Below the pieces are notes generated by a model. That model saw only the letters and a list, made by a program, of their open reading frames with translations. It searched no databases and was not told the origin of the DNA. A DNA stretch of 64,000 bases from an uncultured beta proteobacterium (GTDB lineage Bacteria; Pseudomonadota; Gammaproteobacteria; Burkholderiales; SG8-41), in assembly GCA_903885665.1 (NCBI GenBank), contig CAISJL010000059.1, positions 1 through 64,000 of the forward strand, given 5' to 3'. Both the position numbers and the translations under genes were made by a program. Positions 1-64,000 of the stretch are shown one piece after another. Positions within the stretch are counted from its first letter, which is position 1. Each line of letters begins with the position of its first letter.

Positions 1-446
1 CCGGTTGGATCGCTCAAACCAGTAGTACCCTGATCGGTAAAATACAAATCACCATTTCGCGCAAACACCAAATCATTCACGCCTTTAAAACGCTCTTTGG
101 TGGGGCCCTCTAAAAAGGGCGTGACCGTGCCTGTCTGAGGCTCGAGCAGCATAATGCCATTTTTGTGATCGGTAATAAAAATACGACCATCTTGATGAAT
201 TTTCAATCCATTAGGCTCACCGTCATATTCAGCAACAGCATCCCACTCGCCAGCAGGCGTAATCCGAAACACCCGGCCGTAAGGAATATCTACGCAATAT
301 AAATTGCCAGAGCGATCAAAAGACGGCCCCTCTAAGAAACACTTTACTTTGCCTGTCCTAAAGCGTGGCGCTGCATGACGATAACGATCCGGTACTGAAG
401 CAAAAATTTCCGTTTCAATGATGGCAGGGGGTGGGCCAAAATACAT
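1..446 (-). CDS. SMP-30/gluconolactonase/LRE family protein, 3' end outside the window
   Basis: This is the first 148 residues of a calcium-dependent beta-propeller hydrolase; the rest lies beyond base 1. The start ATG at 446 has an AAGGAG six bases upstream. Family hallmarks seen are the metal-binding Glu in FLEGPSFDR (E39), an Asn in GEPNGL (about residue 79) and the N-D pair in KGVNDLVF followed by GDLYFTD. Known members hydrolyse sugar lactones or other esters, and many paralogues beside Bug genes have no known substrate. It follows the CoA-transferase gene by 17 bases and is probably the last or next gene of the operon that begins with the Bug gene at 2765. The family call is firm; the lactone substrate is unknown. 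Confidence 0.88.
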   Translation of the reverse strand, partial: MYFGPPPAIIETEIFASVPDRYRHAAPRFRTGKVKCFLEGPSFDRSGNLYCVDIPYGRVFRITPAGEWDAVAEYDGEPNGLKIHQDGRIFITDHKNGIMLLEPQTGTVTPFLEGPTKERFKGVNDLVFARNGDLYFTDQGTTGLSDPT

Positions 447-463
447 CTCATTCTCCTTAAATT

Positions 464-1669
464 TTAAATCACACCTTGTTGTTTGAATGCGCTGATTTGG
501 TCCGCATCAAAACCTAAGTTCTGCAAAATACGTTGGGTATCTTGTCCCAACTGGGGTGGCGGCGTAGATACATCGGGCTGACCACTCGCCAAATGAAAAC
601 CAACTCGCGGCACCGTTAAGTCACGATCAATACCGGGAACCTGTGGGAAGTGCTTAAGTAACTGACGACTCTCGACCTGCGGATGCGCCATGATTTCAGG
701 CAAGCTATAGATACGTCCAGCAGGCACACCGGCTGCATCAAATAAACCCTCCCATTGAGCCGCACTCTTCGCCTGCAAGGCTTGCTCCAGAACATCGCGC
801 ATTTGCTCGCGATTACTAATACGGATATTACGCTCAGAGAAACGCGGATCAGTTTTTAATTCTGGGCGACCGATCACTTCACACAAACGCTCAAAATGTT
901 TGTCCTCATTATTCACAATATTGAGCAAGCCATCCCCAGTGCGATAAGTCCCTGAGGGGCTGGCCGTGGGGTTCTCGTTACCGCGTGGGATCGGTATTTG
1001 TTGCGCATTAAAGTAATTCGAAACCACCCATGCCGCCATCGAAGCTAAGGACGCGTCAAGCATAGACACATCAATCATCTCGCCTAAACCTGTCTTTTGT
1101 TGACGATATAACGCAGCGCACACTGCAAAAGCTGCAGTGATCGCAGCGGTCGTATCACACACCACATAACCGGCACGAATCGGGGCGGTGTCAACATCAC
1201 CCGTCAAGCTCATTAAGCCACAAAAGCCTTGAATAATCTGATCATAGGTCGGGCGTTGCGATAAAGGTCCGCTTTGACCAAAGCCCGAAACCGCGCAATA
1301 AATAATCTTAGGATTAATTTCTTTCAACACCGCATAATCAAGACCTAACTTAGTCATCGTACCTGGTCGAAAATTCTCCAATACTACATCTGCATCTTTC
1401 ACCAAACGCTTAAAAATAGTCTTACCTTCTGCAGACTTCAGATTCAACGTCATCGATTGCTTACCCGCATTAATTGCACAGTACGATGCGCCCATACCGA
1501 CCGCCCCCAACTGGGGATCAGCACCCATCTTACGCGACAAATCTCCTACACCAGGCACCTCAACTTTAATCACTTCAGCACCCAACATCACCAACTGATA
1601 GGACGCTAAGGGGCCAGCAATGACATTAGTCAAATCGATCACCCGCACACCCTCAAGCAATAAAGACAT
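464..1669 (-). CDS. CaiB/BaiF (family III) CoA-transferase
   Basis: The 401-residue protein transfers CoA from one acyl-CoA to a carboxylic acid through an enzyme-bound mixed anhydride. It begins with the family signature LLEGVRVIDLTNVIAGP, continues with GAEVIKVE and LENFRPG, and carries the expected nucleophilic Asp in PTYDQIIQG (about residue 142). The length matches the family (about 400). The gene lies between a Bug receptor (130 bases upstream) and an SMP-30 protein (17 bases downstream) on the same strand. Divergently, MaoC-type hydratases are encoded. Inference: it activates the acid captured by the Bug protein, perhaps a dicarboxylate with succinyl-CoA as donor, but the sequence does not reveal the substrate. 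Confidence 0.93.
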   Translation of the reverse strand: MSLLLEGVRVIDLTNVIAGPLASYQLVMLGAEVIKVEVPGVGDLSRKMGADPQLGAVGMGASYCAINAGKQSMTLNLKSAEGKTIFKRLVKDADVVLENFRPGTMTKLGLDYAVLKEINPKIIYCAVSGFGQSGPLSQRPTYDQIIQGFCGLMSLTGDVDTAPIRAGYVVCDTTAAITAAFAVCAALYRQQKTGLGEMIDVSMLDASLASMAAWVVSNYFNAQQIPIPRGNENPTASPSGTYRTGDGLLNIVNNEDKHFERLCEVIGRPELKTDPRFSERNIRISNREQMRDVLEQALQAKSAAQWEGLFDAAGVPAGRIYSLPEIMAHPQVESRQLLKHFPQVPGIDRDLTVPRVGFHLASGQPDVSTPPPQLGQDTQRILQNLGFDADQISAFKQQGVI

Positions 1670-1746
1670 CGTAGACCTCTCAAAAAAATAGATTCAACCT
1701 GCGCGGGGGACTACAACGCATCGCTAACACTCCGCATAGACTACTT

Positions 1747-1765
1747 TGCCCAAATTGATTGGGCA
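1747..1765. repeat. 7-bp inverted repeat in the Bug to CoA-transferase spacer
   Basis: TGCCCAA and TTGGGCA are separated by five bases in the 130-base gap between the Bug gene and the CoA-transferase gene. Neither strand shows a clear T-run after it. It could be an mRNA-stabilising hairpin that sets receptor expression above enzyme expression, as is common downstream of binding-protein genes, or a weak operator. The repeat is seen; its role is inferred. Confidence 0.35.
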
Positions 1766-1799
1766 TAAATTTATACTGCATGTATTTATTCTATATGCA

Positions 1800-2765
1800 T
1801 TATTCTGCACGAATATCAGCGTCTTTAATCAGCTTAGCCCAACGCTTGATTTCAAATTGCAAATAGTCGCCCAATGCTTCTGGGCTACCACTCATCGGCT
1901 CTACGCCTAGGCCTAAGAAGCGAGTCCGCGTATCTGATTGCTGCAAAATCCGATTAATTTCAGCATTTAATTTATTCACAATCGGTTTCGGCGTGCGTGC
2001 TGGTGCAAACAAGTTATACCAAGCAATCACATCAAATCCGGCTATACCAGATTCAGCAATTGTCGGCACCTCTGGTGCTACTCCAGCGCGCTGCTTACTA
2101 CTAACAGCCAAACCTTTCAACTTACCCGCACGCACCATGGGCAACACACCAGTAATCACGTTAAATAGCACCTTTACTTCACCGCTAATCACCGAATTTA
2201 CTGCTGGACCACCGCCTTTAAAGGCAATATGCAGCATATCAATCTTGGCCTGGGTGCGAAACATTTCTCCCATTAAGTGTGATGAGGTGCCTATACCCGA
2301 GGAAGCAAAAGTCAACTTACCCGGTTGTGCTTTAGCAACAGCAATCAGTTCGGCAATATTTTTGGCGGGCACACTTGGATTAACCGCCACCAAATACGGC
2401 ATCTGCGCCAACAATGCAATCGGCGCCAAGTCTTTCACCGGATTAAACGACAACTTATACAAGGAGACATTAATCGCAATTCCACCCGAAGTAATTAACA
2501 AGGTATAACCATCGGGGGCGGCACGGACAACCGTCTCGATTCCAATGGTTGAACCACCACCTGGTCGATTATCAATAATCGCTGGCTGATGCCAAGCCTC
2601 GTTTAACTTCTGTCCTAGCACTCGACCTAGCAAATCATTAGACCCAGCGGGTGCAAAAGGCACAATTAATCGAATGGGTTTACTCGGATACGAATCGACC
2701 TCTGCTGCATCAACTGATTGGCTGGCCAAGCCTAAGGCCATCACAACAATACTTAATAATTTCAT
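1800..2765 (-). CDS. Bug/TctC family tripartite tricarboxylate receptor
   Basis: The 321-residue periplasmic substrate-binding protein has a cleavable signal peptide (residues 1-21, ending ASQSVDAA). The Bug hallmarks are all present: YPSKPIRLIVPFAPAG near the mature N-terminus, DNRPGGGSTIG, ADGYTLL-type text (PDGYTLL) and the HIAFKGGGPAV segment that contacts the substrate carboxylate. AGGAGGT lies upstream of the ATG. Bug proteins bind small carboxylates and hand them to TctAB-type permeases or act as sensors; no TctA or TctB gene is in the window. It heads the minus-strand unit with CoA-transferase and SMP-30 genes and is divergent from the MaoC genes, so a dicarboxylate or related acid is a reasonable ligand. 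Confidence 0.95.
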   Translation of the reverse strand: MKLLSIVVMALGLASQSVDAAEVDSYPSKPIRLIVPFAPAGSNDLLGRVLGQKLNEAWHQPAIIDNRPGGGSTIGIETVVRAAPDGYTLLITSGGIAINVSLYKLSFNPVKDLAPIALLAQMPYLVAVNPSVPAKNIAELIAVAKAQPGKLTFASSGIGTSSHLMGEMFRTQAKIDMLHIAFKGGGPAVNSVISGEVKVLFNVITGVLPMVRAGKLKGLAVSSKQRAGVAPEVPTIAESGIAGFDVIAWYNLFAPARTPKPIVNKLNAEINRILQQSDTRTRFLGLGVEPMSGSPEALGDYLQFEIKRWAKLIKDADIRAE

Positions 2766-3180
2766 CTTCAGACCTCCTCTCTAATCGCGATCACTGATCA
2801 CTGCATAGAATAAACGACAAGATAAGGTCGCTAAGCATGCGCCAATACATTCAAAAAAAGCATTATCCTGCGATCCTGACAAATGTAGCAAGCAAACAAT
2901 ACAGTTAAACTCCACATTATGCACAAGCATTCCATCTATCGACACCAGCGATGATTTCGCGATAGGAATTGGAGAATTAGCATCAAAGCTTCACAAATAA
3001 TCATAACAACACCATCATCTGATCGAAAAATATGGTGAAATACAACATAATAAGACACTACAGATTATCATTGGATAGATCTAGTGACGATGGTGTAACT
3101 GCGATAATCCAGCAACATATGCGCGCTGACACTACCATCACACTGGCGGCTTACCAACTATTTTAATCAGAGGAGTTTTT
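2766..3180. other. Divergent intergenic region, about 415 bases
   Basis: No gene is seen. The stretch separates the minus-strand Bug operon from the plus-strand MaoC operon, so promoters for both must lie here. It is AT-rich, and a spaced GATTATC/GATAATC pair occurs near 3062-3110. The right end carries an AGAGGAG before the ATG at 3181. I could not pick a convincing -35/-10 pair or a LysR box with confidence. Confidence 0.6.
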
Positions 3181-3708
3181 ATGGCCCTATTAACCGACGC
3201 TGCCAAAGCCTATATCGGTATCGAATCTACGCTGGAATGGGCATGTGACCCCGTAGAACGTGGCGCTGTCCGGCGCTATGCACAAGCAATCATGGATGAA
3301 GACCCTATCTACCAAGCTGACAATGATACCAATCAACGCTATGGCGGCGCAGTCGCACCACCACTATTTCCGTCTCATCTATTTCGCCGTGCATTTGGCA
3401 CAACCGATCCCATTCAAGACTACGCAGCTGACCCCCATTTCGATGGGGCACAAAAAGTTCGTGGTGGCCTACCTGAAATTGAACCACTGAAACATTTAGC
3501 CGTGATGAATGGCGGCTCAGAAATTGAGTTCTACCGCTATGCCTGTTATCAAGAGCGCGTAAAGCTACGTTCACGCTACGCGGATATCGTAGAAAAAGAA
3601 AGCAGCAAAGGGCCCATCATCTTAGTCTACACAGAAACAGATTATTTAACCGCTAACGATGAACTGCTCATGCGTGTGCGTCACACGCGTATTCGGAGAC
3701 CTCTATGA
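3181..3708 (+). CDS. MaoC-like FAS1-type dehydratase N-terminal domain protein
   Basis: The 175-residue protein fits the MaoC_dehydrat_N (FAS1-like dehydratase) fold: a hot-dog domain with YIG near the start, the DPIY motif (residues 41-44), then GGAVAPPLFP and LKHLAVMNGGSEIEF. This half-domain usually lacks the catalytic His/Asp pair and dimerises with a catalytic MaoC partner. The partner is the next gene, whose ATG overlaps this stop by four bases (ATGA), strong evidence of a heteromeric enzyme. An AGAGGAG lies upstream of the start. Known relatives hydrate enoyl-CoA thioesters, including itaconyl- and mesaconyl-CoA type substrates. The exact substrate is inferred only from the nearby CoA-transferase, PrpD and Bug genes. 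Confidence 0.85.
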   Translation: MALLTDAAKAYIGIESTLEWACDPVERGAVRRYAQAIMDEDPIYQADNDTNQRYGGAVAPPLFPSHLFRRAFGTTDPIQDYAADPHFDGAQKVRGGLPEIEPLKHLAVMNGGSEIEFYRYACYQERVKLRSRYADIVEKESSKGPIILVYTETDYLTANDELLMRVRHTRIRRPL

Positions 3709-4190
3709 TCCCTAGCACACAAGTCCATTACTTTGATGATATAAACATTGGCGATTCAATACCAAGCTTAACCAAAGGGCCGCTCACTTCAGCACACCTC
3801 ATGCGTTGGTCTGCTGCATTTGAGAACTGGCACAAAATTCATTATGACGCGCCCTTTGCAGTGGAGCATGACAAACTACCCGCACTATTGGTGAACGGCT
3901 CGCTCAAACAACAGTTTGTTGTGCAACTACTCAAAGACTGGGCGGGACCAGAAGGTTGGGTCTGGAAAGCCAGCTTTCAATTCCGCGCCATGAATCTCGT
4001 CAACGAAACCCTAACGGCTTGGGCTACCATCACCGGCAAAACCGCACTACAGGATTACGGCTTAGTCACACTCGAACTTGGCATCATTAATACCGCTGGC
4101 AAAGAATCCACACCCGGTAGAGCCACAATTACACTACCGTTTCGCGGCGGCAAAGCCGTGCCCTATCCGTTTGTCGCACCTAAACTCTAA
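3705..4190 (+). CDS. MaoC-like acyl-CoA dehydratase, partner subunit
   Basis: The 161-residue hot-dog protein is translationally coupled to the preceding half-domain. The region aligning with the R-hydratase signature reads ENWHKIHYDAPFA (residues 40-52). The His of the terminal I-H-Y-D-A-P is kept (H46), but the canonical G-D-x-N-P is E-N-W-H-K, so the usual catalytic Asp is Asn41. This variant occurs in a MaoC branch paired with FAS1-like halves, so activity is plausible. Role: the catalytic half of an enoyl-CoA hydratase or beta-hydroxyacyl-CoA dehydratase in the cytoplasm. It is followed 50 bases later by an MmgE/PrpD gene. Confidence 0.85.
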   Translation: MIPSTQVHYFDDINIGDSIPSLTKGPLTSAHLMRWSAAFENWHKIHYDAPFAVEHDKLPALLVNGSLKQQFVVQLLKDWAGPEGWVWKASFQFRAMNLVNETLTAWATITGKTALQDYGLVTLELGIINTAGKESTPGRATITLPFRGGKAVPYPFVAPKL

Positions 4191-4240
4191 TACTTAACAG
4201 TACCATTACACGAATCCTACACTGACCTATTGAGCTCAAT

Positions 4241-5599
4241 ATGTATACCAAAGCCCTTGCTGAATTTGTAATCAACACACCTACCAAACAAATACCTGCT
4301 GCAGTCCTAGATGGCTCTCGCCACGCAATTGTCGACACCCTAGGATGTGCACTCGCTGGCAGCCTAGAGCCCATCGCCCAAATACTCAACGATTGGATTG
4401 CTGATTTGGGTGCGCGCCCGCAAGCCAGTGTTTGGGGTAGCTCGCTAAAAACATCACCTGCAGAAGCCGCGTTTGCCAACGGCACGCTGTCGCATGCATT
4501 AGATTTTGATGACAGCCTACCCAGCTTGCATGGTCATCCTAGCGCCACCATTGCTCCGGCTGCCCTTGCAGTTGCCGAAGTGGTTGGTGCCTCAGGTGCG
4601 GACACCCTCGCCGCTTATGCGCTTGGCCTCGAGGTGGCCGGTGCTATTGGTCGAGCAATTGGACCGGGGCATTATGTTCGAGGCTGGCACAATACAGCGA
4701 CTGTCGGCACTTTTGCTGCAACTGCTGCCGCCGCGCGTCTATGGAAACTCAACACCGAACAACTACAAATTGCATGGGGACTTGCTGCTTCACAAATGTC
4801 TGGTCTTGTACAAAACTTTGGCACCATGACCAAGCCATTTCATGCCGGTCATGCTGCACGTTCGGGGGTACTAGCGGCATGGATGGCACATAAAGGCTTT
4901 ACAGCTAACCCACAAATATTTGATGGTGCAAGCAGTATATTTTCGACCTACGGCACTGGAGATGGTCAAGATCTCGGCTCGCTCATTCCCTCGCTGGGCA
5001 ACCCCTGGCAAATCACCGCCCCTGGAATCTATGTCAAACGCTGGCCATGTTGTTATTGCAATCATCGTCCAGTAGGCGGTTTGCTTCAGTTAATCAACAA
5101 ACACAACATTCAACCCGATGAAGTCACGGCGATTGAAGTTGGTTTTGTACGGGGGTCTGATGATGCCTTAATCAGCACTAATCCGCAGACTGGCCTGGAA
5201 GGTAAATTTAGTATTGAATATGTGGCTGCCGCAACTGTACTTGATCGAAAATTAGTCTTAAACACCTTTACTGATGCAATGGTACAACGTCCTGCAATAC
5301 GTCAACTAATGTCTAAGACACGACGCTACCGCGTTGATGACCCAAATTTCTACACTAGTAAAACTGGGTATACAGACATCGCAATCACGACTACTCGTGG
5401 CCATTTTCCAATGCGCGTTACAGAAGTCTCTGGTTCGCCCCAATGGCCGATGACTGAAGAGGAGCGCCAAGAAAAATTCATGGGATGCGCAAGCCTTGCT
5501 TTAGGTGAACAAGCGTCTGCCACATTACTCCATGAGTTACAACGCTTCGCGACACTGCCCAGTCTAACTACACTCGTCACCGCACCTATGGCTCGTTAA
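4241..5599 (+). CDS. MmgE/PrpD family protein
   Basis: The 452-residue protein is of the 2-methylcitrate dehydratase-like superfamily (PrpD, MmgE, cis-aconitate decarboxylase, iminodisuccinate epimerase). Seen: RHAIVDTLGCALAG near the N-terminus, SHALDFDDSLPSLHGHPSATIAPAALA around residue 85-110, KPFHAGHAARSG and the KRWPCCYCNHRP segment. Length is normal. It follows the MaoC pair in the same direction and presumably belongs to the operon; the SD is weak. Known members dehydrate or isomerise tricarboxylates without an Fe-S cluster. In this context, action on a substituted malate or citrate-like acid is likely, but which one cannot be told. Confidence 0.9.
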   Translation: MYTKALAEFVINTPTKQIPAAVLDGSRHAIVDTLGCALAGSLEPIAQILNDWIADLGARPQASVWGSSLKTSPAEAAFANGTLSHALDFDDSLPSLHGHPSATIAPAALAVAEVVGASGADTLAAYALGLEVAGAIGRAIGPGHYVRGWHNTATVGTFAATAAAARLWKLNTEQLQIAWGLAASQMSGLVQNFGTMTKPFHAGHAARSGVLAAWMAHKGFTANPQIFDGASSIFSTYGTGDGQDLGSLIPSLGNPWQITAPGIYVKRWPCCYCNHRPVGGLLQLINKHNIQPDEVTAIEVGFVRGSDDALISTNPQTGLEGKFSIEYVAAATVLDRKLVLNTFTDAMVQRPAIRQLMSKTRRYRVDDPNFYTSKTGYTDIAITTTRGHFPMRVTEVSGSPQWPMTEEERQEKFMGCASLALGEQASATLLHELQRFATLPSLTTLVTAPMAR

Positions 5600-5682
5600 T
5601 CAATACTCAGCGCTATCTCATCAGACCTAATTTCAATCTGAATCACTACCCCAATCACAACTGCAATCACCACAACCTCCTG

Positions 5683-6603
5683 ATGGATATTAATTGGTCC
5701 AGCATTGATCGCACCGCCTGGGATAGCGCGCATGCAACAGCACTAGCAGCCTATCAACAAGATTGGGCATATGGTGATGCCATGTTATCTCTTAATACTG
5801 AATGCGTACGCTGCTGGGTCACTGATGCCGATGGTGTCATTGCGTTTGCACAATTTATAATCCGGCGCATTGCAGGGGTTGTACCAGTAGCACTATGCAC
5901 TCGCGGTCCAGTCTGGGCACGCCCTGCAAGTCCGGCATTAAAGTATCAAACACTGCGACTCATGCAGCGTAGCGCACCATATAAAAAACCTCGCCTCACG
6001 CTATTCTCGCCGGACGAAACCGATACATTAGCAGCGGGCGTCGCCAGGATGCACAGGGTTATGACTGGATATGCGACTGCTGTCCTTAACTTAGATCCAG
6101 ACTTAGCGCAATTACGTTTGAGTACAACTGCAAAATGGAAGAATAGCCTCAATCGAGCAGAAGCCTCCGAGATCCGTATCGAACGATCAGGAATTAAACC
6201 GAATCAATACCAATGGATATTGACGCAAGAAGAAACGCAACGCCAATCCAAAGCCTACAAAGCATTACCATTAAGTTTAGTAGCGGCTTATCAATCTGCC
6301 TACCAAGGCCCAGGTCAAGCACTGCTCACACTACGGGCAAGCTTAGGCAAGGAATTAATCGGCGGCGTTCTGTTTTTAAGGCATGGCAATGCAGCCACTT
6401 ACCATATCGGCTGGGCCGACTCCCAGAAACGTATACCAGGCGTACATAACTTATTAATCTGGCAAGCCATCACACAACTCAAAGAGTCTGGTGTGCGCTT
6501 AATCGATCTCGGTGGCATCAATACCCAACGCGGCGCTGGTATTGCATTATTCAAGATGAGCACCGGCGCTCAAGTCAAAATACTGACTGGCACACACTTT
6601 TAA
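5683..6603 (+). CDS. FemAB-like/GNAT acyltransferase
   Basis: The 306-residue protein has two GNAT-like halves as in FemAB-type and BioF2-like acetyltransferases. The first half includes GVVPVALCTRGPVW. The second has WKNSLNRAE (about 147-155) and the C-terminal HIGWADSQ...NLLIWQAI...RLIDLGGI block typical of lipid II aminoacyltransferase-like proteins. In Gram-negative bacteria such proteins act on cell-envelope or small-molecule acceptors, often unknown. It lies 83 bases behind the PrpD-like gene on the same strand and is convergent with the Bug gene at 6646. No strong SD is visible before the ATG. A metabolic link to the upstream genes is not obvious. Confidence 0.75.
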   Translation: MDINWSSIDRTAWDSAHATALAAYQQDWAYGDAMLSLNTECVRCWVTDADGVIAFAQFIIRRIAGVVPVALCTRGPVWARPASPALKYQTLRLMQRSAPYKKPRLTLFSPDETDTLAAGVARMHRVMTGYATAVLNLDPDLAQLRLSTTAKWKNSLNRAEASEIRIERSGIKPNQYQWILTQEETQRQSKAYKALPLSLVAAYQSAYQGPGQALLTLRASLGKELIGGVLFLRHGNAATYHIGWADSQKRIPGVHNLLIWQAITQLKESGVRLIDLGGINTQRGAGIALFKMSTGAQVKILTGTHF

Positions 6604-6645
6604 TAGCCGCTAGACTGGGTCCTCCGATACAGCTCTATAACACAG

Positions 6646-7641
6646 CTATAGTTGGGTCACACTAATCCCGGCATCGCGAATCAACAGCCGCCACTTCGCA
6701 ATCTCAGCACTTAAACGTTCCGTATATCGCTCCGGCGACAACAAATTCTCTTCATACCCTAGACTCGCATAACGTTCTTTGAGTTGTGGCGATTGAATTG
6801 CAGCAAACACGATCTGATTCAATCGTTGTACCAGACTACGCGGCAAACGCGCTGGCCCAATCATGCCTGTAAAACTACTGGTATCAACCTTTGGCAAACC
6901 CAATTCAGCAAACGTTGGTATATCAGACATCAAGCTACTACGCTTTGGGCTGGTGATCGCTAACACTCGCAACTTTCCGCTATTGATAAAAGCTCTAGCA
7001 GTGCCTTGAGTTGTAAATGCCATGCCCAAATGACCACCAACGAGCTCAGTCATCGACTGAGCTGATCCTTTATACGGCACATGAATTAATTCAATCTTGG
7101 CAAATATACGCAATTGCTCACCAGCTAGGTGTGTTGCTGACCCAGCACCTGCACTGCCGTAAGCAAGCTGACCCGGATGCGCCTTCGCCCAGCTCAACAA
7201 TTCCTGCAGTGATTTAAAACCAACGGATTGATTCACCATCAACACCATCGGCGCAGTCGCTAATGGAGCAATCGCAGTAAAATCTTGTGGCGTCGCATAG
7301 GGTAACTGTTGAAACAAGCTTGGGTTAGTGACAAATGCTGCATCAACTACACCAATGGTGTTACCGTCAGCATTGGCCTGAGCAATCAATTGCGTACCTA
7401 GCGTGCTACTGGCCCCAGGACGATTATCTACAACCACTGTACGCCCTAAGCCTTCACTCACAAAGGGTAAAATCATGCGCGCAAGGGTATCGGTTCCTGC
7501 ACCAGGTAAATACGGCACGATCACACGTAAGGGTCTGCCTTGGTGCTGCGCAACAGCCACAAAACAGCTACAGAGCAATACCACAAACAGACCATTTCGT
7601 ATTAAAAAGTGCATAAGCATTCTCAATAATCTAAAACTCAT
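6646..7641 (-). CDS. Bug/TctC family receptor
   Basis: A periplasmic binding protein of 332 residues from the ATG at 7641. That start shares its A with the TAA of the preceding Bug gene (TAATG), indicating translational coupling; the reading frame is open further upstream but would overlap that gene. A second possible start is the ATG at 7614, which begins directly at a hydrophobic signal peptide (MHFLIRNGLFVVLL...FVAVAQ). The family motifs RPLRVIVPYLPGAGTDTL, VVDNRPGASSTLG, HVPYKGSAQS and FTGMIGPARLP are present. It is a tandem duplicate of its neighbour in function, but clearly divergent in sequence. No membrane subunits are nearby, so the ligand and partner are unknown. Confidence 0.93.
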   Translation of the reverse strand: MSFRLLRMLMHFLIRNGLFVVLLCSCFVAVAQHQGRPLRVIVPYLPGAGTDTLARMILPFVSEGLGRTVVVDNRPGASSTLGTQLIAQANADGNTIGVVDAAFVTNPSLFQQLPYATPQDFTAIAPLATAPMVLMVNQSVGFKSLQELLSWAKAHPGQLAYGSAGAGSATHLAGEQLRIFAKIELIHVPYKGSAQSMTELVGGHLGMAFTTQGTARAFINSGKLRVLAITSPKRSSLMSDIPTFAELGLPKVDTSSFTGMIGPARLPRSLVQRLNQIVFAAIQSPQLKERYASLGYEENLLSPERYTERLSAEIAKWRLLIRDAGISVTQL

Positions 7642-8618
7642 TAACCGGGCTTGGCTTTGGACAGTTTGACTACCACAGACCAACGATCAATCTCTTCTTT
7701 TAACATTTTCTTAAAATACTCTGGTGACTCAGAAATGACGTCAGCCCCAGTCTGCGCAATTTTTTGGCGAAAATCCTCTTTTTGAACAGCCTTGATAATC
7801 AAGCCGTTTAACGTATGTACAATGTCATTGGGTGTTCCAGCAGGCACTAGCACACCATACCAAGTTTGAGTGACAAAATCTGCAATTCCTCCTTCAACCA
7901 TAGTCGGTAAAGCGGGTAACAAAGCCGAGCGTTTATCACTGGTAATCGCTAACGCTCTGACCTTACCCGGGGTCATTAAGGGTTGCGCTGAAGGAATATT
8001 ATTAAATGAGAAGTCAACTTCACCACTGGCAAGAGCGACCATTGATGGCGCACTGCCTTTATAAGGAACATGAGTCATATCGACAGCTAAGCGGATCTTC
8101 AACAGTTCTCCTGATAAATGCTGAGAACTACCGCTACCCGAGGATGAAAAGTTTAGTTTACCCGGATTTTTCTTAGCAACCGCAACGAATTCCTTCACTG
8201 TTTTGGCTGGATAGGAGGGATGCACCAATAACAAATTGGGGCTGCTTGCGAAAACAGCAACGGGTATAAAGTCTTTCACCGGATCGTAATTGAGCTTTGG
8301 ATACAAACTTACATTAATCCCTAAGGCTGCAGAGCTCAAGAACAAGGTATAGCCATCAGCAGGCTGCTTAATCATGTATTCTGCAGCCAAATTTTGTGCG
8401 GCCCCAGCACGATTCTCGACGATGACCTGCTGCCCCGTGGCTTCGGTAATCTGCTGTGCAATCATCCGACCCATGATGTCACTCCCCCCACCAGGGGCAT
8501 AGCCAACCACCATTTTAATCGTCTTTGATGGATATTTTTGCGCGACCACCTGTGCGCTGTAAATTACTGATAAAGTCGTCAATCCAGTCAAAACGGAAAA
8601 CATTACAGTTCTAAACAT
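7641..8618 (-). CDS. Bug/TctC family receptor
   Basis: A 325-residue periplasmic receptor with a signal peptide of about 26 residues (to YSAQVVAQ). Seen are KYPSKTIKMVVGYAPGGGSD, VENRAGAAQNLAAE, PADGYTLFLSS, HVPYKGSAPSMVAL and TWYGVLVPAGTP, the standard landmarks in the usual order. It is the first gene of a two-receptor unit; its TAA overlaps the next ATG by one base. The ribosome site is a weak GGGG stretch. It is divergent from the flavin oxidoreductase gene at 8989, so the 370-base gap holds both promoters. The bound carboxylate cannot be inferred. Confidence 0.95.
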   Translation of the reverse strand: MFRTVMFSVLTGLTTLSVIYSAQVVAQKYPSKTIKMVVGYAPGGGSDIMGRMIAQQITEATGQQVIVENRAGAAQNLAAEYMIKQPADGYTLFLSSAALGINVSLYPKLNYDPVKDFIPVAVFASSPNLLLVHPSYPAKTVKEFVAVAKKNPGKLNFSSSGSGSSQHLSGELLKIRLAVDMTHVPYKGSAPSMVALASGEVDFSFNNIPSAQPLMTPGKVRALAITSDKRSALLPALPTMVEGGIADFVTQTWYGVLVPAGTPNDIVHTLNGLIIKAVQKEDFRQKIAQTGADVISESPEYFKKMLKEEIDRWSVVVKLSKAKPG

Positions 8619-8988
8619 GAATCTACCCCTATTTATCTAATGATGCTAAAGAATACCCCATAAGAAATCCATCAATAAATCCAGTTACTGCTATTCACTC
8701 CACCCATTCTACCCCGCTCACCGCTTTAAATGGACCAAAGCATACTCACTTTAACAATAAGCTCAACAAGCACGATTCAGCAATTTGGATTATTGACTAA
8801 ATGGAAATACTCAATCCATCAAAATAGGCTTTTTTAGGTTGCCCCACTCCGGTAAAATCTCAGCAAATACACTAATTCTAATGCTGATTGGCAAATTAAA
8901 GCGTGTCCATTTATTGCATATGCTGCGTAAATATCAGCACTAATTACTGACTACCAACCGTAGTCTCATATTCGAAGTGGAGTGTCGC
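8619..8988. other. Divergent intergenic region, about 370 bases
   Basis: No gene is seen between the Bug pair and the oxidoreductase. The sequence is AT-rich with a spaced TGGATT/AATCCA inverted pair at about 8786-8820, which could be half-sites for a regulator. GGAG at 8979-8982 is the ribosome site of the right-hand gene. Confidence 0.5.
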
Positions 8989-10011
8989 ATGAAATTTGGA
9001 TTATTTGGCGGCGGTAAAGTTGGTAAAGCTAACCCCTTAGGCGATAGCTATGGTTATCGCGAATTTATTCAATATATTGTCGACGCTGAAGCCTTAGGTT
9101 TTGAAAGTGCTTTCCTCGTAGAGCATCACTTTACGGGGGTTGGTCAACTCTCTGCTTCACTGAACTTACTATCGTATATTGCCGCTCGCACTAGCCGCAT
9201 CAGGCTTGGCACTGCGGTAGTAGTACTGCCTTGGCATAATCCGGTTCTTTTAGCAGAACAAATTTCCACACTTGACGTGCTCTCCGAAGGACGCTTTGAT
9301 CTGGGCGTTGGTCGTGGTTACCGCAAAGAGGAATTCCAAGCCTTTTGTATCCCCATGACCGAGGCCCAGGAGCGCTATAACGAAGGACTGGAGTTATTAT
9401 TAAAGTCGCTCACTAGCCAGGAGCGCTTCTCCCATCACGGTAAATACTGGAACTACGACAATATCATCGTTGAGCCCGCCCCGATCCAGTTACCCCACCC
9501 ACCCATCTGGATGGCTGCTGGTCGCGCCGAGGGTATCGCCTATGTTGCCAGTTGCAACTACAACGTATTATTTGATCAAATTGGTTCTGTTGACGAGACT
9601 ATTGAACGCGTTCAAGTTTATTTAGATGCCCAAGAAAAGCATGGTATTGCACGTGATGCTAGCCGCTGCGGTGTGACTCGCGCCATACATGTGGTCTATA
9701 CCGAACAAGAACGTCAAGCAGCTTATACGCGCCGTCGCGATACCTTGAAAAAAATTGGTGAGCTTGCAAAAAAACCAGCCGGATATAATCCGCAAACCAT
9801 TAATGATGCAGAAATTGCAGCTGATGACGCTGCATTGATTGGCACCCCTGACGAAATTATTGAACGACTACAACGCCTTGCCGATGGTGGTGTGGAATAT
9901 GTATTACTCAGCAATGCTTCAGCAACGCGCGATTCTTTAGTAACTTTTGCTGAAGAAATTATGCCGCATGTTAAAAGTCGTCCTGTAGCCCCTGTAAAAG
10001 CTGCCGCATAA
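8989..10011 (+). CDS. LLM-class flavin-dependent oxidoreductase
   Basis: A TIM-barrel luciferase-like monooxygenase of 341 residues, using reduced FMN/F420-type flavin. Seen: MKFGLFGGGK at the start, AEALGFESAFLVEHHF, RTSRIRLGTAVVVLPWHNPV, LDVLSEGRFDLGVGRGY and a C-terminal ALIGTPDEIIERLQRL. The frame is open to a GTG at 8977, but ATG 8989 is preferred: GGAG lies six bases before it and the family normally begins MKFGLF. Members oxidise diverse substrates (alkanals, sulfonates, nitrilotriacetate, cyclic ketones), so the reaction is unassigned. It is divergent from two Bug genes and is followed by a hydrolase and CoA-transferase, consistent with a small catabolic island. Confidence 0.92.
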   Translation: MKFGLFGGGKVGKANPLGDSYGYREFIQYIVDAEALGFESAFLVEHHFTGVGQLSASLNLLSYIAARTSRIRLGTAVVVLPWHNPVLLAEQISTLDVLSEGRFDLGVGRGYRKEEFQAFCIPMTEAQERYNEGLELLLKSLTSQERFSHHGKYWNYDNIIVEPAPIQLPHPPIWMAAGRAEGIAYVASCNYNVLFDQIGSVDETIERVQVYLDAQEKHGIARDASRCGVTRAIHVVYTEQERQAAYTRRRDTLKKIGELAKKPAGYNPQTINDAEIAADDAALIGTPDEIIERLQRLADGGVEYVLLSNASATRDSLVTFAEEIMPHVKSRPVAPVKAAA

Positions 10012-10402
10012 TGAACTCTTGCAGTGTGTTGGCATCAAATAAAACTGCCGCACCGCAGAGGACTGCCTACACAAGCCTCAATACACCCATGACAGCCCCG
10101 GCAGTCCAAATTATGGCATACCCTGCCCTCCCCAGCTGATAGACAAACAACTCTGTAACGAATTACTGCAGACTGTTGTAGACTCACTGTAGCGCGGGAC
10201 CAGTGCACAAAATAAAAAGCCCGACGACTCATCCTCTACTTTTGATGCTTCATTCATGACGCTAAACCAATGACGCATCACCAGTGACAAATCACTAACG
10301 ATTTACCCATTATCAAATCAGTCAATTGACAGTTACAGTCGATGTTCTACCGAAAAACGCATAAGGTAACGGTATCATTGCTTAATATGATCAGGAGAAA
10401 TC
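10012..10402. other. Intergenic region, about 390 bases
   Basis: No convincing gene. TTGACA at 10326-10331 is a consensus -35, but the matching -10 17 bases on is poor, so a promoter is only possible. AGGAG at 10392-10396 serves the hydrolase start at 10403. A Cys-rich minus-strand reading frame inside (10035-10232) was considered and rejected. Confidence 0.45.
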
Positions 10403-11200
10403 ATGACCAACATCACTTCAATCTCAATTAAAGACAGCTACGCTCAAACGAATGGACATGGCCGCATGCACTACCTAGAGGCAGGTAGTGGCGAGACAGT
10501 CATACTGATTCATACCAACGGTGGCTCTGCACACCAATACAAAGAGTCTATGACAAGCCTAGCCCAGAACTACCGCGTCATCGCTTGGGATATGCCTGGA
10601 CATGGCGACTCTGACCCTCTCATTCGCCATTACAGTATTGAAGACTACTGCGCTGCATTAGCCGCTTTTATGGATGCCCTAGAGATACCCGTAGCACATA
10701 TCTCAGGCTGCTCCTGTGGCGGCACAATTAGTGTCGGCTTTGCCGGGCTATACCATCACCGCACATTATCGACAGCCATTGTTGAGACACCATTTCGGAC
10801 CGATGATGAATGGGGAGCACGCTGGGATCATGTAGAAGGCAATTTCGGCATACCCACACAATCTGCAGAAGAAGTTGGCCATCGTTTATCAAATGCTACT
10901 GAAGCGTTAGTCACACGCTGGAATATCGATCGAAATAAAGCTGGCGGTAAACTCATGGTCAGTGTGATGTGGGCGATGCGTCAATTTGATGTCAACGCCG
11001 GGATTTTGAATATTCGTAGACCTGCAATGATTCTCTACGGCGCCAAAGGCCCTACTATCGCTATGCGTGATCGCCCCGAAAAATCAGTGCCACAAATCAC
11101 AATTACTGTACTTCCCGCTTCTGGTCACTTTCCCATGCTTGATGAACCCCTTGCATTTGCTAACACTCTGGGTCAATTCTTCAAACGTGCAACCGCTTAA
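10403..11200 (+). CDS. alpha/beta-fold hydrolase
   Basis: A 265-residue cytoplasmic hydrolase. Seen: the oxyanion strand VILIHTNGG (33-41), WDMPGHGDSD, a nucleophile elbow G-C-S-C-G (102-106, Ser104) and the catalytic His242 in ASGHFPMLDEP. The usual acid position after strand beta-7 (YGxxD) reads YGAKG, so the acid may be D223. The elbow is unusual in having Cys on both sides of the Ser. Similar enzymes include enol-lactone hydrolases and C-C bond hydrolases. The start is supported by AGGAG seven bases upstream. A LysR regulator begins six bases after the stop and a CoA-transferase follows, so a ring- or lactone-cleavage step before thioester formation is plausible. Confidence 0.88.
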   Translation: MTNITSISIKDSYAQTNGHGRMHYLEAGSGETVILIHTNGGSAHQYKESMTSLAQNYRVIAWDMPGHGDSDPLIRHYSIEDYCAALAAFMDALEIPVAHISGCSCGGTISVGFAGLYHHRTLSTAIVETPFRTDDEWGARWDHVEGNFGIPTQSAEEVGHRLSNATEALVTRWNIDRNKAGGKLMVSVMWAMRQFDVNAGILNIRRPAMILYGAKGPTIAMRDRPEKSVPQITITVLPASGHFPMLDEPLAFANTLGQFFKRATA

Positions 11201-11206
11201 ACCATC

Positions 11207-12079
11207 ATGAACAAACTCATGGGCATGCAAGCTTTTGTGCATGTTGTTGAATGCGGCGGCTTCACTGGGGCTGCAAAGCGGATGTCGGCATCCGTTTCTG
11301 CAGTCACAAAGAATGTAGCGCATCTAGAAGCTGAACTGGGTGCGCAACTACTGGTTAGAACCACCCGCCGTATTGCCATTACAGAATTTGGTCGTCAATA
11401 CTACGCAAGCTGTCGCAAAGTCTTTAGCGAAATCGACCATGTTGAGAATGCATTACGTCAGTCACAAGAGCATACCCGAGGTAAATTACACATCCTATGC
11501 CCGGCATTTTTTGCCAGGGTCAATTTGTTACCGCGTTTACATGAGTTTAATACGCGCTTTCCGGATATCGAGCTCGATATTACCTTAGGTGATCGCTATG
11601 CCGACATTATTGAATCAGGTATTAACTTGGCTGTTGTTGTGGGTGAACTCAAAGACTCACGCTTCTCCAGCCGCCTTTTAACTCGAGGCCCACGGATCTG
11701 TTGTGCGACTCCCAGTTATTTCGAAAAATTCGGCACACCATCACATATTGATGACTTGATGTTACACAATTGTTTAGTCAGCAGAACTGCGCTATGGCCA
11801 TTCAAAGAAGCCGGTCGCACTGTTGAAGTTGCAGTAAAAGGCAATTTAGTTGTGCATAGTGGCGACGCCCTTCGTGAAGCTACTTTGTTAGGGCTCGGAG
11901 TCGCGCAATCCAATTGGTGGTTATTTCGTCAGGATTTAGAAGCTGGCACACTCGTTGAATGTCTACGTAAAAATCGAGTAGCCGGTCAATCGATGTCAGT
12001 GATTTACCCACCAACAAAATTCATACCACAAAAAATGCGGGTTATGATTGATTTTTTAGTTGAAATTACCCGAGTCTAA
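11207..12079 (+). CDS. LysR-family transcriptional regulator
   Basis: A 290-residue regulator. Its N-terminal winged helix-turn-helix (about 1-60) reads MQAFVHVVECGGFTGAAKRM...VTKNVAHLEAELGAQLLVRTTR. The C-terminal effector domain runs from about 90 to 285 and begins GKLHILCPAFFARVNLLPRL. It starts six bases after the hydrolase stop without its own clear ribosome site, so it is probably co-translated. It sits between the hydrolase and CoA-transferase genes rather than being divergent from them, which is less common for LysR genes. It probably controls this three-gene unit in response to a pathway intermediate (inference). Confidence 0.94.
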   Translation: MNKLMGMQAFVHVVECGGFTGAAKRMSASVSAVTKNVAHLEAELGAQLLVRTTRRIAITEFGRQYYASCRKVFSEIDHVENALRQSQEHTRGKLHILCPAFFARVNLLPRLHEFNTRFPDIELDITLGDRYADIIESGINLAVVVGELKDSRFSSRLLTRGPRICCATPSYFEKFGTPSHIDDLMLHNCLVSRTALWPFKEAGRTVEVAVKGNLVVHSGDALREATLLGLGVAQSNWWLFRQDLEAGTLVECLRKNRVAGQSMSVIYPPTKFIPQKMRVMIDFLVEITRV

Positions 12080-12171
12080 ACTGATAATCGTCGTACCAAC
12101 GATCAATTCAAATCACTTAGATATCAAGATAAACCAACAGCACTTTTAACGGCTATAAGGAAACACATCAC

Positions 12172-13563
12172 ATGGATAAAGTTTTTGCCACGCCAGAGGA
12201 TGCACTTGCTGACATTACGGATGGCGCAATAGTAGCGATTGGGGGGTTCAGTGTCGGCCATCGGTTTGCATTAAGCTTGATTACCGCGCTACATGCTAAA
12301 GGCACTAAAAATCTCTGCCTAGTCTGTAACTCAATGGGAGCTGCAGGAGAGCTGCGCGGTCAGATCTTGGCTGAAAACAAACAAGTTAAAAAATTAATTG
12401 CGGCATTTACCACTCGCCCCGGCATGCCAACAGCGACTGAAGAGCAAATCATCTCTGGTGAGCTTGAAGTTGAACTTGTACCCCAAGGCACCTTAGTGGA
12501 ACGTTGCCGTGCCGGTGGCGCTGGCATTCCTGCATTTTACTCAGCCACCTGTGTAGGTACCGACATTGCTGATGGTAAAGAGTTACGCGAGTTCGATGGC
12601 AAACAATATGTTTTAGAGAAAGCCATCAAACTCGATTACGCACTGCTACGTGCCTATCGTGCAGATCGCGCAGGTAATGTGCAGTTTCGGGGTGGCAGTC
12701 AAAACTTAAACCCTGCCTTTGCTAAAGCCGCGCGTATTGCAATTGTCGAAGTGGATGAAATTGTTGAGGTTGGAGGCATTGCCCCTGAACTGATTAATCT
12801 ACCCGGAATATTTGTGAGTCGTGTGATCAAAAGCACGCGTCCCTTTGATGCTCAGCAAACACCGCAATCCAAACGTCGCCCAGGTGATCAACCTCGTCTC
12901 TATAACGATAAACCAGCACTCACTAGATCTGGCATTGCCAAGCGTGCAGCCGGCATCATCACTGAAGGTAGTTACGTCAACTTGGGCACTGGTATACCTA
13001 CAATGGTGTCTAACTATCTAGACGGGCGAGATGTAGTCTTGCACGCCGAGAATGGTGTGCTCGGCTACGGTAAGATGGTATCGGGCGATCAAATCGATCC
13101 TGATATGTATAACGCGAGCGGACAATACATTGAAGTGATGCCTGGGGCATCCTTCTTTGATTCGGTCACTTCATTTGAAATGGCTCGCGGCGGACGGATA
13201 AATACGGTTATTCTCGGCGCTTACGAAGTCGATCAAACAGGTAGCGTTGCTAACTGGAGCACTGCAGATGCGAAACGTGGTGGTATTGGCGGTGCTATGG
13301 ATCTAATCTCCGGTGGCTCCGAATTGATCATTGTTATGGAGCACTGCGATAGCAAAGGCCGACCAAAACTAAAAAAGAATTGTAAATTTCCACTAACCGG
13401 AAAAGGCTGCGTCACTTACGTGGTAACAGACTTAGCCTTATTAAAATGGGAAACTGATCACTTTGTCTTACTGGAAGTTGCACCAGGCTTCACTGCCGAA
13501 GAGGTAATCGCACTCTCAGAAATGGCCATGGTCAAATCTCCAACTCTGCAATATATGGCCTAG
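12172..13563 (+). CDS. Family I CoA-transferase, fused alpha and beta subunits (SCOT-like)
   Basis: A 463-residue single-chain CoA-transferase. The alpha half (about 1-225) has the glycine-rich IVAIGGFSVGH and LNPAFAKAARIAIVEVDEIVE. The beta half (about 250-463) has GSYVNLGTGIPTMVSNYL and carries the catalytic Glu in HAENGVLGYG (E293), followed by GGAMDL. In most bacteria these are two genes (scoA/scoB, atoD/atoA, pcaI/pcaJ); the fusion is as in mitochondrial SCOT. It moves CoA from succinyl-CoA or acetyl-CoA to a 3-oxo acid or related acid. Location behind a hydrolase and LysR gene suggests late steps of an aromatic or lactone route, for example a 3-oxoadipate-like acid; this is inference. 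AAGGAA precedes the ATG. Confidence 0.93.
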   Translation: MDKVFATPEDALADITDGAIVAIGGFSVGHRFALSLITALHAKGTKNLCLVCNSMGAAGELRGQILAENKQVKKLIAAFTTRPGMPTATEEQIISGELEVELVPQGTLVERCRAGGAGIPAFYSATCVGTDIADGKELREFDGKQYVLEKAIKLDYALLRAYRADRAGNVQFRGGSQNLNPAFAKAARIAIVEVDEIVEVGGIAPELINLPGIFVSRVIKSTRPFDAQQTPQSKRRPGDQPRLYNDKPALTRSGIAKRAAGIITEGSYVNLGTGIPTMVSNYLDGRDVVLHAENGVLGYGKMVSGDQIDPDMYNASGQYIEVMPGASFFDSVTSFEMARGGRINTVILGAYEVDQTGSVANWSTADAKRGGIGGAMDLISGGSELIIVMEHCDSKGRPKLKKNCKFPLTGKGCVTYVVTDLALLKWETDHFVLLEVAPGFTAEEVIALSEMAMVKSPTLQYMA

Positions 13564-13651
13564 TGTGTATTTTGGCATGTCACAATTGCCATACCTGCAT
13601 AATCTAAAATGGCAATATGTAACATGGCAAAATATCAAAATATCAACTTAT

Positions 13652-13677
13652 TCACCACAGGGAACTCCCTGTGGTGA
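13652..13677 (+). terminator. Perfect 12-bp inverted repeat, probable terminator
   Basis: TCACCACAGGGA is followed after two bases by its exact complement TCCCTGTGGTGA; a physical hairpin would have an 11-bp stem and AACT loop. It lies about 90 bases after the CoA-transferase stop and 50 bases before the RIO kinase gene. The T-run afterwards is short (TTT), so it may be a weak terminator or an operator for the kinase gene. Confidence 0.55.
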
Positions 13678-13726
13678 TTTGATATTGAATCCCCCCTTTA
13701 CGATAAGGCTCGAGTAGAATGGCGTC

Positions 13727-14569
13727 ATGAAAGCTCCTACTCGACTACAGAAATTAATCGATGAAGGTTTAATCGATAGCGTCACGCGTCAGCTAATGAG
13801 CGGCAAAGAGGCTACTGTATATGTCGTGCAACAGGGTGCAATGGTCTTATGTGCTAAGGTCTACAAAGAAGCAACGCATCGTAGTTTTAGACAAGCCGTA
13901 GATTATACCGAGAACCGTCGCGTCAAAAACAGCCGCCAAGCTCGCGCTATGACCAAGGGCACGCGCTACGGCAAGCAGGCACAAGAAATCGCATGGCAGA
14001 GTGCAGAAGTAGACGCACTCTATCGCCTAGCCGCTGCTGGCGTCAATGTACCTAAGCCTTATAATTTTTTAGATGGGATTCTATTAATGGAGCTGGTCAT
14101 GGATGCAGACGGTGAGCCCGCACCACGCCTCAATGATGTTGCGCTGAGTGCAGAGCAGGCCATCATGACCCACTCCATATTAATTAATGAAGTCGTTAAA
14201 ATGCTTTGCGCCGGCACCATCCACGGTGATTTATCTGAATTTAATATACTGTTAGGTGCTCATGGCCCGGTCATTATTGACTTGCCACAGGCAGTAGATG
14301 CAGCTGGCAATAATCATGCGCAACGTATGTTATTACGTGACGTGAATAATTTACGCCAGTATTGTGGTCAATTCGCCCCAGCAATTTTAGATACGCAATG
14401 GGGGCCAGAAATCTGGGACCTCTATCAACGCGGACTACTGCAACCAGACAGTCAACTCAGCGGCCAATATCAAGCACCTGCATTGGCCGTCGATCTAGAT
14501 AGTGTCATACGTGAAATTGAGGATGCTAAGTTCGCAGAAACACAACGACTCTTAAGAATGCAAACTTAA
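13727..14569 (+). CDS. RIO-type serine/threonine protein kinase
   Basis: A 280-residue RIO1-like kinase of the type found in many Proteobacteria. Seen: the RIO ATP loop MSGKEATVYVV (about 24-34), Lys in LCAKVYKE, HGDLSEFNIL (catalytic Asp-Asn) and IDLPQAVD (metal-binding Asp). A catalytic set this complete argues for activity. Its bacterial substrate is not established; archaeal and eukaryotic RIO proteins act in small-subunit ribosome maturation. Interestingly, the convergent neighbour is YcaO, which assists modification of ribosomal protein S12, but a functional link is only a guess. Confidence 0.93.
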   Translation: MKAPTRLQKLIDEGLIDSVTRQLMSGKEATVYVVQQGAMVLCAKVYKEATHRSFRQAVDYTENRRVKNSRQARAMTKGTRYGKQAQEIAWQSAEVDALYRLAAAGVNVPKPYNFLDGILLMELVMDADGEPAPRLNDVALSAEQAIMTHSILINEVVKMLCAGTIHGDLSEFNILLGAHGPVIIDLPQAVDAAGNNHAQRMLLRDVNNLRQYCGQFAPAILDTQWGPEIWDLYQRGLLQPDSQLSGQYQAPALAVDLDSVIREIEDAKFAETQRLLRMQT

Positions 14570-14609
14570 CCCCCGCAATAAACAATACCGATTCAATGCA
14601 ACCCACCGC

Positions 14610-16325
14610 CTACTTCACAAATAACTTGTCATAGGCTTGGAGCAAAGACTGATGCATTGGGCTCGCCTCCATATTAGGCCCCAGCTCACACAATCCAAAA
14701 AAACGCTCTTTACCGCTAATCACTGCTTGCGCTTGTTGCACGACATCCGCACCAAACAATAATTCCAACGCGCCAAGATATTGCGCACAATCAACTAGAT
14801 TTAATATATTTTCTATGCAGCGATAGACTAAACGCCGCTTAGGTTCCATTTCCTGAAATTGTGCAATCCAATCGCAACCTTCTAGCGCCACATCCACATC
14901 GCCGACGGACAAGGCCAGTAGCGTTTTTAGTTCGCCAATGCGCAATTCTTTCCACGAGCTATCGACGGCGATAGCCAGACCAAGAATCTCCCACAATGGT
15001 CTTTCATCGTTTAAACCGAGGGTATCAATATCTACCAACAGACCCGCTGACTCCTCCCGCGACAGCAATGGCAGTCGAAGTAGTCGCTCGCGAATTAAAT
15101 TACCGATACTATTATTTTCCCATTCTAAATCATCCACTGGATAAATCTCTGAGAAACCAGGCACTAATATTCTGCAGCTATAAACACCTTGCTCTTCAAA
15201 GTCAGCCACATAAATCTGTTTATTTTCATCGGCTACTCGCCGACATAGCCATGCATAATCTTGCTCAGTGGTCTGACTAAAATTCCAATCAACAAAAGGA
15301 TAATCTGCCTGATTACTTAAAAAATTCCAACTAATCACGCCACTGGAATCAACGAAGTGAATTTCTAAATTTGCAGATTGCGATATCTCTTCCATATCAA
15401 AACCAGGCGCAGGAAAGCCTTCTAAAGCATCAAGCGCACGACCTTGTAACAATTCAGTTAACGCGCGTTCCAGTGCAATTTCAAAACGCGGATGCGCACC
15501 AAAACTTGCAAAACATCCTTGGTCTTTGGGATGCAGCAAAGTCACATTCATTACCGGATACTGCCCACCTAAGGAAGCATCACGCACTAAAATCCCAAAG
15601 CCGGCCTCGCGTAAGCCACGAATACCAGCGGCAATACTTGGATAACGCTCAATCACCTCAGACGGCACTTCTGGCAAACATATACCATCGCGAATAATTC
15701 GATATTTAATGGCTCTTTCAAAAATCTCAGATAAGGCCTGACTTCTAGCTTCAATCAGTGTATTACCTGCCGCCATACCGTTACTAACAAACAAATTACC
15801 AATTAAATTCACCGGAAACCAAACTTGAGCCTTATCCTCTAAGCGCGTATAAGGCAATGCACAAATGCCACGAGCCTCGTTACCCGAATTTAAATCCACC
15901 AAAATTCGCGCGTCAATCGCTTGCTCAGGATTATAGAATTGTTGCAGTTCTGGAGTTAATAACCCGTCAGGCCATCGACCATCTGCAGGAATTTCAAACC
16001 AACGTTCGTGGGGATAATGCACAAAATCGGACTCACTACGTTGCCGCCCCAAATAAAAGTGAGTCCAAAAATAGTGCGTGCCCAAACGCTCAGAAAACTC
16101 GCCCAGCGCACTGGCACGGGCTGCCAGTTGGGTTGCCCCCTTACCATTAGCAAACAGCATCGGGCAGTCACGATCTCGAACATGCACAGACCAAATACTT
16201 TGCACTGGATTTAACCAAGAAGACTCATCTAAAAAAAAACCTCGCGCCGCAAGTTTGTCTTGTATGGTGGTAATGGTACGCTCTAATGAACTATCTTTGC
16301 CTGGTATAAAGCTCTCGGTTTGCAT
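14610..16325 (-). CDS. ycaO: Ribosomal protein S12 methylthiotransferase accessory factor YcaO
   Basis: A 571-residue protein matching E. coli YcaO from its first residues (SFIPGKDSSLE; E. coli begins TFIPGKDAALE). The ATP-grasp-like YcaO core shows ALGEFSERLGTHYF and the Q-x-x-x-E-x-x-E-R segment EARSQALSEIFERA. The C-terminal part continues to LLQAYDKLFVK. YcaO helps RimO in beta-methylthiolation of an Asp in ribosomal protein S12. ATG 16325 is chosen because homology begins there; the frame stays open to 16391. There is no good SD just before this ATG, but a perfect one lies 39 bases further upstream (separate entry). It is convergent with the RIO kinase gene. Confidence 0.93.
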   Translation of the reverse strand: MQTESFIPGKDSSLERTITTIQDKLAARGFFLDESSWLNPVQSIWSVHVRDRDCPMLFANGKGATQLAARASALGEFSERLGTHYFWTHFYLGRQRSESDFVHYPHERWFEIPADGRWPDGLLTPELQQFYNPEQAIDARILVDLNSGNEARGICALPYTRLEDKAQVWFPVNLIGNLFVSNGMAAGNTLIEARSQALSEIFERAIKYRIIRDGICLPEVPSEVIERYPSIAAGIRGLREAGFGILVRDASLGGQYPVMNVTLLHPKDQGCFASFGAHPRFEIALERALTELLQGRALDALEGFPAPGFDMEEISQSANLEIHFVDSSGVISWNFLSNQADYPFVDWNFSQTTEQDYAWLCRRVADENKQIYVADFEEQGVYSCRILVPGFSEIYPVDDLEWENNSIGNLIRERLLRLPLLSREESAGLLVDIDTLGLNDERPLWEILGLAIAVDSSWKELRIGELKTLLALSVGDVDVALEGCDWIAQFQEMEPKRRLVYRCIENILNLVDCAQYLGALELLFGADVVQQAQAVISGKERFFGLCELGPNMEASPMHQSLLQAYDKLFVK

Positions 16326-16360
16326 ATAAATTTCTATGTAGTAAATTTTAAAAAGACTCA

Positions 16361-16370
16361 GATCACCTCC
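16361..16370 (-). promoter_or_regulatory. Perfect anti-SD complement far upstream of ycaO
   Basis: On the minus strand GGAGGTGATC, the full complement of the 16S rRNA 3' end, sits 39 bases before the ycaO ATG with no usual start codon at proper spacing (the nearest in-frame near-cognate is CTG three bases on). It may be a ribosome standby site, a relic, or support for a longer N-terminus from a non-standard start. Confidence 0.4.
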
Positions 16371-16424
16371 ATCACTAGCAGATGAAATCACTGAACATTC
16401 AACAACTATTCAGAATACTACAAA

Positions 16425-17222
16425 TTAACTCAATACGCCGCGCACCTCACTCAGCAAAGCCTTAGCATGATTCTCAAACATGACATCTGCCCCTTGCATT
16501 AAACAGATACGTATGCCATGTTGATGTAACTTGTGTACTCGCTCTATAATTTGATCGGGGGTAGTAAACGCATAGCCAATATTTGCAGCAACAATAATCC
16601 CTCTGGCATGTGCTTTGTTGACAATTCGATCAACGGCACGCCACACCTCTGGGTGATCATATTCAAACGGATATCCCAAAGCCTCGCTCAAGTCTGTCAT
16701 TGCCAACATAATCACCTGCAGACCATCGATATTAATGATTTCATCAACTTCTTCAAAAGAAGTTCCCGCCTCAATATGCGGTACAAAAACGGATTGACTT
16801 AAGGGTTTTTTATTCATGGCAGCAAAAGAGGCGGCAGAATTAGGATACTCTCCAGCGCCCGAACGATGCCAATCTTTAGAAACTTCAAAACAAGCACGTG
16901 CTTGCGCAGCAGAAGACACCGATACACCCACAATTGGAATTCCCAAACTAAATGCGCGCGCGACATCAACGGTGACTTGCAACTGTCCAGTACCTGCCAT
17001 CCAGGGATTAGCGGCTAACCTGACCCAACAGGTCAGACCAACAGACTTAGCAGCCATATTAATATGATCTAATTCGCGCCAATCAATCGCTGAGAACATC
17101 ATATCTGGTCGCACAAAATCAAATCCAGCACGGGCAATGGTAGAGACCCAACTCGGACCACTCTTTAACCACACGCCTAGCGCCATTTCATCGTTTGCCA
17201 TTTTTTGAAATAATTTAGTCAT
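16425..17222 (-). CDS. HpcH/HpaI-type aldolase family protein
   Basis: A 265-residue (beta/alpha)8 protein of the pyruvate/oxaloacetate class II aldolase family. Metal ligands E151 (PHIEAG) and D177 (AMTDLSEALG) and the substrate Arg68 (CWVRLAAN) are where HpaI has E149, D175 and R70. The HpaI signature D-x-E-H (Glu44, His45) is replaced by D-M-M-F (40-43), so the usual catalytic His is missing and an altered reaction or substrate is likely. AGGAA precedes the ATG. It is the last gene of a minus-strand operon leuC-leuD-Bug-Bug-aldolase. Expected role: lyase on a 2-hydroxy or 2-oxo acid produced by the LeuCD-type hydro-lyase (inference). Confidence 0.88.
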   Translation of the reverse strand: MTKLFQKMANDEMALGVWLKSGPSWVSTIARAGFDFVRPDMMFSAIDWRELDHINMAAKSVGLTCWVRLAANPWMAGTGQLQVTVDVARAFSLGIPIVGVSVSSAAQARACFEVSKDWHRSGAGEYPNSAASFAAMNKKPLSQSVFVPHIEAGTSFEEVDEIINIDGLQVIMLAMTDLSEALGYPFEYDHPEVWRAVDRIVNKAHARGIIVAANIGYAFTTPDQIIERVHKLHQHGIRICLMQGADVMFENHAKALLSEVRGVLS

Positions 17223-17286
17223 TATCGTTCCTATTTACATTTCAATTTACATTTTAATTTATATTTTTCATTCATTGCGACGCAGC

Positions 17287-18285
17287 TTAATCAATTTTTA
17301 TTTTTACAGTACTCGATAGCTTAACCCATTTTTCAACTTCATTAGACATCCATTTCTTAAATTCTGCAGGTCCACCCCCAACAACCTCAGCTCCCTGTGT
17401 CACAATCCGTTCATTAATCTCTTTGGTTTTTAATATTTTAAGCAACTCAAGATTGATACGATTCACAATCGATTGTGGGGTATTTGCAGGGGCCAGCAAA
17501 CCATACCAAGCATCTGAAGAGTAACCGAGCAAGCCCGACTCTGAGATGGTTGGTAAATCAGGGAATAAAGAAGTTCTGCGCAAAGACGATACTGCTAGGG
17601 CATTGAGACGCTTTGACTTTACAAATGGACTGGCATTTATCGTATTACTAAACATTAATTGAACATTGCCACCAACCAGGTCAACCAATGCCGCAGAACC
17701 GCTGCGATGCGGTACATGAATCATTTTCGTCTTTGCCATAAACTGAAATAATTCAAATGCCAGATGCGTTCCTGAACCATTACCCGCCGAAGCATAAAAG
17801 TACTTTTGTGATTGCGCAGACCCTAGACTGACAATATCTTTCACCGATTTGAATGGGGCCGCAGGATGAGCGACCAATAGATTCGGAACGGTTGCGATCA
17901 AAGTAATTGGCGCAAAGTCTGCAATGGGTTGATATCTTAAGTGTGCTTGTATTCCTGCATTGATAGCGTGACTAATGGTCACTGCGAGCAAGGTATATCC
18001 ATCAGGACTTGCACGTGCAGTTAATTCTGATGCCAACACAGTTCCTGCACCAGGCCGATTGTCAGCAACAATTATTTGCCCGAGTGATGCACCCAAAGGT
18101 GGTGCAATAAGTCGTGAAATTGTATCTACGCCACCACCAGGTCCACCAGGCACAATGAGGCGTATTGGCTTATGCGGATATGTTGGCGCTTGCGCCCATA
18201 CTGGCACAGAAAGCAGAATACCCACAATAGGCAGTATCCAGATCGCAAGCTTAGATACAAAACTCTTCAAACACTTATAAGGCAT
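17287..18285 (-). CDS. Bug/TctC family receptor
   Basis: A 332-residue receptor with a long signal peptide (n-region MPYKCLKSFVSK, hydrophobic core to about residue 31, ending PVWAQA). Bug motifs: YPHKPIRLIVPGGPGGGVDT, ADNRPGAGTVLASE, PDGYTLLAV, HVPHRSGSAAL and WYGLLAPANTP. HVPYKG is altered to HVPHRSG, a change in the substrate-binding loop. It lies 35 bases after another, more divergent Bug gene and 64 bases before the aldolase in the leuCD operon, so it probably binds the operon's substrate. The SD is weak. Confidence 0.94.
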   Translation of the reverse strand: MPYKCLKSFVSKLAIWILPIVGILLSVPVWAQAPTYPHKPIRLIVPGGPGGGVDTISRLIAPPLGASLGQIIVADNRPGAGTVLASELTARASPDGYTLLAVTISHAINAGIQAHLRYQPIADFAPITLIATVPNLLVAHPAAPFKSVKDIVSLGSAQSQKYFYASAGNGSGTHLAFELFQFMAKTKMIHVPHRSGSAALVDLVGGNVQLMFSNTINASPFVKSKRLNALAVSSLRRTSLFPDLPTISESGLLGYSSDAWYGLLAPANTPQSIVNRINLELLKILKTKEINERIVTQGAEVVGGGPAEFKKWMSNEVEKWVKLSSTVKIKID

Positions 18286-18320
18286 ACAATATTTCTTTGG
18301 CGACTGATCTAAAAGACTCC

Positions 18321-19307
18321 CTACTTTAACAACCCCATATCATCTAATGTTTTACGATAACTGGCATGCTCACGCTCTAAGAATTGCGGTAACTCTCGAT
18401 GACCCAGTATGCCAATCGTCCAGCTATTAAATTCAGCATCCTTACGAATTTGCTCACTTTGCATCGCCTGAGTAATGGACTGATCCCACCACGACAGCTC
18501 GCTAGGTTTAATCCCTTTAGGTCCGAATATGGTGTAAAACACATTGGCATCGGCAATAATTCCTTGCTCGCGCAAAGTCGGCACAGTAGCTAGCTCACCA
18601 GGAAGTCTACGCGGCCCTGCCACTGCAATAAGGCGTAATTTACCACCTTGCGCTAATTGCCATGCACTACCTGGGCTTTGCACACCTACATCTAAGTGCC
18701 CGCCAGCTACTTGTGCTGCTGTTGTTGTGCCCGAGGTATACACAACCGCAGTTAGTTTACTTGGAATCGCACCCGCTAACCGGCCTAATGTGGCTATTGA
18801 GATATGAATAGGGTTACCAATCGCCGTTGAAAATCCGAAGGACACTGAACCTGCATCTTTTTTTAAACGAGCAATAATATCTTGACCCGTGCGAATTGCG
18901 GAGTCTGTACGCACAAAGTAGACTTGATACTCATCCAAAATCTTAATAATGGGGCTTACATCACGATGTGACACCGGTGATTGACCAGCAGCCACAGTGG
19001 TTAACCAACTCGAAGACGCTAATCCCAAATAATAAGGACTTCCTGTATGGGTAGCCAAATATGAAAATGCAATTGACTGACCGCCGCCCGGCTTATTCAC
19101 GACCAACATCGTAGGCACTTGCTTGGAATCTTGCAGCGCTCTTTGTAGAGCGCGTCCAATACGATCATTGGCGCCGCCTGGAGCAGCACCAATTACAAAT
19201 ACCACAGGTCGATCGGGTTTCCATGTGGCATTAATTGATGGCGAAGTTTGAGCCAGCGCCAGGATTGGAGCGATACATACTAGGATTGATAAATATATTT
19301 TTCTCAT
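18321..19307 (-). CDS. Divergent Bug/TctC-like receptor
   Basis: A 328-residue periplasmic protein with signal peptide MRKIYLSILVCIAPILALAQ. It keeps the Bug architecture (PVVFVIGAAPGGANDRIGRAL, VVNKPGGGQSIAFSYL, FGPKGIKPSELSWW) but lacks the HVPYKG motif, reading YTSGTTTAAQVAGGHLDVGV there. It is closer in style to the TctC branch. Its ATG shares a base with the leuD stop (TAATG), preceded by GGAGGAG, so translation is coupled to the dehydratase small subunit. Two unlike receptors in one operon may recognise two forms of the same acid, or one may be a sensor (inference). Confidence 0.85.
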   Translation of the reverse strand: MRKIYLSILVCIAPILALAQTSPSINATWKPDRPVVFVIGAAPGGANDRIGRALQRALQDSKQVPTMLVVNKPGGGQSIAFSYLATHTGSPYYLGLASSSWLTTVAAGQSPVSHRDVSPIIKILDEYQVYFVRTDSAIRTGQDIIARLKKDAGSVSFGFSTAIGNPIHISIATLGRLAGAIPSKLTAVVYTSGTTTAAQVAGGHLDVGVQSPGSAWQLAQGGKLRLIAVAGPRRLPGELATVPTLREQGIIADANVFYTIFGPKGIKPSELSWWDQSITQAMQSEQIRKDAEFNSWTIGILGHRELPQFLEREHASYRKTLDDMGLLK

Positions 19308-19942
19308 TACTCCTCCATTATCTTATGCGCTAACCAAGGCATTCGTGCTTGATAGCATTGTTCAAATGCTTTGATTTCAGTCAGGTGCTCTAGTGTTACA
19401 CCAACATCGTCTAGGCCAGCCATCAGACGTGCTTTGCGTGTCGGATCAATATCAAACGCATGATCGTGACCATCAGGTGCGATCACAACTTGCCGCAATA
19501 AATCTACGGTCATCTGTGCGCCCGGCTGCGCGTGTAATTGCCGCCATATATCTTGCACCACCGGTAACGGTAACATTGCAGGCACAATACCATTTTGTAG
19601 GCAATTACCAACAAATACATCACCAAAACTTGGACCTACTAGGGCACGCACACCATAATCCATCACTGCGTATGCAGCCCCCTCGCGCGAAGAGCCACAT
19701 CCAAAGTCAGTACCAGTGACTAATATGCCAGCGCCTTGATAATCTGCATGATTGAGCACAAAGTCCGAAAAAGGCTTGCCATTTGGAGCAAAACGCAAAT
19801 CATGTAAAAATATTTTTGAGTAATCCACGACACCCGGGCGACGTCGAATGCGCAAGAACCGACCTGGCAAGATGACGCCTGTATCTATTTTTGCAATATC
19901 TAGCGGGGCAGCCACAGCTGTCCATGTGGTAAATGGCGCCAT
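19307..19942 (-). CDS. leuD: 3-isopropylmalate dehydratase-type small subunit (LeuD-like)
   Basis: A 211-residue swivel-domain subunit of an aconitase-superfamily hydro-lyase. Seen are the substrate loop GTDFGCGSSREGA (77-89) and DYGVRALVGPSFGDVFVGNCLQNGIVP. In leucine-pathway LeuD the loop normally ends SREHAPWAL; here Gly88 and AAYAV replace His and its followers, suggesting another substrate. It partners the large subunit two bases upstream. Absence of leuB, and presence of receptors and an aldolase, favour a catabolic hydro-lyase (citraconate, dimethylmalate or maleate type) over leucine synthesis. Confidence 0.9.
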   Translation of the reverse strand: MAPFTTWTAVAAPLDIAKIDTGVILPGRFLRIRRRPGVVDYSKIFLHDLRFAPNGKPFSDFVLNHADYQGAGILVTGTDFGCGSSREGAAYAVMDYGVRALVGPSFGDVFVGNCLQNGIVPAMLPLPVVQDIWRQLHAQPGAQMTVDLLRQVVIAPDGHDHAFDIDPTRKARLMAGLDDVGVTLEHLTEIKAFEQCYQARMPWLAHKIMEE

Positions 19943-19944
19943 GA

Positions 19945-21381
19945 TTATGACCTCCCTAATGTACGAACATCTGTTAACCGCCCAAAAATAGCTGCACCAG
20001 CAGCCATCGCTGGGCTCATAATGTGAGTCATCGCACCTGGGCCTTGGCGCCCCTCAAAATTTCGATTAGTTGTAGATGCCGAACGCTGACCTCTCTCTAG
20101 CATATCGCCATTGGATCCACCGCACATCGAACAACTGGCATCGCGCCATTCAAAACCTGCACTCTTAAAGATATGATCCAAACCCTCAGCTTCAGCTTGC
20201 CTTTTCACTCCAGTCGAACCAGGTACAACGATTGCCGGAATCACAGCGCGTCGCCCTTCAACCACTTGAGCTGCAGCACGCAAATCTTCTATTCGTCCAT
20301 TAGTACATGACCCTAGAAATACCTTGTCGATCGCAATCGAAGACAGTGGTGTGCCCGGTTGCAATTGCATGTATTCCAGCGCTCTTTGCACACGCATTCG
20401 ACGATCTGCGTCTTGAATCAATTGCGGGTCTGGCACCCTGCCATCAATAGGCATAGAATCTTCAGGACTTGTACCCCAACTCACCATGGGTGAAATAGCA
20501 CCTGCATCCAAACTCAGCTCTTGATCGAACTGCGCATCCTCAGCAGTCTTCAGTGTCTGCCAATAGGCTAGAGCCTGATCCCAATCTGCACCGACTGGGG
20601 AAAACAGTCGGCCCGACAAATACTCATAAGTGTAATCATCGGATGCAATCATGCCAATACGAGCACCCGCTTCAATCGACATATTACAAATCGTTAACCG
20701 CGCCTCTACCGACATCTCTCGAATTACCGAACCACAATACTCAATGGCGTGACCGCTAGCACCACCAATACCTATCTGCGCAATCAGGCACAGAATAATA
20801 TCTTTAGAAGTTACATGCGGCGACAATCGACCATCAATACGCACACGCATTTGCTTCGGCTTCTTCTGCCATATTGTTTGGGTTGCAAGCACATGGCGTA
20901 ACTGATTAGACTGCCCAATAGGTATTGCTAAACTTCCCATAGCACCTTGGGTTGCAGTATGCGAATCACAACAAGTAATCAATAACCCGGGTTGAGTCAA
21001 ACCTAATTCCGGACCGATCACATGAATAATGCCTTGACGAGGATCATCAGGTCCTATGTGAGCAATATCAAACTCCCGAGCATTCTCACCTAACCATTGC
21101 ACTACATTACGAATCTCTGGGTTAGGAATGGCTCCAACCCCAGCAGCGCGATTCAAACTCGGCAAATAATGATCGGTCACTGCTAAGTTTAATTTTGGTT
21201 TTCGAACAGTGCGCTGCTCAGCGCGCAACTGATCAAACGCAAAAAAAGTGCCGCCCTCGTGCAAAAGATTTAAATCGACAAATAATAACTCTTCACCACC
21301 AGGTGTTGCGACTATCACATGCTCACGCCATATCTTATCGAGCATGGTCTCTGACGGACTCATAGTTTTCTTTAGTGTCAT
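19945..21381 (-). CDS. leuC: 3-isopropylmalate dehydratase-type large subunit (LeuC-like)
   Basis: A 478-residue Fe-S hydro-lyase subunit. The [4Fe-4S] ligands are seen as C359 (FLGSCTNGRIEDLR) and C417/C420 (ASCSMCGG); LLITCCDSHTATQGAMGSLAIP and NRNFEGRQGPG are also diagnostic. ATG 21381 is preferred over the longer open frame to 21426 because AAGGAAG lies five to six bases before it and homology begins there. The protein has a longer central region (around ADWDQALAYWQTLKTAEDAQ) than aconitase but normal LeuC length. First gene of the operon leuC-leuD-Bug-Bug-aldolase; divergent from a prpD-like gene. It is probably a specialised catabolic paralogue, since the leucine genes leuA and leuB are absent. 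Confidence 0.92.
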   Translation of the reverse strand: MTLKKTMSPSETMLDKIWREHVIVATPGGEELLFVDLNLLHEGGTFFAFDQLRAEQRTVRKPKLNLAVTDHYLPSLNRAAGVGAIPNPEIRNVVQWLGENAREFDIAHIGPDDPRQGIIHVIGPELGLTQPGLLITCCDSHTATQGAMGSLAIPIGQSNQLRHVLATQTIWQKKPKQMRVRIDGRLSPHVTSKDIILCLIAQIGIGGASGHAIEYCGSVIREMSVEARLTICNMSIEAGARIGMIASDDYTYEYLSGRLFSPVGADWDQALAYWQTLKTAEDAQFDQELSLDAGAISPMVSWGTSPEDSMPIDGRVPDPQLIQDADRRMRVQRALEYMQLQPGTPLSSIAIDKVFLGSCTNGRIEDLRAAAQVVEGRRAVIPAIVVPGSTGVKRQAEAEGLDHIFKSAGFEWRDASCSMCGGSNGDMLERGQRSASTTNRNFEGRQGPGAMTHIMSPAMAAGAAIFGRLTDVRTLGRS

Positions 21382-21753
21382 ACTGGCTTCCTTGATCCAC
21401 GTTAAAGTGCGGCAATCTATAATCACTTAAAAAAGCGATCGTAAAATCAGGGTTACGTATCCTCAACTGTTTATCATTATTTTTAGATGTTAGATCATGC
21501 CAGAGTTTCAAATCAACGTCCAGAATCAAGGCCGATCAATCATTATATGTGGACCGCTCTCATTTATCTCTACCATCAAATTATAAAAAGTTCAATATAG
21601 GGACATCAAATCTGCGATAGGGAATATAATTGCTTACTAACAACTGCAAACACTTAAGCACGAATAAAAAACAACACTTGAGTGTATACAAAAATCTATG
21701 CTGCAGTGAGTGCATGTCGTAGAATTAAACATACAAAAATTCTAGAGCAGTCA
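21382..21753. other. Divergent regulatory region between leuC and prpD-like genes
   Basis: About 370 AT-rich bases with no gene. An in-frame extension of the prpD-like gene reaches back to 21682 but lacks homology. Both operons must be promoted from here, and a shared regulator is likely; no gene for one is adjacent. I see no clear operator. Confidence 0.5.
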
Positions 21754-23109
21754 ATGGATCAAATCACCCGCACATTAGCGCAATATGTCGCCCAATTAAA
21801 TATTGCAGCGATCTCTGACAATACCTTACTTCAAACAAAAATTCGGGTGATAGATACGATTGCTTGTGCGATGGGTGGCTACGATAGCGAGCCCGCACAT
21901 ATAGCTAGACGACTATCCGAGGGATATCAGTCAAACTGCAGTGCTGGTCTTTTTGGCACTCGCCAAGAGACGACTATTGAGATGGCCGCATTCACCAATG
22001 CAGTCATGACTAGATATTTGGATTACAACGATACCTATATTTCCAAGGGGGCTGGCCACCCTAGCGATATGATTCCAGCTTGTATTGCGGTCGCCGAGGC
22101 TTACGGCTGCAATGGCCAGTCTACGCTACTCGCTATTATTGCTGCATACGAGATATTTACTGCTCTAGCTGACGCCGTTGGATTGCGTGATCGCGGCTGG
22201 GATCAAGGATTATATGTAGCTATCGGAAGCACAGTCGGTGTCGCCAAATTACTCAACTTAAACGAAATACAAATCGGCAACGCGATCGCCATTGCCTCCA
22301 CCTGCAACATTGCTAGTCGGCAAACCCGTAGCGGAGAGTTGTCGATGTGGAAAGGCTGCGCTACAGCTCACTCTGCTAGAGCGGGGGTATTTGCTGCCAT
22401 GCTCGCCAAAGAAGGAATGACTGGACCAACGGCAGCTTTTGAAGGTCGGCATGGTTTATGGGACCAAGTAACTGGGCACTTTAGTCTCAATGCGCTAGGG
22501 GATGCTAACACGCCATTTGGCATAGTACGGACCAACTTAAAATTCTTTCCGTCTGAATATCACTCGCAAGCACCATTGTGGATGGCACTACAGTTCAGAA
22601 CAGAGCTCAGCTTAAATGAGATTGCTGGTATACGGATGCAAACCTATCATACGGCATACAGTGAAATCGGCAGTGAGATTGAGAAATGGCATCCACGCAC
22701 TCGGGAAACCGCTGACCATAGCCTGCCCTACTTATTTGCTTTAGCGCTAAGAGATGGCTTTATTGATAAGCATAGTTTTAAAATAGAGAATATCAACGAT
22801 ACGAATATTCATGCATTAATGCAAAAAATTACCATCTCAGAAAATCCACAATGCACCAGTGCTTACCCAGAAAAAATGGTTACGCTAGTAGACATTCAAC
22901 TCCAAAACGGTAAAACCTATTCTAAAACTGCAGAGTATCCTAGAGGACATGCTTTAAATCCCATGAGTAATCTTGAAGTTGAAACCAAGTTTAATAATTT
23001 AACCCGCGAGCATATGAGTATCCCCCAAAGGCAATTATTGCTGAAGCAATTATGGCAGTTTGATCAATTAGAAAATATCCGCCAAGCCACTGAATTAATC
23101 AAGATTTAG
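21754..23109 (+). CDS. MmgE/PrpD family protein, 2-methylcitrate dehydratase-like
   Basis: A 451-residue protein of the PrpD family, nearer to true PrpD than the paralogue at 4241. It shows KIRVIDTIACAMGGYDSEPA, TRYLDYNDTYISKGAGHPSDMIPACIAVAEA and SELSMWKG-type text (GELSMWKGCATAHSARAGVFAA). PrpD dehydrates 2-methylcitrate to 2-methyl-cis-aconitate without iron. ATG 21754 is preferred to the upstream 21682 start because family homology starts at MDQITRTLAQYV. No prpB or prpC is present, so a separate role in the leuCD-linked pathway is likely. It ends eight bases before the stop of a convergent Bug gene. Confidence 0.9.
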   Translation: MDQITRTLAQYVAQLNIAAISDNTLLQTKIRVIDTIACAMGGYDSEPAHIARRLSEGYQSNCSAGLFGTRQETTIEMAAFTNAVMTRYLDYNDTYISKGAGHPSDMIPACIAVAEAYGCNGQSTLLAIIAAYEIFTALADAVGLRDRGWDQGLYVAIGSTVGVAKLLNLNEIQIGNAIAIASTCNIASRQTRSGELSMWKGCATAHSARAGVFAAMLAKEGMTGPTAAFEGRHGLWDQVTGHFSLNALGDANTPFGIVRTNLKFFPSEYHSQAPLWMALQFRTELSLNEIAGIRMQTYHTAYSEIGSEIEKWHPRTRETADHSLPYLFALALRDGFIDKHSFKIENINDTNIHALMQKITISENPQCTSAYPEKMVTLVDIQLQNGKTYSKTAEYPRGHALNPMSNLEVETKFNNLTREHMSIPQRQLLLKQLWQFDQLENIRQATELIKI

Positions 23110-23117
23110 GCGACTAT

Positions 23118-24095
23118 TTATTCGCCTTTAATTCCTGCAGCTTTAATCACTTTAGCCCACTTTGTGAATTCCGCTTGCATGTACTGCGCATATTGCTCTG
23201 AACTCATCTCAGCAGGCTCTGCGCCAGACTTCTTCAGACCTTGCTGAACCTCTGATGACTTTAGCGCACGAGCGGTTTCTTGATACAAGCGATGTAATAT
23301 ATCTGAAGGGGTGCGTGCAGGCGCAGACAATCCAAACCAATTACTGACCGCAAAACCCTTCACTCCACCTTCAGCAACGGTTGGGATCTCAGGTGCAGCA
23401 GAAGTTCTCTTTTCTCCCGTGACCGCAACGGCTATCAATTTGCCAACCCGAACCTGCTGAATAACGGTTGGTATATTGCCAAAGCTTAAAGAAATCTGAC
23501 CGCCGACTAAATCGATCAAGGCTGGCGCACCACCTTTGTAAGGAACGTGCACCCATTTAACCCCAGTCATATATTGAAATAACTCGCCTGATAAATGACC
23601 TGAGGATCCAACTCCCTGCGAACCATAAGCAATCGAAGCATTATTTTTCTTAGATAAGGCAATCAAACTTTTAATGTCGCGCACTGGAAAGGACGGATGC
23701 ACAACCAGCATATTTTGTGACTCAGCAACCAATGCGATCGCACTAAAATCTTTGGGAAAATCAAAACTTAATTTCATTAAAGAAGGATTGATCGTATCTC
23801 CAGTAGTATTCACCTTGATCGTATAACCATCGGCGGCCGCTCTCGCTAACAAATCGGAGGCTAGCGCGCCATTCGCACCGGGCCGATTATCAACCGTGAT
23901 CGACTGACCCATATAATCGGTAAATTTAGGTGCCAGAATACGCGCAACAAAGTCAGCTCCTCCTCCCGGCGCCGAACCTACCAAAATTCTAATGGGTCGC
24001 GTGGGATATAACTGAGCTGCCGTATCTAATACGACAACCAAGAATCCCACAACACACAAAAACAGCTGACAACAGATAGATTTATATTTATTCAT
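23118..24095 (-). CDS. Bug/TctC family receptor
   Basis: A 325-residue receptor with signal peptide to about residue 27 (VVVLDTAAQ). Motifs: YPTRPIRILVGSAPGGGADF, VDNRPGANGALASDL, ADGYTIKVN, HVPYKGGAPALIDLVGG and NWFGLSAPARTP. It follows the decayed amidohydrolase gene by 39 bases on the same strand, so it was probably that enzyme's partner receptor; such receptor-amidohydrolase pairs are common in Burkholderiales. The SD is poor. The reading frame is intact although the neighbour is broken. Confidence 0.94.
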   Translation of the reverse strand: MNKYKSICCQLFLCVVGFLVVVLDTAAQLYPTRPIRILVGSAPGGGADFVARILAPKFTDYMGQSITVDNRPGANGALASDLLARAAADGYTIKVNTTGDTINPSLMKLSFDFPKDFSAIALVAESQNMLVVHPSFPVRDIKSLIALSKKNNASIAYGSQGVGSSGHLSGELFQYMTGVKWVHVPYKGGAPALIDLVGGQISLSFGNIPTVIQQVRVGKLIAVAVTGEKRTSAAPEIPTVAEGGVKGFAVSNWFGLSAPARTPSDILHRLYQETARALKSSEVQQGLKKSGAEPAEMSSEQYAQYMQAEFTKWAKVIKAAGIKGE

Positions 24096-24134
24096 CTTTG
24101 AAGATTACACACATTATACAATTTGAGTGACGTA

Positions 24135-25117
24135 TTATTTAAACCCAAACAAACAAACAGGGTTATCGACAAGAATTTTTTGACGGACATTTGCGCTAGG
24201 CTCCCATCCTGCTAACAAATTCAATACCACTGCATCATCAATATCGCGCCATGGCAAAAGATCTGCCATATTATGCCCTGGAGGTCTAGCGGCAGGATGA
24301 GGCCAATTAGTGCCCCATAAAATACGATCGGGGTTAGCTGCGATCAAGGCCTTAGCCATCTCAGCATAACCCGCATAATGCGGCGGATCGGTAAATAATA
24401 AATTCGTTGCAGAAATTTTGACATATGCGCGGCCACTACCCACAAGCTCAAGTAACGCATCAAAACCTTGCTCATGAACACCGTGCGCTGCATTAGCACC
24501 CCAAAATGATCAAATACAACAGGCACTGGCAAAGCAGAAAACTCTGACTTCAACGCGCCAATAATCTTGGGTTCAGTATTAAATTGAATATGCCAGCCAC
24601 GGGCTTTAATCCGATCAACTGTTGTACGTAAAAAACGGCCAGAGGCTGCTGGGTCACTAATACCTGCAGTCGCTAAATTCAGACGCACTCCACACACTCC
24701 TGACTTCTGCATCTGGTCTAGTTCCGAATCTGTTGTTTTCTCATCAATCACCACAATCGCAAGCGCTGCAATACCCAAGCTACGTGTCGCATCTAATTTA
24801 CAACGATTATCCGTTCCATAAAAACTAGGCTGTACAATCATCACACCCTCAATACTTAGCGACTTATGCAATTGGCGCAACTGATCTACAGAAGCCTCTG
24901 GTGGGGAGTAGGAACGTTTAGCTGTAAATGAGTATTGACTCAGCGAACCTACAATATATACATGCGTATCAACAGTACCGTCAGGCATAGCAAACGAAAC
25001 CCTGACTTTTGGCTGAGACGGTACTATAGTTGGCGGCTCTACAGCCCAACTCCAATCCATTACTGACAGAGCGGCCCCAGCAGCGGAATATTTTAAAAAG
25101 GCTCTTCTTTAGATCAT
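24135..25117 (-). pseudogene. Tat-signal amidohydrolase (PDC lactonase-like), inactivated
   Basis: Remnant of a 327-residue amidohydrolase_2 protein similar to 2-pyrone-4,6-dicarboxylate lactonase. GGAG stands six bases before ATG 25117, but codon 3 is TAA; reading on gives R-R-A-F-L-K, a twin-arginine motif, then YSAAGAALS. A second lesion is a frame break at the C-run 24499-24502: restoring one G on the coding strand joins FDHFG to GANAAHGVHEQGF and the intact C-terminus (ILWGTNWPHP...LVDNPVCLFGF). A third is THVY where the metal-binding H-x-H is expected. The body also shows VQPSFYGTDNR and GVRLNL. The frameshift alone might be a sequencing error, but three lesions together indicate decay. 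Confidence 0.85.
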
Positions 25118-25311
25118 AAAATTCTCCATACGTAGTTTAGGAATAATAATTTTCAATCCATACTATTCGCTACAATAATACATGCAATAATTCATATAAC
25201 AATTCATAAAAAAACTCACAAAACACTTCCCCACCCCACAATCGCTACGCATCTACTCATTATCGAACATCAACAAACATTATTCATAGCGAATGGGATA
25301 GTGAATTAATC

Positions 25312-25680
25312 TTAAACCGGCTCAGGTATCAACAATATTGCACAAGCTTCAGCAACTCCTGACGTTGGCTCTTTCTCACTGACCATTGTTGCAAATCCTG
25401 ATTTAGTGATTACTGCAGCGCGTGACCAACGGTCCACTTTTTGTAGCTCTTCCATTCTGATCGTTAAATTTTTAGCGGCATTAAACTGCACGCTACAAAT
25501 TTTTGCCTGACTTGCAATGACTGCTGTTTCAGCTTGCTTCTTGCCTAGCCGCTCTGTGGCGGCACCAGTTTTCCAACCAAAAAATTCAAAACCCATCCAA
25601 GCAATTAATAAAACGCCTACAAACACACCGAGAATAAATGGATTGGCATCTTTATGAATCGCGGTTAATTTCAAGTTCAT
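25312..25680 (-). CDS. Hypothetical protein with one N-terminal membrane segment
   Basis: A 122-residue protein I do not recognise by function. One transmembrane helix (about 15-34, PFILGVFVGVLLIAWMGFEFFGW) is followed by a soluble, probably periplasmic domain with two Cys: C59 in AKICSVQFN and C112 in AEACAILLIP, which might form a disulfide. The frame is open to 25785, but ATG 25680 is chosen: AAGGAA lies seven bases before it and the extra N-terminus would overlap the MBL gene. It lies 74 bases after the MBL-fold gene on the same strand and could be co-transcribed. Confidence 0.72.
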   Translation of the reverse strand: MNLKLTAIHKDANPFILGVFVGVLLIAWMGFEFFGWKTGAATERLGKKQAETAVIASQAKICSVQFNAAKNLTIRMEELQKVDRWSRAAVITKSGFATMVSEKEPTSGVAEACAILLIPEPV

Positions 25681-25697
25681 CGTATATTCCTTGTTAT

Positions 25698-25747
25698 GAG
25701 CTGCGTCGCAGCTCTTAATGGAGCATACTCTGATCAGTCTGATCAGT
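25698..25747. repeat. Hairpin and tandem palindromes between two minus-strand genes
   Basis: GAGCTGCG and CGCAGCTC flank a single T (25698-25714), and two adjacent copies of CTGATCAGT follow (25730-25738 and 25739-25747), each holding the palindrome CTGATCAG. They fill the 74-base gap between the MBL-fold gene and the hypothetical gene. The hairpin ends six bases before the latter's ribosome site, so it may influence its translation or be an operator. Confidence 0.45.
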
Positions 25748-25754
25748 CTACGCG

Positions 25755-26612
25755 CTAACCAGCAAAATAGCCGACTACTTTCCATATGCCATTCGCTTCC
25801 TCAACTCGCCCCAAGCACTGCAAACGGATTAAGTGTGCGTGCAATGAGCGCATGGCTGCAGTATGCAAACGCTCTGAAACTTCGGCATATGCGTGACTTA
25901 CTAATTGCGTCAAATCTACCGGTCCTGTAGCTTGTAAGGATGCGAAAATTTTTGCTTCTCGCGCCAATCGATGCGCGACTAAACGATGCACCTCCTCATA
26001 CGGCTGCTCAATTACAAAACCGTGACCAGGTGCAAACATCTGTATAGGCAATCCCAATACTTTATCTAAAGAATCAAAGTAAGCTTGCATATTGCCGTCA
26101 GGTGGTGAGATCACGACAGTAGAACCTTGCATCACGTGATCACCGGTAAAGAGTATGCCGCGATCTTCCAGGAGATAGCATAAATGATTAGAAGCGTGAC
26201 CCGGGGTATGGACAGCACGCAGTCGATGATTACCGCACTCAACCATATCACCGTCAGCCAGTGCGCGTTCGGGTACAAAATCTTCATCCTGCCGACCATC
26301 ACTTGGCACCACGCCAAACCCTAAGACCGGGGCACCTGTTTTAGCTCGAATTTGCACGGCCAAGGGTGAGTGGTCGCGGTGCGTATGCGTGCAGACAATC
26401 GATCGCAGACGATCACCAACAGCATTCAAAAGCACATCGCGATGCGCATCCAGATCAGGGCCCGGATCGACCATGATAAGTTCGTCATGGCCAATAATAT
26501 AGGTATTGGTACCAGGACCCGTCATCATACCGGGGTTGGGCGCTGTAATCCGACGCACACCATCTGCAATCTCGACCACCTGACCGGGAACAATCGGCGT
26601 TAGGGCTACCAT
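25755..26612 (-). CDS. MBL-fold metallo-hydrolase (LACTB2-like)
   Basis: A 285-residue metallo-beta-lactamase-fold enzyme. Zinc ligands are seen in THTHRDHSP (HxHxDH), HTPGHASNH and FTGDH, with a further His in APGHG. The C-terminal 70 residues (HRLAREAKIFASLQ...) look like the winged-helix tail typical of LACTB2-type proteins. Bacterial members of this subgroup often have unknown substrates; RNA or thioester hydrolysis has been suggested for relatives. Its ATG overlaps the preceding Nudix gene's end by seven bases. MBL plus Nudix pairs recur in Proteobacteria, consistent with shared acyl-CoA or nucleotide clean-up. Confidence 0.92.
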   Translation of the reverse strand: MVALTPIVPGQVVEIADGVRRITAPNPGMMTGPGTNTYIIGHDELIMVDPGPDLDAHRDVLLNAVGDRLRSIVCTHTHRDHSPLAVQIRAKTGAPVLGFGVVPSDGRQDEDFVPERALADGDMVECGNHRLRAVHTPGHASNHLCYLLEDRGILFTGDHVMQGSTVVISPPDGNMQAYFDSLDKVLGLPIQMFAPGHGFVIEQPYEEVHRLVAHRLAREAKIFASLQATGPVDLTQLVSHAYAEVSERLHTAAMRSLHAHLIRLQCLGRVEEANGIWKVVGYFAG

Positions 26613-27457
26613 TTGCCTGCACCTTCAGGCGTACCGGCAGTGTCATAGCCTGGATCACCGGGCAAGAGTCGGGTGCCGTCTTTTGCTATGCGGGGCAACA
26701 ACTCTCGCACCTCACGTTGCGATGATAATTCGTGACGTAGAGTCGATACCAATTCATACTGTTCAAACTGCTCTAGGGTTTTAACTGTAGGCGTGCGCAT
26801 CTCAAACTCACCCTTCCGATGCAAGCTCAAGGCTTCACCAGGTCGTATCCAAGTACTGCCTATGGTTTCACATTCATCATGGAATGGCTCCTGCTCTCTT
26901 GGGGCTTCTGCCATGAAGAATCTCGTGTTGTAGCGACGTGGTGCACCTACCGGCGTAATCCAATGCGCAAAATACTGTAATTGATCGGTGGCTAGACGCA
27001 AATTTTCAGCTTGCAGTATTGCAGCTAAAGTGATGGTGCCTGCGTTCAACTGTTTGCGATAATCGACAAAGCGTGCAGCATATGCCGCATCACTAAAACT
27101 CAGTGGCCCACCATGAGCATGGTTTGCCAAAAGCAGACCAGCCTCTTCATAAGCCTCTCTGATGGCAGCGACCCAATAGGCTAAGCCACCATTGGCCATA
27201 TTGAGCAGACTGCTAGCCGTATTATCGTCAAATCCAGCACACAGACCATTAGTTTCATATGCGGAGTCGGATTCATCCACACCGCCACCGGGAAATACAT
27301 ACATTCCAGGAACAAATCCCGATTTCAAGTTACGGCGCATCATCAATACTTCAAGGCCCTTAGAGGAATCCCTAACAATAGTCACAGTGGCTGCCGGTAA
27401 TGCACCTTCTGTGGGTCTTGGACGTACATCTTTAGCTGTCGATTTACTGGAATCCAA
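26606..27457 (-). CDS. Nudix hydrolase, NUDT19-like subgroup
   Basis: A 283-residue Nudix protein. Strand VLMMRRNLKSGFVPGMYVFPGGGVDESD is followed, after an insert of about 30 residues, by the Nudix helix AAIREAYEEAG with the REx2EExG core. The split between the glycine-rich strand and the helix is typical of the acyl-CoA diphosphatase-like NUDT19 branch. Expected reaction: cleavage of a CoA- or nucleotide-diphosphate bond. It is translationally linked (seven-base overlap) to the MBL-fold gene. Start: ATG 27457; upstream is an AT-rich gap of 168 bases. Confidence 0.9.
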   Translation of the reverse strand: MDSSKSTAKDVRPRPTEGALPAATVTIVRDSSKGLEVLMMRRNLKSGFVPGMYVFPGGGVDESDSAYETNGLCAGFDDNTASSLLNMANGGLAYWVAAIREAYEEAGLLLANHAHGGPLSFSDAAYAARFVDYRKQLNAGTITLAAILQAENLRLATDQLQYFAHWITPVGAPRRYNTRFFMAEAPREQEPFHDECETIGSTWIRPGEALSLHRKGEFEMRTPTVKTLEQFEQYELVSTLRHELSSQREVRELLPRIAKDGTRLLPGDPGYDTAGTPEGAGKW

Positions 27458-27625
27458 CGTAATACTCCCTACTGTTTGAATTGATTAAAAAACCATTTTG
27501 AAGTTCTGTCTTTTTTTATTTTATGTGACAACTGGACAGTTCATCCAATAAAAATAATATCTTCATCTATATCTACATATAAATTTACATCTACTTTTAA
27601 ATACACTTCTACACAAAAAATACCA

Positions 27626-28645
27626 CTACACATCTGCCACAGAACAACCCGCAGTGGTTGGCTTATCTGGCTCTTGAAATGCGTTTAAACCAGCACCTCG
27701 AATGTCCACGCCGTTACGCACCGCAGTCATCTCAGCTAAGATGGCGATTGCAATCTCTGGCGGTGTCTTACTACCAATTTTGAGTCCGACTGGCCCGTGC
27801 AGTCGCGCAATGTTTTCTACAGACAAATCAAACTCGCTTAGGCGTTGACGTCTGACCTCGTTATTTTTACGTGAGCCAATCGCACCCACATAAAATGCTG
27901 GCGAACGCAAAGCCTCGAGTAAGGCCATATCGTCCAGTTTTGGATCATGCGTTAAGGTAACCACAGCACTATGCCCATCTAACTTCAAAGCAGTCACCAC
28001 GTCATCTGGCATCCCACGTAATAACTCAACGTTGGGTAGACTCCAAGTCTCGGTATATTCATCGCGCGGGTCGCAGACAATAACTTGATAATCCAAAGCT
28101 TGGGCCATCTGTGCCAGGTAAGTCGAGAGCTGGCCAGCACCAATAATCAATAAACGCCAGCGTGGGCCAAACACCGTAATCAGTGACTCGCCATCAAATC
28201 GTAGCTGATCGGACCAGATAGCATTGCTCACAGTGCTCTGACCTGTCTTCATATTCAAGCGACGCAATACCAACTCATGCTGAGCAATTCGCTCTAATAA
28301 TGGGTCTAGAGATGCCGCCTGCATCAGTGGCTCCAATACGATCTCCAAGGTGCCCCCACAGGGCAAGCCGAACCGTTGCGCTTCCTCAGCAGTGACACCA
28401 TATTGCGTCACTGAGGGCAAGGTCTGTGCAAGGGTGCCGGCTTGGACGCGTGCAATCATATCGTCCTCAACACAACCACCAGAGACCGAACCCACTACCA
28501 GACCATCACCGCGAATAGCTGACATCGCCCCAATTGGACGCGGAGCCGAACCCCAAGTCCGCACGACTGTTGCTAACACTACGCGGTGCCCGGCGACTAG
28601 CCAATCTCGAGCGGTACGGATAACTTGCAAATCAACACTGTCCAT
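27626..28645 (-). CDS. xdhC: XdhC family molybdenum-cofactor maturation protein
   Basis: A 339-residue XdhC/CoxI-like protein. N-terminal XdhC domain: VLATVVRTWGSAPRPIGAMSAIRGDG and GSVSGGCVEDD (with Cys) then GLPCGGTLEIVLEP. C-terminal Rossmann domain: RLLIIGAGQLSTYLAQMA, VVTLTHDPKLDD, YVGAIGSRKN. Such proteins sulfurate or deliver Moco to xanthine-oxidase-type or CO-dehydrogenase-like enzymes. ATG 28645 is preferred (AGGAG seven bases before) over the open frame to 28681. It is divergent from coxG, yet the hydroxylase subunits (coxMSL or xdhAB) are not in the window. Confidence 0.92.
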   Translation of the reverse strand: MDSVDLQVIRTARDWLVAGHRVVLATVVRTWGSAPRPIGAMSAIRGDGLVVGSVSGGCVEDDMIARVQAGTLAQTLPSVTQYGVTAEEAQRFGLPCGGTLEIVLEPLMQAASLDPLLERIAQHELVLRRLNMKTGQSTVSNAIWSDQLRFDGESLITVFGPRWRLLIIGAGQLSTYLAQMAQALDYQVIVCDPRDEYTETWSLPNVELLRGMPDDVVTALKLDGHSAVVTLTHDPKLDDMALLEALRSPAFYVGAIGSRKNNEVRRQRLSEFDLSVENIARLHGPVGLKIGSKTPPEIAIAILAEMTAVRNGVDIRGAGLNAFQEPDKPTTAGCSVADV

Positions 28646-28755
28646 ATTGTGCTCCTGATCAAATTCTGGGCAATACTGCATTGTAACCCGTTGCTTGAGG
28701 TAACATCTAAGCTCGGCTAATCGATAAGCCTTTTGACTGAAGGAGTATGCAACAA

Positions 28756-29238
28756 ATGGACATGAGTGGCGAACAACACATCCAACTACCTCAACAAGCG
28801 ACCTGGGATGCGCTTAACAGTACCGCGGTTTTAATGGCTTGCATCCCTGGCTGTGAGGCGATTGAGCAACTCTCTGCCACCGAGTATCAGTTAACTATGG
28901 TGGCCAAAGTAGGTCCAGTAAGTGCAAAATTTAAAGGAAAAATGACTTTATCCGATGTTAATCCGCCGCATGCATACACTCTAAACTTTGAGGGTCAAGG
29001 CGGGATTGCCGGTTTTGCGAAAGGCGTGGCGCAAGTACAATTAAACGCCGAGACAGGTGGCACTTTATTAAGCTACCAAGTTAAAGCCAATATTGGCGGG
29101 AAACTGGCGCAAATGGGTGCACGTTTGATCGATGGGGTAGCAAAACGTACGGCCGAGCAATTTTTTAATGCCTTCAATACACATGCGAGCGCTAGTGCTA
29201 GCACTGCTCCTACTACACCCCGAAATCAGCAAACCTAG
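28756..29238 (+). CDS. coxG: CoxG/SRPBCC family carbon monoxide dehydrogenase accessory protein
   Basis: A 160-residue START-like (SRPBCC) protein. It matches CoxG text: MDMSGEQHIQLP, ACIPGCEAIEQL, VKVGPVSAKFKGKM-type (KVGPVSAKFKGKMTL) and FEGQGGIAGFAKGVAQV. CoxG is thought to help membrane attachment or maturation of CO dehydrogenase-like molybdoenzymes. AAGGAG at 28739-28744 is too close to an ATG at 28747, so ATG 28756 is the better start. The C-terminal tail is Ala/Ser/Thr-rich. Divergent from xdhC, about 110 bases away, forming a maturation pair without its enzyme. Confidence 0.9.
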   Translation: MDMSGEQHIQLPQQATWDALNSTAVLMACIPGCEAIEQLSATEYQLTMVAKVGPVSAKFKGKMTLSDVNPPHAYTLNFEGQGGIAGFAKGVAQVQLNAETGGTLLSYQVKANIGGKLAQMGARLIDGVAKRTAEQFFNAFNTHASASASTAPTTPRNQQT

Positions 29239-29261
29239 TAAATCAGGAATGCTACGCAAAT

Positions 29262-29290
29262 AAAAAAACCGGCCTTTAAGGCCGGTTTTT
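29262..29290. terminator. Bidirectional Rho-independent terminator
   Basis: A perfect hairpin, AAAAACCGGCC with GGCCGGTTTTT around loop TTTAA, lies between convergent coxG and the dienelactone hydrolase gene. Flanking A- and T-runs allow function in both directions. Confidence 0.93.
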
Positions 29291-29308
29291 CAAGGATACC
29301 ATCACTAT

Positions 29309-29977
29309 TTAGCCAACATACTTATGCAACATGGCCAAAGTCCGCTCACGAGACAGCTTGGAGCTAGCAGCATCGTAGGAAGGACGCTGATCGCAATTAA
29401 AACCATGACCAGCTGCGTAGAAGAAATGCTCACACCCAGGCTGAGCTGCTTGTACTTTTTGCGCAGCTTCTAAGGGGATCGACTGATCTTTCTCGCCCCA
29501 ATGGAAAGCAACTGGGCATTTCGCTTGCAAGGTTGCATGATTAGGAATACCACCACCATAATGCGGTGCTGAGCAAGAAATACCAGCGACTTCAGCAGCA
29601 GCTTTCCAAGCAACCGTGCCGCCCCAGCAATAGCCTACGATACCCACTTTACCAGCGCCCTGAAGTGCTGCAACTGCAGCCTCAACGTCTTTGATCGCGT
29701 CATCTAACTTAGCTTTCTGCATCAAACCACGCGCCACCTCAATCTCCGGTGGGGTATAGCCGCACTCAAACCCTGGCTGCACGCGATCAAACATCGCAGG
29801 TGCAATCACCAAGTAACCGTCAGCCGCATAACCATCGGCTACTGAACGAATATGGCTGTTAGCACCAAAAATTTCCATCACTACCACTAATCCACCTCGT
29901 GGCTTACCGACTGGCTCTGCCTTGTAAGCGCCGAATTTAAAACCATCTGCTGCGGTCAGTTCAATCATGCTACCCAT
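29309..29977 (-). CDS. Dienelactone hydrolase family protein
   Basis: A 222-residue alpha/beta hydrolase of the DLH family. Nucleophile Cys117 lies in VGYCWGG, the acid in HWGEKDQSIP and the base in YAAGHGFNCD; E35 in VVVMEIFGAN fits the Glu that pairs with Cys in DLH. The classical enzyme opens dienelactone in chlorocatechol breakdown, but many homologues are of unknown use. ATG 29977 is preferred, with GGAGG upstream; a TTG at 29992 in the same frame is less likely. Monocistronic, ending at the shared terminator. Confidence 0.93.
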   Translation of the reverse strand: MGSMIELTAADGFKFGAYKAEPVGKPRGGLVVVMEIFGANSHIRSVADGYAADGYLVIAPAMFDRVQPGFECGYTPPEIEVARGLMQKAKLDDAIKDVEAAVAALQGAGKVGIVGYCWGGTVAWKAAAEVAGISCSAPHYGGGIPNHATLQAKCPVAFHWGEKDQSIPLEAAQKVQAAQPGCEHFFYAAGHGFNCDQRPSYDAASSKLSRERTLAMLHKYVG

Positions 29978-30333
29978 AGTATAACCCTCCAATTAATCCA
30001 ATTAAATTAAGCCCAAAGATTATAGCCTGATCAGGCATTACTGCCCAAAACAATCAAAAAACAAAAAAACCTATACTTTTCAGTATCTTAAAAAATATCA
30101 CTAGCCATCATGCCGCGACCGCCTGAGTGCACCTACCCACTTCAAGCAAGGGCACGTTAAACAATGCATACTCCAAACCCTATTTAATAAGCAGTTTGTT
30201 ACAATCGTTCGAGTTGCGGCTTGCATTATCAGCAATGACTATCGATCCGCCCTATTTTAACGCCAAATGTCACGCACCTCACCATCGACGTGATAGATCA
30301 TCACCATCTAGGCTAGATCAAAGGAAACCAATA

Positions 30334-30954
30334 ATGCTCAAAATCTGGGGACGCGCCAACTCGATTAATGTCCAAAAAGTACTGTGGACTTGCGCTGAAT
30401 TGGAGCTTGGGTTCGAACGTATCGATGCCGGCATGCAATTCGGAGTCAACAACACCCCTGAATATAAAGTCATGAACCCCAATGGTTTGGTGCCTTTAAT
30501 TGACGATGGCGGATTTTTATTATGGGAATCTCATACCATTGTGCGTTATCTCGCACGCCGCTACGGCTCTGGCAATATCCTGCCAACAGACCCACAGCCA
30601 GCAGCCGATGTTGATCGTTGGATGGAGTGGTATAACACCACCGCATGGATTGTGATGCGCCCTATTTTTTGGGGCATGATACGCACCCCAGAGGCGCAGC
30701 GTAATCTGGCTGAAATAGAAGATAACCGGAGTAAGCTGGCACAGTATTTAGCGATTGCTGACGCTCATCTCGCCAAACACACTTTTTTTGCTGGTGATAC
30801 ATTTACCTTAGCCGACATCCCCCTAGGCGTACTCGCCCATCGCTGGTTTGTATTGCCCATCACACGCCCAGAGCTACCAAACCTTTTTCATTGGTATCAG
30901 AGAGTAAGCGCTCGTCCTGGATTTCAAACACACTGCGCATCAGCACTGAGCTAA
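30334..30954 (+). CDS. Glutathione S-transferase family protein
   Basis: A 206-residue GST. The thioredoxin-fold half has MLKIWGRANSINVQKVLWTCAELEL with the Ser (S10) at the usual glutathione-activating position, NPNGLVPLIDD and the E-S-H/T pair (LLWESHTIVRYL). The helical half has FFAGDTFTLADIPLG, the N-capping box. The frame is open to 30127, but ATG 30334 is chosen: it has AAAGGA upstream and starts the conserved fold. The queuosine transporter gene begins six bases later. The electrophile substrate is unknown. Confidence 0.93.
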   Translation: MLKIWGRANSINVQKVLWTCAELELGFERIDAGMQFGVNNTPEYKVMNPNGLVPLIDDGGFLLWESHTIVRYLARRYGSGNILPTDPQPAADVDRWMEWYNTTAWIVMRPIFWGMIRTPEAQRNLAEIEDNRSKLAQYLAIADAHLAKHTFFAGDTFTLADIPLGVLAHRWFVLPITRPELPNLFHWYQRVSARPGFQTHCASALS

Positions 30955-30960
30955 TTCACC

Positions 30961-31665
30961 ATGAAACCTACACCACAATACAAATACTATGAATGGGTGA
31001 TGGCAGCATTTGTCACTGTGCTAATCTGCTCAAATTTAATTGGTCCTGCAAAAATTGCTCAGTTAGACATTCCCATCTTAGGCGTTTGTACTTTTGGCGC
31101 TGGCGTATTATTTTTCCCGATCTCTTATGTCTTTGGTGACATCCTCACCGAAGTCTATGGTTACGCTCGAGCACGTCGCGTGATCTGGGCGGGTTTTGGT
31201 GGGCTCGTGTTTGCTTCAATCATGAGTGCTATGGTGGTGGCTCTGCCACCTGCTCCTTTTTGGACGCACCAGAGCGCGTACGAAATCGCCTTTGGTAACA
31301 CCCCCCGCATTGTGATGGCCTCGATGCTCGCGTATTGCTGTGGTGAGTTTGTTAATTCATATGTATTAGCGCGGATGAAAATACTGACCCAAGGGCGGTG
31401 GTTATGGAGCCGCACGATAGGCTCAACCATCGTGGGTGAGGCAGTCGACTCTGCGCTGTTCTACCCACTCGCATTTTATGGCAGCGGCATTATTCCTGAT
31501 GACAAACTGCCCTTAATTATGCTGGCCCAATTTGTTACTAAAGTGGGCGTAGAAATTGCCTTTACCCCATTGACCTACAAAATTGTGAACGTCCTAAAAC
31601 GAGCAGAAGGCGAAGACTATTATGATCGGGAAACCAACTTTAGCCCGTTTAGTATCAAGTCTTAA
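30961..31665 (+). CDS. yhhQ: Queuosine precursor transporter (YhhQ/VUT family)
   Basis: A 234-residue inner-membrane protein with about six helices. Typical YhhQ text: LICSNLIGPAKIAQL, FPISYVFGDILTEVYGYARARRVIW, GSTIVGEAVDSALFYPLAFYG and FVTKVGVEIAFTPLTYKIVN. It imports queuosine precursors (preQ0/preQ1) for tRNA modification. It starts six bases after the GST gene, so they are probably co-transcribed. The C-terminal DYYDRETNFSPF is also usual for the family. Confidence 0.93.
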   Translation: MKPTPQYKYYEWVMAAFVTVLICSNLIGPAKIAQLDIPILGVCTFGAGVLFFPISYVFGDILTEVYGYARARRVIWAGFGGLVFASIMSAMVVALPPAPFWTHQSAYEIAFGNTPRIVMASMLAYCCGEFVNSYVLARMKILTQGRWLWSRTIGSTIVGEAVDSALFYPLAFYGSGIIPDDKLPLIMLAQFVTKVGVEIAFTPLTYKIVNVLKRAEGEDYYDRETNFSPFSIKS

Positions 31666-31727
31666 TCGTATCCAATCTTGGGATCAAGCCTGAATTCAAC
31701 CTTGGCATAACCTATGCTGTGGAAACA

Positions 31728-32018
31728 TTAGCCGCGTAAATAGCGCAACAAGGAAAATAAACCGCCGCCCAGTAATACGCCAAAAAGAATCAATTGCAAT
31801 GCGTAACTAAACATCGCATGACTAATGGACTCACCGCGATCAACCAAATTATGGCAATAAATCAGAAATGGAGAAGGAGTGCCCAAATATGGCGTTTTCT
31901 CGTAGCGCACATCCACAATCACCTTCACTGCTAAAGCGGCCGCTAAAAGCACCCAAGCATTGGGTGCTGACAAGGGGAGAAAGGCTAATACACTACCAAC
32001 AATTAAGGAAAAAAACAT
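31728..32018 (-). CDS. Small hypothetical membrane protein
   Basis: A 96-residue protein of unknown function. It has hydrophobic segments at about 4-35 (one or two helices) and 70-88, a basic C-terminus (RYLRG) and a short polar middle. It lies convergent with yhhQ and downstream of the tRNA-Pro gene on the same strand. No strong ribosome site is seen before the ATG (TATTA only). It could be a real small membrane protein or, less likely, a chance hydrophobic frame. Confidence 0.5.
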   Translation of the reverse strand: MFFSLIVGSVLAFLPLSAPNAWVLLAAALAVKVIVDVRYEKTPYLGTPSPFLIYCHNLVDRGESISHAMFSYALQLILFGVLLGGGLFSLLRYLRG

Positions 32019-32171
32019 TAATAAAATCAGTAAGATATCAGTAAAATAAAGTAATTAATGCGGGAGGGGTGTTGGTGCAATTTTCAAATAACTGCAAAAA
32101 CTAACGTCTATAAATCAACACATTAGTCTGTAAATTCAAAAGAATTTCTAGTGATAAATTATGGGATTTGC

Positions 32172-32248
32172 TGGTCGGGGTACTAGGATTCGAACCTAGG
32201 ACCTCTTGCTCCCAAAGCAAGCGAACTACCGGACTGTTCTACACCCCG
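32172..32248 (-). tRNA. tRNA-Pro (anticodon TGG)
   Basis: On the minus strand a full cloverleaf is seen: acceptor CGGGGTG/TACCCCG, D stem GAAC/GTTC with loop AGTCCGGTA, anticodon stem CTTGC/GCAAG with loop TTTGGGA, and T arm CTAGG-TTCGAAT-CCTAG. The discriminator A and CCA are encoded (ACCA). No integrase is nearby. Confidence 0.97.
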
Positions 32249-32338
32249 TTTTGCAAGGTGTGCATTCTACCGGAAAATCCGTGATTAGGGGTATTATCAA
32301 AATATTTAGCACAGATTTTTTTAAACGGAGCTCGAAAA

Positions 32339-33550
32339 ATGACGGAAAAGTCTTGGCGCACCCCAACAGTCATACTAATTTGTGGTGGGATGATTCTTAC
32401 CATCGCTCTAGGCGTGCGACACAACTTTGGCCTCTACTTGCAACCCATCACCACCGATTTAGGTATTGGTCGAGAAACCTTTGCCTTCGCGATTGCGATA
32501 CAAAATTTGCTCTATGGCATCTCCCAACCGATCACTGGTTTAATCGCTGACAAATTTGGTGCTGCCCGCGTCTTAATTGGCGGCTCTTTGCTCTATGCAA
32601 CCGGACTATTTTTAATGTCGATGTCGACTACAGGCATGGACTTAACGCTAAGTGCCGGTCTGTTGATTGGCGCCTCACTAGGTTGTAGTGGTTTCTCGAT
32701 TGTATTTGGCGTGATTGGTCGCTCATTCCCGCCAGAGAAGCGCAGCGTAGCCTTAGGCTTTGCTGGGGCGGCAGGCTCGCTTGGGCAATTTGCGCTACTC
32801 CCCTATGGCCAATGGCTGATTAACCATGTCGGGTGGATGCAAGCACTGGTGATTCTAGCCCTCACCGTGCTCATTATTATTCCGCTCTCTAGCGCCCTCG
32901 TCGAAGATCGCAGCACACAAGCCCTACACACCTTCAAACAATCTGCGCGCGAGGCACTACGTGAAGCCTCAGCCCATCGCGGTTACATCCTGCTGTGCTT
33001 GGGTTATACCGTATGCGGCTTTCAATTGTTATTTATCGCCGTGCATTTTCCTGCCTACCTCATCGATCAGCACATGACACCAGAGACCGGCATGAAAGGC
33101 CTAGCACTCATCGGCTTCTTTAATATGATTGGCAGCTACGTCTGGGGCTGGCTGGGTGGTCGCTATACTAAAAAATATTTACTATCTAGCCTATATCTGA
33201 CTCGCTCCATTGCGATTGCCCTATTTATTTCAATGCCGCTATCGCCGCTATCGGTATATTTATTTTCAGCGACTATTGGATTTTTATGGCTTGGCACAGT
33301 GCCCCTAACTAGCGGCCTCATTGCCCATGTGTTTGGTGTGCGTTATCTATCTACACTCACTGGCATTGCATTCTTATTTCATCAGTTAGGTAGCTTTGCC
33401 GGCGTGTGGATCGGTGGCTACGTATTCGACCGCATGGGCACATACACGCCCATGTGGTTACTGACCGTTGGCATGGGCATTGTCGCCGCACTGCTTAACC
33501 TACCGGTGGATGATCGCCAGATTGAACGCATACAATTAAAACCTAGTTAG
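32339..33550 (+). CDS. MFS transporter, oxalate/formate antiporter-like
   Basis: A 403-residue permease with 12 predicted helices. Motif-A-like loop GLIADKFGAARVLIGG follows helix 2; helix 1 region GVRHNFGLYLQPITTDLG is characteristic of OFA and monocarboxylate-type MFS carriers. A second loop, WLGGRYTKKYLL, marks the second half. It probably moves a small carboxylate across the inner membrane (inference from the subfamily). Its stop overlaps the convergent LysR gene's end by eight bases. The start lies 90 bases past the end of the tRNA-Pro gene on the other strand. Confidence 0.9.
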   Translation: MTEKSWRTPTVILICGGMILTIALGVRHNFGLYLQPITTDLGIGRETFAFAIAIQNLLYGISQPITGLIADKFGAARVLIGGSLLYATGLFLMSMSTTGMDLTLSAGLLIGASLGCSGFSIVFGVIGRSFPPEKRSVALGFAGAAGSLGQFALLPYGQWLINHVGWMQALVILALTVLIIIPLSSALVEDRSTQALHTFKQSAREALREASAHRGYILLCLGYTVCGFQLLFIAVHFPAYLIDQHMTPETGMKGLALIGFFNMIGSYVWGWLGGRYTKKYLLSSLYLTRSIAIALFISMPLSPLSVYLFSATIGFLWLGTVPLTSGLIAHVFGVRYLSTLTGIAFLFHQLGSFAGVWIGGYVFDRMGTYTPMWLLTVGMGIVAALLNLPVDDRQIERIQLKPS

Positions 33551-34535
33551 ATGCAACTATCGCCGCATCTTTTGCTGCATCTTTTGCTGCATCTTTGGCA
33601 GCCTCAGCAATTAACCAATCGCAAAATGCCGCGACCGCAGGTCGGTTCTTAGCCTGCGGCTGACTCACCAAATAATACGCTGAGGTCAGAGGAACACGTA
33701 GTGGAAACGGCGTAAATAATCGCCCGGCAGCAATATCCTCTGACGCTAATTCCGGCATTGAAGCCACCACCCCCACAGCATCACGTGCAGCCTCAAAAGC
33801 AAGTGAAGCATGGCTGAAGCGGGCACCGCGTTGTGCATCAACCAATTCCACCCCAGCCGCTTCTAACCATAAATCCCAAAACGATTCACCGTCATAAGAT
33901 TCACCCGTATCATCATGTAATAACATGTAATGCTTGAGATCTTCAGGGTGAAGTAACGGGTGCTCACCCGACATAGCTTGCGGGCCGCAAATGGGCGTCA
34001 CCGTCAATGGTAATAGTCGATGCACATCTAACTCGGGATAATGCCCTCGACCATAAATAATCGCTACATCAGAGTCGTCCAACCAAGTCTCTAGAGTCGC
34101 GCGCTCAGCAACATCACCCTTACCGTCAACACTGACGCGTCGCATACGCGCTGATAGGCGCACATCGACTTCATGATGATCCGCAATAAAGCGATGCAGC
34201 CGCGGCATTAACCAACGCGCCGAGAATGAAGGTGCTGCACTCACCGTCAGCATTCCGCCTTTATGATGCACACGTAAACGCTCTACCGCCTGAGCCAATG
34301 CATCAAAACCCTCACGCAACTTGGGCAGACAAGCACTGGCAGCATCGGTCAGCGTTAGTGCGCGATTATGGCGGTGAAATAACTCGACGTTCAGATACTC
34401 TTCCAAGCTGCGCACCTGATGACTAACCGCCGCCGGGGTCACATTTAACTCTAACGCTGCTTTCTTTACACTCAAATGGCGAGCAGCAGCCTCAAACGCC
34501 TTTAATGCATTCAGCGGGGGTAAACGTTGCGACAT
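33543..34535 (-). CDS. LysR-family regulator, GcvA-like
   Basis: A 330-residue regulator. The N-terminus RLPPLNALKAFEAAARHLSVKKAALELNVTPAAVSHQVRSLEEYL is of the GcvA/AmpR type, followed by a substrate-binding domain (about 95-310). ATG 34535 is preferred over the frame extension to 34583; GGGAG lies eight bases upstream. Odd feature: the C-terminus carries three near-identical KDAA units from a 12-bp tandem repeat at 33565-33600. GcvA relatives control glycine cleavage or beta-lactamase genes; the target here may be the convergent MFS gene or distant. Confidence 0.92.
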   Translation of the reverse strand: MSQRLPPLNALKAFEAAARHLSVKKAALELNVTPAAVSHQVRSLEEYLNVELFHRHNRALTLTDAASACLPKLREGFDALAQAVERLRVHHKGGMLTVSAAPSFSARWLMPRLHRFIADHHEVDVRLSARMRRVSVDGKGDVAERATLETWLDDSDVAIIYGRGHYPELDVHRLLPLTVTPICGPQAMSGEHPLLHPEDLKHYMLLHDDTGESYDGESFWDLWLEAAGVELVDAQRGARFSHASLAFEAARDAVGVVASMPELASEDIAAGRLFTPFPLRVPLTSAYYLVSQPQAKNRPAVAAFCDWLIAEAAKDAAKDAAKDAAIVASN

Positions 34536-34718
34536 AGATCTATCTCCCAAAAAACTGCATACGCCTCTAAAACCTGCAACCATTCACTCTAGAGTGGCAG
34601 GATCAAGACGAAAAGCGTGTTCGCACTCCAAAACCATTCATTTTCAGATTAGAAAAATTATATCATATAAGAACAATATTTCATATGTTGCATCGCAACA
34701 AATAACTCCATCTTGCTC

Positions 34719-34724
34719 TATAAT
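34719..34724 (+). promoter_or_regulatory. Consensus -10 box upstream of the small protein gene
   Basis: TATAAT stands 80 bases before the ATG at 34804; GCAACA, 18 bases before it, is a partial -35. The implied leader of about 70 bases contains CGCC-GGGAT-GGCG, a short hairpin. The -10 is exact; the promoter is inferred. Confidence 0.5.
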
Positions 34725-34803
34725 GATCTCGAACTCATTGAATTAAAGAACTTTGAGTCCCTTACGCCGGGATGGCGAACCACAAATTATAGAGGTAGTT
34801 ATC

Positions 34804-35004
34804 ATGATCACGAACAGTAAAGACAAATTAAATTCAATTATTAATAGCAAGATTTTTGCCGCACGCATGAGCACCATCGAACGCAAAGCTGCCTTCAAGG
34901 CGATGCATGACGCTGATCATATTGTTAACGCACTGCTGTGGTTAGGACGCAAGATTGAACAAATCACCGCGTTTTTAATCATCAAGCCCAGCGTAAAGCA
35001 TTAA
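34804..35004 (+). CDS. Small hypothetical protein (66 residues)
   Basis: I do not recognise the function. The protein is polar and basic at first (MITNSKDKLNSIINSKIF), with the sequence MSTIERKAAFKAMHDADHIV predicted helical, then an amphipathic to hydrophobic helix (VNALLWLGRKIEQITAFLII) and basic end. GAGGTAG lies about seven bases before ATG 34804, and a TATAAT promoter and downstream hairpins give it its own transcription unit, which supports a real gene. The open frame extends to 34753, but without a ribosome site. Confidence 0.6.
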   Translation: MITNSKDKLNSIINSKIFAARMSTIERKAAFKAMHDADHIVNALLWLGRKIEQITAFLIIKPSVKH

Positions 35005-35038
35005 AGATCAGTATGCATAGGTACGCATAAATATGCGT

Positions 35039-35072
35039 CTGTAGCGAAGCACGCTGAATCACTTCGCTACAG
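35039..35072. repeat. 11-bp perfect inverted repeat after the small gene
   Basis: CTGTAGCGAAG and CTTCGCTACAG flank a 12-base loop. Just before it lies ACGCATA-AA-TATGCGT. There is no T-run, so this looks more like a structured 3' region or protein site than a classical terminator; a true terminator follows at 35122. Confidence 0.6.
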
Positions 35073-35121
35073 CCCACTGAAAGCCATGACTAATTCGTAT
35101 TGTGCAATACCGCACAGCAAT

Positions 35122-35162
35122 ACAAAAAAACCAATAACTATTTGAAATTATTGGTTTTTTAT
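35122..35162. terminator. Bidirectional Rho-independent terminator
   Basis: AAAAAACCAATAA pairs with TTATTGGTTTTTT (13 bp) around a loop of 10 bases. It sits between the small plus-strand gene and the end of the selenoprotein operon, and can stop transcription from both sides. Confidence 0.9.
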
Positions 35163-35199
35163 TTAGCGCCAGCAGCATTCGGTGCTGTCTTAGAACGAT

Positions 35200-36312
35200 T
35201 TAGCGACGCCTAAAATCTTCAACTGAACGAGCCAACTCCCCATTCGCTGTTTTCAGTGCGCGGGTTACCGGCAAGGTTGCACCAAAAGTCGGCACAAACG
35301 CCGAATGCTTACCCGCCCCCCCCACTACGGCAATCAGCAAATCCTCGGGCTCACGCACAACATATACGACGTCATCAGGCTTAGGGTTTGCTAAGCGATC
35401 TTTAAAAGTCACCCGAATTCGCCTGTCCACGTTCTCTTGCGAGAACTGACGCACTAACACCGTGGCATGCTGCTGCAAAAAGCGCTTGGCCTCGGCCTTG
35501 GTAAAACCAGCGGCGACGGTCTGCGCATGCTCTGGCCCCATAATCACCAAGGGCTGCGCTTTGTAATAAATATCATTACAGCCCGCCACCCCCATACTAC
35601 CGGCGATGGTCATCAAAATACCTTCAGGCGTTAGACTTTCATGGTCGTTGATGTTGTGTGGACACTCCGCGCCAATCACAGTGACTGCACTAGTCGTTGC
35701 TGTAAAACCACGCTCCACATGGAGCGGCGCCCAAGGGCTTGCCACTTCGTTCTCAGCCACCACATAGCTATACTTTGCTGGCGAACCAAAAGTCGACATG
35801 TCACCAAGACCCGGAATAGCGCCGCCAATATTCAACAATGACAAACGAATCGCCCTACCAATCGTGGCATTAGCTTGAAAGCCCGGACCAAAAGCGTTAT
35901 GACCGCCGTTAATATTCAGCTCTTGCACAATCGGTCCGTTCACAATCACCAATGGCGCACATAAATGGGTAGTCGCTTGCACCCCATAGAGATTGAGCGG
36001 CTCCTCGCACATGGCCTCGATCGCCAACATCAATAGCGGAAAGTAACGCGGCTCGCACCCAGCCATCACCGCATTTGCTGCTAGCAACAGTGGTGTAGCC
36101 TCGCCCCAGCGCGGCGGGACTTTGGCAATTGGCTCATTCCACGGACGATCACAATATTCCAGCATCGCCGCCACCCGCGCCTCTGTAGGTGGCACTATGG
36201 GTAAACCATCACCCCAGCCCTTATCCCAAATCAATCGATTAATCGTATCAAAATCATCCGTGGCCTCTATGCTGGCACCGGGCTGATTGAGCAATTGCGC
36301 TAAGTTAGCCAT
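35200..36312 (-). CDS. Protein of unknown function coupled to the UGSC selenoprotein
   Basis: A 370-residue, apparently cytoplasmic protein. I cannot name the family. Seen: WDKGWGDGLPIVPPTEARV near the N-terminus, an alanine-rich AANAVMAGCEPRYFPLLM, NGGHNAFGPGFQANATIGRAIRLSLLNIGGAIPG in the middle and a Rossmann-like DLLIAVVGGAGKHSAFVPTFG close to the C-terminus. Cys residues are C77, C108, C124, C140, C247 (GAECPHNINDHES) and C272 (GVAGCNDIYY). AGGAG precedes ATG 36312, which overlaps the selenoprotein stop by eight bases; the frame extension to 36384 would overlap far more. Tight coupling suggests the two proteins form a complex or act in sequence. Confidence 0.85.
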   Translation of the reverse strand: MANLAQLLNQPGASIEATDDFDTINRLIWDKGWGDGLPIVPPTEARVAAMLEYCDRPWNEPIAKVPPRWGEATPLLLAANAVMAGCEPRYFPLLMLAIEAMCEEPLNLYGVQATTHLCAPLVIVNGPIVQELNINGGHNAFGPGFQANATIGRAIRLSLLNIGGAIPGLGDMSTFGSPAKYSYVVAENEVASPWAPLHVERGFTATTSAVTVIGAECPHNINDHESLTPEGILMTIAGSMGVAGCNDIYYKAQPLVIMGPEHAQTVAAGFTKAEAKRFLQQHATVLVRQFSQENVDRRIRVTFKDRLANPKPDDVVYVVREPEDLLIAVVGGAGKHSAFVPTFGATLPVTRALKTANGELARSVEDFRRR

Positions 36313-36850
36313 TTTGTTTCTCCTGTGCCAATAAGGCGACAAATTGCGGTACAACATGGTCCGCTCTGGCTTTGACCTGCTCAATACCCAAACCGCCCAA
36401 GGGGTGTGGAATTAACATCAACGGCAGATCTGGAACACCAAATACCCGCGCTTGGGCTTGCCCTAGCTTCTGGAACACATCTGAACACACCACAGCAGTG
36501 GTCAACCCACGCTTACTTAAGTTCGCCATGTCGTGGACACTCCACGACGTGCACGAGCCTCAATCAGCCATGGCAGAGATGACGTAATCCGCCCCCCCTG
36601 CCAATTGGTCGAGCAATGCATCGGGGGCGGGTAAACTCACACTCTCCTTGCGCAAGGTCAGGACTGAGGCCACGGGCAATAACGCTTTCACCCCCTCCAC
36701 AATAAAACGCAACAAATGATCTGCATTACCCTTACTGTTATCTAAGACGCCTAAACGTATACCACCACTGGCCACGGCCCGTTTTGTGGTTTCTACAGCA
36801 ACCTGTGACATTTGAGCCTCAGGCACGACTAATCGCACTGTGTGCTGCAT
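36305..36850 (-). CDS. UGSC-family selenoprotein with in-frame TGA (Sec97)
   Basis: A 181-residue protein if the TGA at 36560-36562 is read as selenocysteine. Before it: MQHTVRLVVPEAQ..., GIRLGVLDNSKGNADHLL and YVISAMAD; after it, in the same frame: GSCTSWSVHDMANLSKRG, VCSDVFQKLGQAQARVFG and MLIPHPLGGLG. U97-G-S-C100 is the redox motif that names the UGSC (seleno)protein family, first noted in marine metagenomes. A hairpin suited to a bacterial SECIS follows the TGA. AAGGGGG is five bases before the ATG. Function is unknown; a thiol/selenol redox or sulfur/selenium-transfer role is inferred from U-x-x-C. The alternative, a nonsense mutation, is unlikely because both halves are conserved around it. 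Confidence 0.9.
36530..36548 (-). promoter_or_regulatory. Candidate bacterial SECIS element
   Basis: On the coding strand GTCGTGGA and TCCACGAC form a perfect 8-bp stem closed by GTG. The loop begins 19 bases after the TGA, within the range known for bacterial SECIS elements, and contains a G at its first position as SelB recognition usually needs. The same bases encode T-S-W-S-V-H-D. Confidence 0.8.
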
Positions 36851-37247
36851 GCTAACCCCCTTGAAAATCTAAAAAATCAGTTTTTTAAAAAATCCATTGA
36901 ATCAACTGAAATCAGTGCTTAAGCACTATTCCACAACTATCCACCACTTATATTATCGCAATGCGAACATCTATCACATGTTAGCCACAATAAATAATCC
37001 AAAAGCACGATGGAGATCTCACAACAATTTAAATATTAATTATATATAATCAATAGCTTATAATTAAATTTTAAGATTTTATATACCATATTGGCGCGCA
37101 GCCCAGGTTTTCTACATTGTGGACAGTTCTTGCTGAAGACTGCAAATTAATAAAATTAGTTTATTATACGGTCGAAATAAAAATTACAACAAATCACTCA
37201 GCCATTACAACAATAGTTCACCAAGAATACTGCGGCCTATCAAAACT
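36851..37247. other. Divergent AT-rich region, about 400 bases
   Basis: This stretch lies between the selenoprotein operon and the RND efflux operon. Besides the 14-bp palindrome it holds long A/T runs (TTTTTTAAAAAA at about 36889) and a very AT-rich block at 37020-37085. There is no gene, and no clear ribosome site before the RND ATG at 37248. Confidence 0.5.
36914..36927. promoter_or_regulatory. Perfect 14-bp palindrome upstream of the selenoprotein gene
   Basis: AGTGCTTAAGCACT lies 63 bases before the selenoprotein ATG, in its probable promoter. It is a plausible operator for a dimeric repressor; no adjacent regulator gene is seen. Confidence 0.4.
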
Positions 37248-40200
37248 ATGTCAGCAACACCCACCCCAAAATCCCCTGAGTCCAGCTTATCTGTTGTAGC
37301 CTTAGCACTACGCCGCCCTTACACTTTTATTGTTATGGCGATGCTTATTCTGTTGGCAACCCCGTTCGCACTACGAACAATGCCAACCGATATTTTTCCA
37401 GAGATTAACATACCCGTAGTGAGTGTGATCTGGACCTACAACGGTCTGTCTGCCCAAGAAATGGGACAGCGGATTGCCAATCAAACAGAGCGCGGCTTAA
37501 CCACCACGGTCAGCGATATTGAACATATAGAATCGCAGTCGCTACCAGGTGTCACTGTTGTTAAAATCTTCTTCCAACCCAACGCCAATATTCAAACTGC
37601 AATCGCTCAAGTCGTGGCCGGCGTGCAACCCCAGGTGCGTCAATTACCTCCTGGGATTACACCACCCTTAGTGATTAAATACTCTGCTTCCAGTATCCCG
37701 GTTATTCAGCTTGCACTGTCAAGCTCGACCATGCCTGAACAAGCTGTAGTAGACGCTGCGGTCACCCAATTACGCCCGCAATTAATTACCATTCCTGGTG
37801 TCGCGATACCATTCCCTTATGGCGGTAAATCTAAAGTCGTCTCGGTCGATCTCGATATCCAGGCCCTGCAAGCGCGCGGCTTGTCACCCTTTGATGTGGT
37901 CAATGCAATTGGTGCACAAAACCTGATTCTGCCATCAGGCACGGCCAAATTCGATGACACCGAATACAACGTCAAGGTCAATAGTTCACCCAGTATCTTG
38001 AGCGAACTCAATGACTTGCCCGTACGTACCACTAGTGGTGCAACGATATATGTGCGCGATGTCGCCAATGTGCGCGATGGCTTTAACCCACAAACCAATA
38101 TCGTGCGACAAGATGGCATTCGCGGGGTTTTACTATCAGTCCTCAAAAACGGGGGCGCCTCCACTCTCGACATCGTAGATAACCTAAAAACCTTATTACC
38201 TCGGGTGAAAGAAATTCTCCCAAGTGATCTGGTTATCACCCCTTTATTTGATCAATCATTATTCGTCAAAGCAGCAGTCAAAGGCGTGATCTTAGAGGCC
38301 TTTATTGCAGCCGGCCTTACCGCAGTCATGGTGTTGCTGTTCTTAGGCAATTGGCGCACCACCTTAATTATCGCGCTAACTATCCCTTTGTCGATTTTGG
38401 CCTCTGTATTGGTACTATTTGCATTTGGCGAGACACTCAATCTCATGACCCTAGGAGGGCTGGCATTATCCGTGGGTATCTTAGTTGATCAGGCGATTGT
38501 CACCATTGAAAATATAGAACGACATTTACATGCTGGCACAGAACTCAATGAAGCTATTCTCATTGGTGCAGGCGAGATCGGCGTGCCAGTTTTCGTATCC
38601 ACAGTCTGTATTTGTATTGTATTCGTACCCATGTTCTTCTTATCAGGGGTCGCCCGCTTTCTGTTTGTACCCATGGCTGAAGCAGTGGTGTTTGCGATGA
38701 TTGCTTCCTACATTTTGTCACGGACCTTTGTGCCAACGATGGTAATGTTGCTAATGCGCTCCCAGCAATCTCATGTCGCAAGCACCAACACCTCTCTCCT
38801 TCAGCGCGTTTACTTAAGCTTCAACGCCCAATTCGAGGCAGTGCGCGCCAGTTATACCAACGTACTGACCAGCATACTTGAGCGCCAAAAGTCATTTTCT
38901 ATCATATTCAGCCTATTCTGCTTAGCCTCCTGCGCCCTCTACCCATTTTTGGGAAGAGACTTCTTTCCAAGCGTTGATGCCGGCCAAATTCGACTTCACA
39001 TGCGGGCACCTACAGGCACCCGCATCGAAGAGACGGCTTTGATTGCAGAACAAGTTGAAGTGGCAATTCGAGAGATCATTCCCAAAGAGCAACTTGAAAC
39101 CATTCTCGACAACCTTGGCGCACCGAATAGCGGCATTAATCTCTCCTATAGCAACTCCGGTACTATTGGCACCCTCGATGGCGAGATTTTAATATCCTTG
39201 CGCGAAGGTCACAGCCCTACCGATGAATTTATTACCAAATTACGTAGCGAATTACCGCGCCGCTTTCCTGGTATTGAATTTTTCTTTCAGCCTGCAGACA
39301 TCGTGACCCAAATTCTAAACTTTGGTCTACCTGCAGCGATTGACATACAATTCTCCGGAAATGAAATTGCGAAAAATAAAATACTCGCCGATCAACTGGT
39401 GAAATCAATTCAAAAAATACCTGGCGCTGTCGACGTGCATGTGCATCAACGCTTAGACAACCCAAGCTTAGAATTACAAATGGATCGCTCACGCTTGCAG
39501 CAAGTCGGACTCACCGCCTTCAATGTGGGTCAGAATCTTTTGATTGCATTGTCTGGTAGCGCCCAGACCTCTCCATCATTCTGGCTCAACCCGAAAAACG
39601 GCGTAGTGTATCCGATTGTGGTTTCAACGCCGCAATACCGTATTGATTCGCTAGACGCATTATTAAACATACCAGTCGGTGCACCACTGACAAACAATAC
39701 AGTGGCCACTAACCCTCAAATTCTTGGCAATTTAGTTGAAGCGCGCCCTGCTCGTAACCCGTCTATCGTTTCCCGCTACAACCTCTTGCCAGTAGTCGAC
39801 GTCTACGTCAGTGTACAGGGTACAGATTTGGCAAGCGTAGCCAATCAAGTACAAAAACAGATCGAAGAGATACAACCAAAACTGCCGCGTGGCTCCCAAG
39901 TCACGATGCGCGGTCAGGTAAAAACTATGGAGTCCTCATTTATTGGTCTGGGTGTAGGTCTGGCCATGGCGATTGTGCTGGTATATCTATTGGTTGTAGT
40001 GAACTTCCAATCTTGGATTGATGCGTTAATCATTATCGCTGCTCTGCCAGCGGCGCTAGCCGGTATTGCTTGGATGCTATTCCTCACAGGAACCACTTTG
40101 AGTGTGCCAGCGCTAACTGGAGCAATTATGACTATGGGTGTTGCTACGGCAAATAGCATTCTGCTGATTTCATTTGCGCTCGATCGAGTCGCTGAGGGCG

Positions 40201-40484
40201 CTGATCCATTAACCGCTGCTATTGATGCGGGATCTACCCGACTTCGCCCAGTGTTAATGACAGCACTTGCTATGATTATCGGCATGATCCCAATGGCCCT
40301 AGGCATTGGTGAAGGTGCTGAGCAAAACGCACCACTTGGACGGGCAGTCATTGGCGGGCTTTTGTTTGCAACATTTTCTACGCTACTTTTCGTTCCAGTA
40401 TTGTTTGCGGGTATTCACCGCTACCTTAATCAACGCAACGCCTCAGCAGCAATAGCGTCTGCAAACCCGCATACCACGCATTAG
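37248..40484 (+). CDS. RND efflux permease, HAE1-like
   Basis: A 1078-residue inner-membrane proton antiporter with two repeated halves and large periplasmic loops. N-terminus RRPYTFIVMAMLILL, DIFPEINIPVV, and TM4 GGLALSVGILVDQAIVTIENIERH are family landmarks. The proton relay differs from AcrB: Asp407 is kept (D414) but Asp408 is Gln415, and the TM10 Lys940 position is Ala968 (VATANSIL). Such changes occur in a proteobacterial subgroup. First gene of a complete pump operon (permease, adaptor, outer-membrane channel). Substrate unknown. The ATG lacks a visible ribosome site. Confidence 0.95.
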   Translation: MSATPTPKSPESSLSVVALALRRPYTFIVMAMLILLATPFALRTMPTDIFPEINIPVVSVIWTYNGLSAQEMGQRIANQTERGLTTTVSDIEHIESQSLPGVTVVKIFFQPNANIQTAIAQVVAGVQPQVRQLPPGITPPLVIKYSASSIPVIQLALSSSTMPEQAVVDAAVTQLRPQLITIPGVAIPFPYGGKSKVVSVDLDIQALQARGLSPFDVVNAIGAQNLILPSGTAKFDDTEYNVKVNSSPSILSELNDLPVRTTSGATIYVRDVANVRDGFNPQTNIVRQDGIRGVLLSVLKNGGASTLDIVDNLKTLLPRVKEILPSDLVITPLFDQSLFVKAAVKGVILEAFIAAGLTAVMVLLFLGNWRTTLIIALTIPLSILASVLVLFAFGETLNLMTLGGLALSVGILVDQAIVTIENIERHLHAGTELNEAILIGAGEIGVPVFVSTVCICIVFVPMFFLSGVARFLFVPMAEAVVFAMIASYILSRTFVPTMVMLLMRSQQSHVASTNTSLLQRVYLSFNAQFEAVRASYTNVLTSILERQKSFSIIFSLFCLASCALYPFLGRDFFPSVDAGQIRLHMRAPTGTRIEETALIAEQVEVAIREIIPKEQLETILDNLGAPNSGINLSYSNSGTIGTLDGEILISLREGHSPTDEFITKLRSELPRRFPGIEFFFQPADIVTQILNFGLPAAIDIQFSGNEIAKNKILADQLVKSIQKIPGAVDVHVHQRLDNPSLELQMDRSRLQQVGLTAFNVGQNLLIALSGSAQTSPSFWLNPKNGVVYPIVVSTPQYRIDSLDALLNIPVGAPLTNNTVATNPQILGNLVEARPARNPSIVSRYNLLPVVDVYVSVQGTDLASVANQVQKQIEEIQPKLPRGSQVTMRGQVKTMESSFIGLGVGLAMAIVLVYLLVVVNFQSWIDALIIIAALPAALAGIAWMLFLTGTTLSVPALTGAIMTMGVATANSILLISFALDRVAEGADPLTAAIDAGSTRLRPVLMTALAMIIGMIPMALGIGEGAEQNAPLGRAVIGGLLFATFSTLLFVPVLFAGIHRYLNQRNASAAIASANPHTTH

Positions 40485-40497
40485 GAGATTCGCTGCA

Positions 40498-41832
40498 ATG
40501 TCGCAACTTAATCATTCGTCAAGCATAGCACCACTAGAGCAACAACAAAGTCTGGCCAGCCGTCAAAAAACTATGCGTCACGCCCGCACTGTTCTTATCA
40601 TCTTGCTTGTTTTAATGGCTGCCGGCGCTGCCAGAACCCTGATGAGTAGAAGTTCAAATGCAAAAGTACTCGAAAATCGTACTGCAGAGAGTAGCGAGAT
40701 TAATGTACGAGTGACGCCTGCGAACGGCTCTGCTGCTGATCAAACTCTAGTCTTACCAGGCACTCTATTAGGTTTAGTGCAGACACCAATTTCCGCACGT
40801 TCTAGCGGTTATCTTAAAAAATGGTACAAAGATATCGGTAGTACCGTCAGCAAAGGAGATCTGTTAGCCGAGATTGAAGCACCAGAAATCGATCAACAAC
40901 TCAGCCAAATGATTGCCACACAGGCGCAAATGGCCTCCAGCTTAGCGTTGGCGCAAAGCACTGTTGCCCGTTGGGAAGATCTACGTAAAAAAGATGCGGT
41001 CTCACAGCAAGAGTTGGATGAAAAGCGCAGTGGTTTTGTACAGGCTCGTGCTAACTTAGCTGCTGCAGACGCTAACGTAGAGCGTCTGCGTCAACTCGAA
41101 AGCTTTAAACGAATAGTCGCTCCTTTCTCTGGCATTATTACAAAACGCAATGTTGATGTTGGTGATTTGATTGACGCTGGTGGTGGTGCTGGACGCGCTT
41201 TATTCATTTTGACCCAAACCGATCCGCTCAAAGTATATGTCAATCTACCGCAATCCTACACACAACTGGTTAAGGCCGGTCAGGAGGTTGATGTCGTACA
41301 AGCAGAACTCGGTGGCCGTAAGTTTAGCGGGAAAGTGGTGCGCACTGCTGGGGCGATTGATACGGTGACTCGTACCATGCAAATGGAAGTCGCCTTATCA
41401 AACAAAGATGGCCTATTGCTACCTGGTGCATTCGTGCAAGTGCTACTACCTATGAAGGCCAGCAAAACCACTGTAATCTCAACCAGCACCTTAATGTTCC
41501 GCGGTGATGGCATTAGTGTTGCAACCGTGAGTCCAAGTGGCGAAGTTAAAATTCAAAAAATTAAACTGGGCCGAAACTTTGGTAATCGCATTGAAGTGAT
41601 CAGTGGTCTAGATGGAAGTGAATTGTTGATATTAAACCCCCCAGATGCACTAAGCGATGGTGAGAGAGTCAAAATCACAAAAAACAATCCCAAAGATGCT
41701 AAAAAAGGTGATGCTAGCGAAGATGGTGAAAAAGGGAACGCTAAATCGGAAAAGCCTGGAAAATCTGAAATCACTGAAAAAAGTGATCAAAACGACAGCG
41801 CCGAAAAAAAATCTAAAAAAGGTAAAGAATGA
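40498..41832 (+). CDS. RND periplasmic adaptor (HlyD/MFP family)
   Basis: A 444-residue adaptor with an N-terminal membrane anchor (about 28-48). Lipoyl half-motifs ISARSSGYLKKWYKDIGSTVSKGDLLAEIEAPE and FSGIITKRNVDVGDLI flank a coiled-coil hairpin (about 130-200). Beta-barrel and membrane-proximal domains follow. The last 50 residues are a Lys/Glu/Asp-rich tail (KDAKKGDASEDGEKGN...) coded by A-rich DNA, probably disordered. It starts 13 bases after the permease stop with AGGAG upstream, and its stop overlaps the channel gene's start (ATGA). Confidence 0.95.
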   Translation: MSQLNHSSSIAPLEQQQSLASRQKTMRHARTVLIILLVLMAAGAARTLMSRSSNAKVLENRTAESSEINVRVTPANGSAADQTLVLPGTLLGLVQTPISARSSGYLKKWYKDIGSTVSKGDLLAEIEAPEIDQQLSQMIATQAQMASSLALAQSTVARWEDLRKKDAVSQQELDEKRSGFVQARANLAAADANVERLRQLESFKRIVAPFSGIITKRNVDVGDLIDAGGGAGRALFILTQTDPLKVYVNLPQSYTQLVKAGQEVDVVQAELGGRKFSGKVVRTAGAIDTVTRTMQMEVALSNKDGLLLPGAFVQVLLPMKASKTTVISTSTLMFRGDGISVATVSPSGEVKIQKIKLGRNFGNRIEVISGLDGSELLILNPPDALSDGERVKITKNNPKDAKKGDASEDGEKGNAKSEKPGKSEITEKSDQNDSAEKKSKKGKE

Positions 41833-43325
41833 TCACTGTTCGCTCATGGGCTATATTGGGAATGTCTTGCGCATTAAATGCCTGTACAGTAGGTCCCGAT
41901 TATCAGAAACCCACGTTAGAAATGCCTGCGAAATGGACCCTAGAGTCGCCGTGGCGCGTCAGCACCCCCAAAGATGATGCACCAAAAGGTGCTTGGTGGT
42001 TAAAATTTAACGATGCACAACTTAACGAGCTCCAAGAAAAAGCAATTGCAAATAATCCTACTCTAGCAGTTGCTACCGGACGCTGGGAACTGGCGCGTAG
42101 TGCACTCAATGCGGCCACTGCAGCACTCTATCCACAGATGAGTGCAAATATCGCTGAAACACGTGCTCGAATCTCATCACAACGCGCACTCACCCAAAAT
42201 GATAAGCCACTCTATACAACCACACAAAGTGAAACGAAGCCTGTACTGGGTGTGAGCTACGAGGCCGATATATCAGGCAGAGTTAAACGGACTCTAGAAC
42301 TCAGCGCGGCCTCTTCTGAGCAAGTTCGTGCCGACTTAGAAAACATTCGCCTATTAGTGTCCGCAGATTTAGCCACTGCCTACTTTAACTTACGTGCTGT
42401 TGATATCGAAATCGATGTATTGTCTCGCTCAATCGCCTTACAGCGTCGCGCTCTGGATCTGGCTAATGCGCGGCATGACCTTGGCGCAACCTCTGGCATA
42501 GAAGTCTCGCAACAACAAGCGCTCATCGATTCAACACTCACTCAAGTCGACATCCTCAAGCGCCAACGGGGTCAGTTTGAGCATGCTATTGCCACCCTAA
42601 TTGGCACGCCTGCGCCTTCTTTTAGTTTACCCGCCATGGTCACTTTGCTAAATCCACCCAAAGTATCGATTGGCGTGCCTTCAGACTTGCTTGAGCGGCG
42701 CCCCGATGTTGCTGGAGCAGAACGCGCGATGGCAGCAGCCAATGCCCAAGTTGGGATCAGTACAGCAGCTTATTACCCCAGCTTCACGCTAACTAGTACA
42801 TATGGTTCTCAATCGAGAGATGATTCAACTTTGTTTAGTGGCCCCGCTTTTATTTGGTCAATTGGCTCTTCATTGGTACAACCAATATTTGATGGTGGCA
42901 GAATAGCTGCTAACATCAAAAGTTCTAAGATTAGCTACGATATGGCAGTATCTAGCTATCGCCGGGTGGTGCTCACCGCCATGCAAGAAGTTGAAGATGG
43001 CATTACTGGTATGACTGCGCTAGAGCGCGCGCACACTCAAGCTACTGCCGCTACTGCTAGCGCTCAAAAAGTATTGAACCTTGCTAACGCTCGTTACGAA
43101 GGTGGCGTAGCAAGCTATCTTGAAGTCATTACAGCACAACAAGCGTTGCTGGTCAGTCAACGACTCGTTGCTCAGTTAGTTGGTCAACGTTTGCTCAACG
43201 CAGTATTTCTCATTAAGGCCTTAGGGGGTGACTTTGAAGGCATGTCCCAAGCACGCACAGAGGCCAACACACCCAGTGAACAACAAACTGCCAAAGAGCC
43301 CGCTCTGCGTCTCGTTAGCCAATAG
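41829..43325 (+). CDS. Outer-membrane efflux channel lipoprotein (NodT family)
   Basis: A 498-residue TolC-like factor. Lipobox L-N-A-C puts the lipidated Cys at 19, followed by VGPDYQKP. Two OEP repeats are seen, the second with RRPDVAGAERAMAAANAQVGISTAAYYPSFTLT and QPIFDGGRIAANI. The C-terminus is a polar tail. The start ATG overlaps the adaptor's TGA by one codon frame shift (ATGA), so the three pump parts are made from one message. It is convergent with the crotonase gene. Confidence 0.95.
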   Translation: MITVRSWAILGMSCALNACTVGPDYQKPTLEMPAKWTLESPWRVSTPKDDAPKGAWWLKFNDAQLNELQEKAIANNPTLAVATGRWELARSALNAATAALYPQMSANIAETRARISSQRALTQNDKPLYTTTQSETKPVLGVSYEADISGRVKRTLELSAASSEQVRADLENIRLLVSADLATAYFNLRAVDIEIDVLSRSIALQRRALDLANARHDLGATSGIEVSQQQALIDSTLTQVDILKRQRGQFEHAIATLIGTPAPSFSLPAMVTLLNPPKVSIGVPSDLLERRPDVAGAERAMAAANAQVGISTAAYYPSFTLTSTYGSQSRDDSTLFSGPAFIWSIGSSLVQPIFDGGRIAANIKSSKISYDMAVSSYRRVVLTAMQEVEDGITGMTALERAHTQATAATASAQKVLNLANARYEGGVASYLEVITAQQALLVSQRLVAQLVGQRLLNAVFLIKALGGDFEGMSQARTEANTPSEQQTAKEPALRLVSQ

Positions 43326-43437
43326 ATCAATATTGACGACTCATCACTTTGAGTTAATATCTATGATTCAGAAAGCACGAATCAAGCCTCTGGTAATAGG
43401 TGTTGATCCGTAATTACTTTCATACTGTGCTTGTACA

Positions 43438-44232
43438 TTATCTACCCTGCCATTGGGGCTTACGCTTCTCCACAAACGCCCGCACCCCTTCCTTACGGTC
43501 TTCGCTCAAATAAGGATTAGGGCCAGCATCTAGCCGTAATGCTGATGACAAAGGCATCTCCCAACCTTTCACAACCATATGTTTATAGCGTTGCAAGGTT
43601 AACGGTGCATTGTGCAATAACTCACGCGCAAACTGCTCTGTCACTGAAGCCAAATCTTGCTTTGGCACAACCCGATTCAACAACCCCCAGCGAAGTGCCT
43701 CTTGTGCCAACATGGGCTTGGCGGTATACAACATCTCCAAAGCAAGCGCTCTAGGTAATAGACGCGGCAACAGGACAGAACCAAAATTTGCCCCCATGCC
43801 CAACTTTGCTTCGGGTAATGCAAGCTTAACATGATCGGCTGCAATTCGAATATCACAAGCCAAAGCCAATTCTAATCCGCCACCGTAAGCTAAACCGTTC
43901 AACGCAACAATTGTTGGTTTATACGTCTCCAATACCACTTCAGATATATTGCGCTCTGTGCCCATCATCGGCATCACATAGGACTTTTGAGCAGTCGAGT
44001 GCTGATTGTTATCCTTTAAATCGCCACCAGCACAAAACGCACGATCCCCAGTACCTGTCAACACCACGACCCAAACATCCGGGTTCACTGAAGCATCTAC
44101 AAACGCTTCAATCACCCCTTGACGTAGACTAGAGTTGATGGCATTCATGTGTTCAGGGCGATTTAGCGTGACGTAAGCAACACGGTCACGAATTTCATAT
44201 TGCACATTTGAATCATCTTGATCTGACATCAT
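43438..44232 (-). CDS. Enoyl-CoA hydratase/isomerase (crotonase) family protein
   Basis: A 264-residue crotonase. Both catalytic Glu positions are filled: GGGLELALACD and LALPEAKLGMGANFGS; the oxyanion loop is FCAGGDLKDN. Hydration of a 2-enoyl-CoA is therefore plausible. Two adjacent ATG codons (44232 and 44229) follow AAGGAA; the second has the better spacing, so the first Met may be absent. No beta-oxidation partner is adjacent. Family members vary in reaction, so the specific substrate is open. Confidence 0.92.
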   Translation of the reverse strand: MMSDQDDSNVQYEIRDRVAYVTLNRPEHMNAINSSLRQGVIEAFVDASVNPDVWVVVLTGTGDRAFCAGGDLKDNNQHSTAQKSYVMPMMGTERNISEVVLETYKPTIVALNGLAYGGGLELALACDIRIAADHVKLALPEAKLGMGANFGSVLLPRLLPRALALEMLYTAKPMLAQEALRWGLLNRVVPKQDLASVTEQFARELLHNAPLTLQRYKHMVVKGWEMPLSSALRLDAGPNPYLSEDRKEGVRAFVEKRKPQWQGR

Positions 44233-44371
44233 ATTTCCTTATTAGTGACTAAAAAATGTTTACAATACGGCTTCCGACAAATATTAGGTTTAGATTGCAA
44301 TTGAGTCTACCCTCTAGGCCATAAAAAACTTAACGATTCACTACTTTACTTTCATATTATAGGAGCGTATT

Positions 44372-44818
44372 TTGAAACCAATAATGTCACAGCTCATCAC
44401 AATTCTGAGCAGTTTAACGCTAATAACTACCGCTGCTATTGCCCAATCTGATGTCTTAAACCAAGCCGCCAAGGAGCCTGGCGCCATGGTCACCCCCAGT
44501 GGACTCGTCTATCGGGTAATTACTGAAGGCAAGGGTGTGAATCCACGTGCGACCGATCAAGTCAAAGTCCACTATCGCGGCATGTTTCCCGATGGACGTG
44601 AATTTGATAGCTCATATAAAAGAGGTCAACCGACTGAGTTCCCGCTCAATGGTGTCATCAAATGTTGGACAGAGGGCGTGCAACGTATGAAGCCTGGCGG
44701 TAAAGCAAAACTGACATGCCCTGCTGCCATTGCTTATGGTGAACGCGGCGCAGGTGGTGTCATTCCTCCCAATGCCATACTACAGTTTGAAGTAGAGTTA
44801 ATCAGCATATCTCACTAA
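44372..44818 (+). CDS. FKBP-type peptidyl-prolyl isomerase, exported, TTG start
   Basis: A 148-residue isomerase with signal peptide (to about residue 24, AAIAQ). The FKBP domain has VHYRGMFPDGREFDSSYKRGQPTEFPL, VIKCWTEGVQRMKPGGKA and AYGERGAGGVIPPNAILQFEVEL, as in FklB/FkpA. The initiation codon is TTG at 44372: AGGAG ends six bases before it, while the first ATG in frame (44384) is 18 bases away. It probably assists folding in the periplasm. Confidence 0.93.
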   Translation: MKPIMSQLITILSSLTLITTAAIAQSDVLNQAAKEPGAMVTPSGLVYRVITEGKGVNPRATDQVKVHYRGMFPDGREFDSSYKRGQPTEFPLNGVIKCWTEGVQRMKPGGKAKLTCPAAIAYGERGAGGVIPPNAILQFEVELISISH

Positions 44819-44902
44819 TGCTGATCAAATAACCGATACATCCAGTTTGAAGCTTTGCACTACTGCCTGTATCAGTGATATCAATATTTTTTAAAATACC
44901 GC

Positions 44903-44942
44903 CTGTATCCTGAGTAAGTCCATTCGACCACTCAGGATACAG
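44903..44942. repeat. 13-bp perfect inverted repeat between convergent genes
   Basis: CTGTATCCTGAGT and ACTCAGGATACAG flank a 14-base spacer. It is downstream of the FKBP gene and of the GT61 gene. T-rich bases follow on the minus strand only after a gap, so it is a possible terminator or mRNA 3' stabiliser. Confidence 0.6.
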
Positions 44943-44960
44943 TCAATGATCAACGACACT

Positions 44961-44994
44961 AATGCAAGATATTCAATGCAAGATATTCAATGCA
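44961..44994. repeat. Tandem 14-bp repeat abutting the GT61 stop codon
   Basis: AATGCAAGATATTC occurs twice in tandem, with a third partial AATGCA, directly before the stop codon of the minus-strand glycosyltransferase gene. Slippage could alter the gene's C-terminus. Confidence 0.7.
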
Positions 44995-44995
44995 C

Positions 44996-45961
44996 TTATG
45001 AATAAGCTTGCATTGCAGACAAGACCTTAGATAATGGTGCAATAAAGTCATTATCATCTTTACGCACTAAATCTGAGTCCGGACTTGTCGGTTGGCACTG
45101 AATAGAGTGATATTGCGCAGCAATTGTGGCTGCAAGACCTTCAAAAAATATTTGATGAGGTGGGCAATAAAGCTCTATCAACAACCGAGGATCGGTAGCA
45201 AACACTAAATTCGTCAACCCGGCACCATGAGGGCCAATGACAATTTGGGCATCGCGATAGCATTGTAACTGCCGCATTAAACTCATCTCTTCATTCAGTA
45301 ATGACACAACATCCCATTTTTTTTGCAATTCTTCTATCAAATCCGACTCGTTAATTACCCTTCGATTACGAGAATTTTTTCGACTCACATACACTATTGA
45401 TTGTCCTAAAGCTCCAAGTCCAGTGTTGATGTTCGCTAACTTTTGCCGCAACCGAGAAATTTTTGAGTTGGCCATATCATTTATGGGCACACAAACATTG
45501 CATAACGCAAATATATCACCACTAACAATCTGGATCTTAATGTCCTTAGATGTCAGCAACTGAATATATGCTTTCAAAAAACTCAGCTGATCTTCGCTCA
45601 ACTCAGAGTCGACATACAAAATGTCATAATTATCGAACATATCAACTGTTAAGTTGGCAAGCCCATCGATCAAGTAGTGCCAATGATTCCCGTTGCCAGT
45701 AAACAATACCCCGTTCTCCAGCAATCCACCAGGGTGATCAAGACCAGACAATAGCACCGCCGAACCAAATGCATCATCATACTTCTTCGCTGCAAAAAAT
45801 CCATGCGCTTGCAGACATACCCTGCGATTTTGAGTGATTGCACATTTTAGAGGTGCATACCAATACCCATATCTTAATACGGAAAATGACTGATTAAATT
45901 GTATCGAAGGATTCATCGTCCAGTCTAAGATTAAAGTATCTCGCGGGATTTTTCTAGCCAT
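44996..45961 (-). CDS. Glycosyltransferase family 61 protein
   Basis: A 321-residue protein of the GT61 (DUF563) family. Seen: GNGNHWHYLIDGLANL (the N-H-x-H element), VYVSRKNSRNRRVINESDL and the donor-site motif VIGPHGAGLTNLVFA. GT61 enzymes transfer xylose, GlcNAc or similar sugars; bacterial ones occur in surface-glycan loci. None of the usual neighbours is present. It stands alone between FKBP and a Bug gene on the same strand as the latter, 38 bases after it. Base composition looks slightly more AT-rich than its neighbours, so recent gain is possible. Confidence 0.88.
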   Translation of the reverse strand: MARKIPRDTLILDWTMNPSIQFNQSFSVLRYGYWYAPLKCAITQNRRVCLQAHGFFAAKKYDDAFGSAVLLSGLDHPGGLLENGVLFTGNGNHWHYLIDGLANLTVDMFDNYDILYVDSELSEDQLSFLKAYIQLLTSKDIKIQIVSGDIFALCNVCVPINDMANSKISRLRQKLANINTGLGALGQSIVYVSRKNSRNRRVINESDLIEELQKKWDVVSLLNEEMSLMRQLQCYRDAQIVIGPHGAGLTNLVFATDPRLLIELYCPPHQIFFEGLAATIAAQYHSIQCQPTSPDSDLVRKDDNDFIAPLSKVLSAMQAYS

Positions 45962-45999
45962 ACTTTATGATCTCAATTTCTAAAAAACTATAAATACTT

Positions 46000-46986
46000 T
46001 CACTCGACCTTTATATTCGCCAACTTAATCACTTCAGACCAACGCAGCACATCAGCTTTAATGATCTGCAAAAACTCATCAGGTGAACTAGCAACAATAT
46101 CCATACCCATACTTGAGAAGCGCTGTTTAGTATCTGGCTCCTTCAGAATACTTTGGACTTGCCCACCCAAATACTGAACGGTATTCAACGGCACACCTCT
46201 AGGCGCTAAGTAACCCTGCCAGTCACGCACCTCAATTCTCCCCGCGCCAGCTTCTACCATAGTTGGTACCTCGGGTAATAACAAAGAACGATCCTTAGAT
46301 GCGACAGCAAGTGGGCGCAAGCGATTTGATTTAATAAAGGGTAATGCAGAAGGCATTGAAGCAAAACTCATTGTCACATTACCTGCGACCACATCAGCAA
46401 CTGCCGGGCTACCACCCTTGTAAGCGATATGGGTCAGCGTAATACCCGTTTGCTGTGCAAAAAATTCACCAATCAAATGTGGTGCGCCACCAATCCCTGA
46501 CGAAGAAAAAGTCATGACTGCTTGCTTATTCTGTTTAGCCGCTTGAATGAGATCGACAACCGTCATGACCGAGGACTTAGGGCTTACAACCAATACATTA
46601 CCTACCGCTGCAGTCAACGATATGGGGGCAAAATCACGTACTGAATCAAATGGCAACTTGATTAAGCTCGGATTCACCGCATGACGTAGTGATACAAAGC
46701 CTAGGGTATAGCCATCAGCCTCAGCCTTTGCGACTACCCCAGTGCCCAAAATACCTCCTCCACCACCACGATTATCAATAACAAACTGCTGCCCCAATCG
46801 CTCACTCAGCCGTAGCGAAATTATTCTCGCAGCTGCATCACTACTACCGCCAGGTGCAGCAGAGACAATCACTCGAACGGGTCGAAGTGGATAGCTTTTT
46901 TTAACAACATCAAGGCTCTGAACAGCGGAGGCTACAGTTGCAGCGCTTAAAACTATCGCCACCGGTAGTATTGTTAAATAATTCAA
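46000..46986 (-). CDS. Bug/TctC family receptor, probable TTG start
   Basis: A 328-residue receptor from TTG 46986, which has AGGA nine bases upstream and begins directly at a good signal peptide (NYLTILPVAIVLSAATVASA). The longer frame from a TTG at 47031 would put 15 polar residues before it. Motifs: YPLRPVRVIVSAAPGGSSD, IDNRGGGGGILG, ADGYTLGFV, HIAYKGGSPAV. DNRPG is changed to DNRGGGGG. It is isolated from catabolic genes; the GT61 gene follows. Confidence 0.92.
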   Translation of the reverse strand: MNYLTILPVAIVLSAATVASAVQSLDVVKKSYPLRPVRVIVSAAPGGSSDAAARIISLRLSERLGQQFVIDNRGGGGGILGTGVVAKAEADGYTLGFVSLRHAVNPSLIKLPFDSVRDFAPISLTAAVGNVLVVSPKSSVMTVVDLIQAAKQNKQAVMTFSSSGIGGAPHLIGEFFAQQTGITLTHIAYKGGSPAVADVVAGNVTMSFASMPSALPFIKSNRLRPLAVASKDRSLLLPEVPTMVEAGAGRIEVRDWQGYLAPRGVPLNTVQYLGGQVQSILKEPDTKQRFSSMGMDIVASSPDEFLQIIKADVLRWSEVIKLANIKVE

Positions 46987-47315
46987 TCTGAATATTCCTA
47001 TGTAGAGTGAAAGCTTAAACAATGTGCCCAATACCTACGAAACGACTGGATTGTTTACGCCATAAAAACAACAGCAACTCTCAATCATTGATCCATGTAG
47101 AAATGGTGCTGTGCAGTAAGCTGCTACAGTAGCGCATGCTCCGGCTAAAAACAATGCGATTTTAGTCGCGTATTAGCAAGCGTAAAATGAGTTAAAGAAT
47201 AGATTTCGAAACACAAGCCAGAGAATCGAGTCTTAGAATGATCGTTAGCATAGGAGCAAAGATCTCAAGGGCATAATGCCATTGCTCAAATAATCAGTTA
47301 ACTCTTTGATTTATT
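46987..47315. other. Intergenic region, about 330 bases
   Basis: The stretch holds no gene. It lies downstream of the tRNA-Glu gene (minus strand) and upstream of the Bug gene, so it contains the end of the gltX-tRNA unit and the Bug promoter. I see no strong terminator hairpin. Confidence 0.45.
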
Positions 47316-47391
47316 TGGCGTCCCCAACCGGATTCGAACCGGTGTTACCGCCGTGAAAGGGCGATGTCCTAGGCCTCTAGACGATAGGGAC
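47316..47391 (-). tRNA. tRNA-Glu (anticodon TTC)
   Basis: The minus strand shows acceptor GTCCCTA/TGGGGAC, the anticodon arm around CTTTCAC and T arm CCGG-TTCGAAT-CCGG, with CCA encoded. It is nearly identical in layout to E. coli tRNA-Glu and lies just beyond gltX, whose product charges it. Confidence 0.97.
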
Positions 47392-47448
47392 TTCGATTTA
47401 CAACAACTTCACGTACTAGACATAGACTCAAAACGCTAGCATGTTTGC

Positions 47449-47524
<76 letters not shown>

Positions 47525-47568
47525 ACAAGAGGGCGTGATTATAACGATTTAGACTGGCCCTGTAAACC

Positions 47569-48987
47569 TTAATGCTCTGCAGCCAAATGTGGAAAAAATT
47601 CTAATTGCTGCGCCATCCGCTCCAAAACTTGGGTGCGTCCGATTAACTCTAGGGTCACATCAACCGAAGGCGTCTGGGTGCCACCACTGACCATAACTCT
47701 TAATGGCATCGCGATCTGCGGAAACTTCAGCTGATGCATTGCCACAACAGACTTAATAGCTTGTACAATTTGAGTGCGCTCCCAGGGCAGCGATTCAAAT
47801 GTCTGATGCAAGGCCATCAACGGCAAATGTACAGCAGCAGTGTAATGCAACTGCTGATCATTCATATGCGGTGCCACTGCACGATAAAAATAAACTGCAG
47901 CTTCGGCCAAGGCTTCAACCGTCTGCACGCGTTCTTTTAATAATGACACTACTTGACTTAATGGTGCGCCGATTGCGACATCAACACCGATACGCTGCAT
48001 AAATGGCGCGACCAAATCTGCTAGGCGGTCATCGTCAGTCTCTTTTAAATATTGCTGATTTAACCAGTGGAGTTTTTCTGGATCAAAACGCGCTGGCGAG
48101 CGGCTCACATGCGCCAGATCAAACCACTCCACCATCTGTCTTAAAGAAAATTTTTCTGCATCACCGTGTGACCAACCCAAACGTGCCAAGTAATTATTTA
48201 ACGCCTCGGGTAGAAAACCATCTTCAAAGTATTGCATCACGCTTACAGCCCCGTGCCGCTTGGACAAACGCTCACCATCTGCGCCTAGTATCATCGGCAA
48301 ATGCGCAAACTCAGGCACTACGGCACCCAGCGCGTGATAGATGTTAATTTGCCGTGGGGTATTGTTGACATGATCGTCACCTCGAACAACATGGGTGATC
48401 TGCATATCAATATCGTCAATGACTACGCCAAAATTATATGTTGGAATACCATCTGCACGCATAATCACTAAATCATCAAGCTCAGTATTAGCAACTGTAA
48501 TCGCGCCTTTCACCAGATCATTAAACACCACGACACCCGAATCCGGATTACGGAAGCGAATCACCGGCTGGTGGTTATTGGGTATTTTGAGACCTAGTTT
48601 TAAAGCATTTTCGGGGCGCCACCGACCATCGTAACGCGGCTTCTCGCCGCGCGCGCGTTGTGCTTCACGCAGCTGGTCGATTTCATCGCGAGTAGCATAA
48701 CAATAATACGCCTTACCCTCTTGAACCAATCTCTCAGCAGCACGACGATAACTGTCCAAACGCTGCATCTGATAATAAGGGCCTTCGTAGTCTAAACCCA
48801 ACCAATGCATACCATCTAATATGGCTTGCACAGAGGCATCAGTTGATCGCTCTTGATCAGTGTCCTCAATCCGCAGAATAAACGTCCCGCCCAGTTGCTT
48901 GGCAAACGCCCAACAAAAAAGAGCTGTGCGAGCACCCCCAATATGTAAATACCCAGTCGGACTAGGCGCAAAGCGTGTGCGAACCAT
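47569..48987 (-). CDS. gltX: Glutamyl-tRNA synthetase
   Basis: A 472-residue class I synthetase. RFAPSPTGYLHIGGARTAL holds the HIGH motif and LSKRHG the KMSKS motif; FILRIEDTDQERS and LPMILGADGERLSKRHGAVSV are diagnostic. The anticodon-binding domain occupies the last 150 residues. Length and order are those of a normal bacterial GluRS. tRNA-Ala and tRNA-Glu genes follow on the same strand, so the enzyme and a cognate tRNA may be co-expressed. Confidence 0.98.
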   Translation of the reverse strand: MVRTRFAPSPTGYLHIGGARTALFCWAFAKQLGGTFILRIEDTDQERSTDASVQAILDGMHWLGLDYEGPYYQMQRLDSYRRAAERLVQEGKAYYCYATRDEIDQLREAQRARGEKPRYDGRWRPENALKLGLKIPNNHQPVIRFRNPDSGVVVFNDLVKGAITVANTELDDLVIMRADGIPTYNFGVVIDDIDMQITHVVRGDDHVNNTPRQINIYHALGAVVPEFAHLPMILGADGERLSKRHGAVSVMQYFEDGFLPEALNNYLARLGWSHGDAEKFSLRQMVEWFDLAHVSRSPARFDPEKLHWLNQQYLKETDDDRLADLVAPFMQRIGVDVAIGAPLSQVVSLLKERVQTVEALAEAAVYFYRAVAPHMNDQQLHYTAAVHLPLMALHQTFESLPWERTQIVQAIKSVVAMHQLKFPQIAMPLRVMVSGGTQTPSVDVTLELIGRTQVLERMAQQLEFFPHLAAEH

Positions 48988-49062
48988 AAGAATAATCCAA
49001 AACCTCTATTGTACTTGAGTATGCCTATACTCTGAACCCGCAATCAAATTCATTTGGGTGCT

Positions 49063-50307
49063 TTATTTAAAACGATTCACACTAAAGGGTTTCAAATCAA
49101 TCCGGTCCGGTCGGCCAGCAATTAAATCTGCCATCAGTCGCCCCGTAGGCGCACCTCCAACCAAACCCACATGACCATGTCCAAATGCATAGAAGGTATT
49201 TGCAAATTCGGAGGAGCGCCCGATCACTGGCATGGAGTCGGGCATAGAGGGGCGACGCCCCATCCATCGAGTTGAATCCACACTACGAATTCCAGGGAAC
49301 ATCCGCTGCATCAGGGTTTCAAGAATCTCAAAGCGCCTGTCATTAGGCGGAGCATCAATCCCAGCAAACTCGCTATGACCTGCAATGCGTAAACCCATTT
49401 CCATGGGCGTCACAAAACATTTGTATTCAGGCAGCATAATCGGATGCGCGAGTTGGAAGCGTGGATCCGAATAAGTGATGTGGTAACCACGCTCAGCTTC
49501 CAACGGCACTGAATCACCGCACTGTTGGGTAAATTGATTTGAATGAGCACCGGCACAAATAATTAAATGTTCAACGGGTAGCCGACCATCATCAGTCCAT
49601 AAAGCGCGCGGGCCAGTAGCACCCACATCAATAGCCAATACTTTGCGTTGCAAAATAACCCCGCCATCACTCACAAATTGACTGGCTAAGGCCTTAGTTA
49701 AACGCTCTGGATTAGCACACCATCCATGGTCATGCAAAAATAAACCTGACTTATAATTTCCTTTTAAATCAGGTAGATATGAATTTATTTGCGCGCTATT
49801 CAACTCATCCATCACTACTCCACGTTCGCGCCGCAACTGCCAGCCTAAGGCGTCGCCCTGCATTGCCTCACGCGAAGAATAAGCAACCACGTAACCACTC
49901 TTATGTATTAAATCACCAACCCCAGCCGTATGCACCAAAGGTGCATACGCGTCAAAGGTCTGCACTAGGAGAGACCGCAAAGCATCAGCAGTCGCTTGTA
50001 CACGATCAACCCTTGCGGTAGCCAAAAAGCGTAATAACCAAGGAAGCACACGCGGGAAATAAGAACTTTTAATCGACAACGGACCCAAGGGGTCCAATAA
50101 ATATCCGGGTAATTGACCCAAAATGCCGGGCATAGCAATTGGTATACAAGAACCCGGACTTAAAATACCTGCATTACCGAAAGAGCAATACTCACCGGGC
50201 GGCAGTTGGTCAACCACTGTCACCTCATGACCATCACGCCGCAAATAACTAGCCGTAGCAATGCCAACAATTCCTGCGCCAATAATCGTAATTTTTCGAG
50301 TCTGCAT
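49063..50307 (-). CDS. D-amino-acid dehydrogenase-like FAD oxidoreductase
   Basis: A 414-residue DadA-type flavoprotein. The dinucleotide fold ITIIGAGIVGIATASYLRRDGHEVTVVD opens the protein, CSFGNAGILSPGS is the DAO-family signature, and the C-terminus has WMGRRPSMPDSMPVIGRS and FGHGHVGLVGGAPTGRLMADL. It oxidises D-amino acids or related amines at the membrane. A GTG directly precedes the chosen ATG 50307; GGGAG is four bases upstream of the ATG. No racemase (dadX) is adjacent, so I leave the symbol open. Confidence 0.9.
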   Translation of the reverse strand: MQTRKITIIGAGIVGIATASYLRRDGHEVTVVDQLPPGEYCSFGNAGILSPGSCIPIAMPGILGQLPGYLLDPLGPLSIKSSYFPRVLPWLLRFLATARVDRVQATADALRSLLVQTFDAYAPLVHTAGVGDLIHKSGYVVAYSSREAMQGDALGWQLRRERGVVMDELNSAQINSYLPDLKGNYKSGLFLHDHGWCANPERLTKALASQFVSDGGVILQRKVLAIDVGATGPRALWTDDGRLPVEHLIICAGAHSNQFTQQCGDSVPLEAERGYHITYSDPRFQLAHPIMLPEYKCFVTPMEMGLRIAGHSEFAGIDAPPNDRRFEILETLMQRMFPGIRSVDSTRWMGRRPSMPDSMPVIGRSSEFANTFYAFGHGHVGLVGGAPTGRLMADLIAGRPDRIDLKPFSVNRFK

Positions 50308-51262
50308 CACACTCCCATTGCAAGGGTTATATCAAGCCTGAAATAAAATAGTTTCCAAAAGAATTGCTCACGAGGGATTTAAGCGCCGAATAGCGCATTA
50401 CGAAGTTTAATCGAAACGCAAATCAATTGAAGGCTCATACTGAACTTTCAGCAACACCCAGAAAGCTGACTTCTAAGTTAAAACCAGATATCAGCATATC
50501 GCGAATATGGGCATAATACCCCTTAACAATAAAAACATCATCCTAAGACCTAATTTATTCTCAAATGATATTAGTAAAAAAAGTGTTTTTTCTCCGATTA
50601 AGTCCAATATGACTGACTGCCCTTGTTGTTGCTCTAGCACTAGAATCCTCGTGCTTTGCTTAAATCAAAAGTGACCACCTGCCATCTAAAATTAAATTGT
50701 TAATTTGGCCATATATTTTCATTTCTTCTATTGATCGGAGCAAAATACAATCTATATAGCCCATATTAAAGAGGCAATCTGTCAATCTATAAATTGACTT
50801 TTAAATATCGATTTAGTAGATTACAAAAAAATCTCAAAGACAATCAAAATCAACCTTCAATCACCGTATAGCCTTGGCAAAATTTCGTCTCTACATTTCA
50901 AATGTTAACAAAACGACCTTAGACAAAATCAAAAAAAATATACTGGTTTTAAATACTGGTTTCAAATTTAGCTGTTAACACAGCAAACAATACCATAGCC
51001 CCTGAAAAGTCAGTTAATCATGAATAAGTTCCCTGAATTTATGACCAAGTAGTTGGCGACTTCTACTTTATGCCACAGGAGTAACAATGCATCTAAAACC
51101 AATGATGTGTATTTACAATCTGTTGGTAATGGTTATGAATTAATTCTGTTAAAGTAGTTCATCCATCAATAGATACGCAGCAGTGTTTCCGTGTAGTCTA
51201 ATCAATTTGGGTTAGAATCAAGAACCTTTGCATCTTAATCTCACACTAAAAATCATACACAA
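50308..51262. other. Long AT-rich intergenic region, about 950 bases
   Basis: The largest gap in the window. It separates dadA-like and nudC genes, which diverge. I see no conserved protein, tRNA or known RNA gene. It contains an 18-codon reading frame with good ribosome site (separate entry), repeated TACTGGTTT near 50942-50963, and many A/T runs. It may carry a regulatory RNA or be the scar of a lost gene. Confidence 0.5.
51086..51142 (+). CDS. Possible 18-residue peptide with strong ribosome site
   Basis: AGGAG is followed after five bases by ATG and 18 codons to TAA. The peptide is hydrophobic, with six Met and one Cys, ending NLLVMVMN. It is 120 bases upstream of nudC and could be a leader peptide or a small membrane peptide, or chance. 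Confidence 0.25.
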
Positions 51263-52111
51263 ATGACTACATCTCAAAATATCTACACGCCGCTAGTGAC
51301 TCCTCCAGAAGACATAGCGCATCCATCGCTATGGTTTGCCTTTCAGCGCAACGCGATTATTTTAATGGAATCACCAGAACCCGCAGTACCAGTCTGTCAC
51401 AGCCTGGTTCATCATGGGATTGATACAATCCGCAGTCACTATCTGGGTCTGCTCGGTGAACAACACTGCTTTGCCGCCGAGGTAGATCAAAGCCATCCAT
51501 TACCCAGCGGTTGGATTAGCGTTGGCCTACGCGATGTCTTCGGCTTAATTGATGAGCCGCTAGCAGTATTATCAGGACGCGCTTTTCAGTTAATTGATTG
51601 GGAACGTAATCAACAGTTTTGTAGTCGCTGCAGCACTCCGATGCGCACTCGTAGCGATGAACGCTCGCGTAGCTGCCCTGCATGTCGCCTAACAAGCTAC
51701 CCACCCGTCTCACCGGCAGTCATGGTACTGATTAATAACGGTCGAGAGCTTTTGCTTGCACGCAAATCAGAATGGGCACCTGGTCGTTACTCTGCTATTG
51801 CTGGTTTTGTAGAGCCTGGTGAAATGCTGGAAGATACAGTCGCGCGCGAAACCCGCGAAGAAGTAGGCGTATCGGTCAAAAATATTCAATACTTTGGTAG
51901 TCAACCTTGGCCCTTTCCACACTCACTGATGGTCGCCTTTACCGCAGAATACGCAGGTGGTGCAGTAGTGCCTGATGGGGTTGAAATTGAAGAAGCGACA
52001 TGGTTTGATGTTGAAGATTTGCCTAATTTACCAGCCAGCATCAGCATATCCAGGCGCTTGATTACAACAATTGCCGCTGAATTAGCCCTTAAATATCCTC
52101 GCTACCCTTAA
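51263..52111 (+). CDS. nudC: NAD(+) diphosphatase NudC
   Basis: A 282-residue Nudix enzyme. It has the zinc ribbon FCSRCSTPM...SCPAC (four Cys), a complete Nudix box GFVEPGEMLEDTVARETREEVG and the NADH-pyrophosphatase motif SQPWPFPHSLM downstream. It hydrolyses NAD(H) and, as in E. coli, may remove NAD caps from RNA. Length is usual. The transaldolase gene follows after seven bases. Confidence 0.95.
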   Translation: MTTSQNIYTPLVTPPEDIAHPSLWFAFQRNAIILMESPEPAVPVCHSLVHHGIDTIRSHYLGLLGEQHCFAAEVDQSHPLPSGWISVGLRDVFGLIDEPLAVLSGRAFQLIDWERNQQFCSRCSTPMRTRSDERSRSCPACRLTSYPPVSPAVMVLINNGRELLLARKSEWAPGRYSAIAGFVEPGEMLEDTVARETREEVGVSVKNIQYFGSQPWPFPHSLMVAFTAEYAGGAVVPDGVEIEEATWFDVEDLPNLPASISISRRLITTIAAELALKYPRYP

Positions 52112-52118
52112 TTGCACA

Positions 52119-53204
52119 ATGATGAATAATCCACTGATCCAACTCTATAATCTTGGCCAACGCATTTGGCTAGATAATATCTCTCGCACTATTCTCAATG
52201 ATGGATCGCTCGCGCGATGGATTACAGATTATCGTATTGCAGGGGTGACTTCTAACCCTTCCATATTTCTCAAAGCATTTCGAGACAGCCCCGAATATCG
52301 CGATGAATTAAACGCTCTGAAACAGAATGCTGCGCTTACTTCTGAGCAACGCTATGAAACATTAGCAATTTCTGATATTCAGCAAGCATGCGATCTATTC
52401 GATCCTATTTTTAAATCTAGCAACGGCAATGATGGTTATGTCAGCCTAGAGGTATCACCTGCTCTAGCGCACGATGCAAGTGGCACGATTGCAGCGGGTT
52501 TAAGGTTGCGCCAAGCTGTCGCAAAAGACAATTTACTAATTAAAGTTCCTGCAACATCAGCTGGCTTAGTGGCCATAGAAGGGCTCATTGCCGAGGGATG
52601 TTCAGTCAATGTCACATTAATCTTCTCTCTTAAACAAGTGCAGGATGTCGCTATAGCGTATACACGTGGCATCCAGCAATTAATCGCTAAGGGTGGCAAC
52701 CCAGCAAGGGTTAGATCAGTCGCCAGCGTATTTCTAAGTCGTATAGACACTATGATTGATCAACAGTTAAGCAATCTAGGCGGAGATGCTCTGAGTATAT
52801 GCGGACAAACTGCTATTGCTATCAGCAAAGTTGCAATGAAGAACAACCGCACACTGTTTTCCAGTGAGCACTTTGAATCCTTAGCCCAACAAGGTGCGCA
52901 TCCTCAAAAACTTCTTTGGGCCAGCACGGGCACTAAAAATAAAAATTACAGCGATGTGCTCTATGTCGAATCTGTAATCGGTGAAGACACCATTAATACA
53001 GTACCTGACGCCACCTTAGCAGCATTTCGTGACCATGGGAAACCTGCTCTAACGCTTGAGTCCAATACCCACCAAGCCTTAGACCATCTCGATAAATTAC
53101 ATCAACTCGGCATCGATCTTGATGCCTGTGGCGAGACCTTACAAAAAGAGGGACTATTGCAATTTGAAGAGTCGTTTGAGCAATTGCTAGCCATTATGAA
53201 ATAA
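52119..53204 (+). CDS. tal: Transaldolase
   Basis: A 361-residue transaldolase of the long (actinobacterial/cyanobacterial-like) type: NLGQRIWLDNISR at the start, AGVTSNPSIF, and the Schiff-base Lys in NLLIKVPATSAGL. SVNVTLIFSLKQ and WASTGTKN follow. It transfers a dihydroxyacetone unit in the pentose phosphate pathway. Two ATG codons in series (52119, 52122) are possible starts; the ribosome site is weak, so coupling to nudC (seven-base gap) is likely. It is convergent with dnaQ. Confidence 0.94.
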   Translation: MMNNPLIQLYNLGQRIWLDNISRTILNDGSLARWITDYRIAGVTSNPSIFLKAFRDSPEYRDELNALKQNAALTSEQRYETLAISDIQQACDLFDPIFKSSNGNDGYVSLEVSPALAHDASGTIAAGLRLRQAVAKDNLLIKVPATSAGLVAIEGLIAEGCSVNVTLIFSLKQVQDVAIAYTRGIQQLIAKGGNPARVRSVASVFLSRIDTMIDQQLSNLGGDALSICGQTAIAISKVAMKNNRTLFSSEHFESLAQQGAHPQKLLWASTGTKNKNYSDVLYVESVIGEDTINTVPDATLAAFRDHGKPALTLESNTHQALDHLDKLHQLGIDLDACGETLQKEGLLQFEESFEQLLAIMK

Positions 53205-53223
53205 GCACTCTCTTAGAGGTGGC

Positions 53224-53922
53224 TTATTTCAGCCATATGGCACCACCACTAGCTTTATTCAACTCTGCAAATTGGGTCTCGTGCAACGCCAACTCAGCAG
53301 CGTTTGCTTGCAATACTTTCAAATTCAACTCTGCTCTGTTTAATGACTGCACGGCAAACGTAGCGGGCTCTGGGCCAGACTCGGCAATCAAACTACCCTG
53401 CCCTCGAGTCATTGCTAAATACACTTCAGCCAATAACTCCGCATCCAACAATGCACCATGCAAGGTGCGTGCTGAGTTATCAATTTCGTATCGGTCGCAC
53501 AATGCATCCAGTCCATTACGTTTCCCAGGGTGCAGGTCTTTTGCCATTCGTAATGTATCTACAATATCCGGGCAAAAAGTCCGCAACTTAGGTTTACGTA
53601 ACATACCCAGCTCAGTATCGATAAAACTGATATCAAATGGTGCGTTATGAATAATTAACTGGGCTCCACTTAAATACTCCACAAGTGCCTCAACAATTTC
53701 TGAAAACTTGGGTTTGTCACTTAAGAATTCTCTGGTCAGCCCATGCACTTGTAGCGCACCATCATCACTATCACGACCTGGGTTCAGATAATAATGAAAA
53801 TGATGTCCAGTTAAGCGTCGATTGACAAGCTCAACGCCTGCAATTTCAATAATGCGATGACCCAACTTAGGATCAAGACCTGTAGTTTCAGTATCTAAAA
53901 TTACCTGCCTATCGACTGGCAT
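53224..53922 (-). CDS. dnaQ: DNA polymerase III epsilon subunit
   Basis: A 232-residue proofreading exonuclease. ExoI DTETTGL (D10, E12), ExoII NAPFDISF and ExoIII HGALLDAELLAEVY give the DEDDh catalytic set. The tail contains the segment binding the polymerase subunit. Its ATG overlaps the rnhA stop (TAATG). It works in the replisome. Confidence 0.96.
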   Translation of the reverse strand: MPVDRQVILDTETTGLDPKLGHRIIEIAGVELVNRRLTGHHFHYYLNPGRDSDDGALQVHGLTREFLSDKPKFSEIVEALVEYLSGAQLIIHNAPFDISFIDTELGMLRKPKLRTFCPDIVDTLRMAKDLHPGKRNGLDALCDRYEIDNSARTLHGALLDAELLAEVYLAMTRGQGSLIAESGPEPATFAVQSLNRAELNLKVLQANAAELALHETQFAELNKASGGAIWLK

Positions 53923-54380
53923 TACGCTTGCTCCTTACGCATTTGCTCCACGCCCATATTTGCTAAGATGTCAGCACGCTCATTGCCATCATGACCAGCA
54001 TGCCCTTTTACCCACAACCATTCTATCTGATGCAAGGCAGCTAATGCATCCAGCTCACGCCACAGGTCTTCGTTTTTAACACTCTTCTTCGCACTGGTTT
54101 TCCACCCCCTGCGTTTCCAATCGTGGATCCACTCCGAGATGCCCTGTTGAACATATTTAGAATCAGTATGCAAACGTATATGACAACTACGCTTTAATGC
54201 CTCAAGAGCGCGTATCACGGCTAGAAGCTCCATTCGGTTATTTGTGGTTTGAAGCTCTCCACCACATAACTCTCGGGTTGTGCCTGCACAACTTAACAAT
54301 GCACCCCAACCGCCAACACCAGGGTTACCTTTACACGCGCCATCTGTGTAAATTTCTACAGTTTCATCTTTCACACTCAT
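53922..54380 (-). CDS. rnhA: Ribonuclease HI
   Basis: A 152-residue enzyme with the four catalytic acids in [14 protein letters not shown] (D13), [10 protein letters not shown] (E51), [11 protein letters not shown] (D73) and [12 protein letters not shown]. It removes RNA from RNA-DNA hybrids. The start and stop both overlap neighbours by one base (TAATG), so methyltransferase, rnhA and dnaQ form one translationally coupled unit; rnhA-dnaQ adjacency is ancient in Proteobacteria. Confidence 0.97.
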
Positions 54381-55150
54381 TACACATCAATCCTTTGACT
54401 AGAATTTATGCCTACTTGGCCACGCTGATCATCATGCACTCGCTCAGATACCGCAGCAAGATTCTTTTTAGCAACTCGCTGCGCACGCCACTTCGGCATA
54501 ATCAAGCGCATACTTCTCACACGCTTAATCGCACGCAGAAAAAACACACCACCAGCGATAGGCCACCAACGATCCCCCGCCATCTCCATCCACTGCAGCC
54601 GATCAATCCACTTTTGTTGACTACACGGTGGAATATAACAGGCCATTGATCCCGCGTTGATTTCAAGACCAACCAACTCCAACCAATCTTTCACCCTCGG
54701 CAATTGAATAAACTGACCATTCCATGGATAGGATGTGTGTGTACCGATGCTACGTCGCACACCCCACAAACTCATCGGGTTAAAGCCTGCAATGACGACT
54801 TGTCCATCAGGTCGCAATACCCGCGAGACTTCGCGCATGACCTGATGCGGATGATCTGAAAATTCTAGGGTATGCGGCATCACAATTAAATCAATACTAT
54901 TACTATCGAATGGCAACTCGCCATAATCTGCACATAAATCGACACCATCGTTAAGGCCAACGCTTAGACGTAATGGAATCCGACTCGCGCGCAATAGATC
55001 ACACTGCTCCATGCCTAATTGCAGTGCATGAAATCCAAAAATATCAACAACTACAGCATCAAAATAAGCCTGCTCTTTCTGGGTCAAATATTGACCTTGC
55101 GGACTCCCTAACCATTGCCGCATTTGTAATTGAGTATCTAGAATTGACAT
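54380..55150 (-). CDS. Class I SAM-dependent methyltransferase
   Basis: A 256-residue protein with a Methyltransf_11-like core. The glycine-rich motif I is unusual and poorly conserved ([19 protein letters not shown]), while [38 protein letters not shown] fits motifs II-IV. This protein is a regular neighbour of rnhA in Burkholderiales. Substrate unknown. It diverges from gloB, with 49 bases between the starts. Confidence 0.88.
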
Positions 55151-55199
55151 TCCGAGAGTTTAAATCAAATAATGGCGTTCTGATCATACGGAGAAACAA

Positions 55200-55970
55200 A
55201 TGACCGCATTTCACATTATCCCTATACCTGCATTCAATGATAATTATATATGGCTCATCCGTAATGATTGCTATGCTGCAGTGGTAGATCCTGGCGATGC
55301 ATCCCCAGTATTACATTACTTAGCGCAAGAAAAGCTCGAACTCATCGGTATTTTAAATACCCATCACCATCCAGATCATGTTGGCGGCAATTCGCAACTA
55401 CTGAGTCAATTTAAAGTACCCGTATATGGACCATGCGATTCGCGTATACCAGAGATCACTGTAGCCTTAAGCGAGGGCGATACATTCTCCCTTTTACCCC
55501 TCGCTCTACACCTAAAAGTGTGGGAAATCCCAGGACATACCCGAACGCATATTGCATTTATTGGGGAGGATATTGTTTTTTCTGGTGATACGCTATTTGC
55601 AGCAGGCTGTGGACGACTATTTGAAGGCACTCCAGAGCAAATGCATACCGCACTACAACGCTTATCCACCTTGGCGGACGAAACTCAAATCTATTGCGGT
55701 CACGAATACACCTTAGCAAACTTAAAGTTTGCAGCGGCTGTTGAACCTCGTAATCCAGAAGTTGCAAAACTCACCGACAAAATGAGCCGCTTACGACAAG
55801 CAGGAATGCCGACGCTACCGTCAAATATTGCACAAGAAAAAGCATGCAATCCTTTTCTGCGGGTTAACCAAGCCGAGGTCATTGCTGCAGCCTCTCAGCG
55901 TGCACAATCTGCACTGTCTGACCCAGCGCGCATATTTGCTGAAATTCGAGATTGGAAAAACAATTTTTAA
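55200..55970 (+). CDS. gloB: Hydroxyacylglutathione hydrolase (glyoxalase II)
   Basis: A 256-residue MBL-fold enzyme. The binuclear zinc site is THHHPDHVGG, then EIPGHTRTHIAF, FSGDTLFAAGCGR and CGHEYTLAN. The C-terminal glutathione-binding region ends NPFLRVNQ...FAEIRDWKNNF. It hydrolyses S-lactoylglutathione to lactate, completing methylglyoxal detoxification. GGAG lies six bases before the ATG. Confidence 0.97.
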   Translation: MTAFHIIPIPAFNDNYIWLIRNDCYAAVVDPGDASPVLHYLAQEKLELIGILNTHHHPDHVGGNSQLLSQFKVPVYGPCDSRIPEITVALSEGDTFSLLPLALHLKVWEIPGHTRTHIAFIGEDIVFSGDTLFAAGCGRLFEGTPEQMHTALQRLSTLADETQIYCGHEYTLANLKFAAAVEPRNPEVAKLTDKMSRLRQAGMPTLPSNIAQEKACNPFLRVNQAEVIAAASQRAQSALSDPARIFAEIRDWKNNF

Positions 55971-56147
55971 GCCTTTGGGGTCTTCAATGAGATTGAACCA
56001 CCAAATATTTATTTAAGTATTTGATTTTTAATATATTTTTGGTTTGACACCAGCAAATTTCACGGCTAACATGCGGCATCTGTTACGCATCTGACTGCTT
56101 AGCCCTCAGCATAGCCTTAATTCATTCAAGCACGGAACCAATTCTGT

Positions 56148-57713
56148 ATGCCTTTTTACGCTGCAAAAATTACTATTTTAAGCGCTCTATTGCTAATAAC
56201 TGCCTGTTCTCAATTGCAGCCGCAGTCGATCAATTTCCACAATCAACAGCCCCCCAAAACCATTGAAGCATCAGTAATTGTCATTACCCAAACTGAACCA
56301 GGCACTACCCAAGCCACCGAAACGACAACAACTACCACACCAATTACGTCCCCAATCTCATTATCAATTACTAATACACTTCCAGCTAAACCGACAACCA
56401 GCAGAACTAGTGGCAACGCGAGACGCAACAATCCTACCGCAATCAACCCCAGCACCATCAATACCACTACGAACACTGAAGCTGCGCCTGAAAACATCAA
56501 GTCCATGCCCAAAGACGTATGGGAGCGGATTCGCCTCGGTTTTGCGCTACCTGCCATGGAAACTGAATTAGTACGCACTTGGGAGGGCCGCTATCTTGCC
56601 AAACCCGAGTATATTGGACGAATGGTCGATCGTAGCAGTCAATATCTATTCCATATCATTGAAGAAATCGAACGCCGCAAAATGCCGGCGGAAATTGCAC
56701 TGCTGCCAATGATTGAGTCTGCTTATAATCCCGAAGCCTACTCTAGCGCTCACGCTTCAGGCCTCTGGCAATTCATTCCCTCCACAGGAAAGCTCTACGG
56801 ACTACGCCAAAACTGGTGGTACGATGGCCGACGCGATGTCATTGCTGCGACTAGCGCGGCACTAGACTATCTAGAAAAACTATATGTGCAGTTTGGCGAT
56901 TGGGAATTAGCACTAGCCTCATACAACTGGGGCGAGGGTGCGGTTGCTCGGGCCATTGCTCGTAACCAAGCTCGCAGTCTACCAACCAACTATGCCAGTC
57001 TCACCATGCCTGCCGAGACCCGTAATTACTTACCTAAACTGATTGCAGTCAAAAATATCATTAACGATCCAGCGCGCTACGGTATTCATTTAGCAAGCAT
57101 TCCTAATACCCCATATTTCGAGGTGGTCAATATTCAACGCCATATCGATATCAAAATGGCAGCAAAATTTGCTGATATGACCTTAGAGCAATTTAAATTC
57201 TTAAACCCTGCCCACAATAAACAAGTCATTAAGGCCAATACCGAAAGTATAATTTTACCAAAGAATAAAGTAGCGACTTTTCTCGCCAATGTCGAGAACA
57301 ATGACAAGCCACTAGTCTCTTGGCAGGCGCATACCGTAAATCGTGGTGAGAAACCTGAGAAAATCGCAGCCCAATATGGCATCAGCGTAAACGAACTAAA
57401 GCAGGTCAATAATTTATCTAGCAACAATAAATTCTATCCTGGACAATCCTTGCTCGTGCCTACCACTGAAGGCGTGACTCCCAATCTACCAGACCTTCCA
57501 GTAGCACCAATGATGCTTCCAAGGGCCTATCAAGCCGCACCCATACGCCACCCAAACCTACATACCAAAAACGGTAAGCAGCTTAGAAATGCCAATGCTA
57601 TTAAAGCAAGCAAACGCGCCCTACCCCATCATAAAAATACAGGCAATGTCAAAAGCAATCTAAAGCAAAAAAAAATACAAAGTCATAGCGCAAGCGTTCA
57701 AAATAAACGCTAA
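56148..57713 (+). CDS. mltD: Membrane-bound lytic murein transglycosylase D
   Basis: A 521-residue lipoprotein. Lipobox I-T-A-C gives lipidated Cys20. A Thr/Pro-rich linker (about 50-115) follows, then the SLT domain with catalytic Glu190 in LLPMIESAYNPEAYSSAHASGLWQFIPSTG, and one LysM domain (about 385-432; HTVNRGEKPEKIAAQYGISVNELKQVNNL). The Lys-rich C-terminus is unusual. It cleaves peptidoglycan glycan strands in the periplasm. Only five bases separate it from the end of the convergent ABC gene. Confidence 0.95.
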   Translation: MPFYAAKITILSALLLITACSQLQPQSINFHNQQPPKTIEASVIVITQTEPGTTQATETTTTTTPITSPISLSITNTLPAKPTTSRTSGNARRNNPTAINPSTINTTTNTEAAPENIKSMPKDVWERIRLGFALPAMETELVRTWEGRYLAKPEYIGRMVDRSSQYLFHIIEEIERRKMPAEIALLPMIESAYNPEAYSSAHASGLWQFIPSTGKLYGLRQNWWYDGRRDVIAATSAALDYLEKLYVQFGDWELALASYNWGEGAVARAIARNQARSLPTNYASLTMPAETRNYLPKLIAVKNIINDPARYGIHLASIPNTPYFEVVNIQRHIDIKMAAKFADMTLEQFKFLNPAHNKQVIKANTESIILPKNKVATFLANVENNDKPLVSWQAHTVNRGEKPEKIAAQYGISVNELKQVNNLSSNNKFYPGQSLLVPTTEGVTPNLPDLPVAPMMLPRAYQAAPIRHPNLHTKNGKQLRNANAIKASKRALPHHKNTGNVKSNLKQKKIQSHSASVQNKR

Positions 57714-57718
57714 AGCAT

Positions 57719-59758
57719 TTAGTACAAGTGACAATTAACTGTGTGATGTACGTTAACTTTTCGCTCAACAGGCTGTAGCTGGCTACATTCTGCTCTAGCA
57801 AAAGTGCATCGCGAATAAAAAGCACACCCTGCAGACTTCCCCGCTGGCAATCGCATATCTGAATGGGCAAGATGCAGCGTATCTACAGCCTTATCAAATA
57901 ACTGTTGGGCGGGATATGCAGCAGGCACTGCTGCCAGCAAAGTTTGCGTATAAGGATGCTTAGGCGAGCCCAGCACAGAAGCAGTTGCACCACGCTCAAC
58001 AATTCTACCCAAATACATCACAGCAATTTCATCTGCCATATAACGAACCACAGAAATATTGTGACTGATAAATACATAAGTCAGCTGTTTTTCGCTCTGC
58101 AGCTGTCTGAGTAGATTAAGAATTTGAGCCTGCACTGAAACATCGAGCGCACTAGTGGGTTCGTCACAAACGATCAAACTAGGATTTACAGAAAGCGCTC
58201 TAGTAATTGCAATTCGTTGACGCTGCCCACCTGAGAACTCATGTGGATAACGTACCTTGGCAGATGGTTCCAAACCGACCATATGCAACAGTTGCTCAAC
58301 TCTATCTTGCAAATCACCAGAATGAATAATCTTTAAAGACTCAATACCTTCGGCTAATATCTCACCAATACGAATACGCGGATTAAGCGAAGCAAAAGGA
58401 TCCTGAAAAATAATTTGTGCTTGCTGTCGGAAACTGGGCATGTCACTGGCAGCAATCTGCGCAACATCCATACCATTAAAAACGACTTGCCCAGCCGTTG
58501 GTTTAAGCAGTCGCAAAATCGCCTTACCTAATGATGACTTACCACAACCAGACTCACCCACTAAACCTAAAGTTTGACCTTGTGCAACAGTCAATGAAAC
58601 ATCTTCAACTGCTTTCATCACACCAATTTCACGTCTAAATAGCCCGCCATAGCGCGGATAATAGAGCTTTAATTGTTTAACCTGAAGCAATGGCGGTGCC
58701 GGGACTAAATTCTCCGTGCTTTGAGTGATCACTAAGTGCTTGCCATCATCCAAAGCGGGGCATGGCATAATCGATGAGCAGACAACAGTATCTTTCCAAA
58801 AATGACATCGAACCTGTCGAGACTCATTAGTGGCCAGTAGCAAGGGCAATTGTTGAAAACATCTCTCCTGATGATGATCACAACGCTCAACAAATCGACA
58901 TCCTATAAAATCCTGGCTGAGATCGGGAACCGCCCCTGGAATCACCGCAAGTTGCTGATCATGTCTAGCTCTATCTGGCAGCGACTTAAATAGTTTCTGG
59001 GAATAGGGATGATGGGGTTGTTTAAAAAAATCAGCCACTGTACTGGTTTCAATAATCTGACCAGCATACATCACTGCAATGTGGTCAGCCACTTCTGCAA
59101 CGACCCCTAAATCATGGGTAATGAGCAAGATTGCCATATCACGAGCGCGTTGCAAACGCTTCAACAACTGCAGAATTTGCTTTTGCACAGTGACATCTAA
59201 TGCCGTGGTAGGCTCATCAGCAATTAACAATAAGGGGTCGCCAGCTAAAGCCATAGCAATCATGGCACGTTGTTTCATACCACCTGATAATTGAAATGGA
59301 TATTCGTGAACACATTGCTCAGGGTTAGGCATTTGGACATCTTGCAATAGTGACATCACCTTGTCATGCACATAATTATTCGCAACGCCACTGGTGCTGG
59401 CACTCAAGACGGCTTCAGCAATCTGCTTACCAATGGTCATCACTGGATTTAATGATAAACCAGGATCTTGAAAAATGATCCCTACCCGTCGACCACGCTG
59501 TGCCCGCATCTCTGACTCTGAGAGACTTAATAAATTTACACCATCTAACTCAATTAAACCCCCTACAATGTGCGCCACTTCAGGCAACAGACGCATGATC
59601 GATAAAGCAGTCATCGACTTACCGCACCCCGATTCGCCGACCAGCGCAAAGGTCTCCCCTGAGCGTATTGAGAAGCTCAGACGATCTACTGGAAATAGAC
59701 GACCAGAGGGCGTGTCTATCCTCGCTTGAAGATCCTCTACTTTTAATAAATTACTCAC
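57719..59758 (-). CDS. Peptide ABC transporter ATP-binding protein, two fused domains (YejF-like)
   Basis: A 679-residue protein with two ATPase domains. Domain 1: Walker A GESGCGKS, signature LSGGMKQR, Walker B LLIADEPTTALD. Domain 2 (from about 360): GESGCGKSS, FSGGQRQR, LIVCDEPTSALD. Each is followed by an oligopeptide-type C-terminal segment (PHHPYSQKL, PKHPYTQTL) with Cys clusters (CRFVERCDHHQERC, CAFYSRCTFARAEC) as in DppD/DppF. It powers the importer encoded upstream; its ATG overlaps the permease stop by four bases. Confidence 0.95.
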   Translation of the reverse strand: MSNLLKVEDLQARIDTPSGRLFPVDRLSFSIRSGETFALVGESGCGKSMTALSIMRLLPEVAHIVGGLIELDGVNLLSLSESEMRAQRGRRVGIIFQDPGLSLNPVMTIGKQIAEAVLSASTSGVANNYVHDKVMSLLQDVQMPNPEQCVHEYPFQLSGGMKQRAMIAMALAGDPLLLIADEPTTALDVTVQKQILQLLKRLQRARDMAILLITHDLGVVAEVADHIAVMYAGQIIETSTVADFFKQPHHPYSQKLFKSLPDRARHDQQLAVIPGAVPDLSQDFIGCRFVERCDHHQERCFQQLPLLLATNESRQVRCHFWKDTVVCSSIMPCPALDDGKHLVITQSTENLVPAPPLLQVKQLKLYYPRYGGLFRREIGVMKAVEDVSLTVAQGQTLGLVGESGCGKSSLGKAILRLLKPTAGQVVFNGMDVAQIAASDMPSFRQQAQIIFQDPFASLNPRIRIGEILAEGIESLKIIHSGDLQDRVEQLLHMVGLEPSAKVRYPHEFSGGQRQRIAITRALSVNPSLIVCDEPTSALDVSVQAQILNLLRQLQSEKQLTYVFISHNISVVRYMADEIAVMYLGRIVERGATASVLGSPKHPYTQTLLAAVPAAYPAQQLFDKAVDTLHLAHSDMRLPAGKSAGCAFYSRCTFARAECSQLQPVERKVNVHHTVNCHLY

Positions 59759-61170
59759 GGCACCTTAGCCTTCAAGCGCGGGTCAAAAGCTTCCCGAACA
59801 GCATCGGCAAAAATGTTAGCTGCCAACACTAAAAGCAACATAAAGGTAAATGCAACGCTTAAAGACCACCAAACCATGGGTTCTCTAGCCATCTCCAGTC
59901 GCGCGCTATTAATCATCGTTCCAAAACTCATCATCGAAGTATCAACACCGACGCCAACATAAGATAAAACCGCCTCAGCAAGGACCAAACCACTAAAGTC
60001 CATGACTAATGCCATAATCACAATATGCATCACATTGGGCAAAATATGTTGCATCATAATTCGCCAATCCGAAACGGCAAATGCATGTGCGGCTTGGATA
60101 TACTCCAACTCCCGCAACCGCATGGACTCCCCCCGCAACAGTCGACACAAACCAGTCCAACTGGTCATACCCAGAATAACGCACAAGGCTAATAAACGAA
60201 TATCCGCTCTACTCTCAGCACTTGGGAATAATTCTGTATGATTCTCGATATAGACTTGCATCATTAAGACTGATGCCGCAATTAACAATACACTCGGTAT
60301 CGATGACAATGTTGTATAAATATATTGAATACAATCATCAACCCACCCTCTCAAATACCCTGCCATTACTCCAAGTAAGACAGCAATCGGTAAGGTCACT
60401 ATGGTGGCCAACAATCCAATAACCATGCCGGTTCGTATACTCTTAAGCGCCTGATAACAAACGTCTTGGCCCACTTTGTCTGTACCAAAAACATGGTAAT
60501 AAGATGCTAAGTAGACTAGCGGTACGCCTATCAACAGCATGATGGCTATAGTGATGCACACAGCACGAAAAGCTGACATCGAAGAATCAGACCAGATGGA
60601 AGCGTATAGTTTTTTAATCGGTGTTTTCTTTAATCTAGACATCACAGACAACACTACCAAAAAACCAAACAACCAGATAACGCATGCCATCAATATACCA
60701 GACAAAGACTTTTTAAAAATATCAGGTAACCAATCAGCGACAGGGTCTGCAAGGTGTGTCCCGCCAAACCGTAACCTTGGAAAAATTCGTTGATCATGGC
60801 CCAATTCATTTTTAACTGTCTCTTTTGAAAACAAATGCGTTGCAAAAGGCGCGGAGTAAGTTTTTTCGCGATTCTTTTTAATCGGCTCCAATATCAAATC
60901 CAGTGCACTATTGAGCTCAGTAGAATAAACACTTTTTCCGTCTTGTACCGATAACTCGCTACGATAGTGTATTGAGTCAGCACAGCTAATCACTATGAAG
61001 ACCAAAAATACAGTGGCTGCCGCCATACCGCGTGAATTGCACACAACAAGCTTCCAGGGTGATAATAAATGTGGATACTTTTGCACATACCAAGCATAAA
61101 TTATTACAGCGCTCACAATCGACCAGACTAAATAGTCACTCCATAAAAAGTCTAATCGATAATGGGTCAT
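59755..61170 (-). CDS. Peptide ABC transporter permease (YejE/DppC-like)
   Basis: A 471-residue inner-membrane permease. It has an N-terminal pair of helices and a large extracytoplasmic insert (about 70-160) before the transport core (TMs from about 205). The core contains DKVGQDVCYQALKSIRTGMVIGLLATIV, typical of the GTDxxGRD-like element, and the EAA loop EYIQAAHAFAVSDWRIMMQHILPNV. YejE-type permeases share the insert. The product overlaps the DppB-like gene by four bases. Confidence 0.93.
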   Translation of the reverse strand: MTHYRLDFLWSDYLVWSIVSAVIIYAWYVQKYPHLLSPWKLVVCNSRGMAAATVFLVFIVISCADSIHYRSELSVQDGKSVYSTELNSALDLILEPIKKNREKTYSAPFATHLFSKETVKNELGHDQRIFPRLRFGGTHLADPVADWLPDIFKKSLSGILMACVIWLFGFLVVLSVMSRLKKTPIKKLYASIWSDSSMSAFRAVCITIAIMLLIGVPLVYLASYYHVFGTDKVGQDVCYQALKSIRTGMVIGLLATIVTLPIAVLLGVMAGYLRGWVDDCIQYIYTTLSSIPSVLLIAASVLMMQVYIENHTELFPSAESRADIRLLALCVILGMTSWTGLCRLLRGESMRLRELEYIQAAHAFAVSDWRIMMQHILPNVMHIVIMALVMDFSGLVLAEAVLSYVGVGVDTSMMSFGTMINSARLEMAREPMVWWSLSVAFTFMLLLVLAANIFADAVREAFDPRLKAKVP

Positions 61171-62144
61171 GACAAACGCACCCTAGGATCAACTAAGGTA
61201 TAAGAGATATCGGTTAAGATTAAACCGATAATGTATAAAACTGAGCCCAAAAAAACCATTGCCCTCACAATCGCAAAGTCTTGTTGCGTAATTGCATCTA
61301 TCGTATAACTACCTAACCCAGGTATACCAAAAAAAGATTCCGTAATTAAAGCACCCATAAACAGCATAGGAATAAGCGCCACCACACCCGTTAGTATGGG
61401 AATTAAAGCATTCTTGAGAACATGAACAAACAACACCTTGTGCTCTGGCAAACCTTTAGCACGTGCGGTCCGCACATAGTCTTTACTCATCTCTTCAAGA
61501 AAAATAGTACGATACCAGCGAGCGTTACTCCCAAGGCCAGAGATCACACTAATCAAAATTGGTAGGGCTAAAAATTTAATCGCATCAAATCCAGTGTCAT
61601 AACCTGAGATTGGTACTAGATTCCATAATTTACCAAAAAAGTATTGCCCAGCAATAATGTAGAACATTACTGAGATAGACATCATCAAAACACACAACAG
61701 CACTCCCCAAATATCGACGTAGGTCGACCTCAAAAAAGCCATCAACAATGCAAAGCTCAAGTAAATGGGCAGACCAATCATAAACGCTGGTAATTGCACA
61801 GCTAGACTAGGCCACATCCGATTCGCTATATCGAAGCCTATATTACGACCCTGATCTGATTCCCCAAATTCAAAAGCAAATAATTTGATCGATTTTTCAT
61901 AAAATATTGTCTCATTCACTTTTGCAAAGCCCTGCACTGCGTTATTTACAAATAAGGGTTTATCGTAACCTCTCTCTACTTTCCATTTTTCTACAGCAGC
62001 GGGGGTTACTCTTTTAAGACCTAACTGCGCTCTTGCCATATCGTCAGGGGAATTTACAAAAAAGAATAGACCAAAGGTAATCATATTCACGCCTACCAGA
62101 ACTAGAATGCCGTAGAGTATTCGACGAAATAGATAGGCACCCAT
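61167..62144 (-). CDS. Peptide ABC transporter permease (YejB/DppB-like)
   Basis: A 325-residue permease. FRRILYGILVLVGVNMITFGLFFFV starts it; the EAA loop is DYVRTARAKGLPEHKVLFVHVLKNALIPIL, and the end TESFFGIPGLGSYTIDAITQQDFAIVRAMV is diagnostic for DppB/OppB. A periplasmic stretch of about 100 residues after helix 1 is as in YejB. It shares one base with the stop of the receptor gene (TAATG). Confidence 0.95.
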   Translation of the reverse strand: MGAYLFRRILYGILVLVGVNMITFGLFFFVNSPDDMARAQLGLKRVTPAAVEKWKVERGYDKPLFVNNAVQGFAKVNETIFYEKSIKLFAFEFGESDQGRNIGFDIANRMWPSLAVQLPAFMIGLPIYLSFALLMAFLRSTYVDIWGVLLCVLMMSISVMFYIIAGQYFFGKLWNLVPISGYDTGFDAIKFLALPILISVISGLGSNARWYRTIFLEEMSKDYVRTARAKGLPEHKVLFVHVLKNALIPILTGVVALIPMLFMGALITESFFGIPGLGSYTIDAITQQDFAIVRAMVFLGSVLYIIGLILTDISYTLVDPRVRLS

Positions 62145-64000
62145 TACTGAGAGCCCCTGTCTATTGCAGAGCGTTTCTCTCGTCTACGTAAAGTAATATA
62201 AGCTGGAATAATCGCAATCACACTCAAAGCCAACAAAATCACCAATGGTCCAAATAATGGCTGATTCCATAAAGCTCGTTGTTTTGCTCTCAGGCGCCAA
62301 TCAATGCGTTGGTATTTCAAACTATTATTCGCCATTTGATTCGGTTGTCGATTGCTGACCCAAGCATGATGTAATGTATATTCTTTCGGAAAGAATCCCC
62401 AAACCCAAGGCGCATCGTAGCGTAATATCTCTAACATTCGATTAATAATCAACTGTCGCTCATGGTCATTGGCCATATGCTGCATCTTGTTAAATAAACG
62501 GTCATACTCTGCATTACTATAATTAGAGGCATTCTCACCTTGATTTTTCACTCTTGACTGCGGGCCGTACAATAGAAACAAAAAATTTTCCGGGTCTGGA
62601 TAATCCCCATTCCATCCTAAAAAATATAATTGTGCCGTGCCGCGACGCAACTTATCCTGCAATCGATTAAAATCAGTAGAGCGTATAACCAGTTGTATCC
62701 CTAATTTAGAGAGCTGATTCACATACCAATCCATGCGCGCTTTACTATCCGCCCCTGTCGCGCTCGCATCTAAGTTTAGCAATAAGGGTAAGCCAGTTTT
62801 AAGGTCTCGCCCCTCAGGATATCCAGCCTCGGCTAACAGGCGCTTTGCCTCTTGAATATCTCGACGAACTGGCTCTCCTTGAACTAATTCATACACATAC
62901 TGATTAATCCCTGATTTGCCTACAGCCTCGTAACCGAATATACCCGGAGGAATAGGGCCATGCGCAGACATCCCTCTGCCATTTCTAAAGATTGAAATAT
63001 ACTCTTCATAGTCTAATGCAATCGAGATTGCACGCCGAATCAATCGCGCACGCTCACCAACACCAATCAAGGGATCTAACATGTTAAAGCCCAAATACGA
63101 AATACTGGTAGCTAGTGCAGTTTGCAAATGAATGCCGCGCTCAAGCATATTCGCAGTTAAACCCACATCTCCCGTGCCAGAGGATTGTACAGCCTGATCA
63201 AAAGTATCTGAAGCGATTCCAGAGGCATCATAAAAGCCCTGCAGGAATTTATTCCAATATGGAATTTGCTCTTTCTCTAAACTAAAAACCACCTTGTCAA
63301 TCAACGGCAGTAGCACACCAGCATCACGTAACAGCCCTGCCTCTTGATCACCGGGCATGCCTTCAGTTGGATAAGTCTCCCGACTGTAATGCGGATTACG
63401 CTCAAGAATCATTTTTCGGTTGGGATTATTGACGGTCAACATATAGGGCCCGCTACCAAGCGGATACCAATCCAGCGAAATGTTTTTTTTACTTAATCCC
63501 GCTTGTCCATAGAATCGATCCGCTTCTGGTGGAACCGGCGAGAAAAACGGCATTGCTAACCAGTAGATAAATTGTGGATACTTGCCATGGACTCGTATGA
63601 CATAGGTATAACGATCAATGACTTGAGCACCTTCTATCGAATAACGCTCTAAATCTACAAACTGATCATCTGGACTACTTTTTGATGCCTTTCCTAAATC
63701 ACTGACCAAATCTGACAAGCCTACGATATATGCACTCATCAACTGCAACACCGGAGAATGTAACTTTGGGTGTGCTAGGCGTTTAATTTGATGCACATAG
63801 TCCGCTGCAGTAACTTCACGACTTCCTGTCTCTTTAAAATCAGCCAGTGTTCTAACAGCCGCAATATCCGCTGCAGTCAAATGATGAAATTTAACCTTCC
63901 CCAACGAATCAACTGCCAACGCAGGGTGCGGTTGATACATCAATCCTTTTTTAATTTTAATCACATAATCACTATATGCAACCTGGGAGGTCGGCGCATT
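62144..64000 (-). CDS. Family 5 peptide-binding protein, 5' end outside the window
   Basis: At least 618 residues of an SBP_bac_5 receptor. The frame is open to the right edge, so the N-terminus and signal peptide are missing; an internal GTG at 63964 is not a believable start. KIKKGLMYQPHPAL, SGPYMLTVNNPNRKMILERNPHY and LYFLGWNGDYPDPENFLFLLYGP are typical. Unusual: a C-terminal hydrophobic helix (GPLVILLALSVIAIIPAYITL) followed by RRREKR, which would anchor the receptor in the inner membrane. It heads the receptor-permease-permease-ATPase operon. Confidence 0.93.
   Translation of the reverse strand, partial: NAPTSQVAYSDYVIKIKKGLMYQPHPALAVDSLGKVKFHHLTAADIAAVRTLADFKETGSREVTAADYVHQIKRLAHPKLHSPVLQLMSAYIVGLSDLVSDLGKASKSSPDDQFVDLERYSIEGAQVIDRYTYVIRVHGKYPQFIYWLAMPFFSPVPPEADRFYGQAGLSKKNISLDWYPLGSGPYMLTVNNPNRKMILERNPHYSRETYPTEGMPGDQEAGLLRDAGVLLPLIDKVVFSLEKEQIPYWNKFLQGFYDASGIASDTFDQAVQSSGTGDVGLTANMLERGIHLQTALATSISYLGFNMLDPLIGVGERARLIRRAISIALDYEEYISIFRNGRGMSAHGPIPPGIFGYEAVGKSGINQYVYELVQGEPVRRDIQEAKRLLAEAGYPEGRDLKTGLPLLLNLDASATGADSKARMDWYVNQLSKLGIQLVIRSTDFNRLQDKLRRGTAQLYFLGWNGDYPDPENFLFLLYGPQSRVKNQGENASNYSNAEYDRLFNKMQHMANDHERQLIINRMLEILRYDAPWVWGFFPKEYTLHHAWVSNRQPNQMANNSLKYQRIDWRLRAKQRALWNQPLFGPLVILLALSVIAIIPAYITLRRREKRSAIDRGSQ

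Follow-up and report, generated by a model that had tools for sequence, protein, structure and literature searches.

A UGSC-family gene with an in-frame TGA, its frequent partner gene and their multiplication in a betaproteobacterial genome

Results

A UGSC gene with a single in-frame TGA

The window analysed, a 64,000-nucleotide stretch of one contig from an uncultured betaproteobacterium, carries on its minus strand a UGSC selenoprotein gene (36305–36850) and, directly downstream, a gene for a 370-residue partner protein of an unnamed family (35200–36312). Read from 36850 to 36305, the UGSC gene is a single phase of 181 codons closed by TAA (36307–36305), and its only interruption is a TGA at codon 97 (36562–36560, minus strand). 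With this TGA translated as selenocysteine (U97), the product has 181 residues and the context SAMAD-U-GSCTSWSVHD. Standard translation instead yields two open reading frames, 36560–36850 and 36305–36529. The initial annotation had joined these two half-frames in phase through the one TGA, and its coordinates, length and motif proved correct: the text A-D-[TGA]-G-S-C-T-S-W was found as SAMAD-U-GSCTSW, and the translation agreed with a 181-residue product carrying U at 97. It had also placed the stop in overlap with the next gene, and the stop region indeed shares 8 nt with the ATG of the partner gene (36312). A ribosome-binding-like GGGGG (36856–36860, minus strand) was read 5 nt upstream of the UGSC start codon.

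Membership of the UGSC family, as first proposed, was supported by profile search. The window protein matched PF24696 with 152.6 bits (gathering threshold 25) over residues 8–175, straight through the TGA. Its NF041046 (UGSC_fam) score, obtained with Cys in place of Sec, was 124.4 bits, 0.6 below the cut-off of 125. The UGSC motif occupies residues 97–100, and columns 97, 98 and 100 were invariant in a 41-row alignment; the second Cys of the UxxC was kept in at least 90% of a 42-row alignment. Other Pfam rows for the protein, EMG1 (17.5 bits) among them, all fell below their cut-offs and were set aside.

Conservation of the TGA and occurrence of Cys forms

A scan of genome contigs gave at least 80 UGSC loci, most of them titled Betaproteobacteria or Burkholderiales. 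The tblastn comparison comprised 81 rows (80 listed loci and the window), of which 78 (77 loci and the window) span residue 97, the remaining three ending before it. A stop stood at this site in all 78, namely TGA, with the frame otherwise open. Exactly one TGA, at the motif, was likewise found in each of 38 UGSC rows from the window's own genome and two relatives, G424 and G418 (the window's own copy left out; L141 and L142 are the two parts of a single gene). The initial annotation had spoken of a conserved-looking protein past the TGA, and had held that relatives lacking Sec or Cys at position 97, with decay downstream, would speak against its reading; the relatives were found to keep the TGA and an open frame beyond it.

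Cys forms also occur. In a draw of 398 genomes from the phylum they were seen as L127 in G143 and as a broken copy, L126, in G277 (L126 and L129 represent one Cys homologue with a broken frame, and were left out of the 41-row alignment and of the SECIS counts). On plasmids, nine of the 11 UGSC domains scoring above 100 bits were Cys forms, TGA being present in Acidovorax L186 and Paracoccus L193. A UGSC–partner fusion from Vibrio europaeus had neither Sec nor Cys at the site. Within the draw, selA was strong in the TGA-form genomes G139 and G311 (561 and 517 bits), whereas no selA was found in Cys-form G143 and only a sub-threshold match of 19.3 bits in Cys-form G277. Across these four other UGSC genomes, the choice of Sec or Cys appears to follow the presence of Sec machinery.

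Selenocysteine machinery and the SECIS hairpin

The window's own assembly (3.03 Mb in 187 contigs, 99.97% complete, 3.09% contamination) clearly encodes the whole Sec machinery. A single contig (C163) holds selA (557 bits) and selB (434 bits), which adjoin, together with tRNA-Sec (75.6 bits); a second call by ARAGORN gave tRNA-SeC with anticodon tca at the same sel locus. The selD gene (411 bits) lies on another contig (C50) and itself carries one in-frame TGA. All these matches were above their cut-offs. The organism had been expected to carry selA, selB, selC and selD, and a genome devoid of sel genes had been named as grounds for rejection; selA, selB, selD and tRNA-Sec were all present in the same assembly. 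Sec genes also lie near UGSC elsewhere: in G311, UGSC, partner, tRNA-Sec and selB stand in a row with selA divergent, and a distance of 3.4 kb separates selB from the UGSC/partner pair on the Paracoccus plasmid.

A predicted bSECIS upper hairpin clearly follows the UGA (36530–36548, minus strand). It reads GUCGUGGA-GUG-UCCACGAC from 36548 to 36530, with an 8-bp stem, a 3-nt GUG loop and 19 nt between UGA and loop, and is indicated by folding, covariation and controls. The 51-nt hairpin region had a folding energy of −19.8 kcal/mol, giving z = −2.96 relative to 200 shuffled sequences. The hairpin has the four features given for bSECIS elements in section 5 of a 2026 review (PMC13188914), at least as printed there: a 3-nt loop starting GU, the 8-bp stem, the 19-nt distance and the folding energy of −19.8 kcal/mol per 51 nt. 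An Rfam search of 36000–37000 returned no match.

Windows from homologous loci were compared as well. For 76 distinct 51-nt windows (duplicate loci L113–L117 and L120 omitted), the mean z against synonymous resampling was −2.13, with 65 below −1 and one above 0. Standard pairs filled 467 of the 504 stem cells in 63 distinct 36-nt windows, compared with 80–244 when the 3′ side was slid by 1 to 3 nt, and at least seven of the eight pairs formed in 55 windows. Covariation was evident in changes on both sides of a pair, for example G-C to A-T and G-C to C-G. Paralogs of the UGSCTPAV type had a different hairpin, in another register. Ninety-six distinct 45-nt windows were scored for the bSECIS features, and 95 had them. 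When the stem had to reach 7 bp, 91 of the 96 still passed, against 11.1% of 1,920 synonymous resamples and two of ten Cys homologues; a looser 4-bp stem was also formed by 31% of resamples and five of ten Cys homologues, so that the long stem is the discriminating part.

These data bear on whether the TGA is simply a true stop, leaving two half-genes or a pseudogene. Standard translation does give two frames, and both plasmid TGA forms (Acidovorax and Paracoccus) are annotated in pieces. Against this, frame, motif and SECIS are conserved, the genome holds complete Sec machinery, and Cys forms in the draw occur where selA is missing or sub-threshold. Conservation, machinery and the distribution of Cys forms together refute the true-stop reading for practical purposes, and we consider it very improbable. 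A chance origin of the 181-codon phase is likewise implausible, given the PF24696 score, the conserved TGA site and the hairpin fold. On sequence grounds, the gene at 36305–36850 almost certainly reads UGA as selenocysteine.

A frequent partner gene

The initial annotation was silent on the partner gene, on other UGSC copies in the genome and on functional context. Profile searches with the partner, alone or over 41 relatives, gave no significant Pfam or NCBIfam family; by sequence it had no solved relative, and nothing was found to relate it to UGSC itself.

UGSC is usually co-encoded with this partner, as an overlapping, adjacent or fused gene. In the 398-genome draw the partner was present in all five UGSC genomes, the other 393 yielding a single match of 18.5 bits (G364). 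Across the own genome, G424 and G418, a same-strand partner accompanied 37 of 38 UGSC rows, the exception lying at a contig end. Twenty of these 37 modules were fused in one frame and 17 were separate; the order was UGSC–partner in 30 and partner–UGSC in seven. Among the 80 listed loci, a same-strand partner lay within 1.2 kb in 62 and 3.6 kb away in one, and 17 had none. Four of these 17 were cut by a contig end, two were partial UGSC matches (L098, L100) and 11 were intact. The intact stand-alone copies were all of the UGACTSW type, with no partner within flanks of 1.6–4.1 kb on either side; the type is mixed, as eight such loci do have a partner. By tblastn, the partner was found in 24 plasmid records and UGSC in 11. 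Among the 14 plasmid partner regions examined, a UGSC profile match occurred in 12, in degenerate form in one of these, and none was seen in L192 or L197. The own genome also holds an orphan partner, on contig C50. With UGSC occurring without the partner and the partner without UGSC, the pairing is frequent and not strict; we dropped the wording 'obligate partner' on account of the 11 intact UGSC copies that stand alone.

A UGSC/Unknown_1 fusion was reported in the GOS selenoproteome, with Unknown_1 described in few aquatic organisms (PMC2398784), and from what that 2008 paper gives, our partner family is probably the same. Both cases join a UGSC domain to a second conserved domain; added here, relative to that account, are the spread of the partner as a separate neighbouring gene and the genes around it. 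New here is the partner (35200–36312) as a frequent companion of UGSC that is in neither Pfam nor NCBIfam.

Multiplication of UGSC loci

The search of the own genome found 12 matches to UGSC, one TGA being recorded in each, and 11 to the partner. Ten UGSC loci underlie the 12 matches, and each of the ten has TGA; a remnant on C40 was rejected as a locus, its TGA lying away from the Sec site. The ten loci are in the window and on contigs C157, C113 (two), C12, C175, C167, C64 and C4, the tenth being a gene split over the ends of C82 and C19, counted as one because the overlap reads identically.

Related genomes showed the same tendency. UGSC was found in 40 of 61, the own genome included: in 20 of 20 genus mates (4–12 matches each), in 16 of 16 family mates (2–47 matches each) and in three of 24 other genomes of the order, where counts per genome can include gene fragments. 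Each UGSC row among the matches listed had one TGA. Eighteen copies were read in G418 and ten in G424, an assembly of about 30 contigs with three copies on one 1.24-Mb contig. Within a genome, no two UGSC rows read were more than 68.3% identical, which indicates that the paralogs are not strain duplicates.

For scale, a 2016 census lists UGSC with 26 and 33, which we take from its columns to be organisms and genes (PMC5029168), and the largest bacterial selenoproteomes are given in a review as 57 and 63 genes, all families together (PMC13188914). The window gene agrees with the known family (PF24696, NF041046) in its motif, in a profile match over almost its entire length, and in having a TGA as Sec codon and a bSECIS; unlike the 33 genes in 26 organisms of the census, so read, one genome here has ten loci, most with the partner. 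These ten loci in one genome, all with TGA, and the up to 47 matches in relatives are new here.

Genes around the modules

The own paralogs lie among genes for TctC receptors, PrpD, aconitase, PEP mutase/ICL, CaiB and TauD, and also near an acyl-CoA dehydrogenase and an FAD monooxygenase-like gene. The genome itself is full of TctC genes, at least 150 (150 of 237 candidates scored), so plain nearness to TctC was not used as evidence. Scoring was confined to placement: a same-strand TctC gene lay within 500 bp upstream of four of nine own modules (chance about 2 × 10−5 with 237 TctC candidates). The nine exclude the window's own module, which has no same-strand TctC gene within 500 bp upstream, and include L140, whose upstream side is cut by a contig end. 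Overall, 12 of 37 modules had such a gene and 25 did not. In the annotated plasmid regions (Embleya L195 carries no annotation), the pair or partner neighboured CoA transferases, TTT or TRAP receptors, PEP mutase, aconitase X or amidohydrolases; Paracoccus L193 has sulfur-handling genes and selB instead.

Genes for a possible reductant were also found. Arthrobacter sp. ERGS1:01 has the run trxB–trxA–partner–UGSC and Roseovarius sp. THAF8 the run partner–UGSC–trxB; TrxB-like genes lie near modules of Variovorax SRS16, V. boronicumulans, G139 and G424. In total, a TrxB-like match was seen at eight of 179 loci, many with short flanks; two of the eight are the same place in G139, and another is at the genome's own selAB locus, in which a TrxB-like gene containing CADC begins about 14 nt after selB. 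No TrxB-like gene was found at the window's own module. Three of four plasmid TrxB proteins passed the TIGR01292 cut-off of 343.45, while the own protein (230.6 bits) and that of V. boronicumulans (159.5 bits) scored below it, hence the label 'TrxB-like'. The setting of the modules among uptake and catabolic genes, six of them with a TrxB-like gene close by, is new here.

Predicted folds and distant homology

AlphaFold models were confident for both UGSC (pLDDT 90.2, pTM 0.84) and the partner (pLDDT 91.4, pTM 0.90). In the UGSC model the DSSP order was E-H-E-H-E-H-E-H-E-H, strands and helices strictly alternating, and residue 97 immediately precedes the helix after strand three. The thioredoxin fold has the order beta-alpha-beta-alpha-beta-beta-alpha, with two consecutive strands. 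No two consecutive strands were present in the UGSC model at its pLDDT of 90.2. Structure matches (Foldseek, VIA-align) were assorted alternating alpha/beta proteins: FtsZ, dehydroquinase, CheY, PurE and flavodoxin-like; thioredoxin was not seen among those listed, which does not count as exclusion. The strictly alternating beta/alpha fold predicted for UGSC is new here and speaks against the thioredoxin-like fold suggested in print. By sequence, no credible solved relative of UGSC emerged, the best E-value being 0.0046, for a designed protein, and the others 0.1 or worse. For the partner, Foldseek gave no match at E ≤ 0.001 in the PDB or viral models, and fumarase, chorismate-mutase and Toblerone-fold matches had low TM or Z values, from which no function was drawn.

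We also compared UGSC with GrdB (PF07355). That profile was absent from the families listed for the window protein and 42 relatives at E up to 10, in a search where HMMER filters drop most matches above 0.1. A PF07355 match to L130 stops just before the CxxC, a region the profile may not cover. Using hhalign, UGSC aligned onto the CPVC of distant PF07355 members in the expected register, at probabilities of 2.7% and 6.1% (P = 0.017 and 0.0062), with only seven such members compared. Given these weak statistics and few members, homology of UGSC to GrdB was set aside and the resemblance kept as an analogy only.

Discussion

UGSC and its partner probably form one two-part enzyme. This is suggested by the partner's presence in all UGSC genomes of the draw, at 62 of the 80 loci, in 37 of the 38 rows and in 12 of the 14 plasmid regions, and by the 20 fusions. 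The recount that revealed 11 intact copies with no nearby partner lowered our confidence in a joint enzyme from high to fairly high. Through the same recount, the mechanism below went from slightly favoured to evenly balanced, and the notion of a new selenoenzyme class, already tentative, lost a little more ground.

By analogy with glycine reductase, we give about even chances to a thioredoxin-driven enzyme acting on carboxylates. UGSC would be a small alternating beta/alpha domain, its Sec before the helix after the third strand and Cys100 of U-G-S-C the resolving residue, and the partner would be the larger, substrate-specific part. The Sec selenolate would attack or reduce a small carboxylic-acid (or CoA-activated) substrate, leaving the enzyme as a U97–C100 selenenylsulfide, which thioredoxin or a flavoprotein resembling thioredoxin reductase would recycle. 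Where paralogous modules lie next to different TctC/Bug receptors and catabolic enzymes, each would handle a substrate of its own. A thioredoxin-type reductant is suggested by the trxB/trxA neighbours of modules and the TrxB-like gene after selB, and a catabolic role by the TctC, PrpD, aconitase, PEP mutase/ICL, CaiB, TauD and acyl-CoA dehydrogenase neighbours, TctC nearness being partly background in a genome with so many copies.

The action is modelled on glycine reductase protein B and proline reductase. In glycine reductase, NADPH supplies electrons that reach GrdA and GrdB by way of thioredoxin reductase and then thioredoxin; a carbon–selenium intermediate is resolved to a selenenylsulfide (PMC3091704, PMC10298544). 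GrdB (PF07355) and PrdB are, like UGSC, UxxC selenoproteins acting with a second subunit, as UGSC would with its partner. They differ in that no significant profile match connects them to UGSC, and in that UGSC also occurs in organisms with dioxygenase- and monooxygenase-type genes; the partner, with no significant Pfam or NCBIfam family, shows no link by profile to GrdE or PrdA, the pyruvoyl-forming proprotein subunits of those enzymes.

Two other functions deserve weighing against the thioredoxin-driven carboxylate enzyme. UGSC could serve in thiol-redox protection or repair, in the manner of a peroxiredoxin or thioredoxin, as reviews group it, with the partner a specific client or scaffold. 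The UxxC motif, the trxA/trxB neighbours and the 11 stand-alone copies would suit such a role. Thioredoxin-fold selenoproteins likewise have a UxxC at a helix start after a strand, but the UGSC model, with its strict alternation, lacks their two consecutive strands; the ten diverged loci, the up to 47 matches in a relative and the catabolic and uptake setting also fit substrate diversification better. We regard a protective role as unlikely. Slightly less likely still is that Sec acts as a nucleophile or binds a metal in a step without redox chemistry (elimination, isomerisation, C–C or C–X cleavage) carried out mainly by the partner. Lyases and hydratases do occur among the neighbours (aconitase-, PrpD- and PEP mutase/ICL-type), an orphan partner stands on the own C50, and the Vibrio europaeus fusion with neither Sec nor Cys indicates that the partner may work without Sec. 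Against a non-redox step stand the second Cys of the UxxC, retained so widely in the 42 aligned rows, and the occurrence of trxB/trxA neighbours.

Taken furthest, the thioredoxin-driven reading would make UGSC and partner a new class: a two-component selenoenzyme cleaving or reducing small organic acids, a working counterpart of glycine and proline reductase outside strict anaerobes that has radiated within one betaproteobacterial family, where a genome would hold tens of paralogs, each with its own uptake receptor. We hold this tentatively, as a possibility rather doubtful than favoured. Were it true, selenium would be a central cofactor of dissolved-organic-matter catabolism in that family. 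More immediately, the partner gene, the link to thioredoxin reductase, the modelled fold and the uptake/catabolic setting allow an 'unknown redox protein' to be recast as an enzyme hypothesis that experiments can test. The parts of the literature consulted describe UGSC as abundant and uncharacterised, in line with the initial annotation, and in them neither a function nor the betaproteobacterial expansion is given. According to a review (PMC13188914), selenoproteins are seldom retained in aerobic bacteria, a statement with which the paralog radiation would fit badly should these lineages turn out to be aerobic.

As to abundance, UGSC proteins rank with the most common selenoproteins of aquatic metagenomes: the GOS survey reports 255 UGSC sequences, most frequent in non-marine samples (PMC2398784), and a further account gives UGSC as 8.2% of selenoprotein genes (PMC9402790). 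A conjugative IncP plasmid carries the module of Acidovorax sp. T1, with IS1071 and IS91-type elements close by.

Sec machinery of the host genome

On contig C163 of the genome to which the window belongs, a gene for a TrxB-like flavoprotein with CADC begins about 14 nt downstream of the selA-selB pair (locus L148, 5490-9824), and tRNA-Sec is found farther along the same locus, beyond the flavoprotein gene (11417-11511). It is possible that this flavoprotein serves the Sec enzymes as their dedicated reductase. The selD gene (contig C50, 21632-22561) contains one in-frame TGA, so SelD is probably also a selenoprotein in this genome.

UGSC copies and their surroundings

A compact arrangement was seen in genome G311, where a Sec cassette and its client occur together: UGSC, partner, tRNA-Sec and selB are consecutive, and selA is divergent (L200, 5009-10689). 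The Vibrio europaeus plasmid pVEu carries a UGSC-partner fusion (L196, 6368-8053) whose UGSC domain is degenerate, scoring 25 bits, with both Sec and Cys absent at the UGSC site. The fusion lies next to aconitase X and to a gene that carries the annotation phosphopyruvate hydratase. For 11 intact UGSC copies of the UGACTSW type, classed as stand-alone, the partner gene was not found in the available flanks (L059, L060, L062, L064, L066, L067, L069, L072, L078, L083 and L090). An N-terminal UGSC remnant on contig C40 of the host genome passes into unrelated sequence at the contig end (L112, 1-420), and is a truncation or an assembly chimera.

Within the window, an RND-type efflux operon (37248-43322) lies divergent from the UGSC gene; its AcrB-family pump was identified by Pfam, and the membrane-fusion-like and outer-membrane-like genes by eye. 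TctC/Bug receptor genes number at least 150 in this 3-Mb genome, several of them inside the window (1803-2765, 6649-8618, 17290-18285, 23121-24095 and 46003-46962).

A PF07355-related family of approximately 300 aa, in which an NCPxC motif is conserved (L130-L136), was present in 7 of the 398 genomes, one member falling slightly under the family cut-off.

Several MAG contigs that match betaproteobacterial loci (L027, L048, L085 and others) nevertheless have Bordetella parapertussis or Chitinophaga pinensis in their titles, which look wrong.
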